The notes under the pieces were generated by a model. The model saw only the letters and a list, made by a program, of their open reading frames with translations. It made no database searches and was not told where the DNA came from. This document shows positions 1 through 57,547 of a stretch of 57,547 nt of DNA, piece after piece. Source of the DNA: Campylobacteraceae bacterium (lineage in GTDB: Bacteria; Campylobacterota; Campylobacteria; Campylobacterales; Sulfurovaceae); assembly GCA_027024155.1 (NCBI GenBank), contig JALVTE010000002.1, positions 1-57,547 of the forward strand, written 5' to 3'. Within the stretch, counting starts at the first letter, position 1, and every line of letters begins with the position of its first letter. The translations under genes were made by a program, and so were the position numbers.

Positions 1-1839
<1,839 letters not shown>

Positions 1840-1849
1840 TTTTCAGCCT

Positions 1850-3388
<1,539 letters not shown>

Positions 3389-3922
3389 TTATAGTGCTTT
3401 TTGAATATGCTCTAGTAGCGCATTCTTAACACTTTGCTTCGAAAAGTTTAGCTCTAAACCTAAGTCGCTAACTTCCACCTTGATACCATCTAAATCGCTT
3501 TTATGACTCTCTAACTTAATTTTAGCACCACTGTAACTTGCAAGTTTCTTCTCCAATTTTTCAACCAAAGTTTTATCTAACTCTTCATTACTCTCAATAG
3601 TACCTGTAAAGTTATTATTTTTAATCATAATCTCTTTAGATAACAACTCTGTTAATTCTGGAATTAAAGAGAGTCTATCTTTTTGAGCCATTAACTCTAA
3701 AAGTGCAGATACTCTTTTATCTAATTTATCAGCAATAGGAGCAATTAAAGCTTCATACTTTTTATTACTTTTAACTATAGGAGAGTTTAAAAACTCTTCT
3801 ACTTCACTATTGCTAGTAATAGTTTGAGATATAGCACTAAGCTGTGCTAAAGTATCTTCTAAAGAAATGTCTTTTAATTCCAAAAGAGCCTTAGCATATT
3901 TTTTAGCAATTAAACTATTCAT
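3389..3922 (-). CDS. atpH: F1Fo ATP synthase subunit delta
   Basis: This is the peripheral stalk delta (OSCP) subunit, 177 aa. It opens MNSLIAKKYAKALLEL, typical of the family, and the conserved C-terminal portion contains SHKSDLDGIKVEVSDLGLELN. The start codon shares one base with the atpF stop (TAATG), which implies translational coupling. Identification rests on family pattern and operon position. Confidence 0.95.
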   Translation of the reverse strand: MNSLIAKKYAKALLELKDISLEDTLAQLSAISQTITSNSEVEEFLNSPIVKSNKKYEALIAPIADKLDKRVSALLELMAQKDRLSLIPELTELLSKEIMIKNNNFTGTIESNEELDKTLVEKLEKKLASYSGAKIKLESHKSDLDGIKVEVSDLGLELNFSKQSVKNALLEHIQKAL

Positions 3923-4473
3923 TACGCCACCTCTTTTGTCACGATATTTACAATTTTACTTGCATCTAAAGGGATATCACTAGTATCAATATTCTTATCT
4001 AAAATATTAATTGTAGTCTCTCTAACAACTTTTCTCTGCTCAATTTCACACTTATCATTAAATACTTTTTCTAATGCTTCCACTTCTGCTTCAGCATGCT
4101 TTTTGATATTCTCTTTTATTAAAGAGAGCTCTTTTTTCGCATCATCAAGAATTTCATTAGCTTTTAATTTAGCAGCTTCTAAAGATTCTAATGCTTTAGC
4201 CTTTTCATCTTTTGCTGCTTGTCTCTTTGCCTCAATCTCTGCTAACTGTTTAGCGATAGATTCTGTTCTATCTTGTAGGAACTTTTTTAATGGTTCTTTT
4301 AAAAGATAAACAAGAAGAACTACTAAAAGTATAAAGTTAAAAAGTCTAGGTACAAAATCTGTATGACGACCAGTTAATTCAAAATACTTTTGAGCAAGTT
4401 CATTCTCTCCACCACCAGCAAGTAGTAAAGCAGGGATTGTCAATAACATAAACACTTTTGCATATCTATTCAT
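3922..4473 (-). CDS. atpF: F1Fo ATP synthase subunit b with signal-like N-terminus
   Basis: This is a peripheral stalk b subunit, 183 aa. Unusually it has two hydrophobic segments: a signal-peptide-like stretch (residues 7-20, MLLTIPALLLAGGG) and then the membrane anchor LFNFILLVVLLVYLL (about 45-59). A long charged coiled coil rich in K/E/A follows. The usual b subunit has only one N-terminal helix. It lies 10 nt downstream of atpF' and overlaps atpH by one base. The extra segment may be cleaved or may lie in the periplasm; that part is inference. Confidence 0.93.
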   Translation of the reverse strand: MNRYAKVFMLLTIPALLLAGGGENELAQKYFELTGRHTDFVPRLFNFILLVVLLVYLLKEPLKKFLQDRTESIAKQLAEIEAKRQAAKDEKAKALESLEAAKLKANEILDDAKKELSLIKENIKKHAEAEVEALEKVFNDKCEIEQRKVVRETTINILDKNIDTSDIPLDASKIVNIVTKEVA

Positions 4474-4483
4474 TCACACATCC

Positions 4484-4906
4484 TTATAGCTGAGAAAATT
4501 TAGCTTTTAGAGCTTCTTTAAGTAGAGGTATTTCAGAAAGAATAGTAGATTTTACCTCTTCTTTCTGACTCTCTAACTTCTCTAAAAACTCATTGTAAGC
4601 TTTTTCTAGCTCGGCCTCTTTACTACTTATTAATGCAGTAGCTTGACTGTTAGCTTCTTCCATTGCACTCTGTTTAAGTGATAAAGCCTCTTGCTTTGCT
4701 CTGTTTAAAATCTCTTCAGCCTCTTGCTTTAGTGAACTAGCATCGCCAGTTAACGCTGCAGATTCATTAAGATCTTTAGCGATTGTTGCATCGCGTTGAT
4801 CCATAAAGCTTATGAGCGGCTGATAGAGTGCTTTGTTTAAATAGACAATTAAGCCTAAAAACAGAAGCAAAACAATCAGCATCAACGACGGTATCAGTGT
4901 TAGCAT
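4484..4906 (-). CDS. atpF': F1Fo ATP synthase subunit b'
   Basis: This is the second peripheral stalk subunit (b'), 140 aa. One membrane helix (LIPSLMLIVLLLFLGLIVYLNKALY, residues about 3-27) is followed by a coiled coil rich in A, E and K. A distinct b/b' pair is known from photosynthetic bacteria, chloroplasts and Campylobacterota. The start has a strong ribosome-binding site (GGAGGG). It is the first atp gene downstream of parB, so the atp run here appears to lack atpB and atpE (a and c), which are not in the window. Confidence 0.93.
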   Translation of the reverse strand: MLTLIPSLMLIVLLLFLGLIVYLNKALYQPLISFMDQRDATIAKDLNESAALTGDASSLKQEAEEILNRAKQEALSLKQSAMEEANSQATALISSKEAELEKAYNEFLEKLESQKEEVKSTILSEIPLLKEALKAKFSQL

Positions 4907-4965
4907 TCGCCCTCCTGTAAAAATATGCGTAATATTAGCATTTTGCTTTTTAAAAGGTGGTTAAT

Positions 4966-5856
4966 TTATTGCTGTTTTTTAAGGAAGGTTATAAATTCTA
5001 TTAGTTTTTCTTCTGAAGGTAGTAAAATCTCCACACTTCCCTTTTTTACTTTAGTTTCAAAAGGTAACAGTGCAAGAATTTCCGTAGCTCTCTCTTTAGA
5101 TATTTTAAAGCTACTCTCTTTTATACTTTTAGATATATCAGCATTTTCATCTTTGGATTTAATCTTTTTAACTAAATTTTCACTCTCTCTAACGCTAAGT
5201 TTTTGCCCAATTATAGTATCTACAATAACTTTCTGTTTCTCTTTAGGTACATTTACCAAAATTTTGGCATGCCCTTGAGATATTTTACCATCAATTAATG
5301 CATCTTGAATATATGTATCTAAATTTAGCAATCTAAGAGTATTTGTGATTTGCGATCTACTCTTATGTACAATATTAGATAACTCATCATGTGTAATATT
5401 ATGTACATCAATCAACTCTTTATAAGAGTTTGCAAGCTCTATAGGATTTAAGTTCTCTCTTTGAATATTCTCTATCAGAGCTAACTCTCTAAGTCTTAAC
5501 TCATCCAACTCTACTTGTGCAATAATAGCTTTGATAGTATCTAATTTTGCTAGTTTAGAAGCCCTAAGTCTTCGCTCTCCAGCAATTAGTATATATCTAT
5601 TTTCATGATGAATAACAACTATTGGTTGCAATAACCCATGTCTTTTAATTGAGTCAGACAACTCTTGTAGTTTTTCAGCATCAAAATGTTTTCTTGGCTG
5701 ATAAGGGTTTGGTTCTATATTATCTATATCAATTTCGGCAATTACATCTTTAAGTTCACCTTCATCAACTGCTTCTGTATATTGGCTCTCATAAGTTGAG
5801 CCAATTTCATCTAATATATCGCCTAATCCTCTACCCAATCCACTTTTTTTAGCCAT
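4966..5856 (-). CDS. parB: ParB-family chromosome partitioning protein
   Basis: This protein binds parS sites and, with ParA, segregates the replicated origin. It is 296 aa. The N-terminus KKSGLGRGLGDIL is the ParA-interacting peptide. The CTP-binding/clamp domain carries NPYQPR (50-55) and GERRLR (93-98). A helix-turn-helix domain follows (about 140-200, with HKSRSQITNTLRLLNL), and the C-terminus is a dimerisation domain ending FITFLKKQQ. Its ATG overlaps the parA stop by one base. I saw no canonical parS palindrome in the window. Confidence 0.97.
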   Translation of the reverse strand: MAKKSGLGRGLGDILDEIGSTYESQYTEAVDEGELKDVIAEIDIDNIEPNPYQPRKHFDAEKLQELSDSIKRHGLLQPIVVIHHENRYILIAGERRLRASKLAKLDTIKAIIAQVELDELRLRELALIENIQRENLNPIELANSYKELIDVHNITHDELSNIVHKSRSQITNTLRLLNLDTYIQDALIDGKISQGHAKILVNVPKEKQKVIVDTIIGQKLSVRESENLVKKIKSKDENADISKSIKESSFKISKERATEILALLPFETKVKKGSVEILLPSEEKLIEFITFLKKQQ

Positions 5857-6638
5857 TATCTACTCTTTAATATTGCTGCTGCTAATGCTTTATAAGCTAT
5901 TGAGCCTTTTGACGAATTTGCATATGTTACAACAGGTTCACCAAAACTTGGACTCTCTGCAATTTTTACATTTCTTGGAACTACTATATACTCTTTTTTA
6001 GCTTTAAAGAGTTTATCTTTAAAGTGATACTCTAAATCTGCCAAAACTTGTTTAGATAAGTTATTTTGTCCAGAGTACATTGTTGGTAAAAAGCCCTTAA
6101 TTTTTAACTTAGGATTTAGAGACTTTTTAATTAATCCGATAGTATTAAGCAGTTGTGCAAGCCCCTCTAGCGCAAAAAATTCACACTGTATAGGAACTAT
6201 TACAGAATCAGATGCACTCAATGCATTTATTGTAATTGGTCCTAATGCTGGTGGTGAATCTATAATTACATAATTATAGTCATCTTTTATTTTTGCAAGT
6301 TTCTCTTTTAAAATAAGCTCTCTTTTTTTATTATTTTTATCATAAAACTCTCTTTCAATGCCAACTAAGCTAATATTAGATGGTGCTAAATCCAAATTTT
6401 TAATTGAGCTATTAATTATAATATCTTCCAACTCCTTATGACCCATCAGAACATGATATATATTAAACTCATAATCATTTCTTTTAAGTCCTAAATTTGT
6501 AGTTGCATTAGATTGAGGATCTGCATCTATTAGTAGAACTTTTTTACCTTTTCTAGCTAAAGAAGCGGCTAAATTCACAGCTGTTGTTGTTTTTCCTACG
6601 CCACCTTTTTGGTTGGCTATACTTATTACTTCACTCAT
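5856..6638 (-). CDS. parA: ParA/Soj chromosome partitioning ATPase
   Basis: This is a Walker-type partition ATPase, 260 aa. The deviant Walker A motif KGGVGKTT is at residues 11-18, with LIDADPQSN after it and [11 protein letters not shown] as Walker B. It overlaps birA by 4 nt upstream (ATGA) and parB by 1 nt downstream, so the three genes are translationally coupled. Placement next to the atp genes is the usual Campylobacterota arrangement. Confidence 0.97.
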
Positions 6639-7270
6639 CTTAAGCTGTATATCCTTTCATTATCTATTATTAATGCACCGTCACTGGTTAAGGTCGCACA
6701 TTTTATGGCTATCTTTCTACCTTTTATGGTAGTTAAAAACTCATTATTATTTTTAAATTCTATCCTATATTTACTAAAAACTTCCTGCCATTTGACTCTT
6801 TTTTTTAATAGCATAAAATATGAATTTAACACTTCTTTAACACTTTTTTTAATACTACAAAAAGCAAAATCGTTTTCTCTTTCGACTAAATTTATACCTA
6901 AGCCAACAATATACCGCCCTTTTATCAACTGAGTTATAACTCCACCACATTTTTTGTTTTTTATATAGATATCATTTGGCCATTTTAGCCAACAATCTTG
7001 AGAATAATTATTTAGTATCTCTTTCATTAAAAATGCAAAATATATAGATGCTGAACTTATAGGTAAATCTTCTGGTAAATCCTCTTTTTTTATAGCAAAA
7101 GAGCAGAGCAAATCCCCCTCTTTAGCTTCCCAACTATTGTTTCGGCTACCTACTCCTGCTGTCTGTTTTTTTGTTACTATTGCGGTATTGGAATTGATTT
7201 TTCCTTCTCTTACTAATTCTACTAATTTTTTTTGTGTAGAATCTAAACACTCATAGTAAATTATCTCCAA
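6635..7270 (-). CDS. birA: Biotin--[acetyl-CoA-carboxylase] ligase
   Basis: This enzyme activates biotin with ATP and attaches it to the acetyl-CoA carboxylase carrier protein. It is 211 aa, which is the catalytic domain only without the DNA-binding repressor domain of E. coli BirA. Visible motifs are LDSTQ near the N-terminus, [20 protein letters not shown] (the biotinyl-AMP loop, a variant of GRGRxGxxW) and [17 protein letters not shown]. The start overlaps fmt by 20 nt and the end overlaps parA by 4 nt. Confidence 0.93.
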
Positions 7271-8162
7271 CTTTTAACCTTTTACCCATAATATATGCTT
7301 TTGCACTCATTTTTGCTTTAGATGGGGGCTGTAAACCTTCTACTTTTATACTACCAACCTTACAAGCAATAATTACAGTTTCATCTTCTATAGCCAAAAT
7401 TTTACCCGCACTATTTTGACTACTACTATCCAATAGCTCAACACCATGTAGTTTCATACCTCCCTCTACAAAAATACCAGGCCACCCAAAATACCCACAA
7501 TATTTTCTATAAAGCTCTAGTGCTGAGTCAAAATTTACTAAACCATCCTGCTTTTTTATTTTTTTACACTTACTGCTTAGTGCATTTAACTGAGGAATAG
7601 GAGCTAAATTTTCAAACTCTTTAACAACATCTATTGTTAAATCTGCTGCCAATTCACTAAGTTTTTGCATCATTAAATCAAGCGTTGGAGCTTCGGATGT
7701 TTTTATATATTTAAATCCTAGCATATCACCAGTATCTAGTCCAACATCCATAAGCATTGCAGTAACTCCGCTATACTCATCACCATTTAAAATAGCTTGC
7801 TGAATTGGTGACGCACCTCTATACTTCGGTAGTATCGATGCATGTAAATTAATACATGGAGCAATATCTAGCACACTTTTAGGTAATAGTTGCCCATATG
7901 CTGCTACTATAATTAAATCGGCTCCTACTGCTTTTATACTATTTATAAGCTCTTCATCTTTTAAACTCTCTGGCTGAAGAACCTCTATACCACTCTCTTG
8001 TGCAGTAACTTTAACAGGAGGTGGAGTCAAAACCTTTTTTCTACCAACAGGTCTATCGGGCTGAGTTAAAACCAAAACAACTTCTACACTCTTATCTTCT
8101 ATTAATCTCTTTAAAATAACATCCGCATAAGCAGGCGTCCCCATAAATATAACTTTTTTCAT
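7251..8162 (-). CDS. fmt: Methionyl-tRNA formyltransferase
   Basis: This enzyme formylates initiator Met-tRNA using 10-formyltetrahydrofolate. It is 303 aa. The N-terminus MKKVIFMGTPAYADVIL, the signature NLHASILPKYRGASPIQ and the catalytic-region MDVGLDTGDML are present, followed by the OB-fold C-terminal domain. The upstream gap to proB is filled by a heptad-repeat palindrome, so fmt may need readthrough or its own promoter. Confidence 0.97.
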   Translation of the reverse strand: MKKVIFMGTPAYADVILKRLIEDKSVEVVLVLTQPDRPVGRKKVLTPPPVKVTAQESGIEVLQPESLKDEELINSIKAVGADLIIVAAYGQLLPKSVLDIAPCINLHASILPKYRGASPIQQAILNGDEYSGVTAMLMDVGLDTGDMLGFKYIKTSEAPTLDLMMQKLSELAADLTIDVVKEFENLAPIPQLNALSSKCKKIKKQDGLVNFDSALELYRKYCGYFGWPGIFVEGGMKLHGVELLDSSSQNSAGKILAIEDETVIIACKVGSIKVEGLQPPSKAKMSAKAYIMGKRLKVGDNLL

Positions 8163-8179
8163 AAAACCCCCATTTTAAA

Positions 8180-8281
8180 AAGCAATAAGCGTAAAGCCAA
8201 AAGCATAAAGCTTATTGCTTGCAATATTTTTATCAAAATCATTCTGTCGGCTTTTGGCTTTACACTTTGAGCTTTATGCTT
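8180..8281. repeat. Heptad-arm palindromic element K1
   Basis: The left arm (8180-8214) is five tandem 7-nt units of the form AAGCNNA. The right arm (8247-8281) is five units of the form TNNNCTT, mostly TNNGCTT, the inverse of the left arm. The loop between them is about 32 nt and lacks the conserved core seen in the other three copies. The right arm supplies the stop codon and last residues of proB. I see no RNA polymerase terminator T-run associated with it. Confidence 0.85.
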
Positions 8282-9053
8282 TTAAATCTCTTTTAAAAAT
8301 AGTCCCACCAACATGCTTGCCATCTATAAGGTAAGAGTAAGCATCTTTTAAATCAAATCCACTAGCTAAAAACATCTCTCTACCACGCTCTATTAAAAAG
8401 TTAGCAGCTTGTAGCTTCGTTACAATACCACCCGTTGCAAACTCACTGTTTGGTGTTGCACAATCTTGCAATTCGCTTTGAGTTAAACTATTTACAACTG
8501 CTCTAACCTTTGCATCATTATTTAGATGAGGGTCACATGTATAGTAAGCATCTATATCAGATAATATTGCCAAAACATCGGCATCAAAATAGAACGCCAC
8601 ATGAGCAGATAATCTATCGTTATCACCAAACAGAAGCTCTTCGGTAGCCGTAACATCATTTTCGTTTACAATAGGTACAACTTTTTGTTTCAATAGCGTA
8701 TCAATCGCTCTTTTTGCATGGCGTGTAACTCTACGAGAATCAAAATCATCAGCAGTCAAAAGTACTTGTGCTGTTAAAATATTAAACTTAGCAAAAGCAT
8801 TTTGGTACTCTTTTAAAAGATAAGGTTGCCCAATAGCAGCTAATGCCTGCTTCTGCTCTACACTATTTCTATCTAATTTAATCTGTGTATATCCAGCTGC
8901 AACAGCACCAGAGCTTACAAGTATAACCTCTTTTTCACTCTCGTGCAATTTTGCTATAAATTCTACTAAGGCTTCCAATCTATCTGTAGCAATCTCTCCA
9001 TCTTCCGTTAAGACATGTGAGCCAACTTTTATAACAACTCTCTTTATACTCAA
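8274..9053 (-). CDS. proB: Glutamate 5-kinase without PUA domain
   Basis: This is the first enzyme of proline synthesis, phosphorylating glutamate to glutamyl-5-phosphate. It is 259 aa: an amino-acid-kinase domain only, lacking the C-terminal PUA domain of E. coli ProB. Motifs include [33 protein letters not shown] and FGDNDRLSA. The final residues (KRDLKA) and stop are encoded in the right arm of repeat K1. It starts 2 nt after the obg stop. Confidence 0.95.
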
Positions 9054-9055
9054 GC

Positions 9056-10168
9056 CTAACTCTCCTCTTTCTCTTGCGAACTCTTAATTAAATTAAATAA
9101 TAAATACTTAAGCGGGTCTAAATTTATCCTAGCCACAGATGAAATTGGCAACACAAATACAGGTTTAGCAAAATCCAACTCTTCCCAATCCTCTTTTTGT
9201 TGAACAAACGAGTGGATATTCTCATCTGCACCAAACTTTTTAGCTTCGCCATTTGCTTTTAAAGAGATTGCCTCTAAAAACTCATCTATTTTACTATTTA
9301 ACTCATCGGTAGGTAAGGCATCTATCTTTGTAATTGCAATAGCAAAGGCTCTTTGGCTCAGTTTTTGGGAGTATTTTAAAATCTCCTCTTTCAAAGCCTC
9401 TAACTGATAAACCATCTCTCTATAATTTGTTGCATCTATCATAAATAGCAATGTTTTGGTTCGCTCAATATGGCGTAAAAAATCTAATCCCAAACCTTTA
9501 CCATCACTAGCACCCTCTATAATTCCAGGAATATCTGCCATCATAAATGATTCATACTCATTTATCTGCACAACTCCAAGCTTTGGTGTAAGTGTTGTAA
9601 ATTCATAATTTGCAATCTCTGGTCTAGCATTTGAAAGTGATGATATAAGAGTAGATTTACCAACATTAGGAAACCCAACTAAACCAACATCTGCAATAGA
9701 TTTAAGCTCTAGCCTAATAGCCACACTCTCGCCAGGCAATCCAGGTTGAGCATAAGTTGGTCGCTGATTAGTAGGACCTTTAAAATGTGTATTACCTAAA
9801 CCGCCTTTACCACCTTTTAAAAACTCTACCACTGCTCCATTCTCTGTTAAATCAAGCAAAACCTCGCCACTCTCTACATCTATAACTTGCGTTCCAGGAG
9901 GCACAGTTAAAGTTAGACTCTCGCCACTCTTTCCGCTACGCTTTCTACCCTCTCCGGGGCGTCCATTTTGGGCTTTCATTATTCGTTTTCCACGATAAAA
10001 AGATAGTGTATCGGTATTGGCATCTACTTTAAAAAATACAGAGCCACCACGACCACCATCACCTCCATCTGGTCCACCCTTGGTAACAAACTTTTCGGTA
10101 TGAAACGAAACACAACCCGCTCCACCTTTTCCTGAGCTAACAGTAAGCTCGACTTTATCAATAAACAT
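9056..10168 (-). CDS. obg: GTPase Obg/CgtA
   Basis: This is a ribosome-associated GTPase, 370 aa. The glycine-rich Obg domain is clear ([30 protein letters not shown]). The G domain has G1 [10 protein letters not shown]3 DIPGIIEGA and G4 TKID. It is the first gene of the minus-strand run that continues through proB and fmt. Its promoter should lie in 10169-10376, which it shares divergently with the XRE-type gene. Confidence 0.97.
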
Positions 10169-10322
10169 TTTTATAATACCTTTTAACTTAAACTTACGAT
10201 AAAATATACCATAAATTCAAGCCTTTAAAATTAGTTACGAAATTATACCTAATATTTGATTTACTCTCGTATTAAACTATAAATTTCATATAGTTATTTT
10301 TTTATAAAATCCACTCTTTCAT

Positions 10323-10331
10323 TGCTATAAT
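10323..10331 (+). promoter_or_regulatory. Extended -10 promoter for the XRE-type regulator
   Basis: The sequence TGCTATAAT is a perfect extended -10 element 45 nt before the ATG at 10377. A ribosome-binding site (AGGAAT) lies just before the start codon. This matches the Campylobacterota sigma-70 pattern, in which the -35 box is weak. It is inferred from sequence only. Confidence 0.65.
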
Positions 10332-10376
10332 AATAAGTAAAAATGTAGAAAAACCAAATTTTATTAGGAATAATTA

Positions 10377-11804
10377 ATGAATAACATAGACAATACAATC
10401 GAAAATATCGGACATAAAATAAAGTATTATAGAAATTTAAATAAAGTATCTCTATCTAAGCTAGCAAAAGAGGCTAATATATCAAAATCTACCCTCTTTG
10501 GCTTAGAAGAGGGGCGTTCAAACCCCACAATATCTACTTTAATTAACATTTCTAAAACGTTAAATATTAAACTAACAGAGTTAATAGGAAACTACAGTGA
10601 AAAATCAAACTCTGTCGCACTATCACCCATTACAGATGCTTCTAATAAGCAGATATATAAGCTCTCTCTTTTAGCAAACCAACTCTTTAGTTTAGATGAA
10701 GATATCTACAATGACATTACAATAACTGTTTTAGATGGCAAATTACTACATATAAATGGGAAAAAAAGAATTTTAAACAATCACTCTGTCACCTTAAATA
10801 ATAATGCCAAATTAAAAGCTGGAAAAGATGGTGCAGTAGCAATTATAACTATTAGTAAAAACAGTATCCCTAACTATATTGAAGAGGATATATTTATAGA
10901 CAAAGCTACAACAGAAAATATAGAAACATTAAGTTATATGGCACAATCCAAACAAGTAATAAGAGCAATTTGCAGCTCAATTTATCCTGTAGAGCATCCA
11001 AAAAAAATAAACAATGTTCAAATACTAGAGATACAAGAGAGAAAAGAGTTACACTATTACTTTATATCAACTTTTTTAGGCTTAGTAGGTGGTATAAATA
11101 GTATCTTAAATCAATTAAAGTTAAAACCAACAAAACAGTTAGTTAATACTTTAAACTTTATTAAAAAAGCTAACTCTCAAGAGATACTATCATGTAACGA
11201 CTTTAAAAACATAACTAAAAATCCCACAACACTATTAATAAATGAGTTAATAAACTTAATAAAAGCAAACTATAAAAATTGTAAAATCTTAACAGATGCT
11301 CATAAGTTAAATACTATAGAGTATAAAAGTGGAACATATATACTTATAATAGATGAATTAATAAACACTATTGAGCAAATCCAAAATTTAATAAACACTA
11401 CACTATTAATAAATCTATATAGAGCAATAGAGCTACTAATACCACTTAAAGAGCAAGAGCTAACAAACGAAGAGTTAGAATTTTACTTAAAAACAAGAGA
11501 AAGATTAAGCAAAGCCTTCTATTACGCCAAAAACAATTATAAAACATTGGCAAAAAAACAGATAAATAAAGCGATTAATACAACAGATATAACTACAGAA
11601 CATACACAAATACAACTATACTTAGAGGCATTAAATATAGTACAACTAAGCATAAATAGTGAAGAAAATCTAAAAATTTACAGTACCAAAACGGCACTAG
11701 AGCAAAAAATATCTGATTTAAATTTAGAGATAGTAGCCAAACAAAACATACACCCAAGTATTGATAAGAGTGGGAAATACCTATATCTTTTAAAGTGTAA
11801 TTAA
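10377..11804 (+). CDS. XRE-family HTH protein with cupin-like segment and large unknown C-terminal region
   Basis: This 475-aa protein has an N-terminal XRE/Cro-type helix-turn-helix (about residues 11-66, including KEANISKSTLFGLEEGRSNPT). A short beta-rich segment follows (about 108-160: ITVLDGKLLHINGKKRIL, AKLKAGKDGAVAIITIS) that resembles the cupin sensor of small XRE-cupin regulators. The last 300 residues are rich in I, N, K and T, mostly helical, and unfamiliar to me. No membrane segment is evident. Codon use is very AT-rich. It is divergent from obg and followed by an MFS exporter it might regulate. The regulator role is inferred from the HTH; the C-terminal function is unknown. Confidence 0.75.
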   Translation: MNNIDNTIENIGHKIKYYRNLNKVSLSKLAKEANISKSTLFGLEEGRSNPTISTLINISKTLNIKLTELIGNYSEKSNSVALSPITDASNKQIYKLSLLANQLFSLDEDIYNDITITVLDGKLLHINGKKRILNNHSVTLNNNAKLKAGKDGAVAIITISKNSIPNYIEEDIFIDKATTENIETLSYMAQSKQVIRAICSSIYPVEHPKKINNVQILEIQERKELHYYFISTFLGLVGGINSILNQLKLKPTKQLVNTLNFIKKANSQEILSCNDFKNITKNPTTLLINELINLIKANYKNCKILTDAHKLNTIEYKSGTYILIIDELINTIEQIQNLINTTLLINLYRAIELLIPLKEQELTNEELEFYLKTRERLSKAFYYAKNNYKTLAKKQINKAINTTDITTEHTQIQLYLEALNIVQLSINSEENLKIYSTKTALEQKISDLNLEIVAKQNIHPSIDKSGKYLYLLKCN

Positions 11805-12160
11805 AGAATTTATCTCTCTCCTGTAAAAAAGGAGAAGATAAAAAACTTTATTAGATTTCAGTCTCATTTATTAAACTACTATTAATTATACAACTAAAGT
11901 ACTATTTGATAAAATGGTATAAAATTAAAATATAAGTAAAAAACATGTTACTTTTTAGCTTATATATAGAGAGTAGAAGATTCGTTAATAAACTTTTAAT
12001 ATACTTAGTATAAAATTGCATTATAATTGCTTCTACAATTATTGTTAATAATATTAATTGAATCTATTGATATACATCTATATTAATCAAAGAGGTCAAT
12101 TATAGATTGCTATAAAAGATAAGTTTTCCAAAATAATTTAAACTACCAAAGGGTTAAACA
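11805..12160. other. 356-nt AT-rich intergenic region upstream of the MFS gene
   Basis: No open gene is apparent. Just after the stop of the XRE-type gene is an imperfect hairpin (about 11814-11840) without a clear T-run. TATAAT-like boxes occur at 12022-12027 and, as TGCTATAAA, at 12108-12116. Between them is an imperfect inverted repeat, TTGATATA..TATTAATCAA (about 12068-12091), that could be an operator. A good ribosome-binding site (AAAGGG) precedes the ATG at 12161. Confidence 0.45.
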
Positions 12161-13486
12161 ATGTTTAAGAGAATACTACCGTTAAACTTAATTATATCAT
12201 TAAGAATGTTTGGACTTTTTATAGTCCTTCCTGTGCTATCTGTATATGCTTTGGATATGCCTCACTCTAGCCATACTATGGTTGGTATTATTATTGGTGG
12301 CTATGCAATAACGCAAATGCTTTTTCAAGTTCCGTTTGGTACGGTTAGCGATAAAATAGGTCGAAAAAAGACCATTATAGTAGGCTTAATTATTTTTGCT
12401 CTTGGCTCACTAATCGCAGGTTTGGCAACAGATGTTTACACGCTTCTGATTGGTCGTTTGCTTCAAGGTGCGGGTGCTATTGGTTCAGTAATTACTGCAA
12501 CTATTAGCGATGTTGTAAAAGAGGAAGAACGCGGAAAAGCTATGGCTATTATGGGTGGAAGTATTGGTTTGGCTTTTGCTCTCTCTATGGTTGCTGGTCC
12601 TACTATCGCTGCCTATTGTGGAGGCGTTCCAACACTATTTTATATAGTTACATTTTTAGCACTTTTATCTATATTTATTCTTATTAAATATGTCCCAAAT
12701 CCTCCTGTTATCAAGCACACTTATTTAGAGAGTGACAAGTTTAAAATGTTTGAAAACAAGAACCTTATGAAGATGAATATAACAAATATGCTCGTAAAAG
12801 GTTTTATGACTTTTGCTTTTATGATTATTCCTATTGTACTTGTTAAAACATATGGTTGGCACGAATCTGAGCTTTATAAAATCTACCTTCCATCTATGAT
12901 TGTTGGTATTTTAGCAATGGGACCTGCAGCTATGATTGCAGAGAAAAAGGGTAAATATAAATTAATTTTACTTCTTGGCGTACTTTTCTTAGCTATTTCA
13001 TATTTGATTATTGGATTGAGCCATACCTATATGGCATTTGTAGTTGGTGTTATTATCTTCTTTATCGGCTTTAACTTACAAGAGCCTATTTTACAATCAC
13101 TAGCTTCTAAATATGCAAAAGTGCACCAAAGAGGTCGAGTATTAGGTATTTTTAACAGTTTCGGTTATTTCGGAACATTTATTGGTGGTTTTATTGGTGG
13201 TATGTTGCTAGATCATACATCATTAAGCGTTGTATCTTTTGGAATAATCGCTCTATGTATTGCTTGGGCAATTATGCTATTTACACTTGATAATCCAGCT
13301 AAGAATAAGATAGCTTATATACATTTAGACGATACAGACCACGCTAAACATCAAGATTTACACCAATTAAAAGGTGTTATAGAGTGGTACATAAACGATA
13401 CAGAAAAGGTAGTTGTAGTTAAATACGATGAAACACTTACTAACGAAGAGACAATCAGAGAAGCATTAAAAAAAGATAACGCATAA
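12161..13486 (+). CDS. MFS transporter, YajR-like with C-terminal ferredoxin-like domain
   Basis: This is a 12-helix major facilitator of 441 aa, probably a drug/H+ antiporter in the inner membrane. Motif A is GTVSDKIGRKK (about residues 59-69), and the motif C region GGSIGLAFALSMVAGP lies in helix 5. After the last helix (about residue 380) comes a soluble domain of about 60 residues (AYIHLDD..GVIEWYI..VVVVKYDETLTNEETIREAL) that matches the YAM domain of E. coli YajR. The substrate is unknown. Whether the upstream XRE-type gene controls it is inference. Confidence 0.85.
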   Translation: MFKRILPLNLIISLRMFGLFIVLPVLSVYALDMPHSSHTMVGIIIGGYAITQMLFQVPFGTVSDKIGRKKTIIVGLIIFALGSLIAGLATDVYTLLIGRLLQGAGAIGSVITATISDVVKEEERGKAMAIMGGSIGLAFALSMVAGPTIAAYCGGVPTLFYIVTFLALLSIFILIKYVPNPPVIKHTYLESDKFKMFENKNLMKMNITNMLVKGFMTFAFMIIPIVLVKTYGWHESELYKIYLPSMIVGILAMGPAAMIAEKKGKYKLILLLGVLFLAISYLIIGLSHTYMAFVVGVIIFFIGFNLQEPILQSLASKYAKVHQRGRVLGIFNSFGYFGTFIGGFIGGMLLDHTSLSVVSFGIIALCIAWAIMLFTLDNPAKNKIAYIHLDDTDHAKHQDLHQLKGVIEWYINDTEKVVVVKYDETLTNEETIREALKKDNA

Positions 13487-13489
13487 ATT

Positions 13490-13863
13490 AGCTCCAATGC
13501 CATTAAGGTAAGCTCAAAGTAACTATAAAATGGGCACTAAGCTAAAAGCTTGAAGCAATGAACATATTTGCCATTGCCACCATTCCCACAAAAGTGGGAA
13601 TCCAAAATTTTAACTGCCAACAGATTTAAGGGCACCAGCATTGTCATTAAGTTAAGGATTTTACTTCCATAAATTGTAGTAAATTTAAAGCTTACAATCG
13701 CCGTCATTCCAAACGAATGTGAAGAATCTAGTTTAAACGGCTGTAAAGCTAATACTTTATTTCGGCTTTTTAAGTTAGATTCTTTGCATCAGCTCAGATG
13801 ACGGCGATTACATAGTCTTATAATATACCTTTAAGGGCACCTTCATTGACATTAAATTAAAAA
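13490..13863. repeat. Composite intergenic repeat E1 between convergent genes
   Basis: Three direct copies of the end motif (CATTGNCATTAAGTTAAGG type) occur near 13497, 13637 and 13840. A dRS3-like half (ATTCCCACAAAAGTGGGAAT) lies at about 13583-13602. A larger inner palindrome (about 13697-13810) begins CGCCGTCATTC and ends GATGACGGCG with GAAGAATCTA-type arms. It lies between the convergent MFS and lptG genes, and the last motif copy supplies the lptG stop codon. It looks like a truncated or chimeric version of the complete element at 35336-35608. Confidence 0.8.
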
Positions 13864-14918
13864 CTCTCAGCCCTCTTTCTCCAAATAAATAGCGAAATTA
13901 TAAAAAGTACAAATATCACTAATGGTTGTCCTAAATCTGCTGGTATAGTACCATTTATACTTAACATATTTACACTATAAAGTAGTGTCCATATTACTAA
14001 TGTTGATCCCATTGTTAATAGTAAATATTTTGCTCTACTTATAAAACGCCTATGTATTGGAAGCATAGCAAATATTATAATTATCAATATTGGTGCAAAT
14101 AGAGGCATTACTATTTTGGTATATAGTGCCGATTTTACTTTTGAGTTGTCGATTCCCTGCTCTTTTAACAGTTTTAAAGCTCTTATCGCATCTTCTATAC
14201 TCATTCTTTTACCTTCGTAAAGTAGCCTTACAACTTTTGGATAGTAACCTTTTAGTATTGTCTCTTTTTTTATATGTTTAACTTTATATCCTTCTGGTTT
14301 GCCATTGCTATATTGTATAATTTTTTTCTCTATATCTGTTGCTATCCACTTTTTATTTTTAAATTTTGCTTTTTTAAAGTGAGAAAGTTCTACAAGACGA
14401 TTATCTTTAGATTTATAAAGAGTAACACCACTAAACTCTTTTTTGACAACATCCATCTTTTTAGCAAATACAAAATCGTTGTTGTATTTAAAGAAGATAT
14501 TATCTAGTGATTTAAAAAGTTGCCTATTCTCTATCAACGCTCTGGCACTATCACCATAATAAGCAAATTTTGTAAAACTAAGAGCAATTATAACTATATA
14601 CACAAGTGCAAAAACTGCAAAAAAAGGTTTTATAAGTCTACTTTTAGTATATCCAAAAGATAAAAAAGCAACCAAATGATTACGCCAAAGTAAATTAAAA
14701 AAGGTAATAATTGCTCCAAAAATTAAAGCTATCGGATAGATAAAAATTAAATAATCACAATATATATAATAAAAATACAAAAATTTTCTATTAGCACCTT
14801 GTAAATGCCCAATATGTTCTATAAAATCTATTAAAGTAGCCGCAAAAGTTAGACCCAGAGCTACTATTAAAAAGTTTTTAAAATACTGTTTTGCTATATA
14901 TAAAAACTCTGTGCTCAT
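13857..14918 (-). CDS. lptG: LptG/YjgQ-family LPS export permease
   Basis: This is an inner-membrane permease of the LPS transport ABC complex (LptB2FG), 353 aa. It has N-terminal membrane segments (IVALGLTFAATLIDFIE, LIFIYPIALIFGAIITFF, FFAVFALVYIVIIALSF), a periplasmic beta-jellyroll (about 115-265) and C-terminal helices (MPLFAPILIIIIFAMLPI and two more). These are the YjgP/YjgQ family features. LptF and LptG are hard to tell apart; the LptG call rests on overall resemblance. The stop codon falls inside the flanking repeat. Confidence 0.82.
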   Translation of the reverse strand: MSTEFLYIAKQYFKNFLIVALGLTFAATLIDFIEHIGHLQGANRKFLYFYYIYCDYLIFIYPIALIFGAIITFFNLLWRNHLVAFLSFGYTKSRLIKPFFAVFALVYIVIIALSFTKFAYYGDSARALIENRQLFKSLDNIFFKYNNDFVFAKKMDVVKKEFSGVTLYKSKDNRLVELSHFKKAKFKNKKWIATDIEKKIIQYSNGKPEGYKVKHIKKETILKGYYPKVVRLLYEGKRMSIEDAIRALKLLKEQGIDNSKVKSALYTKIVMPLFAPILIIIIFAMLPIHRRFISRAKYLLLTMGSTLVIWTLLYSVNMLSINGTIPADLGQPLVIFVLFIISLFIWRKRAESF

Positions 14919-14942
14919 ACAGTATTCCTTTTATTATATTTT

Positions 14943-15192
14943 TAGAGGTGCCCATCAATGCCATTAAGTTAAGGGTTTTATCTCCATAAAAATGCAATAA
15001 GCTTAAAGCACAAAGCTAAAAGCCTACCACTACCGTCATTCCCGTGAAAACGGGAATCCACGGTTTAAATTACCCAAATTATACTTTTAAATTTTTAGGC
15101 AGTTAAAATCGTGGACTCCCACTTCCGTGGGAGTGACGCAGTGGCTAATTTTAAAATTCAAACTTACAACTCTTAATTCTTAACTCTTAACT
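14943..15192. repeat. Composite intergenic repeat E2
   Basis: From the left, there is a terminal motif (CAATGCCATTAAGTTAAGG, about 14956-14974), four AAGCNNA heptads (about 15009-15036), and an inverted pair of dRS3-like units. The pair is GTCATTCCCGTGAAAACGGGA (about 15037-15057) and the mirror copy ending GGGAGTGACG (about 15110-15140). Next come tandem 7-nt units of the form ACTCTTA (about 15171-15192). These last units encode the final codons and stop of pth. The nested order is the same as in E5. Confidence 0.85.
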
Positions 15193-15756
15193 CAAATAAC
15201 TCCCATCTTTCTTAGAGTATTTAGATTTAAGCTCCTCTAGCGGTGTATCAAGCCATGCTTTTGCTACATCTGCTCCATACTCTAAAAAGGCATCCATTAC
15301 TTTTTGCTCGTCGCTGTTAAAATCACTCAGAACATGGCTTACTACCATCTCTTTTCTCTCCGGCTTGCCAACACCTAGTCTTAGCCTATTATACTCTTTT
15401 GTAATTAAACTATCTATAGACTTTAAGCCATTGTGCCCACCGTGTCCACCACCTTTTTTTACACGAACTGCCCCAAATGGTAAATCTATCTCGTCGTGAA
15501 TTACTAAAATATCTTCTGGTTTTATCTTGTAAAAATTTGCCACTGCTTGCACACTTTTACCAGATAAATTCATAAATGTATTTGGTTTCAGTAGTATTAA
15601 ATCGCCAGATTTATAAACTTCGCCTAAAAATTTTTTGTTTGATTGATTTGTATAGTTAAGATTTTGCAGTAGCTTATCGATTGTTAAAAAACCGATATTG
15701 TGTCGATTGTTTTGGTATGTCGGGCCGGGGTTGCCCAATCCGACTATAAGCTTCAT
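15187..15756 (-). CDS. pth: Peptidyl-tRNA hydrolase
   Basis: This enzyme recycles peptidyl-tRNA by cleaving the ester bond. It is 189 aa, the usual length. It starts MKLIVGLGNPGPTYQNNRHN with the catalytic histidine at residue 19. LLKPNTFMNLSGKSV and VIHDEIDLPFG carry the conserved Asn and Asp. It overlaps the L25 gene by one base, a pairing common in bacteria. The terminal residues and stop lie in the heptad tail of repeat E2. Confidence 0.97.
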   Translation of the reverse strand: MKLIVGLGNPGPTYQNNRHNIGFLTIDKLLQNLNYTNQSNKKFLGEVYKSGDLILLKPNTFMNLSGKSVQAVANFYKIKPEDILVIHDEIDLPFGAVRVKKGGGHGGHNGLKSIDSLITKEYNRLRLGVGKPERKEMVVSHVLSDFNSDEQKVMDAFLEYGADVAKAWLDTPLEELKSKYSKKDGSYLS

Positions 15757-16292
15757 TATCTAGCTTTGATTACACCACAGATAGAAACGTGTGGTCTATC
15801 CATTAATTTACAGTTAGCTGGAGCTTCAATATCTCTAACTAAGATTGACTCATCTCTATCTAATCCTGAAACATCTAAAGTAAATTTAGCAGGAATATCT
15901 TCGATAGTACCTCTAACTTTAATTCTTCTTTTAGTAATAACTAAAACACCTTTATTTTTAATACCCTTTGGAACACCTACAGTCTCAACAGGTACTAAGT
16001 AGTTACTTACTGAATTAGGAATAGCAACTCTTAAATCAACATGCACAATCATACCAGTAATTGGGTGTAGTTGATACTCTTGAACAACAACATTAAACTC
16101 TTTATCACCAACTTTTACTGGAAACGCAAGAGAGTCTTTATTTCTTACAGTTCTTACAAACTCTCCGTGTTTAAACGCACAGTGAACATTCTCTACGCCA
16201 TTTGCGTAAATGTTCGCTATTAGATAACCATCTCGGCGTAACTTTTTAGCATTGTTTTTACCGATACTATCTCTAACAATTCCTTCTAACAT
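15756..16292 (-). CDS. rplY: 50S ribosomal protein L25 (Ctc type)
   Basis: This is a 5S rRNA-binding protein with the longer Ctc-type C-terminal extension, 178 aa. The N-terminal domain has GKNNAKKLRRDGYLIANIYANG, then VVVQEYQLHPITGMIVHVDL, and the C-terminal beta domain includes TVGVPKGIKNKGVL and DVSGLDRDESILVRDI. It is translationally coupled to pth (TAATG). Confidence 0.96.
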   Translation of the reverse strand: MLEGIVRDSIGKNNAKKLRRDGYLIANIYANGVENVHCAFKHGEFVRTVRNKDSLAFPVKVGDKEFNVVVQEYQLHPITGMIVHVDLRVAIPNSVSNYLVPVETVGVPKGIKNKGVLVITKRRIKVRGTIEDIPAKFTLDVSGLDRDESILVRDIEAPANCKLMDRPHVSICGVIKAR

Positions 16293-16333
16293 CTTAATTC
16301 CTTAATTTTTTTTGAGATGAAATTATACCTAAA

Positions 16334-17206
16334 CTATCTTAAAATATCATAGGTAGCTGTCCCATCTCCATTAGCATATATAGATAGAGTTGCATCTCTC
16401 ATTATATAGTGTGCTTCACCGTCGGTAATTGTTCCATTATCATAAACAAGTGGTGTATTTTTCATATTATAACTACTATCCCACTTAACATACTCTTGTA
16501 GATTATTTATATAAATATTGCCAGAGCTTTGATACATAGTACCACTACTTGTCTCTTTATCAAAATTTAGAATAAATACTACATTTTCAAAACCACTACT
16601 CTTTCCATTCTCAGTTGTAATTAAATTCAATCTAATTCTAAAATCTCCGCTAGATAGTTTTTCTAATGAAATACTAGAATCCTTTTTAACAACTATTGTA
16701 TCATCACTATTTAAATCCTGAACAGTAAAATCTGTTATATAATTAACATCTAATTTATTATTGTATATATGCTTTCTAACTGTACCATTAAAGTTAAAAT
16801 CACCTTGTGTACAGTTATTATATCTATACTCTACAGCTCCATTGCTCAATGTATCTTTATATAAACTACCACTATCGCAATACTCACTTTCATCGGTCAA
16901 TCTACTATGTTTTGAGAGATCACTATTTTTGTTAAACTCTTTTACATTATTTAAAAGTAAATTTAATATTGTAAATTTTTTACTATCTGAGACTTTTCTC
17001 GCATTTGCTGGCACTATTCTATCTGTATTATAACCAAATAATAAATCAGCCACCTCTTGTGCATTACTATCTGTAGGTGATGCCAAACGGCTATTACTTG
17101 GGAAAAGTCTATCTTGGCTTATACCACCTGTGCCACCACCTCCACAACCAACAACAAATAGTGCAGTTGCTACAATCAAAAAACTCTTTATAATAGTTTT
17201 CATCAT
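16334..17206 (-). CDS. Predicted lipoprotein of unknown function
   Basis: This is 290 aa with a clear lipoprotein signal: a hydrophobic stretch and lipobox VVGC, with the lipidated cysteine at residue 21 followed by a glycine-rich linker. The mature part is polar and beta-rich, with repeated SSG/DSN patterns, and no family is recognised. Residue 2 is a second possible start methionine. It is divergent from polX with only 76 nt between the starts. It probably resides in the outer or inner membrane facing the periplasm. Confidence 0.75.
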   Translation of the reverse strand: MMKTIIKSFLIVATALFVVGCGGGGTGGISQDRLFPSNSRLASPTDSNAQEVADLLFGYNTDRIVPANARKVSDSKKFTILNLLLNNVKEFNKNSDLSKHSRLTDESEYCDSGSLYKDTLSNGAVEYRYNNCTQGDFNFNGTVRKHIYNNKLDVNYITDFTVQDLNSDDTIVVKKDSSISLEKLSSGDFRIRLNLITTENGKSSGFENVVFILNFDKETSSGTMYQSSGNIYINNLQEYVKWDSSYNMKNTPLVYDNGTITDGEAHYIMRDATLSIYANGDGTATYDILR

Positions 17207-17268
17207 TAACTCCTTTTTAAATTTATAACTAAATTATAAAATTAAATTGTGCATAAATTGTAAATTCG

Positions 17269-17277
17269 TGATATAAT
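17269..17277 (+). promoter_or_regulatory. Extended -10 promoter giving a leaderless polX mRNA
   Basis: TGATATAAT is a perfect extended -10 box whose last base is only 5 nt before the polX ATG at 17283. Transcription normally starts 6-8 nt after the -10 box, so the first transcribed base would be at or next to the A of the ATG. There is no Shine-Dalgarno sequence in between. The leaderless call is inference from spacing. Confidence 0.6.
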
Positions 17278-17282
17278 TAATT

Positions 17283-18965
17283 ATGACAAATAAAGAGATA
17301 GCAAAAATTTTTGAAGAGTTGGCAAAACTGTTAGAGATTAAAGGCGAAAACCCCTTTAAAATTAGAGCATACTTAAATGCCTCACGAGAGATAAACTCTC
17401 TACCCTACTCTTTAGAATCTATGGTACAAGAGGGAAAAGATTTAACAAAGCTTCCAAATATTGGAGAACAAATCGCAAAGAAAATTCAAGAAATTGTTAA
17501 TACTGGCAAATTAGAAAAGCTAGAAAAGCTAAAAAAAGAGTTTCCGCCAGCACTTCTAAACCTGCTTGCAATCGAAGGGTTAGGTGCAAAACATATAAAA
17601 ACCCTTTATGAGAATTTACACTTTAATACAGTAGAAGAGTTGCAAGAGTTGGCTAAAGAGCATAAAATACAAACGCTTAAAGGTTTTGGTCCAAAACTTG
17701 AAGAGAAAATTGCCAAAGGTTTAAAACTTTTAAAGCAAGAGGGCATACGCTTTTTGTATGCACAAGCTGAGCCATACGCAAACGAACTTTATAAGTATCT
17801 ACAAAATGCTCCAACAATTATTAGGCTCGAAATTGCCGGAAGCTTCAGACGCAAAAAAGAGACAGTAGGCGATTTAGATATAGTTGCATCTGCAAGCAAT
17901 CCACAAAAAGTTATAGAGTTTTTTACAAAATTTCCAAAAGTTTCACAAATTGTAAGTGCTGGTGACACCCGCTCTACAATAGTGCTAGATAACTCTCTAC
18001 AGGTAGATTTTAGAGTAGTAAAAGATGAACATTTCGGCTCTGCACTGCACTACTTTACAGGTTCAAAAGCCCATGTCCTAGAGATTCGTAGAATGGCTCA
18101 AGATTTAAATTTAAAAATAAACGAATATGGCTTATTCTCTAACGATAAAAACTTAGCATCCAAAGAAGAGGCAGACATTTACAGAGCTTTTGGAATGGAA
18201 TACATAGAACCAGAACTTAGAGAAAACCGCGGAGAGTTAGAAGTTGCCAAAAATAGAACTCTGCCAAAGTTAATAGAGTTAAACGATATTAAAGCCGATA
18301 TGCACATATACAGTAACTTTAGCCTTGGCAAAAACAGTATAGAAGAGATAGCAAATTATGCACAAAAAATAGGCTACAGATATATCGCTATTACCGACCA
18401 CTTTGGCTCTATAGAAAGCAATAAAATCGAGCAATATTTAAAAGAGATAGAGAGATTAAACTCCAAATATAAAGATTTTAAAATCATAAAAGGTGTAGAG
18501 TGCGATATATTAGAAGATGGCTCACTAACTCTAAACAGCGATACTCTAAGCAGATTCGATATAGTTTATGGCGTAATTAACAGCAATTTTAAATTGCCAA
18601 AAGATATACAGAGTGCAAGATTAATAAAAGCCATCCAAAACCCATATTTAAGTGCAATTTCACACATAAGCAATAGAGTGATTCAACAAGATGAAGGAAT
18701 CGAATTAAATTATAAAGAGATTTTCAATGCATTAAAATCCAACAATAAATTGCTAGAGATAAACTCCCAACCAAATCGCTTAGACATAAACGACATACTA
18801 GCCAAAGAGGCAAAAAAATATGGCATAAAATTCTTAATAAACAGCTCCGCTAAAAGCTTAGAAGAGTTACACTATATAAAATACGGAGTAAACCAAGCAA
18901 GACGCGGATGGCTTGAGAAAGGCGATGTGTTAAACTGTTTAATGGAGTTTAAACAGATATTATAG
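17283..18965 (+). CDS. polX: DNA polymerase X family with degenerate PHP domain
   Basis: This is a bacterial repair/gap-filling polymerase, 560 aa. Helix-hairpin-helix segments are in the N-terminal 150 residues. The palm has GSFRRKKETVGDLDIV, with metal aspartates D197 and D199 and D242 in VDFRVV. The C-terminal PHP domain normally carries 3'-5' exonuclease metal ligands, but several are replaced: Y343 where the second His of HxH is expected, N433 in the SVHS position, and SAK (522-524) in place of DAH. TDH (371-373), E406 and H461 are kept. The polymerase is probably active and the PHP nuclease probably not. Confidence 0.9.
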   Translation: MTNKEIAKIFEELAKLLEIKGENPFKIRAYLNASREINSLPYSLESMVQEGKDLTKLPNIGEQIAKKIQEIVNTGKLEKLEKLKKEFPPALLNLLAIEGLGAKHIKTLYENLHFNTVEELQELAKEHKIQTLKGFGPKLEEKIAKGLKLLKQEGIRFLYAQAEPYANELYKYLQNAPTIIRLEIAGSFRRKKETVGDLDIVASASNPQKVIEFFTKFPKVSQIVSAGDTRSTIVLDNSLQVDFRVVKDEHFGSALHYFTGSKAHVLEIRRMAQDLNLKINEYGLFSNDKNLASKEEADIYRAFGMEYIEPELRENRGELEVAKNRTLPKLIELNDIKADMHIYSNFSLGKNSIEEIANYAQKIGYRYIAITDHFGSIESNKIEQYLKEIERLNSKYKDFKIIKGVECDILEDGSLTLNSDTLSRFDIVYGVINSNFKLPKDIQSARLIKAIQNPYLSAISHISNRVIQQDEGIELNYKEIFNALKSNNKLLEINSQPNRLDINDILAKEAKKYGIKFLINSSAKSLEELHYIKYGVNQARRGWLEKGDVLNCLMEFKQIL

Positions 18966-18989
18966 AGTAGCTTCATTAGTAAAAATAAA

Positions 18990-19120
18990 AAACTAGCCAC
19001 TTCGTCACTCCCGTGAAAACGGGAGTCTACAGCTTATACTGCCAAAAACTTTAAATGTAACTTTTTCTGCAATAGAAACCGTAGATTCCCAATCAAGTTG
19101 GGAATGACGCGATGGCAAAC
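18990..19120. repeat. Inverted dRS3-like pair E3 between convergent genes
   Basis: Two ATTCCC/GGGAAT-type units face each other: CACTCCCGTGAAAACGGGAGT (about 19003-19023) and GATTCCCAATCAAGTTGGGAAT (about 19084-19105). They are flanked by GCCACTTCGT and its inverse ACGCGATGGC. The transcript would fold into a long hairpin from either strand. It sits between convergent polX and the HAD gene and may stop transcription from both sides. It has no TIR of the CCATTAAGTTAAGG type. Confidence 0.8.
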
Positions 19121-19128
19121 TTTCAACC

Positions 19129-19944
19129 CTAAAGATTCAAAGAATTTAAATACTTAGCAACCGCATCTTCATCATTAGTATATGGCAATACAATATCTGC
19201 TTTTGCTTTTAACTCATCTATCGCATTAGCAACTGCGATTTTTGTACCAGCTGAGCTAAATAGCCCTAAATCGTTGTGGCTATCGCCAAATACTGTGGTC
19301 TTGTCTATAGAGATATTCTCTATCTCTTCTAACTTTTTAAGTGCGTGGGCTTTATCTCCTAGTGGGTTTAGCACAGTTATAAAGTAGCAGTCAAAGTATG
19401 GGTCGTCTGAGCGTTTTATCTCTATAGTATCACCAAAATTATCTTTTAAAACTTGCTCTAAAATTTCGCTATCCTCTTTGCCAGCTTGATATACTATTTT
19501 TAAATTATGCTCTTTTGCTCTAAGCTCACCCTCGCTAAATATGCGTCTTCGCATCTCCATAGTTTTTACTATCTCTTCTTGGTGCTTGTTTAGCTTTTTT
19601 GGATAGTAAAAGTGTTCTACTGCTCCATCTTGTGCAACAATTAAAGGCTCTATATCTAGCTCTTTTTTACCAAGCTCTATTATCTCATCGCCAAGCTCTC
19701 TATCTATAGAAGCCATATGCAAAATCTCACCATTAGGCTTAGCAATTACAGTACCATCTAACAAAATCAAAGGCTCTCTTAAATCTAAACCTTTTAACAG
19801 CTCTGCAACACCTGTGTAACTTCTAGCAGTAGCAACAGAGAGTTTAACCTTACTAGCAGTTCTATTCCAAACCTCTTTAGTAAAATCACTAACAGTAGTA
19901 TCACTTCTAAGAAGCGTAAAATCCAAATCGCTTAAAAATAGCAT
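19129..19944 (-). CDS. HAD-superfamily hydrolase (Cof-like phosphatase)
   Basis: This is a haloacid-dehalogenase-type phosphatase, 271 aa. It starts MLFLSDLDFTLL with the nucleophile pair D6/D8. Motif II is near SVATARSYTG and motif IV is VFGDSHND. The start is placed at 19944 rather than the upstream methionine at 19983, because AAGGAG lies 8 nt before 19944 and the upstream codons come from repeat K2. The natural substrate is unknown; Cof-type enzymes act on sugar phosphates and nucleotides. Confidence 0.88.
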   Translation of the reverse strand: MLFLSDLDFTLLRSDTTVSDFTKEVWNRTASKVKLSVATARSYTGVAELLKGLDLREPLILLDGTVIAKPNGEILHMASIDRELGDEIIELGKKELDIEPLIVAQDGAVEHFYYPKKLNKHQEEIVKTMEMRRRIFSEGELRAKEHNLKIVYQAGKEDSEILEQVLKDNFGDTIEIKRSDDPYFDCYFITVLNPLGDKAHALKKLEEIENISIDKTTVFGDSHNDLGLFSSAGTKIAVANAIDELKAKADIVLPYTNDEDAVAKYLNSLNL

Positions 19945-19962
19945 GTATCTCCTTATCAGTCG

Positions 19963-20084
19963 AAGCTTAGAGCAGAGAGCCAAGAGCAGAGAGCTAAATT
20001 TGTGGCTTCGCCTTTTATTTAAAAAGAAGCAAAGCTACCTTGTTAGCTCTATGCTCTATGCTCTAAGCCCTCAGCTCTCAGCTC
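19963..20084. repeat. Heptad-arm palindromic element K2 (GAGC type)
   Basis: The left arm (19963-19997) is one AAGCTTA followed by four GAGCNNA units. The right arm (20043-20084) is six units of TNNGCTC or close variants. Both arms have changed A to G relative to K1, K3 and K4, so pairing is kept. The core (about 19998-20042) contains TGTGGCTTCGCCTTTTAT and GAAGCAAAGCTAC, shared with K3 and K4. The right arm provides the C-terminal GAES residues and stop of the TtcA-like gene. Confidence 0.88.
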
Positions 20085-20865
20085 CATTTATGTCATCGCG
20101 TTTCCAGCGACTTGCATCTAAAAATGTATCTTCGTGAATATGTTTAAACGAAGCTTTTAGTGTTCTAAATAGGTTTTCGTGTTTGCCCTCTAACTCTCTT
20201 AGCCACTCTTTTGTATTGGCTCTTGCGTATGGCATTTTGGTTGCTATTTTCATTGCAGGGCACGCTTCGTCGCCTATTGTTAAAAAGCCATTCACCTCGG
20301 CAAAATTTCGTAGTTGCTCTTCGCGAGCTTCGATTAGTGGGCGGATAACATGCAAGCCGCGGTCTGCTTTATAAATTGCAGGCATTGAACGGAGAGAACC
20401 ATTGTATAACATATTCATAAAAAAGCTCTCTACTGCATCATCTAAATGGTGCCCTAAAGCTACTTTGTTAAAGCCATGCTCTATTGCATAAGTATACAGT
20501 GCCCCACGACGCATACGAGAAAAGTAACTACAATACGAACTACCATCTCGCATACTATCTTGTGCAATATCGAAAATATCTGTTTTGTAAACTTCGTAAG
20601 GAATATTATACTCTTTGCAGTGCTCTTCTAAAAAGCCATAATCTTCTCCATCCATTCCATAACTGATAGTACAAGCTTGGTACTCAAACTTAAAAGGTGC
20701 ATGCTGTTGCATATTTGCAATTAAGTGCAGTAAAGAGAGTGAATCCTTACCACCACTAAGTGCTACTAATACTCTGTCGCCTTCGCCAATAAGTCTATAA
20801 TTGGCATTAGTCTTACCAAATGCACGAAGTAACTTTTTACTAATCTTTGCCCGTTTTTGTTTCAA
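20071..20865 (-). CDS. ttcA: TtcA-like PP-loop tRNA-thiolation ATPase lacking one cluster cysteine
   Basis: This is an adenine-nucleotide alpha-hydrolase of the TtcA group, which thiolates cytidine 32 of tRNA. It is 264 aa. The PP-loop SGGKDS is at 37-42 and LGHHLDDAVESFFMN is present. TtcA holds its Fe-S cluster with a CxxC pair and a third cysteine. Here C112 and C202 are kept, but the second position of the pair is phenylalanine (F115, in YCSYFSRMRRG). A shifted ligand or altered function is possible. The last four residues come from repeat K2. Confidence 0.82.
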   Translation of the reverse strand: MKQKRAKISKKLLRAFGKTNANYRLIGEGDRVLVALSGGKDSLSLLHLIANMQQHAPFKFEYQACTISYGMDGEDYGFLEEHCKEYNIPYEVYKTDIFDIAQDSMRDGSSYCSYFSRMRRGALYTYAIEHGFNKVALGHHLDDAVESFFMNMLYNGSLRSMPAIYKADRGLHVIRPLIEAREEQLRNFAEVNGFLTIGDEACPAMKIATKMPYARANTKEWLRELEGKHENLFRTLKASFKHIHEDTFLDASRWKRDDINGAES

Positions 20866-20884
20866 ATATTTTCCTTTTTTTAGA

Positions 20885-20970
20885 AGTGTGGGTGTGAGTG
20901 TGGAGTGTGAGTCAAAAGGTGCGGTGAGGGCACCGCACCCTACCCTCTAACCCCTAACTTCTCAACCATC
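20885..20970. repeat. Hairpin-cored repeat with heptad-like arms
   Basis: The core (about 20915-20937) is GGTGCGGTG, loop AGGG, CACCGCACC: a perfect 9-bp stem. To its left is a GTGTGAG-type run of about four 7-nt units (20885-20910). To its right is an imperfectly inverted run (CTACCCT, CTAACCC, CTAACTT, CTCAACC). The right arm encodes the mqnB C-terminus EKLGVRG and stop. Two other copies of the core with paired base changes occur at 29314-29335 and 44127-44152. Confidence 0.75.
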
Positions 20971-21638
20971 TCCAGCACAAAATCTGCACTTACTTTTGCT
21001 GATTTCTCCAAGAATGCATCGAAATCGAAACTTGCATCCATATCGGCACTATCGCTTATAGCTCTTAGTATAAAAAATGGTACATTTAAAGCATCGCAAA
21101 CTAAAGCTACGCTGTAGCCTTCCATCTCAATAGCATCTGCGTTAAAGGTCTCTTTTATCTGCTCTTTTTTCTCTTGCGAACTAATAAATTGGTCACCCGT
21201 AGCAACTACACCCTCTTTTAACTCTATACCTTTAGAGTTAGCAACACTCTTTGCAACTTCTACTAAATTACTGTCTGGGTATATAAATACCTTACCCTCT
21301 GGCACAAAACCTGCCGGATGTCCAAATGCTGTAATATCTAAATCGTGTTTACATAGTTTACTTGCATATATTAAATCGCCAATTTTAAAATCTTCGTTAA
21401 TTGCACCTGCAACTCCACTAAATAGTAGAGTATCACAGCCAAAATGCTCTATTAAAATAGTTGCCGTAAGTGTTGAGAATGCACACCCTATTTTAGAGTA
21501 AGCAACTACAACATCAACACCTTTGTATTTTGCTCTGTAGTATCTATTATCTGCATAATCTACTCTTGATATATCTTCTAACTTCTCTAAAAGTGGCTCC
21601 ACCTCTTCTGGCATTGCCCCTAGTATTGCAATTTTCAT
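20940..21638 (-). CDS. mqnB: MTA/SAH (aminodeoxyfutalosine) nucleosidase
   Basis: This purine nucleosidase cleaves methylthioadenosine and S-adenosylhomocysteine. In Campylobacterota the same enzyme also cleaves aminodeoxyfutalosine in menaquinone synthesis. It is 232 aa, the usual length. MKIAILGAMPEEVEPL carries the catalytic Glu; FSGVAGAI, EMEGYSVALVC and ISDSAD (catalytic Asp) follow. The futalosine role is inferred from lineage; mtnN would be an equivalent name. The C-terminal residues lie in a repeat arm. Confidence 0.93.
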   Translation of the reverse strand: MKIAILGAMPEEVEPLLEKLEDISRVDYADNRYYRAKYKGVDVVVAYSKIGCAFSTLTATILIEHFGCDTLLFSGVAGAINEDFKIGDLIYASKLCKHDLDITAFGHPAGFVPEGKVFIYPDSNLVEVAKSVANSKGIELKEGVVATGDQFISSQEKKEQIKETFNADAIEMEGYSVALVCDALNVPFFILRAISDSADMDASFDFDAFLEKSAKVSADFVLEMVEKLGVRG

Positions 21639-21667
21639 TTTCTTCCTTTTTGAGCACTCTTCACGCT

Positions 21668-21845
21668 ATAATTTATAATGTGAATAAATGGGATTAAATA
21701 TATAAATTTCTCAATCTTTTATTAAGAAACTGCTAGTTTCTCTCTATTTGATATTAAACAAAGTCTCCATAAAATGGTAAATCTATTTAGTTCCTTTTTA
21801 TGGAGTAATTTTATTCACACCAGTGATTCTAATGTGAATATATGG
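21668..21845. repeat. Nested hairpins between mqnB and fabD
   Basis: The 212-nt gap has no gene. Outer segments TGTGAATAAA (about 21679) and TTTATTCACA (about 21811) are inverted. Inside are two hairpins: AGAAAC/GTTTCT around 21730, and CTCCATAAAA..TTTTATGGAG (about 21768-21803). Another TGTGAATATA follows. It resembles a small degenerate palindromic element. No second copy was recognised in the window. Confidence 0.5.
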
Positions 21846-21850
21846 CACTA

Positions 21851-22789
21851 TCAGTTATTTAACTCTTTAAGTGCTACAATCGTTTTTTCCAAACTAGCCA
21901 TATCGCTAATATTAAAGTGTGGCTTTTTTGTTAATTTTTTGTTTAAACCCTTTAGCACATTACCATGACCAAACTCAATATAGCAATCTACCTCATCATC
22001 TATTGCTAAAATCGACTGCTTATAGAGTACTGGCATTGTAAGTTGTTTTGGTAGTAACTCTAAAGCTTCAGCTTTGCTAGAGTAACCTTTAGCCGTAACA
22101 TTTGATACAACTGGTGCTATAAATTCATCTTTTATAACTTTCTCTAACTCTGCTTTAAATGGCTCTACTGCACTTTGTAGCAGTGGGCAGTGGCTAGCTA
22201 CACTCATATTTAAAAGCATTGCTCTTCTTGCACCTGCCTCTTTTAACTTTGGCTCCAACTCTACCAAATCTGCTTTGATACCTGCAATTACAATCTGCCC
22301 ATCGCTATTATAATTTACTGCCCAAACTTGCTTACCAGCATCTCTCTCGCTTGCACATACAGCCTCTACATCTTCATCGCTAAGTCCTAAACTTACCAAC
22401 ATTCCAACTTCTGCATCTTTACAAGCATTTGCCATCAACTGCCCTCTTTTATTTACAAGAGTTACAGCATCGCTAATATCTAACGCCCCAACAGATGCCA
22501 ATGCACTTAGCTCGCCCAAAGAGTGACCCAAAGCGTATGCTGGCTTAATTGCCATTTCGCTCTCAAAAAGCTTATAAGCCATCATACTAACAAGCAAAAT
22601 TGCCGGTTGCGTAAACTCTGTTTTAGCCAAATTCTCATTTTCACTAAACAGAAGCTCTTTAAAATCTATACCACTTTTAGCACTAGCCTCATCTAAAATA
22701 GACTTTGCCAACTCATTACTATTATAAAAATCCTCTCCCATACCAAGAGCCTGAGAGCCTTGCCCTGGGAATAAAAATGCACACTTCAT
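21851..22789 (-). CDS. fabD: Malonyl-CoA:ACP transacylase
   Basis: This enzyme loads malonyl groups onto acyl carrier protein for fatty acid synthesis. It is 312 aa. FLFPGQGSQALGMG at the N-terminus, ALGHSLGELSALA with the catalytic Ser, and SVASHCPLL with the catalytic His are all present, with ending motifs YIEFGHGNVLKGLNKK. The upstream gap holds the 268-bp inverted-repeat element. Confidence 0.97.
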   Translation of the reverse strand: MKCAFLFPGQGSQALGMGEDFYNSNELAKSILDEASAKSGIDFKELLFSENENLAKTEFTQPAILLVSMMAYKLFESEMAIKPAYALGHSLGELSALASVGALDISDAVTLVNKRGQLMANACKDAEVGMLVSLGLSDEDVEAVCASERDAGKQVWAVNYNSDGQIVIAGIKADLVELEPKLKEAGARRAMLLNMSVASHCPLLQSAVEPFKAELEKVIKDEFIAPVVSNVTAKGYSSKAEALELLPKQLTMPVLYKQSILAIDDEVDCYIEFGHGNVLKGLNKKLTKKPHFNISDMASLEKTIVALKELNN

Positions 22790-22804
22790 TGTATATCCTT
22801 TCTT

Positions 22805-23072
22805 AACCTGAATTTAGTGGAATACTATGTTCTCAAAAGCTTAAAAATAGATAAGATTTTTCAAATCAAATTTGCAGGACTAGCTTAAGCTAATTCAAAA
22901 ATTTTATTTGGTAAAGATTGTCTATTTTTAAACTTCCCTTCGGGTTTTACGAGGTTTCCCATATACTTAGACATATTTTTTCGAATTAGCACAGCTAGTC
23001 CTTCAAAAATATGTCGTTGTCTATGAAAAACCTCGTGAAATTGAGAACATAATATTCCACTAAACTCAGGTT
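22805..23072. repeat. 268-bp element with 32-bp terminal inverted repeats and two loop-complementary hairpins
   Basis: Termini 22805-22836 and 23041-23072 are inverted copies matching at 30 of 32 positions. Inside, a left hairpin (stem 22837-22853 with 22919-22935, 15 of 17) carries an apical loop with GGACTAGCT and GCTAATTC. A right hairpin carries ACGAGGTTT/AAACCTCGT and GACATATTTTT/AAAAATATGTC stems and a loop with GAATTAGC and AGCTAGTCC. The two loops are complementary over about 17-18 bases, although the stems differ. A CCCTTCGGG mini-hairpin joins them. No transposase ORF is present, so it is MITE-like or a structured RNA. Confidence 0.85.
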
Positions 23073-23075
23073 ATT

Positions 23076-23187
23076 AAGCTTAAAGCTAAAAGCATAAAGC
23101 CAAAAGCTGATTGTGTGGCTTCTCCACTTTTAATAAAAGCAAAGCTACATTGTTAGCTTTTGGCTTTGTGCTTTGAGCTTTCAGCTT
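23076..23187. repeat. Heptad-arm palindromic element K3
   Basis: The left arm (23076-23110) is five AAGCNNA heptads with NN = TT, TA, AT, CA, TG. The right arm (23153-23187) is five inverse heptads. The core includes TGTGGCTTCTCCACTTTTAAT and AAGCAAAGCTAC. When the arms pair, the first variable base of each heptad matches its partner in all five positions. The right arm is translated as the C-terminal tail of the gene ending at 23153. Confidence 0.9.
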
Positions 23188-23551
23188 CTAAAATCGCTCC
23201 ATCAACACCAGCTAGTGCTACCTCTTCTATCTCATCTTCAGAACTAATTTTAGCCAAAACTTTAGTATCCCAAAGATAGTTATCTGCAATTTTTTGCAAC
23301 TCTTTAGCTAGCTCGAAATTGCAAATTATAAAACTAGCCCCTAAATTAGATGCAAAAACAGCCTCTTTAATATTAGCAATATCTACAGCATAAGCAACTT
23401 CATTAGCTTGGCAATATTTTGCTAACTCGTAAGGTGAATTAAAGCTATCCAATAAGACTATATCTTTTGGACTACTCTTTTTAATATCTTCTACAGACTC
23501 GACACTAAAAAAGTTAGGCGTTGGTAAATCTTTAGCACCAAATATCAACAT
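23153..23551 (-). CDS. Small alpha/beta protein resembling half of a TIM barrel, repeat-derived tail
   Basis: This is 132 aa and its function is not known to me. Alternating strands and helices (DIVLLDSF, VAYAVDIANIKEAVFASNLGASFIICNFELAKELQKIA, TKVLAKISSEDEIEEVALAGVDGAIL) recall the C-terminal half of phosphate-binding (beta/alpha) barrels. The stop codon and final residues (AESSKHKAKS) are encoded by the right arm of repeat K3, so the natural C-terminus may have been about ten residues shorter or different. It follows the small zinc-ribbon gene by 0 nt and is probably in one operon with rsmG. Confidence 0.7.
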   Translation of the reverse strand: MLIFGAKDLPTPNFFSVESVEDIKKSSPKDIVLLDSFNSPYELAKYCQANEVAYAVDIANIKEAVFASNLGASFIICNFELAKELQKIADNYLWDTKVLAKISSEDEIEEVALAGVDGAILEAESSKHKAKS

Positions 23552-23752
23552 TTAAGCACACTCATCACAGTAATATTTTCCGGCTTTAAATATAGCCTCT
23601 TTTTTTGTTATAAATACACCACATTTGCTACACTCTACTAATGTATCACCATCTTCTTTATCAACTTTTTTCTGAGGCAACTTAAACTCGCCACCAAAAG
23701 CTTTATATAAAAAGTAGATAACCGCACCCAAAAGTATTATTTTTAAAATCAT
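23552..23752 (-). CDS. Small membrane-anchored zinc-ribbon protein (PP0621-like)
   Basis: This is 66 aa. An N-terminal membrane helix (ILKIILLGAVIYFLYKAF) is followed by a zinc-binding module with two CxxC pairs (CSKCGVFITKKEAIF, then YYCDEC). This architecture matches the PP0621 family of small proteins with unknown function. It overlaps rsmG by 4 nt and abuts the next gene, so it is co-translated with its neighbours. Confidence 0.8.
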   Translation of the reverse strand: MILKIILLGAVIYFLYKAFGGEFKLPQKKVDKEDGDTLVECSKCGVFITKKEAIFKAGKYYCDECA

Positions 23753-24363
23753 ATCTGTTTAATCCATAAGTATTTTCGTTTATCTTTCTGAACTATATCA
23801 TATTTAAGCTGACTATTTAGCTCTTTTATCTCGTCGTAAACTCTACTACCCTTATAAAAAAGAAATTCTGTTTCATTGCTACAAACTCTATCTGTAAGTT
23901 CAAGCAAGAGTTTTGTATTTGTAACTGCTCTTGAAGTAACTAGAGAAAACGGCTCGTGTTCTAAATTCTCTACCTTGTTTTTAAAGATAGTTAAATTTTT
24001 CAACTCCAACTCCTGGCTCATTAAACGCAAAAAAGTAGCCCGCTTATTTATAGGTTCAGCCAAAACGCAATCGGCACTATCCCAAACCACAGCCAAAATA
24101 AGCCCCGGAAATCCAGCCCCAGTACCAACATCTAAAAAGCTCTTAGGCTCAGACATAAAAGTAGTAGGCAAAATAGAGTCGATAATATTATCCACAATAG
24201 CCTCTTTGCTCTTAGCCCCAGTAATATTATGCACCCTATTATACCACTCTAGCTTATCAATAAACTTCTCTAACTTAGCTATTTTAGAAGCCTCTAACTC
24301 AACACCAGCTTCTAATAACACTTTTTCCAATTCCAACTCAACCCCTAACTTTTCACTTTTCAC
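23749..24363 (-). CDS. rsmG: 16S rRNA (guanine-527-N7) methyltransferase
   Basis: This is a SAM-dependent methyltransferase, 204 aa. YNRVHNITGAKS, the SAM motif FLDVGTGAGFPGL, and VTSRAVTNTKLLLEL are conserved RsmG features. The start is GTG at 24363, directly after the ribA stop. The first residues (KSEKLGVELE) are encoded by tandem 7-nt units (GTGAAAA twice, then GTTAGGG, GTTGAGT), another case of heptad repeats entering coding sequence. A start further in is possible. Confidence 0.93.
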   Translation of the reverse strand: MKSEKLGVELELEKVLLEAGVELEASKIAKLEKFIDKLEWYNRVHNITGAKSKEAIVDNIIDSILPTTFMSEPKSFLDVGTGAGFPGLILAVVWDSADCVLAEPINKRATFLRLMSQELELKNLTIFKNKVENLEHEPFSLVTSRAVTNTKLLLELTDRVCSNETEFLFYKGSRVYDEIKELNSQLKYDIVQKDKRKYLWIKQI

Positions 24364-24930
24364 TTACAAAAGGTGTCCCATCTGCTCTTTCTTAACTTGC
24401 AAATAATCTCTATTGCACTCATTTGCTTCAATTACTATTGGTACTCTCTGCACAATTTCAAAACCCTCTAAAGCGTCTAACTTCTTAGGGTTATTTGTTA
24501 ATAGTCTTAATTTTTTTATGCCAAAATACGAAAGTATATCTCGAACAATATCGTAAGTTCGCTCATCGGCTTTAAAGCCTAACTGATGGTTTGCTTCTAT
24601 TGTATTTAAGCCCTTATCTTGCAAGGCGTAAGCGTTTACTTTATTAAATAGCCCAATATTTCGACCCTCTTGGCGATGGTATATTACCATTCCACCACTC
24701 TTTGCTATCTGCTTTAAACTAGCCTCTAACTGCTCGCCACAATCACACTTTAAAGAGCCCAATACATCGCCAGTTAAACACTCAGAGTGCACTCGCACAA
24801 GTGGTACTTCGGGTAAATTTTCGGTAAATATTACTAAATGCTCTCTATCACCCTCTTTAAAAGATTGAATTTTGAAATTTCCATACTTTGTTGGCAAATT
24901 GGCAATGTTCGAGATTTTACTACTTTTCAC
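24364..24930 (-). CDS. ribA: GTP cyclohydrolase II
   Basis: This is the first committed step of riboflavin synthesis, converting GTP to a diaminopyrimidine. It is 188 aa, the stand-alone length. The zinc cysteines are in [19 protein letters not shown], and [11 protein letters not shown] plus [15 protein letters not shown] form the active site. It is the head of the minus-strand run toward the HAD gene. Riboflavin synthase is elsewhere in the window (43135). Confidence 0.96.
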
Positions 24931-25009
24931 GAGCTAGCTACCTTTTTTTAAAAACTTTGGCAAATTATACTAATTTTTTTACTTCTTTTAGGTAAAATCT
25001 AATAAAAAA

Positions 25010-25124
25010 AAGCCAAAAGCTTAAAGCTTAAAGCTTAAAGCCAAATTTGTGGCTTCGCCTTTTATCAAAAAAGAAGCGAAGCTACTTTGTTAGCTTTGAG
25101 CTTTCTGCTTTGAGCTTTTAGCTT
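25010..25124. repeat. Heptad-arm palindromic element K4 in the ccoI leader
   Basis: The left arm (25010-25044) is AAGCCAA, three AAGCTTA, AAGCCAA. The right arm (25090-25124) is five TNNGCTT units. The core carries TGTGGCTTCGCCTTTTAT and AAAGAAGCGAAGCTAC, which pair with each other. It ends 15 nt before the ccoI start, so any transcript from a promoter near 24990 (TAAAAT) would carry this hairpin as its 5' leader. Confidence 0.9.
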
Positions 25125-25139
25125 CCCAAAGGGAAATTC

Positions 25140-27542
25140 TTGGCACAAGTTCCATGCACCCACTGCAAATTAGAGTTTGATGAATCTGTTATGATTAAAG
25201 AAGAGGAGAATGGCAAAACTCTATACTTCTGTTGTAAAGGTTGTGAAGGGGTTTACCACCTTTTAAATGCCAAAGATTTAGATGGATTTTATGAACAACT
25301 TGGTAATAACAAATTAGAGCCTGTAAAATTGGATGCAAATGATGATTTAGAGCGTTTTGATTTAGAGGGTTTTAAAAAGAAATTTGTAAAAACAACAAAA
25401 GATGGCTTTAGCGAAATAAATTTAATAATCGAAGGTATCCACTGCTCTGCTTGTGTCTGGCTAAACGAAAAGGTGCTTCACCAAACAGATGGCGTTATAG
25501 AAGCGACAATCAACTACTCTAACAATAAAGCCAAAGTTATCTGGGATGAAGATGAGATAAAACTATCCAAAATTATCGAGACAATTAGAGCTATTGGCTA
25601 CAACGCTTACCCATACGACCCCGCAATTCAAGAAGAGAAAGCTGTAAAACTTAGAAACGAATACTACTCTCGAATTTTAGTAGCCGTATTTGCAACAATG
25701 AACATTATGTGGATTGCTATTGCTCTATATGCTGGTTACTTTACAGGTATGGATGAGAGCAAGAAAAACATTCTACATATTGCAGAGTTTATACTAGCAA
25801 CTCCAACACTTTTTTATAGTGGTTCTATATTTTTCAGAGGTGCATATTATGGACTTAAAAACAAATTTATTAATATGGATTTACTCGTAAGTGCGGGGGC
25901 TAGTTTAGCATATATTTATTCAGTTTATGCAATGATTACAAAACAAGGAGAAGTCTATTTTGATTCGGTAACTATGATTATTACCTTTGTTTTAGTTGGT
26001 AAATATTTAGAGATTTTAAGCAAGAAAAAAGCAGCCGATACACTCGATAAAATTGCAAGTTCTAGCCCAACAGAAGCATTGGTAGTAGAGGGTAATAATA
26101 AAGTATTAAAATCTATAGAAGTTATAGACGAAGGCGAAATTATTGAGTTAAAACCTGGAGAAAAAGTAGCAATAGATGGCATTTTAACAAAAGGCAAAGC
26201 ATCTTTTGATTTAAGTATTTTAACAGGCGAGAGCGAGCCAATTTTAAAAACAGTTGGCGATGAGATAGTTAGTGGTTCTATGGTAATAGATAGTGTTGTA
26301 GAGTACAAAACAACAAAACGGGCTAATAACTCACTTTTACACAATATTACAGAACTATTAAGCGACGCAATTACTAAAAAGCCACATATAGAACAACTTG
26401 CCAATCAAGTTAGTGGATACTTTAGTGTAACTATACTGCTAATTGCAATAGCTACATTTCTTGGTTGGTATTTCTTAGTTGGTGCCGGCTTCGAGAGAGC
26501 TTTGATTGTATCAATTTCTGTAATTGTAATCGCTTGCCCATGTGCTTTGGGTTTAGCAACACCAATGGCAACGCTTATTGGTATCTCAAAAGCCGCTAAA
26601 GAGGGTATACTTTTTAAAGAGGCAAGCAAAATAGAGACTATGGCAAAAACAACTCTATTAGCATTAGATAAAACAGGCACAATTACCGTTGGCAAGCCGA
26701 TTGTGGTAAATTATAAAGAGTATAAAGATTATGATAAAAACTTGCTATACTCTTTAGTTAAATCTTCAAATCACCCAATCAGCAAAGGGGTAAAGAGTTA
26801 TCTATTAGAACATTATAATTTAAAAGAGTTACCATTAGAAGAGCACAAAGAGTTACAGGCAAAAGGGGTAAAAGCAAGTTACGAAAATAGTGATTTACTT
26901 GGTGGAAATTTAGAACTATTAAAGCATAATAAGATAAACTTTGAATACAGTTGTGATAACTCGTTATATATTTTTGCAATAGATGGCGAAGTGGTAGCAG
27001 CTTTTGAACTTAGCGATATTGTCAAACCTAAGGCAAAAGAGTTTGTAGAAAATATTAAAAAGTTAGGTATAAAAGTGGTAATGCTTACAGGTGACAGAGC
27101 CGAAGTTGCAGCTAAAATAGCTAAAGAAGTAGGCATAGAGCAAGTAGAGGCAAACTTATTACCACAAGATAAAGCTGCTTTAATTGACACTTACCATGAA
27201 AAAGGCGAAATTGTGGTAATGGTTGGAGATGGAATCAATGACTCTATAGCTTTGGCAAAAAGCGACATTGCTATAGCTATGGGAAGCGGAGCTGACATTG
27301 CAGTAGAAGTTAGCGATGTTGTGCTTTTAAATAATTCGCTAGAGAGTTTAAATAGTGCTTTTATTATCTCTAAAAATGTATTTAAGAGTATAAAACAGAA
27401 TTTATCTTTAAGTTTATTGTATAATGTCATAGCAATTCCACTTGCAGTTATGGGATATGTTACTCCTCTTATTGCAGCACTTGCTATGAGTTTAAGCTCG
27501 CTTACTGTTGTAGCCAACTCCTTTAGAATTAAAGGTAAATAA
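25140..27542 (+). CDS. ccoI: Heavy-metal P1B-type ATPase for cbb3 oxidase assembly
   Basis: This is a copper-translocating ATPase of the FixI/CcoI group, 800 aa. An N-terminal cysteine module (CTHC at 6-9, CCKGC at 31-35) precedes an HMA domain with GIHCSACVW (about 97-105). Then come membrane helices, the CPC motif (IACPCALGLATP), DKTGT phosphorylation site and GDGINDSIALAKSD. The start is TTG at 25140 with an AAAGGGA ribosome-binding site; a later ATG would delete the first cysteine pair. The next gene is ccoS, which supports cbb3 maturation over general copper efflux. Confidence 0.93.
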   Translation: MAQVPCTHCKLEFDESVMIKEEENGKTLYFCCKGCEGVYHLLNAKDLDGFYEQLGNNKLEPVKLDANDDLERFDLEGFKKKFVKTTKDGFSEINLIIEGIHCSACVWLNEKVLHQTDGVIEATINYSNNKAKVIWDEDEIKLSKIIETIRAIGYNAYPYDPAIQEEKAVKLRNEYYSRILVAVFATMNIMWIAIALYAGYFTGMDESKKNILHIAEFILATPTLFYSGSIFFRGAYYGLKNKFINMDLLVSAGASLAYIYSVYAMITKQGEVYFDSVTMIITFVLVGKYLEILSKKKAADTLDKIASSSPTEALVVEGNNKVLKSIEVIDEGEIIELKPGEKVAIDGILTKGKASFDLSILTGESEPILKTVGDEIVSGSMVIDSVVEYKTTKRANNSLLHNITELLSDAITKKPHIEQLANQVSGYFSVTILLIAIATFLGWYFLVGAGFERALIVSISVIVIACPCALGLATPMATLIGISKAAKEGILFKEASKIETMAKTTLLALDKTGTITVGKPIVVNYKEYKDYDKNLLYSLVKSSNHPISKGVKSYLLEHYNLKELPLEEHKELQAKGVKASYENSDLLGGNLELLKHNKINFEYSCDNSLYIFAIDGEVVAAFELSDIVKPKAKEFVENIKKLGIKVVMLTGDRAEVAAKIAKEVGIEQVEANLLPQDKAALIDTYHEKGEIVVMVGDGINDSIALAKSDIAIAMGSGADIAVEVSDVVLLNNSLESLNSAFIISKNVFKSIKQNLSLSLLYNVIAIPLAVMGYVTPLIAALAMSLSSLTVVANSFRIKGK

Positions 27543-27555
27543 ATAAGGAATAAAA

Positions 27556-27801
27556 ATGAGTGATAACATAATTATTTTAATGCTAACTATATCTACATTT
27601 TTAGGAGCCCTTGGGCTTTGGGCTCTGCTTTGGGGCTTAAAAAGTGGACAATTTAATGACCAATCTAAATTTTTAGATACAGCTAGATTTGATAGCGAAG
27701 AGGATTATAGAGATGCTGTAATGATGGAACAGAAGAAAAAAGATGCAATTAAAAGAAAAAAAGAAAAAGAAAAAGAAAAAAACTATATGCCTAATGACTA
27801 A
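27556..27801 (+). CDS. ccoS: cbb3-type cytochrome oxidase assembly protein CcoS
   Basis: This is a small membrane protein needed for cofactor insertion into cbb3 oxidase. It is 81 aa with one N-terminal helix (IIILMLTISTFLGALGLWALLWGL), the family hallmark LWGLKSGQFND, and a charged K/E tail. It starts 13 nt after ccoI, with an AAGGAA ribosome-binding site. The lysine-rich tail is longer than in many homologues. Confidence 0.92.
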   Translation: MSDNIIILMLTISTFLGALGLWALLWGLKSGQFNDQSKFLDTARFDSEEDYRDAVMMEQKKKDAIKRKKEKEKEKNYMPND

Positions 27802-27837
27802 ACTTATTACAAAACATATAGGCAATAGAGAGATATT

Positions 27838-28695
27838 ATGGATTTATTCGATTTTGACTTTAGTGAAAATAGCGATGGTGAAAAGAGTAAAATTATACTT
27901 TTCGATACCGAAACAACAGGCACAAACAGCGACGACCAAATTGTAGAGATTGGTGCGATTATAGAGGATTTAGATGAAGCCTACGAGCAACACTATGAAC
28001 TTTGTGCAACAACAAACAACAAACTAATAGATATAAATGCAATGGCAGTTCACGGCATTAGAAACGAAGATATAGCAGATAAAGAGCCATTTGAGCAGAG
28101 CGACTTTTATAAAAGAGTACAAGAGTTAAATACGCCAACAAACTATTTAGTTGCTCACAACTTGCCATTCGATTTAGCAAGATTAGAGTATTACGGTTTT
28201 AGTGCAAAATGCAAACTAATAGACACCTTGCAGTGTGCAAAACATCTATTTGAACTTGGCGAAGTTTTAGGAGAATGGGAGTATGCACTGCCTAACTACA
28301 AGCTTCAGACATTTAGATATATTCTATTTAACAAAGAGCAAGAGGATAACATTGCTAAAAAGTATGGTGTAGATATTAAAGCACACAATGCAATAGGCGA
28401 TGTTGTAATACTAAAAATGTTTTTCGATGTAATAATAGAGCGAGTTCAAAAACTAAACCCAAATTTTGATAAACAAGATGCACTAAATGAGTTGGTAGAG
28501 TTAAGCTCTAAGCCAGTATTAGTTAAAACATTTAACTTTGGAAAATACAAAGGTAAACTTTTAAAAGCTGTACTAGAGATAGATAGAGGCTACCTAGAGT
28601 GGCTATATAGAGATATTAAAAAAAGAAAAAATAGTGGTGAAGAGATAGATGAAAATATGTACCACACACTAAAAACACTATTGGAGCAAAAATGA
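27838..28695 (+). CDS. 3'-5' exonuclease, DnaQ-like, with C-terminal DUF3820-type domain
   Basis: This is a DEDDh-family exonuclease, 285 aa. Exo I is LFDTETTGT, Exo II is in AHNLPFDLARLEYYG, and Exo III is HNAIGDVVILKMFF. The last 60 residues (VKTFNFGKYKGKLLKAVLEIDRGYLEWLYRD) match the small domain found after DnaQ-like exonucleases in this lineage. A repair or proofreading role is likely. It overlaps hisH by 4 nt. Confidence 0.88.
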   Translation: MDLFDFDFSENSDGEKSKIILFDTETTGTNSDDQIVEIGAIIEDLDEAYEQHYELCATTNNKLIDINAMAVHGIRNEDIADKEPFEQSDFYKRVQELNTPTNYLVAHNLPFDLARLEYYGFSAKCKLIDTLQCAKHLFELGEVLGEWEYALPNYKLQTFRYILFNKEQEDNIAKKYGVDIKAHNAIGDVVILKMFFDVIIERVQKLNPNFDKQDALNELVELSSKPVLVKTFNFGKYKGKLLKAVLEIDRGYLEWLYRDIKKRKNSGEEIDENMYHTLKTLLEQK

Positions 28696-29306
28696 TAGCA
28701 ATAGTAAACTACAATATGGGAAATTTAGGCTCGGTTCTAAATGCTTTTGAAAAAGTAGGAGCAAAAGCCTTCATAGAGAGCGACCCAGAAAAACTAAAAG
28801 AGTACGATAAGTTAATTCTACCAGGAGTAGGAGCATTTGGCGATGCAATGGAGCACTTAAACAGCACAGGTTTAAGCGACGCAATAAAAGAGTATGCAAA
28901 AAGTGGCAAGTACATAATGGGTACATGCTTAGGAATGCAACTACTCTTTAACAGTAGTGAAGAGTTCGGAGCCAACGAGGGACTAGGCTTAATAGATGGC
29001 AAAGTAGTAGCTTTTAAAAAGAATAAATTTGATAACCAAAACCTAAAAGTACCCCACATGGGCTGGAACGAACTATTTACCCAAAGAGAAGATAAAATTT
29101 TTACCAACTTACCAAAAGAGTTCTACCTATACTTCGTACACTCATACCACGCAATATGTGATGACAAATACGCAATAGGTAAAACAAAATATGGATACGA
29201 ATTCGTAAGTGCCGTAAACAAAGAGAACATCTACGGCTTCCAACCCCACCCAGAAAAAAGCCACAATCAAGGCTTACAAATTATAGAAAATTTCGCTAAA
29301 ATATAA
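28692..29306 (+). CDS. hisH: Imidazole glycerol phosphate synthase, glutaminase subunit
   Basis: This is a class I glutamine amidotransferase supplying ammonia to HisF. It is 204 aa. The nucleophile elbow is MGTCLGMQLLF with the catalytic Cys, and the His/Glu of the triad are in YGFQPHPEKS. It is coupled to the exonuclease gene by ATGA. hisA follows only after an inserted two-gene cassette. Confidence 0.96.
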   Translation: MIAIVNYNMGNLGSVLNAFEKVGAKAFIESDPEKLKEYDKLILPGVGAFGDAMEHLNSTGLSDAIKEYAKSGKYIMGTCLGMQLLFNSSEEFGANEGLGLIDGKVVAFKKNKFDNQNLKVPHMGWNELFTQREDKIFTNLPKEFYLYFVHSYHAICDDKYAIGKTKYGYEFVSAVNKENIYGFQPHPEKSHNQGLQIIENFAKI

Positions 29307-29313
29307 ATTGTAG

Positions 29314-29335
29314 TGTGCAGTGCCCTCACTGCACA
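29314..29335. repeat. Covarying hairpin, copy 2
   Basis: TGTGCAGTG, loop CCCT, CACTGCACA: a perfect 9-bp stem just after hisH. On the minus strand it reads GTGCAGTGAGGGCACTGCAC, the same fold as the hairpin at 20915-20937 with a paired G:C to A:T change. No T-run follows on the plus strand, so a simple terminator role is not supported. Confidence 0.7.
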
Positions 29336-29366
29336 AAAAACTGAGAAAACTAGATTTTTTTGGAAC

Positions 29367-29382
29367 TGAGACTTAAGTCTCA
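29367..29382. promoter_or_regulatory. 16-bp perfect palindrome upstream of the ATPase gene
   Basis: TGAGACTTAAGTCTCA is a perfect 16-bp palindrome, 16 nt before the ATPase start codon and just before its ribosome-binding site (AAGGAG). It could be an operator for the cassette or simply a small hairpin that limits translation. No second copy was noticed. Confidence 0.45.
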
Positions 29383-29398
29383 CCAGTAAGGAGACAAA

Positions 29399-30436
29399 AT
29401 GAGCCAAGAACATTTTATAAAAAACATAGAGATAAAAAACTTTAAACTATTCAAAGACTTCAAAGCCGAAGGCTTCGGGCGTGTTAATCTTATTGGTGGA
29501 AAGAATAATGTAGGCAAAACTGCTTTTATGGAGGCTTGTTTTATTATAGATAATTTTAATAGTTTTTATCTGAATAATCATAAAGAAATAGATGGTATGA
29601 GAGAAAGGCTATATTTTGAAATTATTAAAAGTTTAATAGTTATACAGATGAATAGATTTGGAAATAATTTTATATTACAGTGGGTACTTAACAATTATAA
29701 TTTGCATACTTTTTCTAATTTTGAAATAGAAATAGAAAAAAATATAAAATTAGTAGCTGAAGATTATTTTATTCGCCCAGAGGTTTTTTTAATAAAATCT
29801 TGGTGGAATTATGGAGGTTTTAATTTGTTGGGGCATAGGAAAAATAAATACTTTAATATTATCAAAGAAGAAAACAGTTTGCCAAAAATTGATATATTTA
29901 ATTTTGTATCTATGTGCAATAACAACCAAATAACATTAAGAAAGCTTTTAAGTAAAATAAAAAAAGAGAATAAAAATGATTTGATTAATAATTATCTTGA
30001 AGAGTTGTTTGATATTGAAAGAATAGATATGACAGAAGATGAAATAATACTCTTTAAAGATGAAGAAACTATTAATATTTCAGAGTATGGAGATGGCATT
30101 AAAAATTTTATTAATATAGTAATGACAATACTTTATTATAAAAATTCGGTTATTTTTATTGATGAAATAGAAAATGGTATTCATTACAGTAATTATGATA
30201 GACTATGGAAAATAATCTTAACAATTTCAAAAGAGCAAAATGTGCAAGTATTTGCCACAACTCACTCTAAAGAGTGTATCGAATCTTACGCAAGAGTTGC
30301 AAAAGAGTTAGAAGATAAAGATATTACTTTTTTCAAATTAGGTAGAAATCAACAGAATGAATTAAAAGGAATGGTTTATCCTTACGATTGGTTTATAGAC
30401 TCAATCGAGCAAGAAGAAGAGGTTAGAGGATGGTAA
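29399..30436 (+). CDS. AAA/ABC-type ATPase of the OLD/AAA_15 group
   Basis: This is 345 aa, an SMC/ABC-like ATPase. Walker A is GKNNVGKT (34-41), the signature-like region is SEYGDGIKN (228-236), Walker B is VIFIDEIENG (251-260) and the switch histidine is in ATTHSKE (286-292). The middle (about 50-220) is a variable AT-rich insert. No TOPRIM domain is present in this chain; it is on the next gene, which overlaps by 7 nt. The pair resembles OLD-family systems with ATPase and TOPRIM in separate proteins, such as PARIS AriA/AriB. Its place inside the his genes suggests insertion. A defence role is inference. Confidence 0.8.
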   Translation: MSQEHFIKNIEIKNFKLFKDFKAEGFGRVNLIGGKNNVGKTAFMEACFIIDNFNSFYLNNHKEIDGMRERLYFEIIKSLIVIQMNRFGNNFILQWVLNNYNLHTFSNFEIEIEKNIKLVAEDYFIRPEVFLIKSWWNYGGFNLLGHRKNKYFNIIKEENSLPKIDIFNFVSMCNNNQITLRKLLSKIKKENKNDLINNYLEELFDIERIDMTEDEIILFKDEETINISEYGDGIKNFINIVMTILYYKNSVIFIDEIENGIHYSNYDRLWKIILTISKEQNVQVFATTHSKECIESYARVAKELEDKDITFFKLGRNQQNELKGMVYPYDWFIDSIEQEEEVRGW

Positions 30437-31002
30437 GAATATTTGTTGAAGGAGTAGATGATGAAAAATTTATCATTAAACTCTTAAATGATTTAAAAAA
30501 CTCTTCGGATATAAGAGTTCCTAGCAATTATAACTTTGGAAGTGTTATTAACAGACTTGGTGGCAAAAAAAAACTTTTAGACTCTAATCACACAAAGTAT
30601 AAACAAGTTTCAAAACTAATAGAAATTGGGGAAATTAAAAGAGCCCTATTTATCTTTGATTGCGATTTTGAAAAAGATGATAATAGTTGCAATGGAATGG
30701 AAAACTCTAAAAAATGTTTTGATAAATTAATTCAAGAGTTAGATTGGAATATTGAAGCAGATGTCTATATTTTTAATAAGAATTTAGACTATTTTTTGCT
30801 AGAGACTATTAACACAAAAGAGTGCTATAGACATTTTAATAATTTAGTAGAGTGTTTGGAGGTAGAAACTCTAAAACCCAATAAAAAACCCATAGCTAAT
30901 TTATATAGAGATTTATACCCTTACCCTCAATTTGATTTTAAAGATGAGAAATTTCAAGAATTAAAAACAAAACTAAAAAACTTATTTGAAGGAATAGAAT
31001 AG
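30430..31002 (+). CDS. TOPRIM-like (DUF3226/DUF4435-type) partner of the ATPase
   Basis: This is 190 aa. The N-terminus IFVEGVDDEKFI has the glutamate (E7) typical of TOPRIM metal centres, and RALFIFDCDFEKDD supplies the D77xD79 pair. DVYIFNKNLDYFLLETI follows the pattern of DUF3226-type proteins. Translation is coupled to the ATPase (7-nt overlap), and its stop directly abuts the hisA ATG. It could be the nuclease effector of the cassette, but it is shorter than classical AriB. Confidence 0.7.
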   Translation: MVRIFVEGVDDEKFIIKLLNDLKNSSDIRVPSNYNFGSVINRLGGKKKLLDSNHTKYKQVSKLIEIGEIKRALFIFDCDFEKDDNSCNGMENSKKCFDKLIQELDWNIEADVYIFNKNLDYFLLETINTKECYRHFNNLVECLEVETLKPNKKPIANLYRDLYPYPQFDFKDEKFQELKTKLKNLFEGIE

Positions 31003-31710
31003 ATGACAATACTACCAGCAATAGATTTAAAAGATGGAAAAGCTGTAAGACTTAGCAAAGGGTTAATGGATTCGGCTAAAATTTATAGTGATGAGCCTTG
31101 GCAAGTGGCTAAGAGGTTTGAAGAGTTAGGGAGCGAGTGGGTTCACTTAGTCGATTTAAATGGGGCATTTGCAGGTAAGCCTGAGAATTTAGAGCAGATT
31201 AAAAAGATTCGCCAAAATTGTAACTTAAAGTTAGAGCTTGGTGGTGGTATTCGCGATGAAGAGACTATTAAGATGTATTTAGATTTAGGGATAGACAGAC
31301 TAATTCTAGGCTCTATAGCGGTAAAAGATGCACAATTTGTAAAAGATATGGCAGCTAAATATCCTATTGTTGTAGGAATTGATGCAATAGATGGTATGGT
31401 AGCTGTAGAGGGTTGGGCAGAGACTTCAGATATGAAAGCAACAGATTTAGCTCGTGCTTTTGCAGATTGTGGCGTAGAGGCGATTATCTGTACAGATGTT
31501 GGGCGAGATGGTATGATGACAGGCTTAAATATAGAGTTTACAAAGTCTATACAAGAGGCAAGTGGCTTAGAGACAATAGCAAGTGGCGGACTTAAAGACA
31601 TAAACGACATCCACGCACTTATAGAAGCCGGCATAGATGGCACTATTGTAGGTAAGGCATTTTATGAAGGTACTCTTGATTTAGAAGAAGCGTTTAAGTT
31701 GGTTAATTAG
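31003..31710 (+). CDS. hisA: ProFAR isomerase (HisA)
   Basis: This isomerase makes PRFAR in histidine synthesis. It is a 235-aa TIM barrel. [14 protein letters not shown] holds the first catalytic Asp, LELGGGIRD and IASGGLKD are phosphate-binding loops, and [15 protein letters not shown] holds the second catalytic Asp. The ATG follows the stop of the TOPRIM gene with no gap, so it may now depend on translation through the inserted cassette. Confidence 0.97.
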
Positions 31711-31795
31711 TATATTGGTATATTAGTATATTGGTGTAATGGTTAGAAATCTTGTGCTAATATACAAATAACCAATAACCAATACACAAATAAAC
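31700..31795. repeat. Short-period inverted tandem repeat after hisA
   Basis: The left arm has 8-nt units (TATATTGG, TATATTAG, TATATTGG, TGTAATGG), starting within the last codons of hisA. The right arm (about 31758-31790) has the inverse motif in mostly 7-nt units (TAACCAA twice, TACACAA). Together they can form an imperfect hairpin ahead of prmA. It is the same architecture as the heptad-arm elements with a different unit sequence. Confidence 0.6.
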
Positions 31796-31806
31796 AAGGA
31801 AATAAA

Positions 31807-32607
31807 TTGAACGATAAATATATAGAATTAACAGTAAAAACTAATCCCGATTTAGTTGAACTTTTAGCAGATTTTATTATGAATGCAACTGGAGAGGCTG
31901 TAGAAATAGGCACAGATAAAATAGTTCTAAGAACTAGTGAGAGTACAGAGACAATCGAGCAACAGTTAAAAGAGTTAGATATTGAGTGCGAAGTAAGCAA
32001 AGAAGAGAAAGAGAATATCGATTGGATAAAAGCTTATCAAGATTCAGTTCAACCTATTGAGGCTGGTGAGTTTTATATCCACCCACAGTGGCATGAAGCA
32101 AAAGAGGGTAAAATAAATATCTTAATAAACCCTGCTCTTGCTTTTGGCTCTGGGCATCACGCTACAACTTTTAGCTGTCTGCAAGCAATTAGCAAATATA
32201 TTAAAGATGGAGACACACTTTTAGATGTAGGTTGTGGTAGTGGAATCTTAGCTTTAGCTTCTACTCATAAAGGGGCAGTTGTAGATTTATGCGATACAGA
32301 TGAATTAGCGGTAGATAGTTCAAAAGAAAATTTTGCACTAAATGGTAAAGAGTACAACAACATTTGGGTAGGCTCGGCAAATAAAACAGATAAGAAATAT
32401 GATGTTGTAGTAGCAAATATTATAGCAGATGTGTTAAAAATGATAGCAAATGAGTTAAAATCTAAGCTAAAAAGTAATTCTTACTTGATAGTTTCAGGAA
32501 TTTTAGATAAAAAAGAGCATATAGTTACAGATGCATTTTCAGATTTAGATATAATCGAGAGAATACAAAAAGATGAATGGGTAACAATAGTTTATAAAGG
32601 ACAATAA
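31807..32607 (+). CDS. prmA: Ribosomal protein L11 methyltransferase
   Basis: This is a SAM-dependent trimethylation enzyme for L11, 266 aa. The N-terminal ferredoxin-like domain precedes NPALAFGSGHHATTFSCL and the SAM motif LLDVGCGSGILALAS, followed by VANIIADVL. The start is TTG at 31807 with AAGGA 7 nt upstream. The stop overlaps the ftsH start by one base. Confidence 0.94.
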   Translation: MNDKYIELTVKTNPDLVELLADFIMNATGEAVEIGTDKIVLRTSESTETIEQQLKELDIECEVSKEEKENIDWIKAYQDSVQPIEAGEFYIHPQWHEAKEGKINILINPALAFGSGHHATTFSCLQAISKYIKDGDTLLDVGCGSGILALASTHKGAVVDLCDTDELAVDSSKENFALNGKEYNNIWVGSANKTDKKYDVVVANIIADVLKMIANELKSKLKSNSYLIVSGILDKKEHIVTDAFSDLDIIERIQKDEWVTIVYKGQ

Positions 32608-34604
32608 TGGCAGAGAAAAATAACGATAACAATAATAACAATTTTTTTAAAGATAATCCACTAATTGCATTTGCAATATTTTCGATTGTGGTAATTATGA
32701 TTTTTAAAGTATTTATTGGAAATAATAACTCACTAGAGAGTTTACAAAATAGTAATAGTGCAATGATTACACAGACTAAGAAGGTTAGCTACTCAGATAT
32801 AAAAAATCTTGTAAAGAGCGATAAAATCAAAGAGTTAAAAATAACCCCAACAGTTATAGAAGCGATTGGCGGTGATGGCGGACATACAAGATATATTGCC
32901 GAAAATATTCCAGCAAGCGATCCATACTTTATTAAACTTTTAGATGAACATCATGTAAAATATATTGGTGTAATGGGTGGCGGATTAATGGCTGAATTAA
33001 TCAGTTCGATTCTACCAATTCTACTATTCTTCGGAATTTGGATACTACTAGCTAAAAAAATGAGCAAAGGTGTAGGTGGTGGCATACTAGGTGTTGGCAA
33101 AGCTGGTAAGCTTATTAACTCTGAAAAACCAGATGTTAAATTCGACGATGTTGCGGGTGTAGATGAAGCAAAAGAGGAAGTTAAAGAGATAGTAGATTTC
33201 TTAAAATATCCAGAACGCTACATTGAACTTGGTGCAAAAATACCTAAAGGTGTATTGTTAGTAGGACCTCCAGGTACTGGTAAAACATTGCTTGCAAAAG
33301 CAGTTGCCGGCGAGGCAAGTGTGCCATTTTTCTCTGTAAGTGGTTCTAGCTTTATCGAAATGTTTGTAGGTGTGGGTGCTAGCCGTGTGCGAGATCTGTT
33401 TGAACAAGCTAAAAAAGAGGCTCCATCTATTATATTTATTGATGAAATCGATGCAATCGGTAAAAGTAGAGCTAGTGGTGGACCAATGGGTGGGAATGAT
33501 GAGCGAGAGCAGACTCTAAACCAACTACTAGCCGAAATGGATGGTTTTGGAACAGATACACCGGTAATTGTATTAGCCGCAACAAACCGCCCAGAGGTGC
33601 TAGACCCAGCACTACTAAGAGCTGGTCGTTTTGATAGACAAGTACTTGTAGATAAACCAGATTTCGAAGGGCGTTTAGCAATATTAAAGATACACTCTAA
33701 AGATGTAAAACTTTCACCAAAAGTTAATTTAGAAGAGATTGCAAAAGCAACAGCAGGACTTGCCGGTGCAGATTTAGCAAACATTATTAACGAAGCCGCT
33801 CTTCTTGCAGGTCGTCACAACAAAAAAGAGATAGAACAGCAAGATTTAATGGAAGCAATCGAGAGAGCTTTTGTAGGACTTGAGAAAAAGAACCGTAAAA
33901 TTAACGAGTTAGAGAAAAAGATTGTCTCTTATCACGAAAGTGGACACGCACTCATGGCAGAGCTTACAAAAGGTGCTACAAGAGTTACAAAAGTATCTAT
34001 TATTCCAAGAGGACTTGGAGCATTAGGATACACTCTACATCTACCAGATGAAGAGAATCGTTTCTTAAAGCAAAAGCATGAATTAATGGCAGAGATAGAT
34101 GTTCTTCTTGGTGGTCGTGCAGCAGAGGATATATTTGTAGGTGACATCTCAACAGGTGCAGGAAACGACTTGCAAAGAGCAACAGATATTTTAAAAGATA
34201 TGATTACAAAATATGGTATGAGTGATGTTGCAGGCTTAATGGTGCTAGAGCAAAATAGTGGTGGTGCATTCTTAACTGGTGGTCAAACTATTAAAGACTA
34301 TAGTGAAAAAATGGCAGAAGCTATCGACGAGAAGATAAAATCTACACTAGATAATCGTTATGAGTATGTAAAAAATACTCTAAAAGATTATAAGGAAGCT
34401 ATAGAGGCTATGACCGCTGAACTATTAGATAAAGAGGTTATAGAGGGTAGTAAAGTTCGAGAAATTATTGAGAAATTTGAAACTGATAATAATTTAGAAT
34501 CAAGACTTGCTCATACAGAAAAAGTAGCACAAGAAGAGGCTGACGCAAAAGAACACGATATTAAAGCAAGCAAAGCAGAGAGTCAAGAGAACAAAGAATC
34601 ATAA
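32607..34604 (+). CDS. ftsH: ATP-dependent zinc metalloprotease FtsH
   Basis: This is a membrane AAA+ protease for quality control, 665 aa. Two N-terminal helices ([19 protein letters not shown] and [19 protein letters not shown]) flank the periplasmic domain. Walker A is GPPGTGKT, Walker B is [11 protein letters not shown], the second region of homology is [21 protein letters not shown], and the zinc site is HESGH. The asparagine-rich N-terminus and charged tail are normal variation. Confidence 0.98.
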
Positions 34605-34605
34605 A

Positions 34606-35322
34606 ATGAAAAAGAGTGTAAAGCTAAACTATCTATTGCCAAATCTCTTTACAGCATCTTCAATATTTGTTGCCATTGTTAGTATTATACAATCTAGCAA
34701 AGGCAACTTTGAACAAGCCTCTTGGTTTATTATACTATCACTTGTTTTGGATGGTTTAGATGGTAAAATTGCTCGTTTAACTAAAGGCGAAAGTAAATTT
34801 GGCATAGAGTTTGACTCTTTAGCTGATATAGTAGCTTTTGGTGTTGCACCAGCTATGCTTATATACTTCCAAATTGGGCATGGATACTCTAAATTTGGCA
34901 CACTAATAGTAGCTTTATATGTGGTATTTGGAGCAGTTAGACTTGCTCGGTTTAATATAACAACAAGTAAAAACGACCCTAATGTCTTTATTGGTTTACC
35001 AATACCAGCAGCAGCTCTATTCTTGGTTTCACTTTCACAAATAGACTATAAATACAATATAAGCTTTTTAGAACCTATAATACTAATTTTAGCTCTAATT
35101 GTAGGAATTTTAATGGTCAGCAATTTTAGATACTTAGCGTTTAAAAAAATAGAGTTTAAAAAAGCCATATCTTATAAAATTTTAATACTTTTAATTCTTA
35201 TTGGCTCGCTACTCTATCTCTTACCAATAGAGACAATCGCCATATTTTTCATAATTTATGTAATATCTGGACCTATTAGAGCTATTTATGCTATAAATAG
35301 AAAAAGTCGATTTAAAAGATAG
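34606..35322 (+). CDS. pssA: CDP-diacylglycerol--serine O-phosphatidyltransferase
   Basis: This is an integral membrane enzyme making phosphatidylserine, 238 aa. The CDP-alcohol phosphotransferase signature is LDGLDGKIARLTKGESKFG followed by IEFDSLADIVAFG. Several helices follow, including the last two (ILILLILIGSLLYLL, IAIFFIIYVISG). It is 1 nt after ftsH and ends the plus-strand run; a composite repeat follows. Confidence 0.95.
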   Translation: MKKSVKLNYLLPNLFTASSIFVAIVSIIQSSKGNFEQASWFIILSLVLDGLDGKIARLTKGESKFGIEFDSLADIVAFGVAPAMLIYFQIGHGYSKFGTLIVALYVVFGAVRLARFNITTSKNDPNVFIGLPIPAAALFLVSLSQIDYKYNISFLEPIILILALIVGILMVSNFRYLAFKKIEFKKAISYKILILLILIGSLLYLLPIETIAIFFIIYVISGPIRAIYAINRKSRFKR

Positions 35323-35335
35323 TTTATATATGTAA

Positions 35336-35608
35336 GGACAACCCTTCAATGCCATTAAGTTAAGGATTCTATATCCATTTATTTGCTTTAAGTTCAAAGT
35401 CCGAAGTGATGAAAATATTTACCATCGCCATCATTCTGAGCGGATGCGAAGAATCTAACTTTAAAAGCCTAGATAAACTATTAGCTTTACAGCCGTTTAA
35501 GCTAGATTCTTCGCAAACGCTTGGAATGACGGCGATGGTGAGCTTTAAATTTACTACAATTTATGGAAGTAAATTCCTTAACTTAATGGCATTGAGGGTT
35601 ACCCCTAC
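35336..35608. repeat. Complete composite element E4 with terminal inverted repeats
   Basis: Terminal cores CAATGCCATTAAGTTAAGGA (35347-35366) and its exact inverse (35575-35594) lie within about 45-bp imperfect inverted ends. Inside is a second palindrome (about 35420-35540): ACCATCGCCATCATTC with GAAGAATCTA, mirrored by TAGATTCTTCG with GGAATGACGGCGATGGT. It separates convergent pssA and queE. A 69-codon ORF crossing it is judged non-coding. Tandem 7-nt units (ATCCTAC, ATCCTAA) continue to the queE stop. Confidence 0.88.
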
Positions 35609-35650
35609 ACACTAAAATCCACATCCTACATCCTAACCTCTATATCCTAA

Positions 35651-36409
35651 CTACACTCCTTGAGTCTTATCAAACACGCGAATATGCAGTCTATCGCTGT
35701 AGATGTAATTGTTCTCTTTACAAAAGTTAAAAACAGATTCATCATTTCCCCAAATGCTCTCTCTACTTTCGCCTACTGGCATACAGTATGTTAATGAATT
35801 TGGAGATATTTTTTTTATCTCTTCTATCTCATATTTTGCCGTGCTTTCTACCAAATCTTTACTAATCGTAAATTTAAAAAAATGCTCTTTTACATTTTGT
35901 GTAATTGCTTCTATTGCTTTAATATTTATTCGTTTGTCTTTAGGCTCAGCACTATTAGAAAGTTTTATTGATAATGCGAAAACTACATCTTTATATGCAG
36001 GAAATCGATTAAAATCTATCTCTATAGTAGCATTTGTCTCAAATGTAATCTTAATGCCACTCTCAACTAAATACTCAATAATAGAGTAAAATATACTATC
36101 TTGATGATAGAGCAGTGGTTCACCACCTGTAATTACTATATGTGGTTTATATCCAATTTTAACAAACTCTTCTTCTAAATGTTTAATTAAATCTTTACTA
36201 CTATCTATCAGTTGCCACTCTTTAGAAAATGCTTTATCTACGGCAAAATATGTATCACAACCTAACTTTTTTTTACCATCAACTAAATATTCTGTTTTAA
36301 ATCCGGGGCAATTTAAATTACAGCCACCGGTTCTTAAAAAGTAAGATGGATAACCCGCATATTTACCTTCTCCTTGAACAGAGAAAAACTCTTCTACAAT
36401 ATAAAACAT
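35651..36409 (-). CDS. queE: 7-carboxy-7-deazaguanine synthase with expanded radical-SAM motif
   Basis: This radical SAM enzyme makes CDG in the preQ0/queuosine pathway. It is 252 aa. EEFFSVQGEGKYAGYPSYFLR is the family N-terminus, ITGGEPLL is present and TYCMPVGES follows. The cluster cysteines are C30, C34 and C51, so the canonical CX3CX2C is stretched to CX3CX16C by an insert before CDTYFAV. Spacing variants are known in QueE proteins. It overlaps moaA by one base, and its stop lies in 7-nt tandem units. Confidence 0.88.
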   Translation of the reverse strand: MFYIVEEFFSVQGEGKYAGYPSYFLRTGGCNLNCPGFKTEYLVDGKKKLGCDTYFAVDKAFSKEWQLIDSSKDLIKHLEEEFVKIGYKPHIVITGGEPLLYHQDSIFYSIIEYLVESGIKITFETNATIEIDFNRFPAYKDVVFALSIKLSNSAEPKDKRINIKAIEAITQNVKEHFFKFTISKDLVESTAKYEIEEIKKISPNSLTYCMPVGESRESIWGNDESVFNFCKENNYIYSDRLHIRVFDKTQGV

Positions 36410-37383
36410 CAGCCACCAGTCTCGAAAAATGCACGACTAGAGTTGTTGTCACTATCCTCTTCGCTTCCCCATTTATTCTCTTTTGGTTTATTTGCTAATA
36501 CATCTTTTAAAATATAGCTAGCTTTCTCTATATCATTACTTCTTACAGCTTCGGCAATGCTTTGAGCCTCTTCAAAATATAAACAAGGTATTAAGTGCCC
36601 TTCGGCTGTTAAACGGATTCTATTGCAATCCTCGCAAAAATCATGTTTATGTGGGTCTATTAATCCAAATATATAACCATTCTCTTGTATCTTATAATTA
36701 AAGCTTGGGCTATTTGCTGTACGTCCAACTTTTTTAATAGTATATCTACTTTTAATAACACTTAAAATCTCTCGTCCATGCATTCCTTGTATATCACTAC
36801 TTGCATGCACATTTTCCATATACTCTATAAATCTAATTCGTATATTTCTCTCTCTTGCATACTCTAATAAATCTAAAATTTCATTATCATTTATACCTTT
36901 TAGAGGAACCATATTAATTTTTACTTTTAATCCAACTTCTAAAGCCTTCTCAATTCCTTCTAAAACATGAGCTAATACATTTTTTTGAGCTATTTGAGCT
37001 GCAACTGCTGGCTTTAAAGAGTCTAGTGAAATATTTAATCTCTTTAATCCAGCATCTTTTAACTTTTGTGCAAGTTCTGGAAGTAAAAAGCCATTAGTAG
37101 TAATTGCTAAATCTATATCTGGTTTATAATCATTTATAAGTTTTATAAAGCTATCTAAATCTTCACGAAGTAGCGGTTCTCCACCAGTAATTCTAACTTT
37201 ATTTATGCCTTCATCTATTCCAACTTTTATAAATTTAAACAAATCATCAAATGAGAGTAAATTCTCTTTTGGAACCCAACTAAAAGGTTTTTCGGGCATA
37301 CAATACTGACATCTAAAATTACATCGTTCAGTAACTGAGACTCTTAAATAATTAACAGTTCTGCCGTGTCCATCTATTAACAT
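36409..37383 (-). CDS. moaA: GTP 3',8-cyclase (molybdenum cofactor biosynthesis)
   Basis: This radical SAM enzyme performs the first step of molybdopterin synthesis. It is 324 aa. The N-terminal cluster is C21-C25-C28 ([10 protein letters not shown]), and the C-terminal cluster is [29 protein letters not shown] binds SAM. The chain ends in the Gly-Gly pair essential in this family. It is the first gene of a two-gene unit with queE. Confidence 0.96.
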
Positions 37384-37411
37384 ATTAACCTTCTGTAATT
37401 AAATAAGGATG

Positions 37412-37463
37412 AAGGTAGAAGGATTTTTTCAATACATTCCCCTTCTGCCTTTAAACAATTATA
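37412..37463 (-). promoter_or_regulatory. moaA promoter and leader hairpin
   Basis: On the minus strand TATAAT lies at 37458-37463, placing the transcription start near 37451. The transcript would begin at once with a hairpin: 37441-37451 pairs with 37412-37422 in an 11-bp stem (AAGGYAGAAGG type, one G.U) and an 18-nt loop. The moaA start follows 28 nt later. A translational or attenuation role is possible. No known molybdenum-cofactor riboswitch fold was recognised. Confidence 0.5.
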
Positions 37464-37531
37464 GGGTATCAAAAAATAGGTATAATTTAGATGATTTTAG
37501 TCAAAAAGTGAAATTAAAAAAGAAAGAATGT

Positions 37532-37558
37532 AAAAACTACAAGCCTAAAGCTTGCAGT
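37532..37558 (-). terminator. Rho-independent terminator of the pet operon
   Basis: Read on the minus strand downstream of petC, ACTGCAAGC, loop TTTAG, GCTTGTAGT forms a 9-bp stem with one G.U pair. TTTTT follows immediately. This is a textbook terminator 15 nt after the petC stop. Confidence 0.85.
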
Positions 37559-37573
37559 ATTAATTGGACTAGA

Positions 37574-38485
37574 TTAGTGACCTAATCCTTTCCATTGAGA
37601 TTTATACCAACCATAAGCTAGTAGTGTAAAGATTACAAAGTAACCTAATACCCATGGTCCAGTTTTTTCTCTTAATGGCTTACTAGGGTCACCAGTAGAC
37701 TCTAAGTATGCATCAACTTTTTCGAAACCTTCTTTTGTTAAACCAACTCTAGGCATTGCAGTTCCTGGAAGAACGGCTTGAGGGTCTTCTACAAAAGTTT
37801 TTAAGTAATGCTCGCTTCTAGCTCTAGCAATAATAGATAAATCAGGTGGTAATTTACCCATATAATCTGCTAATTTATCTTGATACTTAGCAACATTCAT
37901 TTTAAACTTAGTTAATTCAACATCATTACCAGTTTTAATGTTACCTTTTGTTTTTGGAACATCACCAATTTGAGTCCACTTACCATATCTATTTGCATGA
38001 CATCTACCACATGCTGTTACAAATGCCTCTTTAGCACTAAGCTCTTTTGGAGCAATAGATTTTAAATAAGCTACAATATCTGCTGCACCTTGTGCTGTAC
38101 CTGCCATACCAGCTGGCATTGCCATTTTTTTAGCTTTTGCTGCGTGTGCTGGATTTTGTAGGAATGCTATTAAATATTTTGTATCAAATAATGCACCTAC
38201 ATTACTTAAATCTGGTGGATTTACACCATATGCTGCAGATGCTGCCATAGCATCCATAGGTGCTTTAATACCTTGAGATTTAATACCGTGACAACTTGTA
38301 CAAGCTGCTATTGCTGCCTTGCCTTTAGCTGGATCACCTTTCAATCCAGATGCTTTAATATCTGGATATGTAAAATTGTGTCCCTCTACATGTTTATGCA
38401 TTTGAGAGTGAGCAAATGGCTCAACACCCCAATATGTAACAAGTGTAAAAAATACTACTACTGCTAATATTTTAAGATCTTTCAT
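37574..38485 (-). CDS. petC: Diheme cytochrome c1-type subunit of the bc1 complex
   Basis: This is the electron carrier between Rieske protein and soluble cytochromes. It is 303 aa with two haem c sites, CTSCH (62-66) and CGRCH (159-163). An N-terminal helix (ILAVVVFFTLVTYWGV) and a C-terminal anchor (WVLGYFVIFTLLAYGWY) place it in the membrane facing the periplasm. Two domains each resemble a class I cytochrome c, the diheme form known in Campylobacterota. It is last in petA-petB-petC. Confidence 0.93.
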   Translation of the reverse strand: MKDLKILAVVVFFTLVTYWGVEPFAHSQMHKHVEGHNFTYPDIKASGLKGDPAKGKAAIAACTSCHGIKSQGIKAPMDAMAASAAYGVNPPDLSNVGALFDTKYLIAFLQNPAHAAKAKKMAMPAGMAGTAQGAADIVAYLKSIAPKELSAKEAFVTACGRCHANRYGKWTQIGDVPKTKGNIKTGNDVELTKFKMNVAKYQDKLADYMGKLPPDLSIIARARSEHYLKTFVEDPQAVLPGTAMPRVGLTKEGFEKVDAYLESTGDPSKPLREKTGPWVLGYFVIFTLLAYGWYKSQWKGLGH

Positions 38486-39714
38486 TATTTACCTCCTACT
38501 GGTTTTTCCATTTTAGTTACAAATGGAAGCGCAATCCAAAGTGCGATAAACACATCTGCAAAAACAGTACCAACTATTGTCCAAGTTCCAACTGGAGGTA
38601 ATTTACCTAAAATAGTTAAACCAACCATATCTATAACTAATAACCAGAACCAAATTTTAAATATACCTCTTCTATTTGCAGGTGCAACATTCGGACTTCT
38701 GTCCAAGAATGGCAACAAGAAGAAAATAACTTGTGCAAAACCAAATGCTATTAAACCAATGTTCTTACTAAATGGTCTTAAAATTTCATAACTCCATAAG
38801 AAGTACCACTCTGGGTAAATGTGTGGAGGTGTTTTTAATCCATTAGCTGGGTCAAAGTTTACAGGATCCATAGCAAATTCGAAATGGTAGAATACCAAAT
38901 AGAAGAAGAAGATAAAGTAAATACCCATCACAAATACATCTTTACTTAAGAATACTGGATTAAATGGAATAACTTTAGACTCTTTTCTTTTGCCTGCTTT
39001 CCATTTTTCTGCTTCAGCTTCGAAATCAAACTCTTCACCATCTTGGTTATTTACGTGTGGTAATCTTAATGTACCAAAGTGTAAAACAATTAAACCAATA
39101 ATGAATAGTGGTATTAATACTACATGTAGCATAAAGAATCTACCCAAGAATGCTTGACCAGGTACATAGTCTCCTCTAATCCACTCAACTAATCCATTAA
39201 GGTTTAATGAACCTAAACTAAATAGGTTAGTAATAACCATACCAGCCCAGTAACTCATTTGTCCCCAAGGTAACATATAACCAGAGAAAGCTTCTGCTGA
39301 AAAAGCAACAAACAGTAACATACCTGATATCCAGATTAACTCTCTACCTCTTTTATATGAACCATAATAAATACCTGTAAGCATATGAATATATATTATC
39401 AAGAACACAACAGATGCTGCAACTGCATGCACATGTCTCCATAACCAACCATATCCAACTTGTGACATAATAGTATAGTTTACACTATCAAATGCCTCTT
39501 TTGTTGTTGGTACATAATACATTAATAAGAATATACCACTTATTAAAAGCACGCCAAATGTAGCTGCTAAAACCATACCCATTGCCCAAAGGAAATTAAT
39601 ATTCTTTGGAATCCAATACTCAGTAGATAGTACTCTTTTAAGTGTATCTACGCCTAATCTTTCGTTTAACCATTTATGACTAAACGGCTTTGCATTAGGG
39701 TCAAAATGTGCCAT
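38485..39714 (-). CDS. petB: Cytochrome b of the bc1 complex
   Basis: This is the membrane quinol-oxidising subunit, 409 aa. Haem ligands are in WRHVHAVAASVVFLIIYIHML and HVVLIPLFIIGLIVLHF. YPEWYFLWSYEILRP is the Qo-site motif. The chain is of full cytochrome b length rather than the split b6/IV type. It overlaps petC by one base and is 13 nt after petA. Confidence 0.96.
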   Translation of the reverse strand: MAHFDPNAKPFSHKWLNERLGVDTLKRVLSTEYWIPKNINFLWAMGMVLAATFGVLLISGIFLLMYYVPTTKEAFDSVNYTIMSQVGYGWLWRHVHAVAASVVFLIIYIHMLTGIYYGSYKRGRELIWISGMLLFVAFSAEAFSGYMLPWGQMSYWAGMVITNLFSLGSLNLNGLVEWIRGDYVPGQAFLGRFFMLHVVLIPLFIIGLIVLHFGTLRLPHVNNQDGEEFDFEAEAEKWKAGKRKESKVIPFNPVFLSKDVFVMGIYFIFFFYLVFYHFEFAMDPVNFDPANGLKTPPHIYPEWYFLWSYEILRPFSKNIGLIAFGFAQVIFFLLPFLDRSPNVAPANRRGIFKIWFWLLVIDMVGLTILGKLPPVGTWTIVGTVFADVFIALWIALPFVTKMEKPVGGK

Positions 39715-39727
39715 TACCTAACCTCCT

Positions 39728-40267
39728 TTATGATACTACGCCAGCAGCTAATAGTTTTTTATATTCTGGTCCCTCTTCTCCGAGAACCACTTTAGTACCA
39801 GTAATTTTAAATGGTGGTATTACAAGTGGACTTGGAGGTGGAGCTTTAAGTACTTCACCAGCAGCATTAAATTGTCCACCATGACAAGGACAAATAAACT
39901 TATTTTTCTCTGGGAAATAATCTGGAATACACCCTAAGTGTGTACACAATCCAATAACTATCATATACTTATGTCCACCAACAGTAACAAGACGCTTGTC
40001 ATCATAAGCATTCTCATTATTTCCATTTGGTGCACTATTTGGTTTAGCATTTTTAGGTACCTTAATAATTAAAACAGGTTTGCCACGCCACTTCTCCACC
40101 ACTAAAGTGTTTTCTGGAACATTACTTAAATCTAATGTTGTAAATCCTCCTGCCTTTACGCTTGGCAATGGATCCCAAGTTCGTTTAGCTGCATATAATG
40201 CACCCAATGCACCTAATCCAGCAAAGCCACCAAGAGCCATACCCATAAAGTCTCTTCTATCGCTCAT
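39728..40267 (-). CDS. petA: Rieske iron-sulfur subunit of the bc1 complex
   Basis: This is a 2Fe-2S protein, 179 aa. The cluster ligands are C108/H110 (CTHLGC, C113) and C126/H129 (CPCHGGQFN), with the C113-C128 disulfide. A twin-arginine signal (DRRDFMGMALGG) precedes a hydrophobic anchor. It is the first pet gene. A -10 box lies at 40303-40308. Confidence 0.96.
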   Translation of the reverse strand: MSDRRDFMGMALGGFAGLGALGALYAAKRTWDPLPSVKAGGFTTLDLSNVPENTLVVEKWRGKPVLIIKVPKNAKPNSAPNGNNENAYDDKRLVTVGGHKYMIVIGLCTHLGCIPDYFPEKNKFICPCHGGQFNAAGEVLKAPPPSPLVIPPFKITGTKVVLGEEGPEYKKLLAAGVVS

Positions 40268-40302
40268 AAGTATCCTTTCTAATAAAAATTGATTAACGAT
40301 AT

Positions 40303-40308
40303 ATTATA
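40303..40308 (-). promoter_or_regulatory. -10 box of the petABC operon
   Basis: TATAAT on the minus strand, 35 nt before the petA ATG. AAAGGAT is an adequate ribosome-binding site before the start. The remaining 40309-40381 is AT-rich with no gene. Confidence 0.6.
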
Positions 40309-40381
40309 AGTTTATTTTTATTAAATAGAGTTGTTGAGAGATTAAAGCTGAGTTTATTATCATAGTTTGTGTGAAATAACT

Positions 40382-41200
40382 TCACACATAATTTTTTACT
40401 ATTGTAACTATTTCTTTATTTATATTCTGTATGATACTATTTTCTACTTCTAATTTATTAGAAAAATTTATATTCCTATTTAATATTTCTATATTTAATT
40501 TATTCAATACATCAATAGTACAACTTTCTAAATCTTCAAGTGCCAAATATCGTACAGTAGAGCTATTTGCCTTTGCTTCAATAGCAACCTGTAAATCAGA
40601 AGTAATAATATTATTATAATTTGATATAGCTAAATAGTAATCTTCAGGTTCAATTATCTTATGAAAAACTTCAGCAAGCATATCTTCATATTTAACAAAA
40701 AAATAATTACCCCAATATAGGTCTAAACTCTTATTCTTAAATATTTCTAAATTTTTAATTATAGTTTTATTATAATCGCTATCTCCATATATAAATAGTG
40801 TTTTATCCTCTTTAGTACCATTTACTTCACTATATATATTCTTATTCTGGCTTAATTCGATAATTTCTGCACCATTAAGCGTTAAATCACTACAAACATC
40901 TTTTATATAAATAACTTTTTTAAAATAGTCTGGATACTCTAACACCTTACCCTCTAACTCTTCTGGAGAATCTATAATTACAATATCTTCTACAGTTGCA
41001 ACTGCATCTATATCTTTAATAGTCTCTATTGTAGTAGCAAGAGGTAAGCCCCATTCTCTTGCAAGAAGCTGTGCTCTATACTCATTGAGTAAAAGTTCGC
41101 ACTCTACACCATCTGCTTTAAAAGCATCAAAAAGCCCTTTTGCTCTACGTAAGGCATCTAAATTCTCTTTATGGTTTGTATAAGCGTATAAATATACCAC
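40382..41200 (-). CDS. Conserved protein of unknown function coupled to mnmG
   Basis: This is 272 aa and is not confidently recognised. Two alpha/beta segments are visible (MVYLYAYTNHKENLDALRRA, then TLFIYGDSDYNKTIIKNLEIF and LYWGNYFFVKYED), giving the look of a two-lobed nucleotide-sugar-type fold, which is inference. The start is GTG and shares one base with the mnmG stop. Strict coupling suggests a partner role, perhaps regulatory. The C-terminal half is much more AT-rich than the N-terminal half. Confidence 0.65.
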   Translation of the reverse strand: MVYLYAYTNHKENLDALRRAKGLFDAFKADGVECELLLNEYRAQLLAREWGLPLATTIETIKDIDAVATVEDIVIIDSPEELEGKVLEYPDYFKKVIYIKDVCSDLTLNGAEIIELSQNKNIYSEVNGTKEDKTLFIYGDSDYNKTIIKNLEIFKNKSLDLYWGNYFFVKYEDMLAEVFHKIIEPEDYYLAISNYNNIITSDLQVAIEAKANSSTVRYLALEDLESCTIDVLNKLNIEILNRNINFSNKLEVENSIIQNINKEIVTIVKNYV

Positions 41201-43077
41201 TATTTACCCCTCTGACGCATTTTTATATATACATGAATTATCTCTAAAGCTGCAGGTGTTATACCACTAATTAACGATGCACTCTGCAAAGTTGGTGGAT
41301 TTGCTGTTTGCAACTTCTCTACTACTTCATTACTTAAACCTTGCACTGTCGAGTAATCAAAATCTTGAGGTATTTTAATTTTTAGCATATTTTGCATATT
41401 ATCTATTTGGCTCTGCTGTTTCTCGATATATCGATAATATTTAGCCTCAACTAAAATTTGCTCTAATGCTTCTTGATTATACTTTGCAAAATCTGGTACA
41501 AGTGCTAAAAGTTTATCTACAGTTGGTTCTTTAATTCTAGCAATAATATCAATAAATGCTGTTTTGTCATTTATTTTAGTTTCACCAAGCTCTTGCAATT
41601 TAGCACTAAACTCTTTTGTAGGTGTAGCAAATGTTGTTTTTAAATAAGTTAAAGCTTCGTTAATATCACTCTTTAATTTTTCTACTCTATTTATAAAATC
41701 GCTATCTAATAAATTTAACTCTTTAGCATACTCTACCAATCTAATGTGTGCATTATCTTCTCTTAAAAGCAAGCGATACTCTGCCCTACTTGTAAACATA
41801 CGGTATGGCTCTTTAGTTCCCTTTGTTACCAAATCGTCGATTAAAACACCAATATATGCTTCGTCTCTTCTTAACACCAATGGCTCTCTGCCTTGTAAAG
41901 CAAGTACTGCATTTATACCAGCCATTAGCCCCTGTGCAGCTGCCTCTTCATAACCAGTTGTTCCATTTACTTGCCCAGCCCAGTAAAGCCCCTTTATCTT
42001 TTTAGTCTCTAAAGTATGCTTTAACTCTGTTGGATCGATATAATCATACTCAATAGCGTAACCATAACGAATAATTTTAGCATTCTCTAAGCCCTTCATT
42101 GAGTGAATCATAGCCTCTTGAACATCTGTTGGTAAAGAGGTACTTAAGCCATTTAAATAGTACTCATTCGACTCTAGCGTTTGCGGCTCTACAAATATCT
42201 GGTGGCGTGGTCTTTCGCTAAATCGGTTAATTTTATCTTCGATACTTGGGCAGTATCTTGGACCTACACCATCAATTTGCCCTGTAAATAGTGGTGCTCT
42301 ATCGAAGTTTCCTTCGATAATTTGGTGTGTTGTCTCATTTGTATAAGCCATATGACACGGCAGTTGTGTAGGGTTAAAACTCTCTTTGTCTGTTCTAAAC
42401 GAAAATGGCATTGGCGGATTATCGCCACCCTGCTCTTCTAATTGGCTAAAATCTATACTATCGCCCGCAACTCTTGCACAAGTTCCAGTTTTCAAACGCC
42501 CAATTCTAAAGCCTAACTCTCTAAGATGCTCAGCCAACGAAATAGATGCAAACTCCCCCTGTCTGCCTGCTTGTTGCTGAACTTCGCCTATATGTATAAG
42601 CCCATTTAAGAATGTTCCACTAGCTACAATAACTTTTGGTGCTAAATACTCATTTTTAAGCTGAGTCACTACACCCTTTACCTCGCCATCTTCCAAAATC
42701 AGAGACTCTACAATCTCTTGTTTTATATCCAAATTATCAATACTATATAGTCTATCTCGTATAACTATTCTGTATCTATCCATATCTATCTGTGCACGAC
42801 TACCACGAACAGCAGGACCTTTAGAGGCGTTTAGTATTCTAAATTGCAAACCTGCCTTGTCGGTTGCTAGCGCCATCTCTCCGCCAAGAGCGTCTATCTC
42901 TTTAACTAAATGCCCCTTAGCCAAACCACCAATAGCAGGGTTACAAGAGCTTGCACCAATTTGCTCTGCTAGTATTGTTATCATTAAAGTTTTAGCACCC
43001 ATTCTAGCAGCCGAACTTGCTGCCTCTATACCTGCGTGTCCGCCACCAATTACTATTACATCATACTCTTTAGCCAT
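41200..43077 (-). CDS. mnmG: tRNA uridine-5-carboxymethylaminomethyl modification enzyme MnmG
   Basis: This FAD protein works with MnmE to modify wobble uridine. It is 625 aa. The FAD-binding [10 protein letters not shown] is at the N-terminus; [34 protein letters not shown] and [10 protein letters not shown] follow. The C-terminal helical MnmE-binding domain is intact. It is divergent from ribE with 57 nt between starts. Confidence 0.97.
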
Positions 43078-43134
43078 TTTTCTACCTATTTCGCTATAAT
43101 TATTATCGCAATTATAGCTAAAAAAGGTTCAAGT

Positions 43135-43752
43135 GTGTTTACAGGATTAATAAGAGAAATAGCAGAAGTAGAGAGCTTTAATAATGGCAAGTTAAAAATA
43201 GTTTCTAAGCACCAAGCAAAAGTAGGCGACTCAATAGCAATAAATGGCGTTTGCCTTACAGTTACCGATACCTTTAATGGAGGGTTTTACTTAAATGTAG
43301 CAAGCGAAACAAAAAGCATAGTAGACGACAGTAAATTTCAAGACAAAGTACACTTAGAGCCAGCTATGCAAATGGGCGATAGATTCGAAGGCCACATCGT
43401 CCAAGGTCATGTAGATACACTAGGCGAGGTTATAAAAATAGATAATCACGGCAATGGAGTAGACTTCTATATAAAAGTACCACAAGAGCAGATAGCATAC
43501 ATAGTACCAAAAGGCTCTATAACAATAGATGGTGTCTCTCTTACAGTAAACGAAGTTTACGAAGATAGCTTCCGCTTAACCATAATACCCCACACACTAG
43601 AAAACACCCTTATAAAAAACTATAAAATTGGAAGCAAAGTAAATATAGAAACCGATATGTTCGCAAGATACATAGAGCACATACTAGCCAACAAAAAAGC
43701 CTGCAAAACCACAAGCTGGAGCGAAATAGACGCAATAAACATGAGCTTTTAG
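43135..43752 (+). CDS. ribE: Riboflavin synthase, alpha subunit
   Basis: This enzyme converts two lumazines to riboflavin. It is 205 aa with two homologous barrels (FTGLIREIAEV..AINGVCLTV and FEGHIVQGHVD..TIDGVSLTV). The start is GTG at 43135 with AAGG upstream. The in-frame extension to 43036 would overlap mnmG and adds a non-family sequence, so it was rejected. RibA at 24364 is another enzyme of the same pathway. Confidence 0.95.
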   Translation: MFTGLIREIAEVESFNNGKLKIVSKHQAKVGDSIAINGVCLTVTDTFNGGFYLNVASETKSIVDDSKFQDKVHLEPAMQMGDRFEGHIVQGHVDTLGEVIKIDNHGNGVDFYIKVPQEQIAYIVPKGSITIDGVSLTVNEVYEDSFRLTIIPHTLENTLIKNYKIGSKVNIETDMFARYIEHILANKKACKTTSWSEIDAINMSF

Positions 43753-43793
43753 CCAAGTTGGAAGTTTGAAGTAAAAAACTTAAAGTAGAGTGT

Positions 43794-44094
43794 GGTGCCC
43801 TCCAATACCATTAAGTTAAGAGTAAAATATCCATTTATTGGCATAAAGATTAAAGATTAAAGATTAAAGCTTAAAGCAGAAAGCAAAAAAATTATCTGCC
43901 TCCTGTCATCCCCAACAGAAAAGGGGATCCACGATTTTAAATGCTTAAAAGTTAAAATAGGACTTTTATAGCAGTTCAAACCATGGATTCCCACTTTCGC
44001 GGGAATGACGAGGTGGTTAGCTTTTGGCTTTGTGCTTTAAGCTTTGTACATTTTATGGATATAAAATCCTTAATTTAATGGCATTGGTGGTGCC
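43794..44094. repeat. Concentric composite element E5
   Basis: This is the best example of nesting. The outer ends (43794-43837 and 44050-44094) are inverted CCATTAAGTTAAG-type repeats. Next inwards are 7-nt units: AAAGATT three times, AAAGCTT, AAAGCAG on the left (about 43846-43884), and TTAGCTT, TTGGCTT, TGTGCTT, TAAGCTT on the right (about 44019-44046). In the centre are two facing dRS3-like units (about 43903-43932 and 43982-44009). It lies between ribE and the cupin gene. Confidence 0.88.
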
Positions 44095-44126
44095 ATCACC
44101 ACACATTTTAATCAAACAACAAAAAA

Positions 44127-44152
44127 GGGTGTGGTAAGGTTACCATACCCTT
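44127..44152. repeat. Covarying hairpin, copy 3
   Basis: AGGGTGTGGTAA, GG, TTACCATACCCT forms an 11-12 bp stem. Compared with the copies at 20915 and 29314, C:G and G:C pairs are replaced by T:A and A:T at matching positions, so the fold is kept. It lies about 33 nt upstream of the cupin start codon. Confidence 0.65.
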
Positions 44153-44184
44153 ACACACTCCAGCTCCCAAAACAAGGATTCAAC

Positions 44185-44490
44185 ATGAATATATACGATT
44201 ACATTAGCCCAAACAGTGGCGAAGAATTTACTACCCTATTAGAAAAAGAGAATATAAAAATAGTTAGAATTGTAAGTTCAGATAAATTAGAGACTAAAGA
44301 GTACTCTCAAAAAGAAGATGAATTTGTAATTTTACTAGAAGGTAAAGCACTCTTAGAGTTAGAGAATCAAAAGATAAACCTCTCAAAAGGTGATACACTC
44401 TTTATTCCAGCTTACAAAAAGCATAAAGTCTTAAAATGTCAAAAAGGAACTCTTTGGATAGCAATACATATAAATCCTCTTCCAAAATAA
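44185..44490 (+). CDS. Small cupin-domain protein
   Basis: This is a 101-aa single cupin barrel. DEFVILLEGKALLELENQKINL and GDTLFIPAYKKHKVL follow the cupin motif 1 and 2 pattern, though with few metal-binding histidines (only HK in motif 2). The ATG at 44185 has AAGGA 7 nt before it, so the longer frame beginning at 44131 inside the hairpin was not used. Ligand and function are unknown; it could be a metal- or stress-related sensor. Confidence 0.8.
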   Translation: MNIYDYISPNSGEEFTTLLEKENIKIVRIVSSDKLETKEYSQKEDEFVILLEGKALLELENQKINLSKGDTLFIPAYKKHKVLKCQKGTLWIAIHINPLPK

Positions 44491-44600
44491 CTAAATAACT
44501 CCATAATATGGATATTTTATTTAAAATAATTCAAATAATTAAGTTTGTTTTTAAGATAAATTAAATAGACTAACACTACCAAATAATTGGAGTATATAAA

Positions 44601-45206
44601 ATGAAATATCTTAAAATATTAGGCTTAAGCTTATCTATAATATTTATGAGTGGTTGTACCGTTGATGAACTATTAAAAGAGTTAAATATGAAACATCCGC
44701 CAAAAGTTAATTTAATAGAAGCTATAGATAGTGGAAAAGTAGGTGGCTTTGATAGAAATGACCCAATAAATATTCAATATGAAGTTCTTTTAAATTATGT
44801 TAGAAGTATGGATATACAATGTATCGATGACAATATGAAAAGTGGTCCTTCTCCAGAAATTAGCAACAATAGTAAACTTGTAGATGCAGCAAAAGAGCAT
44901 AGTGATGATATGTTAAGTACTGGAAACTTTAGTCATGAGGGTAGCGATGGTAGCCATAGCTACGATAGAATGAGAAAATATGGTTTCAAAGGTTTAAAAT
45001 ATGCAGAAAATATCTACCGCGAACACGATTCTCTAGGTAATGGCAAAGATGCTTGGATACATGCAATCGAATCTTGGATAACAAGTACAGATGGTCACTG
45101 CTCTAATATGATGGATCCAGACATAACAGATTTTGGTATGTACGAATCTAAAAATAGTAACAATACAACATCATATATAACATTAGATTTAGGTCAAAAA
45201 GAGTAA
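44601..45206 (+). CDS. CAP/SCP-domain lipoprotein
   Basis: This is 201 aa with a lipoprotein signal and lipobox MSGC (Cys 19). The remaining chain is a CAP (SCP/PR1-like) domain: LVDAAKEHSDDMLSTGNFSHEGSDG, YAENIYRE and DGHCSNMMDPDITDFGM. It is likely anchored in a membrane facing the periplasm or surface. The role of bacterial CAP proteins is largely unknown. Two cysteines outside the lipobox may form a disulfide. Confidence 0.88.
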   Translation: MKYLKILGLSLSIIFMSGCTVDELLKELNMKHPPKVNLIEAIDSGKVGGFDRNDPINIQYEVLLNYVRSMDIQCIDDNMKSGPSPEISNNSKLVDAAKEHSDDMLSTGNFSHEGSDGSHSYDRMRKYGFKGLKYAENIYREHDSLGNGKDAWIHAIESWITSTDGHCSNMMDPDITDFGMYESKNSNNTTSYITLDLGQKE

Positions 45207-45255
45207 ATTCACTCTGACCTACCCAAAATTAAAAAATATATGGTAAAATTTCTTT

Positions 45256-45365
45256 AGGGTAGCTCCAATACCATTAAGTTAAGGATTTTATATCCATTTT
45301 TTAGCTTTTAGCTTATTATATTTTATGGAGTTAAGACTCTTAATTTAATAGCAATAATATGACAG
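45256..45365. repeat. Minimal composite element E6
   Basis: About 110 bp: the left end has AGCTCCAATACCATTAAG and TTAAGGATTTTATATCCAT, and the right end has the inverse (ATGGAGTTAAGACTCTTAATTTAAT..CAGCTCC). Between them are only two heptad-like units (TTAGCTT). It looks like the element without dRS3-like units inside. It sits between the CAP and DksA-like genes. Confidence 0.78.
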
Positions 45366-45443
45366 CTCCAACTCAAATTATGCCTTAGAGATTAACAAAT
45401 ATTTAGCTAATGCATAATTTGGGTTTAAAACTATTGGAAGAAT

Positions 45444-45791
45444 ATGACTAATAAAGAGAAAGAAAACTTCAAAAAGAGTATAGAAAAACAGATACAAGAG
45501 TTAAGTGCTGAGATAGATAGTATTAAAAAAGCCCTCTATCCAGAACGGGGGAAAGGTCCTAGCGATAAAGTAGCACATCTCAATTTTAAACTAGACCAGA
45601 GTATACATATACAGCGTTACGAAGAGGGAACAAAACGCTTAAACAGACTAAAACAGGCTTACCTTAAAATAGATACACCAGAGTATGGTATTTGTAAAGA
45701 GTGTGAAGAGGAGATATCTATCGAGAGATTAAAGCTAATGCCCGAATCTATATATTGTGTAGCTTGTATGGAAGAGTTAGGTTTAAAGTAG
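45444..45791 (+). CDS. DksA/TraR-family zinc-finger protein
   Basis: This is 115 aa with an N-terminal coiled coil (residues about 5-33) and a C-terminal C4 zinc finger, C84-C87 and C105-C108 (YGICKEC, YCVAC). It is shorter than classical DksA. The family binds the RNA polymerase secondary channel and modulates transcription with ppGpp. The acidic tip residues of DksA (DxxDxA) are not obvious, so its activity may differ. Confidence 0.85.
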   Translation: MTNKEKENFKKSIEKQIQELSAEIDSIKKALYPERGKGPSDKVAHLNFKLDQSIHIQRYEEGTKRLNRLKQAYLKIDTPEYGICKECEEEISIERLKLMPESIYCVACMEELGLK

Positions 45792-45795
45792 AAAT

Positions 45796-45920
45796 TAAGT
45801 GCACATCCAATGCTATTAAGTTAAGGATTCCATATCCCATTTCTTGGCTTTAAGCTCAAAGCTAGCTACTTCGTCACTCCCACAGAAGTGGATAATACCA
45901 ATTAATTAAGGGCACATCTT
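45796..45920. repeat. Partial composite element E7 between convergent genes
   Basis: The left end (CATCCAATGCTATTAAGT, then TAAGGATTCCATATCCCAT) is followed by heptads (TTGGCTT, TAAGCTC, AAAGCTA). One dRS3-like half unit (about 45868-45890, CGTCACTCCCACAGAAGTGG) comes next. The right end is truncated to GGGCAC only. It separates the convergent DksA-like and TauE genes. Confidence 0.75.
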
Positions 45921-45939
45921 ACAGTAGTAAAATTCACAC

Positions 45940-46686
45940 TTATACAGTGTGAATAAGAAAATTATACAACATTTTAAAAGCTAAAATATATAATAAAAAC
46001 CCCATAAGTTTTTTTGTCTTTTTTTGGTCTAACTTAAAATGCATTAAGTAGTTGCCAAGATAACCACCTGCAATAGATGCAAACATTACACATAGCAACA
46101 ATACCCAATCTAATTTTACATAACTTGCATAAGTAAAAAATGAACTAATTGCAGCAAATGGCACTACCGAACTTACAGTTACAGCAACTCTCTTTGGCTC
46201 ATATCCAAGCAAAATTAAAAGTGGCATTAAAATATTACCGCCTCCAACACCTAGCATACCAGCTAAAAAGCCAACAAATGCCCCAGATATAAATAAAATA
46301 GCTCTACCTTCAGCTTTATATAGTGCCTTTTTCTTTCCAAACATCATCATAGATGCACTATAAAATAGGAGCAACATAAAGAAAAATTTAACATAATGTT
46401 CATTGAAAAATTGACTAATATATGCACCAAGTGGAGCAAAAATTAACATCATTAAAGCAATAGGCCATACAAATGATAAATCTAAAACTTTTCGTTTAAA
46501 ATTCATTACGCTAGCAGTAATAGTAGTACTAGCACCTGCAAAGAGCCCAACAGCTTTTGCCACAACAAACTCTAAACCCATAAAGTTAAGCACTGGAATT
46601 AAAGCAATTCCAGAGCCTGTACCACCCATAGAAAAAACTAAAGATAACACAAAGGCGATAATTGTATATATAAAATAATCAGCCAT
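45940..46686 (-). CDS. TauE/SafE-family sulfite/sulfur-compound permease
   Basis: This is 248 aa and consists almost entirely of membrane helices (about eight). The paired family motifs MGGTGSGIALIPVLNFMGL and GMLGVGGGNILMPLLILLGY mark the two halves. The family exports or imports small sulfonates, sulfite or thiosulfate. It is 8 nt after the thioredoxin-fold gene and near an SQR-like gene, so a sulfur-oxidation role is reasonable. That role is inference. Confidence 0.85.
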   Translation of the reverse strand: MADYFIYTIIAFVLSLVFSMGGTGSGIALIPVLNFMGLEFVVAKAVGLFAGASTTITASVMNFKRKVLDLSFVWPIALMMLIFAPLGAYISQFFNEHYVKFFFMLLLFYSASMMMFGKKKALYKAEGRAILFISGAFVGFLAGMLGVGGGNILMPLLILLGYEPKRVAVTVSSVVPFAAISSFFTYASYVKLDWVLLLCVMFASIAGGYLGNYLMHFKLDQKKTKKLMGFLLYILAFKMLYNFLIHTV

Positions 46687-46694
46687 TAAATACC

Positions 46695-47222
46695 TTAGTT
46701 AAGTACTTTTTTTAACTCTTTGGCACCATTTATCATTTTAACATTAGTTACTACTTTATTATTTAACGATACTATAATAATTTTATCAGCATCTATGCCA
46801 TTTTTATAGACTTTAGCTATATTCTCATCATAAATTAATGCAACAGAGTATGGGCTCTTTCTAAAGTCTGGTAGTGCAAAAGTATTTCTAATAACTGTTG
46901 GCATACCACTTACATCTGCAACAAAAATAGTATTACGTGATGGCAGATAATCTTTAGGCTCTTTTTTTAGTAACTCTCTTACAGTATGTCCTGTCTTTTT
47001 TGCAAATACAAATATTACCTGCTTTGTACTGTTGCTTAACTCTATTGGTTTATCGAATTGGTCAGGCAATTTAAACTCTAATTTTGAGCCAACTTTTAAA
47101 CCATTGCTTGCTTTTGCAGAATATTTACTACTATCATAATTACTCTTACCATTTATTGCAAATAATGCACCGACTGCAACTAATATAAGCACAATTACCG
47201 AAATTAAGACTTTTTTTAACAC
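46695..47222 (-). CDS. Membrane-anchored thioredoxin-fold protein lacking cysteines
   Basis: This is 175 aa. One N-terminal helix (VLISVIVLILVAVGALFAI) is followed by a domain like AhpC/TlpA/YtfJ (GLKVGSKLEFKLPDQFDKPIEL, KQVIFVFAKKTGH, SVALIYDENIAKVYKNG). The place where CxxC would be has FAKKTGH instead and the whole chain has no cysteine. It cannot act as a thiol oxidoreductase; a chaperone or scaffold role is possible. It is coupled to TauE and downstream of the SQR-like gene. Confidence 0.7.
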   Translation of the reverse strand: MLKKVLISVIVLILVAVGALFAINGKSNYDSSKYSAKASNGLKVGSKLEFKLPDQFDKPIELSNSTKQVIFVFAKKTGHTVRELLKKEPKDYLPSRNTIFVADVSGMPTVIRNTFALPDFRKSPYSVALIYDENIAKVYKNGIDADKIIIVSLNNKVVTNVKMINGAKELKKVLN

Positions 47223-47271
47223 TGTTAAATCCTTTTTATTTATATAAATTGAGATTTTGGAAGTATAGCAG

Positions 47272-47297
47272 AAAATTCAAGCAAATGCTTGAATTTT
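47272..47297. terminator. Hairpin terminator after the SQR-like gene
   Basis: AAAATTCAAGC..GCTTGAATTTT is a perfect inverted repeat. On the minus strand it lies 2 nt after the SQR-like stop and is followed by TTTTC. On the plus strand it is followed by a longer T-run. It would separate the SQR-like gene from the thioredoxin-fold/TauE pair or at least attenuate readthrough. Confidence 0.65.
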
Positions 47298-47298
47298 T

Positions 47299-48501
47299 TT
47301 ACATTCCTGGAATTCTAGGAATTTTACCAAGTTTAGAGTTTCTACAGTACCAACCCCAACCTTTTTTAAGCCAGTGTCCAATTACTGGCATTGGCACCAT
47401 TTTACCACCTTTATTATCTCTATAAACAAATGCAGCACCATCACCACTATCCATTACACATAGTATATTTAAGTGATTCTCGTAACCTTTTCTTTTTTCT
47501 GAACCAAGTGCCATTTGCTTAATATTATAAGCAACATTTCTAGCCATAACCTCAGCAATGTGCCCCTGCTTTGCTCTCCAGTCAGGTCCTTGAAGTGCCA
47601 CACTATCACCTATTGCAAATACTTTATAATTACCCTCTTCACTCTCACCACTCTCATCAAAATTGTGCTGAACTTCACAATAATCATTAATCATTATCAA
47701 GCCAGCTTCATTCAATGGTAAATCACTATTCTCAAATACTTTATGTCCATTACCTGCTGGTATAAACATTGTAAAATCACTCTCTAATTTGCTATCATCT
47801 TCGAAAACAATACCATCTTCCTCAAATCTTGTTATCTTTTTACCAAAGTGTGTATTTATATCTAATTTTTTAAAGAAAACATCCATCATCTTTAACGCTT
47901 GTTTGCCCATTCTCGCCCCTGGTTCTGCCATTGGTGCAAAGAAAGTTAGCTCAAATTTATCCCTTATTCCTAGTTTCTTAAGTTGATTATGTAGGTTAAA
48001 GATAACCTCAAATGCAGGACCACCACGAACATTACTCGGGTCTTTAGGGTTACCACCAAAGCCCATAGCAATTTTACCGCTACCTTTTGCTATAAGTTCA
48101 TCAATTCTCTCTTTAATTTTCGGTGCTTCTTGTGGGTCTCCACAAATAGATAAAAAGTTTTCACTACCCTCATGCTTCATTTTGCCAGCACCAATGCCTA
48201 TAACTAAATACTCATAATTATAAGTTTTATTTGCACAATAAACTTTCCCCTCTTTTGTCTTAATAGACTCAACCTCATCAATTATTACTTCAAAGCCATG
48301 GGCATTGGCAATATCAGATAGAGGTACACTTATATCTTCCATCTTTGCTTCGCCTGTTGGTATCCAAATAGACGTTGGATAGATGTAGAAGAAGTCTCTA
48401 TTTGAAATTAGAGTAACGCTAAAGCCCTCTTTTCTTAAAAATATAGCAGCTTCAACACCAGCAAAACCACCACCTAAAACTAAAACTTTTGAATTTGACA
48501 T
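47299..48501 (-). CDS. Sulfide:quinone oxidoreductase-like flavoprotein
   Basis: This is a 400-aa FAD protein of the SQR/NDH-2 superfamily. FAD-binding is VLGGGFAGVEAA (about 8-19) and the second FAD contact is VFAIGDSVALQGP (about 294-306). Cysteines C120 and C348 fall where two of the three SQR redox cysteines are found; the third (near 156) is absent. An amphipathic C-terminal segment (HWLKKGWGWYCRNSKLGK) suggests membrane association. It may be an unusual SQR type or a related dehydrogenase. Neighbouring TauE supports sulfur chemistry. Confidence 0.78.
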   Translation of the reverse strand: MSNSKVLVLGGGFAGVEAAIFLRKEGFSVTLISNRDFFYIYPTSIWIPTGEAKMEDISVPLSDIANAHGFEVIIDEVESIKTKEGKVYCANKTYNYEYLVIGIGAGKMKHEGSENFLSICGDPQEAPKIKERIDELIAKGSGKIAMGFGGNPKDPSNVRGGPAFEVIFNLHNQLKKLGIRDKFELTFFAPMAEPGARMGKQALKMMDVFFKKLDINTHFGKKITRFEEDGIVFEDDSKLESDFTMFIPAGNGHKVFENSDLPLNEAGLIMINDYCEVQHNFDESGESEEGNYKVFAIGDSVALQGPDWRAKQGHIAEVMARNVAYNIKQMALGSEKRKGYENHLNILCVMDSGDGAAFVYRDNKGGKMVPMPVIGHWLKKGWGWYCRNSKLGKIPRIPGM

Positions 48502-48603
48502 TTTTTATTCCTTATTATAAGTTAATTTAATACTTAATATTATTATATATTATAAAGTAGGAATTATACAAATATATATTTAAATTAAGATAATAAAAAT
48601 AGA

Positions 48604-49569
48604 CTAAATTGGTAAATAAATTTTATCTAATAATTCCTGATACTCCATCTCTAAATCGGAATCTAGCGTAATCCCTCCACCACTATGGTAGTAGAGTTTA
48701 TCTTTTTCTTTACTAATTGCTCTAATCATTACAGCAGATTTTAAACTCTTACCATCATATACACCAAACACACCACAATATAAGCCACGAGAGCTTAACT
48801 CTACACTATCTATAATCTTTAAAGTACTCATCTTTGGAGTACCACTAATAGAGCCAGCGGGTGTAAGTTTATCTAATATTTTACCCAAATTTTTATGCCA
48901 ATTATCACTAAGCTGGGCTTTTATCTCTGAGCTAACTTGTAAAAGCTCTTTATCGCCCGCTTTTATATTATCGATATATCGAAACTTTGGTACTGTTGTT
49001 TTTACAGCTACCATATTTAAATCGTTTCGCATTAAATCTACTATCATAGTATGCTCTGCAGTCTCTTTTAAATCGTTTAAAATTTTCTCTTTAGCATTTG
49101 GTATGCTAGCATCTATTGTGCCTTTCATTGGATAAGTACTTATAGTATTATCTTCTATTTTTATAAAGCACTCAGGTGAAAAACAGACAAATTCATTATC
49201 AATTAAAAGTTTATACGGAGCTTTTGCCTGTGCAAATATTTCACTAAAGCTCAAACTCGTTTCTATTTCACTTCTAAAAGTTAAATTTAACAGATAAGTA
49301 TTGCCTCTCTTTATCTCTTCGATAACTTGTTTAAAGCTGTTAGAGTATGTTTTAAAATCTACTGGATATTTTACCAAATTGGCTTTTTTACCCAAATCTA
49401 CGCGAGCTTCACAATCAAAACTATAGGCAATATCACCGCTAAGCTCACTTAACTTTTGTACAAAAATCTCTGTTTTATCATAAGAAATAATAAAAAGAAA
49501 TGGCTCTTTTGTGCTTGCATACTCAGTTATACGCTCAAAGCCGCTAACTCTATCTAAAAACTCAACCAT
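48604..49569 (-). CDS. pabB: Aminodeoxychorismate synthase component I
   Basis: This chorismate-using enzyme provides the precursor of p-aminobenzoate for folate. It is 321 aa, the shorter form without the N-terminal extension. The conserved C-terminal block has STYPMKGTIDAS, EHTMIVDLMRNDL, LTPAGSISGTPKM and YHSGGGITLDSD. It overlaps pyrB by 8 nt. Component II (PabA) is not seen in the window. Confidence 0.92.
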   Translation of the reverse strand: MVEFLDRVSGFERITEYASTKEPFLFIISYDKTEIFVQKLSELSGDIAYSFDCEARVDLGKKANLVKYPVDFKTYSNSFKQVIEEIKRGNTYLLNLTFRSEIETSLSFSEIFAQAKAPYKLLIDNEFVCFSPECFIKIEDNTISTYPMKGTIDASIPNAKEKILNDLKETAEHTMIVDLMRNDLNMVAVKTTVPKFRYIDNIKAGDKELLQVSSEIKAQLSDNWHKNLGKILDKLTPAGSISGTPKMSTLKIIDSVELSSRGLYCGVFGVYDGKSLKSAVMIRAISKEKDKLYYHSGGGITLDSDLEMEYQELLDKIYLPI

Positions 49570-50443
49570 TATCTAGTAGTAAATGCTTCAGCACTGCCAT
49601 TCTAACAAATACGCCATTTTTAACTTGCTCTAACACTAGCGATTTAGGGCTTGCTAACACCTCATCGCTAATATCAATATTTCTCATTACAGGACCTGGA
49701 TGCATTACTATAAAATCTCTACCATCTACCCTATCTTTAGTAATACAGTAGTGTTTTGCATATTCACTATAATCTTCAAAAATAGGTTTTGCATGTCGCT
49801 CTAGTTGTGCTCTTAAGCTCATTAATATATCGGTACTATCAAGCACACTTTCTAAATCTTCATAATTTTTAAGCTCAGTCTCTGGCATAAATGGTTTTGG
49901 TGCAACAAGTGTTACATCTAAGCCCATTTTAGTAAAGAGCCGAATGCCAGAACTAGCAACCCTAGAGTTTGCAATATCCCCTACAATAGTTAATCTTTTG
50001 CCCTCTATATCGCCATCAAAATACTCTAAAATAGTAAACAAATCAAGCAGAGCTTGCGTAGGGTGAGCCAAATTCCCAGTACCAGCATTTATAATAGGAG
50101 TCAGTTCCATATCTGCCAAAACCCTAGCCGTAGCATTCTCTGAATGTCGTAAAATAACCCCATCTGGAGCCATTGCACAAAGGTTAGCAAAAGTATCTTC
50201 TAAACTCTCACCCTTTTTAGTAGAAGAGCGTGTAGGGTCTAAATGCACCACACTAGCTCCAAGTCTCTTAGCTGCAACTTCAAAAGAGCTACGAGTTCTT
50301 GTAGATGGCTCAAAAAATAGCGTAATTAAAAGCTTACTATCAAGCAACTTAGGAGGCATCTGCTTCTTAAAAGCCTTAGCATCTGCCATAATCTTAAAAA
50401 TATCCTCTTCGCTTAAACAATTTACATCTACCAAGTGTTGCAT
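49562..50443 (-). CDS. pyrB: Aspartate carbamoyltransferase catalytic chain
   Basis: This is the committed step of pyrimidine synthesis. It is 293 aa. LFFEPSTRTRSSFE binds carbamoyl phosphate, NAGTGNLAHPTQALLDL and VMHPGPVMR complete the active site. It is the first gene of pyrB-pabB, with a -10 box at 50467-50472. Confidence 0.97.
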   Translation of the reverse strand: MQHLVDVNCLSEEDIFKIMADAKAFKKQMPPKLLDSKLLITLFFEPSTRTRSSFEVAAKRLGASVVHLDPTRSSTKKGESLEDTFANLCAMAPDGVILRHSENATARVLADMELTPIINAGTGNLAHPTQALLDLFTILEYFDGDIEGKRLTIVGDIANSRVASSGIRLFTKMGLDVTLVAPKPFMPETELKNYEDLESVLDSTDILMSLRAQLERHAKPIFEDYSEYAKHYCITKDRVDGRDFIVMHPGPVMRNIDISDEVLASPKSLVLEQVKNGVFVRMAVLKHLLLDNG

Positions 50444-50466
50444 TGCTACCCTTTTTTTAGAAAAAC

Positions 50467-50472
50467 ATTATA
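50467..50472 (-). promoter_or_regulatory. -10 box for pyrB-pabB
   Basis: TATAAT on the minus strand (context TTAGTATAATG), 23 nt before the pyrB start. Transcription would begin near 50460, giving a short leader. Confidence 0.6.
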
Positions 50473-50526
50473 CTAAAATTGTTCTTATTATTGAATTTAT
50501 TTAAATAAGAGTAATTTTATCTTATT

Positions 50527-50540
50527 TTGATTTAAATCAA
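50527..50540. promoter_or_regulatory. Perfect FNR/CRP-type box upstream of the cytochrome c gene
   Basis: TTGATTTAAATCAA is an exact match to the FNR consensus TTGATNNNNATCAA. An extended -10 box (TGATATATT, 50560-50568) lies downstream and predicts a start near 50575. This puts the box centre at about -41.5, the class II activator position. It also lies about 73 nt upstream of the predicted pyrB start. An oxygen- or redox-responsive regulator of the CRP/FNR family is inferred. Confidence 0.75.
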
Positions 50541-50580
50541 TTAATTACTCTATATATTCTGATATATTTTGCCTACAAAT

Positions 50581-50605
50581 AATTAGGAGTAATTTTATCC
50601 TAATT
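50581..50605 (+). promoter_or_regulatory. Leader hairpin of the cytochrome c gene
   Basis: AATTAGGA, 9-nt loop, TCCTAATT forms a perfect 8-bp stem immediately after the predicted transcription start. It precedes the ribosome-binding site (AAGGA) by about 10 nt. It may stabilise the mRNA. Confidence 0.45.
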
Positions 50606-50627
50606 AATTTTACTTAAGGATTATATC

Positions 50628-50978
50628 TTGAAACAACTACTAACTTTAATACTAATTTTCGCCACTACATACCTAATGGCTAACGACGAAAACGAACTAA
50701 TAAAAAAGGGAAAAGCAGTATATAAAGCAAATTGTGCCATATGTCACACTGTAAATGGGGGTCAAGCATTAGGACCAGATTTTAACATGGTTGCCTACAC
50801 AAGAACAAAAAAAGAGATTGCAAGCTATGCTAAAGACCCATATGCAAACTTTAAAAAGTTTGGCTATAGTGCAAACGCAATGCCAACCCTACCACTTGAA
50901 GATGTAGAGTTCAAACAAGTCGCTGCTTACATAAGTTCTCTACAGCCCTTTAAAAAATGGATGATTAAAAAGAAGTAA
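50628..50978 (+). CDS. Periplasmic monoheme cytochrome c
   Basis: This is 116 aa with a signal peptide (residues 1-18, ending in LMA) and one haem site CAICH (36-40). A methionine in SANAMPTLP is the likely sixth ligand. The start is TTG with AAGGA upstream. It resembles small class I cytochromes c. The FNR-type box suggests induction under low oxygen. The 3' end overlaps the convergent bioD gene by 39 nt. Confidence 0.88.
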   Translation: MKQLLTLILIFATTYLMANDENELIKKGKAVYKANCAICHTVNGGQALGPDFNMVAYTRTKKEIASYAKDPYANFKKFGYSANAMPTLPLEDVEFKQVAAYISSLQPFKKWMIKKK

Positions 50979-51584
50979 ATCCTCTAACTTATCGTATTGC
51001 TTAAAATAGTCATCGTAAAACGGCTTAGTTATCTGTGTAAATTCCTCTCTATCTTTATACAAATTTACACACCAATCATATCTAATATCGAGACTCTCTA
51101 ATGCTTTAATACTAAGCAAAGTTTCGTTTATACACCCTAAATGGCTAGGAGTTACAAGCAGGGTTTGGCAATTTAACTCTTTTATTAAATCTATCATAAA
51201 ATAACTCTTGGTTATTGGTACATACAGTCCACCAGCCCCCTCTATTAGTAAATAATCACATAGACTCTCTATTTGAGCAATTTTCTCTTTTATATTCTCT
51301 GTTTTAATAATATTTTGTGTATCGGCACTATATGGTGCAGCTGGCAAAGCAAAAGTATATGCACATATATCCAACGGCTCTAATTCTCTAAAGTTAGGGT
51401 TATATTTTTGGCAAATTTTCAACAATTTATCGGCGTCTGCTGGTACACTGCTAACACCTGTCTCTATAGGCTTAACAGCTCCAATTTTAACGCCTTGCCT
51501 ACCCAAATGCTCTAAAATTTTACAAGATGCATAAGTTTTGCCAACATTTGTACCAGTTGCCGTTATAAAAAGTTTTTTTGCCAT
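50940..51584 (-). CDS. bioD: Dethiobiotin synthetase
   Basis: This closes the ureido ring in biotin synthesis. It is 214 aa. FITATGTNVGKTYASC is the P-loop, AVKPIETGV and IEGAGGLYVPI are the other conserved parts. It is transcribed toward the cytochrome c gene, with a 39-nt overlap of the coding ends. Biotin ligase (birA) lies elsewhere in the window. Confidence 0.95.
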   Translation of the reverse strand: MAKKLFITATGTNVGKTYASCKILEHLGRQGVKIGAVKPIETGVSSVPADADKLLKICQKYNPNFRELEPLDICAYTFALPAAPYSADTQNIIKTENIKEKIAQIESLCDYLLIEGAGGLYVPITKSYFMIDLIKELNCQTLLVTPSHLGCINETLLSIKALESLDIRYDWCVNLYKDREEFTQITKPFYDDYFKQYDKLEDLLLFNHPFFKGL

Positions 51585-51622
51585 TAGTTACCTACCAATA
51601 ATTACATTTATTCCACAAAATT

Positions 51623-51631
51623 TGGTATAAT
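51623..51631 (+). promoter_or_regulatory. Extended -10 promoter for clpS-clpA-aat-tal
   Basis: TGGTATAAT is an extended -10 box 32 nt before the clpS GTG. A ribosome-binding site (AGGAG) lies at about 51650-51654. It lies between the divergent bioD and clpS starts. Confidence 0.65.
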
Positions 51632-51663
51632 TATAGTAAAAAGAGCTTTAGGAGTAACAAAAA

Positions 51664-51960
51664 GTGCCTAATATAAAAGAATTAACAGATGTTGAAGTAG
51701 ATATTACCAATCCACCGATGTATAAAGTTATACTACACAACGACGACTATACACCAATGGATTTAGTTATAGAGATATTAACTTCTATATTTCACAAAAG
51801 TGTAGATGAAGCAAACAGTATAATGTGGCAAGTACACGAAAAAGGTAAAGCAGTTTGTGGCGTATATGTGCACGAAATAGCACAAACAAAGGTACATCAA
51901 GTTAAGGCAACAGCCAAATCAAACGGCTATCCGCTACTTGCCACCTTAGAGAAGGAGTAA
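51664..51960 (+). CDS. clpS: ATP-dependent Clp protease adaptor ClpS
   Basis: This is the N-end rule adaptor that delivers substrates to ClpA, 98 aa. MYKVILHNDDYTPMDLVIEIL is the signature and GKAVCGVYVHEIAQTK follows. The start is GTG. It is 3 nt upstream of clpA, and aat (leucyl/phenylalanyl transferase) follows, so N-degron tagging, recognition and unfolding are in one operon. Confidence 0.96.
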   Translation: MPNIKELTDVEVDITNPPMYKVILHNDDYTPMDLVIEILTSIFHKSVDEANSIMWQVHEKGKAVCGVYVHEIAQTKVHQVKATAKSNGYPLLATLEKE

Positions 51961-51963
51961 ACT

Positions 51964-54165
51964 ATGATAAGCGTAAATTTAAACGAAGTATTTACACGCG
52001 GTGTAACATTAGCAAGAAACAATAAACATGAATATTTAACACTAGAGCATATACTTTTATCGATTGCAAACTCTAAAATCGGTCATAAAATGCTTAGCGA
52101 TTTAGGGGTTGATATAGATGATTTAACAAAAAATTTAAATATATATTTAAATAGCCACATTCCACAACTGCCAGATAGTGCCGACCCAATGCAGACTATG
52201 GCACTATCGCAAGCAATCAATGAAATGATGCTTCATATTAACTCCGCTGGTAAAAGCGAAGCAACTATTGGCGATATGTTAGCAGCTTTAATGCTACAAG
52301 AAGATAGCTACGCAAAAACCCTGCTAGAGTTTTACGGTGTTGAGAGAATAGATGTTTTAGAGTATATCTCTCATCCAGAGAGTGACAATATAGAGATAGT
52401 TTTTGAAGAGGAGAAGAGCGAAAGTAAAAGCAAAACTCCACACTTAGATGAATACACTATAGAGCTAACAGCCCTAGCAAAAGAGGGTAAAATCGACGAA
52501 GTAATAGGCAGAACTGCCGAGATAGACAGAGTTATGCAAATTCTGTGTCGCCGAAAGAAAAACAACCCACTTTTGGTTGGTGAACCTGGTGTCGGTAAAA
52601 CTGCAATAGCTGAAGGTTTGGCTCTAAAAATTGCAAACAACAGTGTGCCAGAAGCCATTGCCGACTCTAAAGTATATGCTCTTGATATGGGTGCACTAAT
52701 TGCAGGCACAAAATATCGTGGCGATTTTGAAAAACGCATAAAAGGTGTTATTAGCGAAATCAAAACTGTAGATAACGCAATAATGTTTATCGACGAAATT
52801 CACACAATCGTAGGAGCAGGTAGCACAAGTGGCGGTAGTATGGATGCAAGTAACTTATTAAAACCAGCACTTGCAAGAGGCGAGCTAAAGTGTATAGGTG
52901 CAACCACACACCAAGAGTTCAGAAACTTTTTCGATAAAGACAAAGCTCTATCTCGCCGTTTTGGAAAGGTAGAGGTAGATGAACCAAGCATAGAAGATAC
53001 ATTCAAAATCTTAAAAGGCTTACAGAAAAAGTACGAAGAGTACCATAATATTAAATTTAGCGACGAAGCACTGCAGAGTGCAATAGATTTAAGTGTAAAG
53101 TATATTCATGAGCGCTTCTTGCCAGATAAAGCAATCGATATTATCGACGATGCCGGTGCATCTTTTATGCTCCGTTCTATAAAAAATGAGGTTATAACTC
53201 AAAACGATATTGCAAATATTGTAGCAAAACTGTTAAAACTGCCAGCCAACACAATAGAGAAAGACGACACTAAAAAACTTAGAGACTTAGAGAAAAGTTT
53301 AAGCAAAAAAATTATAGGACAAAACGAGGCAATAACAGCCTTAAGTAGTGCCATAAAACGCTCTTACGCAGGGCTTAACCAACCAAACACTCCAATAGGA
53401 AGCTTCCTATTTATTGGACCAACAGGGGTTGGAAAAACTGCCCTTTCTCAAGCTTTGGCAGATGAGCTAGGCATACACTTTGAGCGTTTAGATATGAGTG
53501 AATATATGGAGAAACACGCAGTTAGTCGCCTAATTGGGGCACCTCCTGGGTATGTCGGCTTCGAACAAGGTGGGCTTTTAACCGAAATTATCAAAAAACA
53601 CCCACACACGGTGCTACTACTAGACGAAGTAGAAAAAGCACACCCAGATATTATGAATATTCTACTTCAAATTATGGATGGAGCAAAGCTTACAGACAAC
53701 AATGGCATAATAAGCGACTTTAAACATGTAGTCCTAATAATGACATCTAACCTCGGAACAAAAGAGGCAAATGTAATGGGCTTTAATAAAGACGACTCAA
53801 TAAAAGAGGACAACGCCGTAAAACAATTCTTTAGTAGCGAATTTAGAAACCGCCTAAGCAAAGTTATAAGCTTTAACGCTCTTGGTTCAAAAGAGTTACA
53901 AAGCATTGTAAAAATAGAGTTAGAGAAGCTAAATAGACAGTTAAAGCCAAAAAATGTAGTCATAAAAGCAACTCCATCTGCAATAAAAGAGATAGCCGAG
54001 CTTTCAAGCAAAGAGTTCGGAGCTAGAGATATAGCTAGAATTATAGATAGCAAAATCAAAGAGCACTTAAGCGAAGAGATGCTATTTGGCAAGCTAGTAA
54101 AAGGTGGCGAAGTAAAAGTTGGCTTTAAGGGTGGCGAATTTACATTAGATTTTAAAGAGGCGTAA
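51964..54165 (+). CDS. clpA: ATP-dependent Clp protease ATP-binding subunit ClpA
   Basis: This is an AAA+ unfoldase, 733 aa. The N-domain precedes two AAA modules with Walker A motifs GEPGVGKT and GPTGVGKT. The first module has IMFIDEIHTIVGAGS and the second has VLLLDEVEKAHPDI. It overlaps aat by one base. Confidence 0.97.
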   Translation: MISVNLNEVFTRGVTLARNNKHEYLTLEHILLSIANSKIGHKMLSDLGVDIDDLTKNLNIYLNSHIPQLPDSADPMQTMALSQAINEMMLHINSAGKSEATIGDMLAALMLQEDSYAKTLLEFYGVERIDVLEYISHPESDNIEIVFEEEKSESKSKTPHLDEYTIELTALAKEGKIDEVIGRTAEIDRVMQILCRRKKNNPLLVGEPGVGKTAIAEGLALKIANNSVPEAIADSKVYALDMGALIAGTKYRGDFEKRIKGVISEIKTVDNAIMFIDEIHTIVGAGSTSGGSMDASNLLKPALARGELKCIGATTHQEFRNFFDKDKALSRRFGKVEVDEPSIEDTFKILKGLQKKYEEYHNIKFSDEALQSAIDLSVKYIHERFLPDKAIDIIDDAGASFMLRSIKNEVITQNDIANIVAKLLKLPANTIEKDDTKKLRDLEKSLSKKIIGQNEAITALSSAIKRSYAGLNQPNTPIGSFLFIGPTGVGKTALSQALADELGIHFERLDMSEYMEKHAVSRLIGAPPGYVGFEQGGLLTEIIKKHPHTVLLLDEVEKAHPDIMNILLQIMDGAKLTDNNGIISDFKHVVLIMTSNLGTKEANVMGFNKDDSIKEDNAVKQFFSSEFRNRLSKVISFNALGSKELQSIVKIELEKLNRQLKPKNVVIKATPSAIKEIAELSSKEFGARDIARIIDSKIKEHLSEEMLFGKLVKGGEVKVGFKGGEFTLDFKEA

Positions 54166-54890
54166 TGTCATCAATATTCGACGAAGATTACTTTATACCG
54201 CCACTTAACAAATTTAGTTTCACATTTCCAAACCCAAGAGAAGCAAGCGATGAAGGCTTGCTTGCTTATGGTGGAGGCTTAGAACCAAACCGCATTTTAA
54301 ATGCATATCGCCACGGCATATTTCCATGGTTTAACGAAAACGACCCAATTCTTTGGTGGTCACCCAATCCTAGACTTCTGCTCTACCCTAAAGATTTTAA
54401 AGTTAAAAAATCTTTTAAAAAAGTGTTACGAAAAAGGGACTTTTTAGTTAAATTTGACAATAATTTTAAGCATACAATTCAAATGTGTGGTAAAATTAGA
54501 GAAGAGGAAGGTACTTGGCTTATAAAAGATATGCAAGAAGCATATACCCAGCTCCATAATATGGGCTTTGCACACTCTGTAGAGGTTTACAGAGATGGCG
54601 AGTTCATAGGCGGACTCTACGGTATTGCAATTGGCAAAGCTTTTTTTGGTGAAAGTATGGTCTCTTTAGCACCAAACGCTTCTAAGATAGCATTAAAAGC
54701 ACTTAGTGATGTCTTAAAAGCAAAAAATTACAAATTTATAGATTGTCAAGTTCCAACACCACATCTACAAAGCTTAGGAGCAGAGCTAATAGATAGAGAT
54801 ATTTTTCTCGACCAATTAGAGCTAGCCTTAGAAGATGGCGGAGATATAGGTAGTTGGAAAGACTTTAAATGGGAGTATAACGATGGTTGA
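54165..54890 (+). CDS. aat: Leucyl/phenylalanyl-tRNA--protein transferase
   Basis: This enzyme adds Leu or Phe to protein N-termini, creating N-degrons for ClpS/ClpA. It is 241 aa. YRHGIFPWFNENDPILWWSPNPR, GTWLIKDMQEAYTQLHNMGFAHSVEV and GGLYGIAIGKAFFGESMVS are the family landmarks. It overlaps tal by 8 nt. Confidence 0.97.
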   Translation: MSSIFDEDYFIPPLNKFSFTFPNPREASDEGLLAYGGGLEPNRILNAYRHGIFPWFNENDPILWWSPNPRLLLYPKDFKVKKSFKKVLRKRDFLVKFDNNFKHTIQMCGKIREEEGTWLIKDMQEAYTQLHNMGFAHSVEVYRDGEFIGGLYGIAIGKAFFGESMVSLAPNASKIALKALSDVLKAKNYKFIDCQVPTPHLQSLGAELIDRDIFLDQLELALEDGGDIGSWKDFKWEYNDG

Positions 54891-55884
54891 TGAAAATAGC
54901 GGATTCTCACTTTGGGTAGATTTTATCGAGAGAGACTTCATAAAAAGCAAACTTAAAAATATGGTCGAGTATGGTACAATCGATGGTGCAACAAGCAACC
55001 CATCTATCTTTGCAAATGCAATTACAAAATCGCCTGCTTATAAAGAGCAGTTAGCTCAGTTAGATGGTTTAACTCCTAAACAGAAGTACGAAGCTTTAGC
55101 CATTGCCGATATTAAAGCAGCTGCACAAGTACTGAGAGACTGCTACGATAAAGCACTAGAGGGCTTTGTAAGCCTAGAAGTTGACCCATATCTCTCCAAC
55201 GACACACAAGGCACAATAGACGAAGGCTTAAGACTATTCCAAGCAATAGATGAGCCAAATGTAATGATAAAAGTACCTGCAACAGAAGCCGGCTACGATG
55301 CTATGACAGAACTTATGAGCCGTGGAATCAGTGTAAATGCAACTTTAGTTTTCTCTCCAGAACAAGCCGAAAAGACTCTAAAAGCTATGAAAAAAGGTAT
55401 CGATAAATTCGAGCAATTTGGTGGCAGAAGAGTAGAAGGTGTTATTAGTGTATTTGTAAGCCGTTTCGATAGAATGCTAGATAACAAACTAAAAGAAGCC
55501 GGCATACCAACAGCAAGAACAGGTGTTCTTAACGCTGCAAAAATCTACAACGACATAGCAAAGTGCAAAGAGCCAGCAATTAAAATCCTATTCGCAAGCA
55601 CAGGCGTAAAACCAGAACAAGGCTTAGAGAAAGACTACTATATCTCATCTCTATGTGCAAAACACAGCATCAACACAGCCCCAATAGAGACAATAGAAGC
55701 CTATGAACAAAACCCAAACAAAGGCAAACTAGCTCTACCTATAGATATGGTAACAATTAATGCCCACTTCGACGCCCTTAAAAATATAGGAGTAGATATA
55801 CAAGAGGTTTATGATACACTAATGAAAGACGGCCTAAAAGCCTTCGAAGAAGCATTTAGCGATATGCTAAAAAGTTTAGAATAA
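54883..55884 (+). CDS. tal: Transaldolase
   Basis: This is a pentose phosphate pathway enzyme, 333 aa, a TIM barrel. DGATSNPSIFANA and VMIKVPATEAGYDAM with the Schiff-base lysine are visible, as is NATLVFSPEQ. It is last in the clpS operon, and a hairpin terminator follows. Confidence 0.95.
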   Translation: MVDENSGFSLWVDFIERDFIKSKLKNMVEYGTIDGATSNPSIFANAITKSPAYKEQLAQLDGLTPKQKYEALAIADIKAAAQVLRDCYDKALEGFVSLEVDPYLSNDTQGTIDEGLRLFQAIDEPNVMIKVPATEAGYDAMTELMSRGISVNATLVFSPEQAEKTLKAMKKGIDKFEQFGGRRVEGVISVFVSRFDRMLDNKLKEAGIPTARTGVLNAAKIYNDIAKCKEPAIKILFASTGVKPEQGLEKDYYISSLCAKHSINTAPIETIEAYEQNPNKGKLALPIDMVTINAHFDALKNIGVDIQEVYDTLMKDGLKAFEEAFSDMLKSLE

Positions 55885-55911
55885 TGTACAAAGCAATAAA
55901 GCTTGTACATT
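55883..55911 (+). terminator. Terminator of the clpS-clpA-aat-tal operon
   Basis: AATGTACAA(A)GC, loop, GCTTGTACATT forms an 11-bp stem with one bulge starting at the tal stop codon. It is followed by a short AATTT tract. The T-run is weak but the hairpin is strong. Confidence 0.65.
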
Positions 55912-55947
55912 AATTTAATAACTGAAGTTACATACTATATACATCAT

Positions 55948-56024
55948 TTAATCAATCAAAAAAGATATCTTAGCAGTAATTCTATACTTAACAATCTTAT
56001 TATCTTTTACTTTAGCACCTGTTT
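55948..56024 (-). pseudogene. Dodecin, C-terminal fragment cut by the IS256-family element
   Basis: On the minus strand about 25 codons read KTGAKVKDNKIVKYRIT, then AKISFLID and a stop. This is the C-terminal strand pair of dodecin, a small flavin-binding protein of about 65-70 aa. The reading frame runs into the right end of the IS element (inverted repeat core at 56025-56038) and meets a stop inside it. The N-terminal two thirds are absent beyond the IS, so the gene is broken. Confidence 0.8.
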
Positions 56025-57316
56025 TAATTCTGTGTCAAAACCTCTTAGCCAATAAAATTATACCAAATTTAAAGCATTTTGCAACCTCTCTTTAAAATGT
56101 ATGCTGAGTTGAGAGATTGTAAGGCTCCAATTTCTAATTGGCATAGTCCATTTTTTCTCAGCATTTTTAATCCCTACAAATAGTGGTTTTAAAAGGCTAT
56201 TATCAGTAGGGAAAGCACCTTTTGTTTTAGTAAGTGCTCTAAACTGGCGATGGACTGATTCTATAATATTTGTAGTATATATAATACGGCGTATCTCTTT
56301 TGAATATTTAAAGTAATTTGAGAGATTATCCCACTTATTACGCCAAGAGTCAATAACAATAGGGTATTTCTTACCCCACTTCTCTTCAAGCTTATCGAGT
56401 GCATATTCTGCTTCCTCTTTACTATTGGCTTGATAGACACTTTTAAGCTCTTTAGCAAACTGCTTTTGATTTTTAGAAGCAACATATTTAAGACTATTTC
56501 TTATCTGATGTACAATACATAGTTGAACTTCTGTATCAGGAAATACAGAGTTAATAGCTTCTGGAAAACCTTTTAATCCATCAACTGAAGCAAAAGGGCA
56601 TCTTCTACTCCACGGTTTTGTAAATATGTTAATACTTGTAGCCAGAACTTAGCTCCTTCACTTTCATTTAGGTAGAGTCCTAGTATCTCTTTTTTACCCT
56701 CTAAGTTTACTCCTAATACTGTATAAAAGGCTTTAGATATATAGACTCCCTCTTCTTTTACTTTATAGTGTATAGCATCAAGGTATATAAAGGGATATAT
56801 TGACTCTAGTGGTCTTTGTTTCCACTCTTGGAGCATTGGTATTAATTTATCTGTTACAGCTGTTATTGCAGGCTTTGAGAACGATACACCGTATATCTCT
56901 TCTATATGGTCTCTAATTTGAGCATAGGAGTTACCCAAACTAAACAAAGAGAGTATCTTCTTCTCTATCTCATCTGACATATGTGTCTGATTCTTTTTAA
57001 CAATTTGAGGCTCAAAACTACCGTTTCTATCTCTTGGGGTATTTAACTCAAAGGTTCCATGCTCGGTTTTCATAGTCTTTGAGGTGTAGCCATTTTTACG
57101 ATTTCTTTCAAGGTCTTTGGCTAAGTGTGATTCTAACTCTGCTTGAAGAGTCATCTCTGTGAGCTGTTTTACCAAGTCATTAAGCACACCACCTTTAGCT
57201 GTAACACTTTTACCACTCTTTACTTGATTAGCAAATTCTTCTAAGTCTATCTCTATTTTCATTGTAAATCCTTCTGTGTTTATTATTTTATCTAATTGAC
57301 ACAGAATTATTTACAC
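56018..57316 (-). mobile_element. IS256-family insertion sequence, transposase frameshifted
   Basis: Inverted repeats share the core TAATTCTGTGTCAA at 56025-56038 and its inverse at 57296-57309, bracketing one transposase frame. Similar TGTGT-containing ends are typical of IS256-type elements. The outer limits are approximate because matching beyond the core is weak. No target-site duplication was identified, and the two flanks belong to different genes, which points to rearrangement after insertion. Confidence 0.85.
56058..57262 (-). pseudogene. IS256-family transposase with a one-base deletion
   Basis: The mutator-type transposase starts at 57262 (MKIEIDLEEFANQVKSGKS). It reads in frame to about 56598, then stops early (LLQLMD). 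One missing T in a T-run at about 56592-56598 moves the rest to another frame. Restoring it gives ASVDGLKGFPEAINSVFP and then a normal C-terminus ending FKERLQNALNLV at 56058, about 401 aa in all. The three DDE residues are in PFIYLDAIHYK, SVDGLKG and TTNIIESVHR; the break falls just before the second. Not active unless frameshifting restores it. Confidence 0.88.
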
Positions 57317-57444
57317 TCCCCAAAGGACGTTATATCTCCTATTGGAACTATTTGATCATTGCTTATTGATGCAAACTCTATTTTTTTACTCTCTTTTTCT
57401 ACTAAATCAAATAGATTTGGTTCTAACCTACATCCCCGCCACAC
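57307..57444 (-). pseudogene. Unidentified coding fragment truncated at the IS element
   Basis: From a GTG at 57442-57444 on the minus strand, an open frame includes LEPNLFDLVEKESKKIEFAS then ISNDQIVPIGDITSFGECK and stops inside the IS inverted repeat. The product is not recognised. It is not the missing part of dodecin. A stop lies directly before the GTG, and the preceding 35 nt are unusually GC-rich for this window. Confidence 0.4.
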
Positions 57445-57464
57445 CTAACGAGCCCTTCCTTTCC

Positions 57465-57547
57465 TTATATTGGTACTTCCACATCCATATACTCATAAAT
57501 CTTTTTCTGTTTTTGTAATATTTCACCTACCTGCAGTTTGTTTCCAG
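57465..57547 (-). CDS. Partial gene at the window edge, C-terminus only
   Basis: The last 83 nt contain an open minus-strand frame without a start: GNKLQVGEILQKQKKIYEYM then DVEVPI and a stop at 57465. It has coding character but is too short to identify. Confidence 0.35.
   Translation of the reverse strand, partial: GNKLQVGEILQKQKKIYEYMDVEVPI

Follow-up and report, generated by a model that had tools for sequence, protein, structure and literature searches.

A mobile, non-coding MITE-like element with two conserved folded arms in Campylobacterota and other bacteria

The window (the whole stretch of DNA analyzed here, 57,547 nt) contains a MITE-like element with long terminal inverted repeats and two hairpin arms. 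Downstream of the element, on the minus strand, lies a gene encoding an acyl transferase domain (fabD-like); the other neighbor is a short ORF without a Pfam match. The original prediction placed the element and its two hairpins correctly (Table 1), and its near-perfect terminal repeats are 33 nt long with 31/33 nt matching. As it also stated, there is no ORF, and nothing between the arms encodes a protein. Two covariance models were used to find related sequences: R1, a model of the apical hairpin, and R2, a 72 nt model of the B arm. R1 covers only the apical part, is AT-biased, and misses GC-rich carriers; R2 was built for this reason, with a training set from Campylobacterota only. A second, unrelated long palindromic repeat (AAGCTTAAAGCTAAAAGC...) adjoins the element at 23076-23187. 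Pieces of this repeat recur often in the genus and are found in the window at ~19963-20076, 25017-25125, and 44016-44045. In the congener G004, the interior of the AAGCTTAAAGCTAAAAGC repeat is inverted relative to the window.

Table 1. Features of the element in the window and the evidence for each.
Feature	Position	Strand	Evidence
Complete mobile element (266 bp), with TA on either side	22806..23071		Site empty in G004 and G005; four more full copies
Left flanking TA (duplicated target or terminal bases of the element)	22804..22805		Sequence; 13/13 G261 elements flanked by TA
Right flanking TA	23072..23073		Sequence; G261 elements; congener comparison
Left terminal inverted repeat, 5′ strand of helix P1	22804..22836	+	33 nt; 94% complementarity with the right repeat
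Right terminal inverted repeat, 3′ strand of helix P1	23041..23073	-	Complementarity to the left repeat
Arm A (motif-forward strand is +)	22837..22935	+	R1 match 22864-22909 (+), 68.3 bits
AAGAT in the tandem G.A loop of arm A (5′ side), opposite AAGATTG at 22914-22920	22853..22857	+	Consensus of the A-arm class
Apical motif of arm A, GCA-GGA-C-TAGC-TTAA-GCTA-A-TTC-AA	22874..22898	+	R1 match; pair counts
Mini-hairpin CCC-TTC-GGG between the arms	22936..22944	+	Sequence and fold
Arm B (motif-forward strand is -)	22945..23040	-	R2 match 22957-23028 (-), 50.9 bits; R1 match 22970-23014 (-), 60.8 bits
Apical motif of arm B, GAA-GGA-C-TAGC-TGT-GCTA-A-TTC-GA (- strand sequence)	22981..23004	-	R1 match
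AACGAC in the internal loop of arm B (one side; rotated form B1)	23013..23018	-	Sequence; consensus of the B1 class

The element is predicted to fold strongly both as DNA (-61 kcal/mol, z -10.4 vs. shuffled sequence) and as RNA (-105.7 kcal/mol, z -13.8 vs. shuffled sequence). The RNA minimum is a four-way junction of the terminal-repeat stem, arm A, the CCC-TTC-GGG mini-hairpin, and arm B. In the two hairpins of the window copy the arms are 81% complementary, and an inverted repeat of 15 nt (93%) runs from loop to loop (22871-22885/22993-23007). No terminator-like site was seen in the window element and promoter-like matches occur only at chance level. A terminator or promoter role was rejected, as nothing exceeds chance.

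Further copies are common. The 2.15 Mb draft genome from which the window comes carries five full copies, including the one described here, at 79-100% identity, and in two of the five the interior has the opposite orientation with respect to the terminal repeats. R1 finds 38 hairpins in this genome with an E-value cut-off of 0.1, and 35 have E-values below 1e-4. Two congeners, G004 and G005, have no element at the corresponding intergenic site. The element was therefore either inserted in its own lineage or lost cleanly from those of G004 and G005, and insertion is favored because many near-identical copies exist elsewhere. The complete genome of a relative, G261, has 11 copies that are ~96-99% identical, and two that have diverged. 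These elements are thus short and non-coding, possess terminal repeats (median match 28/30 in 91 elements), and have dispersed copies and empty sites, as is typical of MITEs. The element is mobile and multicopy, and it inserts at new sites. The MITE-like element that had been proposed is supported by these findings. The other proposal, a structured RNA tied to fabD, is not supported, because two relatives have no element at this very locus. A fabD-specific RNA or riboswitch was rejected on account of the empty sites and the lack of an Rfam match: in Rfam 15 no element scored above the gathering cut-off, and permissive scans gave only sub-threshold matches of miRNA or antisense type.

All 13 of the G261 elements inspected have TA on both sides. 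Element-free sites could be aligned in many congeners of G261, but these are diverged and AT-rich, and TA is self-complementary, so that the TA flanks fit either a 2 bp duplication or none and do not prove target duplication. The family with GGGCACC terminal repeats shows apparent 4 bp duplications instead (TTAA, TTTA, TATA, TAAA), and thus more than one enzyme may act across the families. The elements are mostly intergenic and near gene ends. Sites between divergent genes are fewer, and gene orientation around the elements shows no other preference. Core-less palindromes of 53-54 bp consist of the two terminal repeats only and are possibly deletion products of full elements. Examples of core-less palindromes (~43-54 bp), from two terminal-repeat families, are G000:C16:22386-22438, G009:C57:13087-13129, and G261:C1:1844676-1844729.

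The fold is better conserved than the sequence that forms it. In the apical hairpin 91.7% of cells are paired and 14 of the 17 pairs have changed on both sides, a level reached by 0/500 shuffles. The B arm is 95.0% paired with 15/19 pairs compensatory, and its covariation is 0.644, vs. 0.215 in shuffled alignments and at most 0.14 in slid controls. Among pattern matches from GTDB the apical stem is fully paired in 87/88; the inner two pairs of this stem were left free in the scan, and by our own calculation random bases would pair there in ~14%. Departures from Watson-Crick pairing are also kept. On the motif strand a G.U pair is present in 174/238 distinct arms and a C.A mismatch in 193/238, and a GNA/RA internal loop is likewise fixed. 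B arms have an additional AAGGC/AACG loop, which is replaced by a tandem G.A loop in A arms. In the inner stem, G.T on the motif strand (93) exceeds A.C (39), which indicates that the motif strand is the one that functionally folds, i.e., the top strand in arm A and the bottom strand in arm B. Each strand of the element therefore has one motif-forward arm, adjacent to its own 5′ end.

The overall dimensions are similarly constant. The arms are spaced 102-109 nt apart (84 pairs), 85/91 two-armed elements are 266-275 bp long, and a mini-hairpin of the CCC-N3-GGG type is matched in 82/88. The terminal repeats of the 91 two-armed elements, in contrast, fall into 19 sequence groups. From these sequence comparisons, helix lengths, internal loops, and the apical motif are kept while the sequences of the helices change, including those of the terminal repeats. 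The stems of the two hairpins had been described as unrelated. Their sequences do differ, but both follow one design in length, internal loops, and apical motif.

The apical loops were described as complementary, and this complementarity is real and not due to chance. Both arms carry the same apical motif, GNA-GGA-C-[4 bp]-loop-[4 bp]-A-TTC-RA, one on the + strand and the other on the - strand, and it is this motif that the covariance model detects ~35 times in the genome. Complementary loops follow directly from this arrangement, as each arm holds an inverted copy of the other's motif. A kissing interaction, by which the two loops would keep the hairpins of one strand together, is suggested by the 15 nt match in the window copy. 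It is not borne out by the other copies. In 88 distinct two-armed elements the 4 bp apical stem is fully paired within the arm in 91% of arms, but full complementarity from arm to arm is seen in only 21.6%, vs. 21.4% when arms are re-paired at random. In the C42 copy, for example, the two arms differ (TAGC and TAAC), and single-armed elements occur as well. Loss of loop complementarity in other copies is the result that the original prediction had named as refuting it. Kissing loops are ruled out on these comparative grounds, and we consider such an interaction extremely improbable.

The motif is present in 24/60 relatives and, with a strict cut-off, in 30/298 Campylobacterota genomes. A pattern scan of GTDB returned at least 120 stretches, where by our own estimate ~15 would be expected by chance. 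The matches listed are from Campylobacterota, Gammaproteobacteria, one Saprospiraceae MAG, and one Muiribacterium MAG; misbinning of the MAG-based records is possible, but the matches also include isolates (Sulfurovum sp. AR, Thiohalobacter thiocyanaticus Hrh1, and Marinobacter zhanjiangensis). R2 detected a single arm in the Clostridia isolate Subdoligranulum variabile (E-value 4e-12), and its matches in Pseudoalteromonas and Catenovulum are likewise single arms. Gammaproteobacterial elements, which had been retrieved through their first arm alone, match R2 with both head-to-head arms, the second one in the opposite orientation. Some of the loci tested with R2 were fetched by the apical pattern, and the independent evidence consists of these second arms and of the S. 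variabile, Pseudoalteromonas, and Catenovulum matches. R2 had no match in six viral control loci.

The S. variabile sequence (L381, 2990-3060) is a stand-alone B arm in which an A-T pair replaces the C.A mismatch. The single-armed relatives on secondary replicons of Pseudoalteromonas (L388, L390-L392, at ~1000-1600) have the ends AACCTGAAC...GTTCAGGTT, which resemble the AACCTGAG ends of the window family, and occur at up to 15 places per replicon. Plasmid matches come only from large secondary replicons, apart from an unannotated record. Pattern scans of phages gave no match, and those of viral contigs gave either none or six matches that lack the arm fold and are apparently due to chance. 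A viral or phage origin was rejected on this basis. E. coli had no match. We found no description of the element in the open-access literature; one in a subscription journal could have escaped these searches.

A partner transposase with matching ends, which the original prediction called for, was sought and not found. Among the paired arms there is no form that carries an ORF between them, i.e., no autonomous form. No IS element with the same ends was detected either, as only elements, core-less palindromes, or single ends were seen. In G261, for example, copies of the terminal repeat are elements, one 54 bp core-less form, or single ends, and never a long IS element. The transposase families searched were DDE_3 and Y1. 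DDE_3 (IS630-type) had no match in six carriers, in a search that worked in control genomes, and an IS630-type partner was rejected. Y1 transposases are found in 10/14 carriers and in 8/12 genomes without matches, and no Y1 gene was found in G170, G244, G062, and G023, all of which carry copies. A Y1/RAYT partner was rejected, as Y1 and carriers are not associated.

The element works like a bacterial MITE, and there is a real chance that it is a separate class. The explanation we favor, with about even confidence, is that it is a widespread non-coding, non-autonomous MITE-like element that is recognized in mobilization by its folded strand and not by its end sequences. We put forward more tentatively that it forms a shape-recognized class of mobile elements of its own, spread over several phyla and moved by a putative enzyme. 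The sequence is built so that either strand can fold into a four-way junction of P1 (~32 bp), the two long arms, and the CCC-N3-GGG mini-hairpin. The arms could be exposed by cruciform extrusion or on single-stranded DNA at the replication fork, and a putative structure-recognizing enzyme, supplied in trans, would bind the folded arms at both ends. Movement would then occur as DNA and mainly target TA sites. The two arms, placed head to head, would represent the two ends of the element, which accounts for the complementary loops without kissing. As new copies result from movement, features that are kept across phyla most likely serve movement. One functional arm by the 5′ end of each strand fits the two equivalent ends of a DNA element and a folded DNA. 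Of the DNA structure used in transposition that had been suggested, the mobility and the conserved fold are established, and the use in transposition is our leading guess.

Covariation alone does not separate folded DNA from folded RNA, and a function of the fold in RNA is the main competing explanation. The elements would move by ordinary DNA transposition and be read through passively from either side; whichever strand is transcribed, the head-to-head arrangement would place a functional arm first after the 5′ terminal repeat. The arm would bind a conserved RNA-binding protein or nuclease, control the stability or continuation of host transcripts, and thereby make the insertions tolerable. 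The strand-specific G.U wobble, the tandem G.A, and the other non-canonical loops do resemble RNA motifs, the z-score of the RNA fold is -13.8, and the position of the elements, mainly intergenic and near gene ends, would suit such a role. NEMIS transcripts, moreover, have been proposed to be substrates of RNase III (PMC2229807). However, every transcript would contain one proper and one reversed arm, and gene orientation shows no preference apart from fewer divergent sites. A host-side function would also hardly hold the loops constant across phyla in copies derived from transposition. We consider an RNA function unlikely on balance.

Less probable still, and in our view quite doubtful, is that these are ordinary MITEs derived from IS elements. 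Several transposases would recognize the terminal repeats only, and the arms would be carried along as old palindromes kept complementary by template-switch correction and not by selection. Palindrome correction is a known mutational process, the flanks of TA or 4 bp are as in IS630/IS5-type elements, and several groups of terminal repeats exist. Plain correction is disfavored since it would erase mismatches, yet the C.A, G.U, GNA/RA, and AAGG/AACG features are kept. Nor would it account for the constant total length and arm spacing, or for the same core inside unrelated terminal repeats, and the DDE_3 gene was not found in six carriers.

Among known elements, Correia/NEMIS, ERIC, and RUP are bacterial MITEs with TA ends (PMC2229807). 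The present element is like them in being small, non-coding, mostly intergenic, and strongly folding, with terminal inverted repeats and TA ends. It differs in its length of ~270 bp (theirs is 100-200), and in its two internal arms and mini-hairpin with a fixed four-way layout. The non-canonical loops, and not the terminal repeats, are what is common across phyla, and a partner IS element was not found. CIR repeats of Caulobacter and relatives also have two long hairpin arms, a linker, and a conserved structure, but they are ~110 bp long and arranged around GANTC methylation sites (PMC2229807), whereas the apical motif of the element described here is another one and its terminal repeats form a closing stem. 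Like REPINs and REP/RAYT systems (PMC3116915, PMC3733652), it combines two inverted hairpin units into one dispersed non-coding unit; unlike them, it is much longer and has long terminal repeats, and several carriers are without a Y1 transposase. CGTC-tagged repeats have been reported from Sulfurovum (PMC3733652), and a GTCATTCCCCCGAAAGAGGGAATC-type palindrome at L015 1415-1445 resembles them. By inspection of the consensus sequences alone, a GTAG foot is not visible in the arms. Integron attC sites act as a folded single strand, with a structure that is conserved more than its sequence. The element shares this conservation of folded structure over sequence, but it is a dispersed two-armed element with terminal repeats outside of cassette arrays, and no paired R boxes were recognized in it by eye.

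Recognition of mobile elements usually depends on their end sequences. In this family those sequences fall into many groups, yet the fold, the length, and a few non-canonical loops are constant across distant bacteria, which points to recognition of shape and, in turn, to a putative mobilizing or binding partner. R1 and R2 together provide a direct handle for finding carriers and, by co-occurrence, this partner. The elements are numerous between genes, and they may affect expression there.
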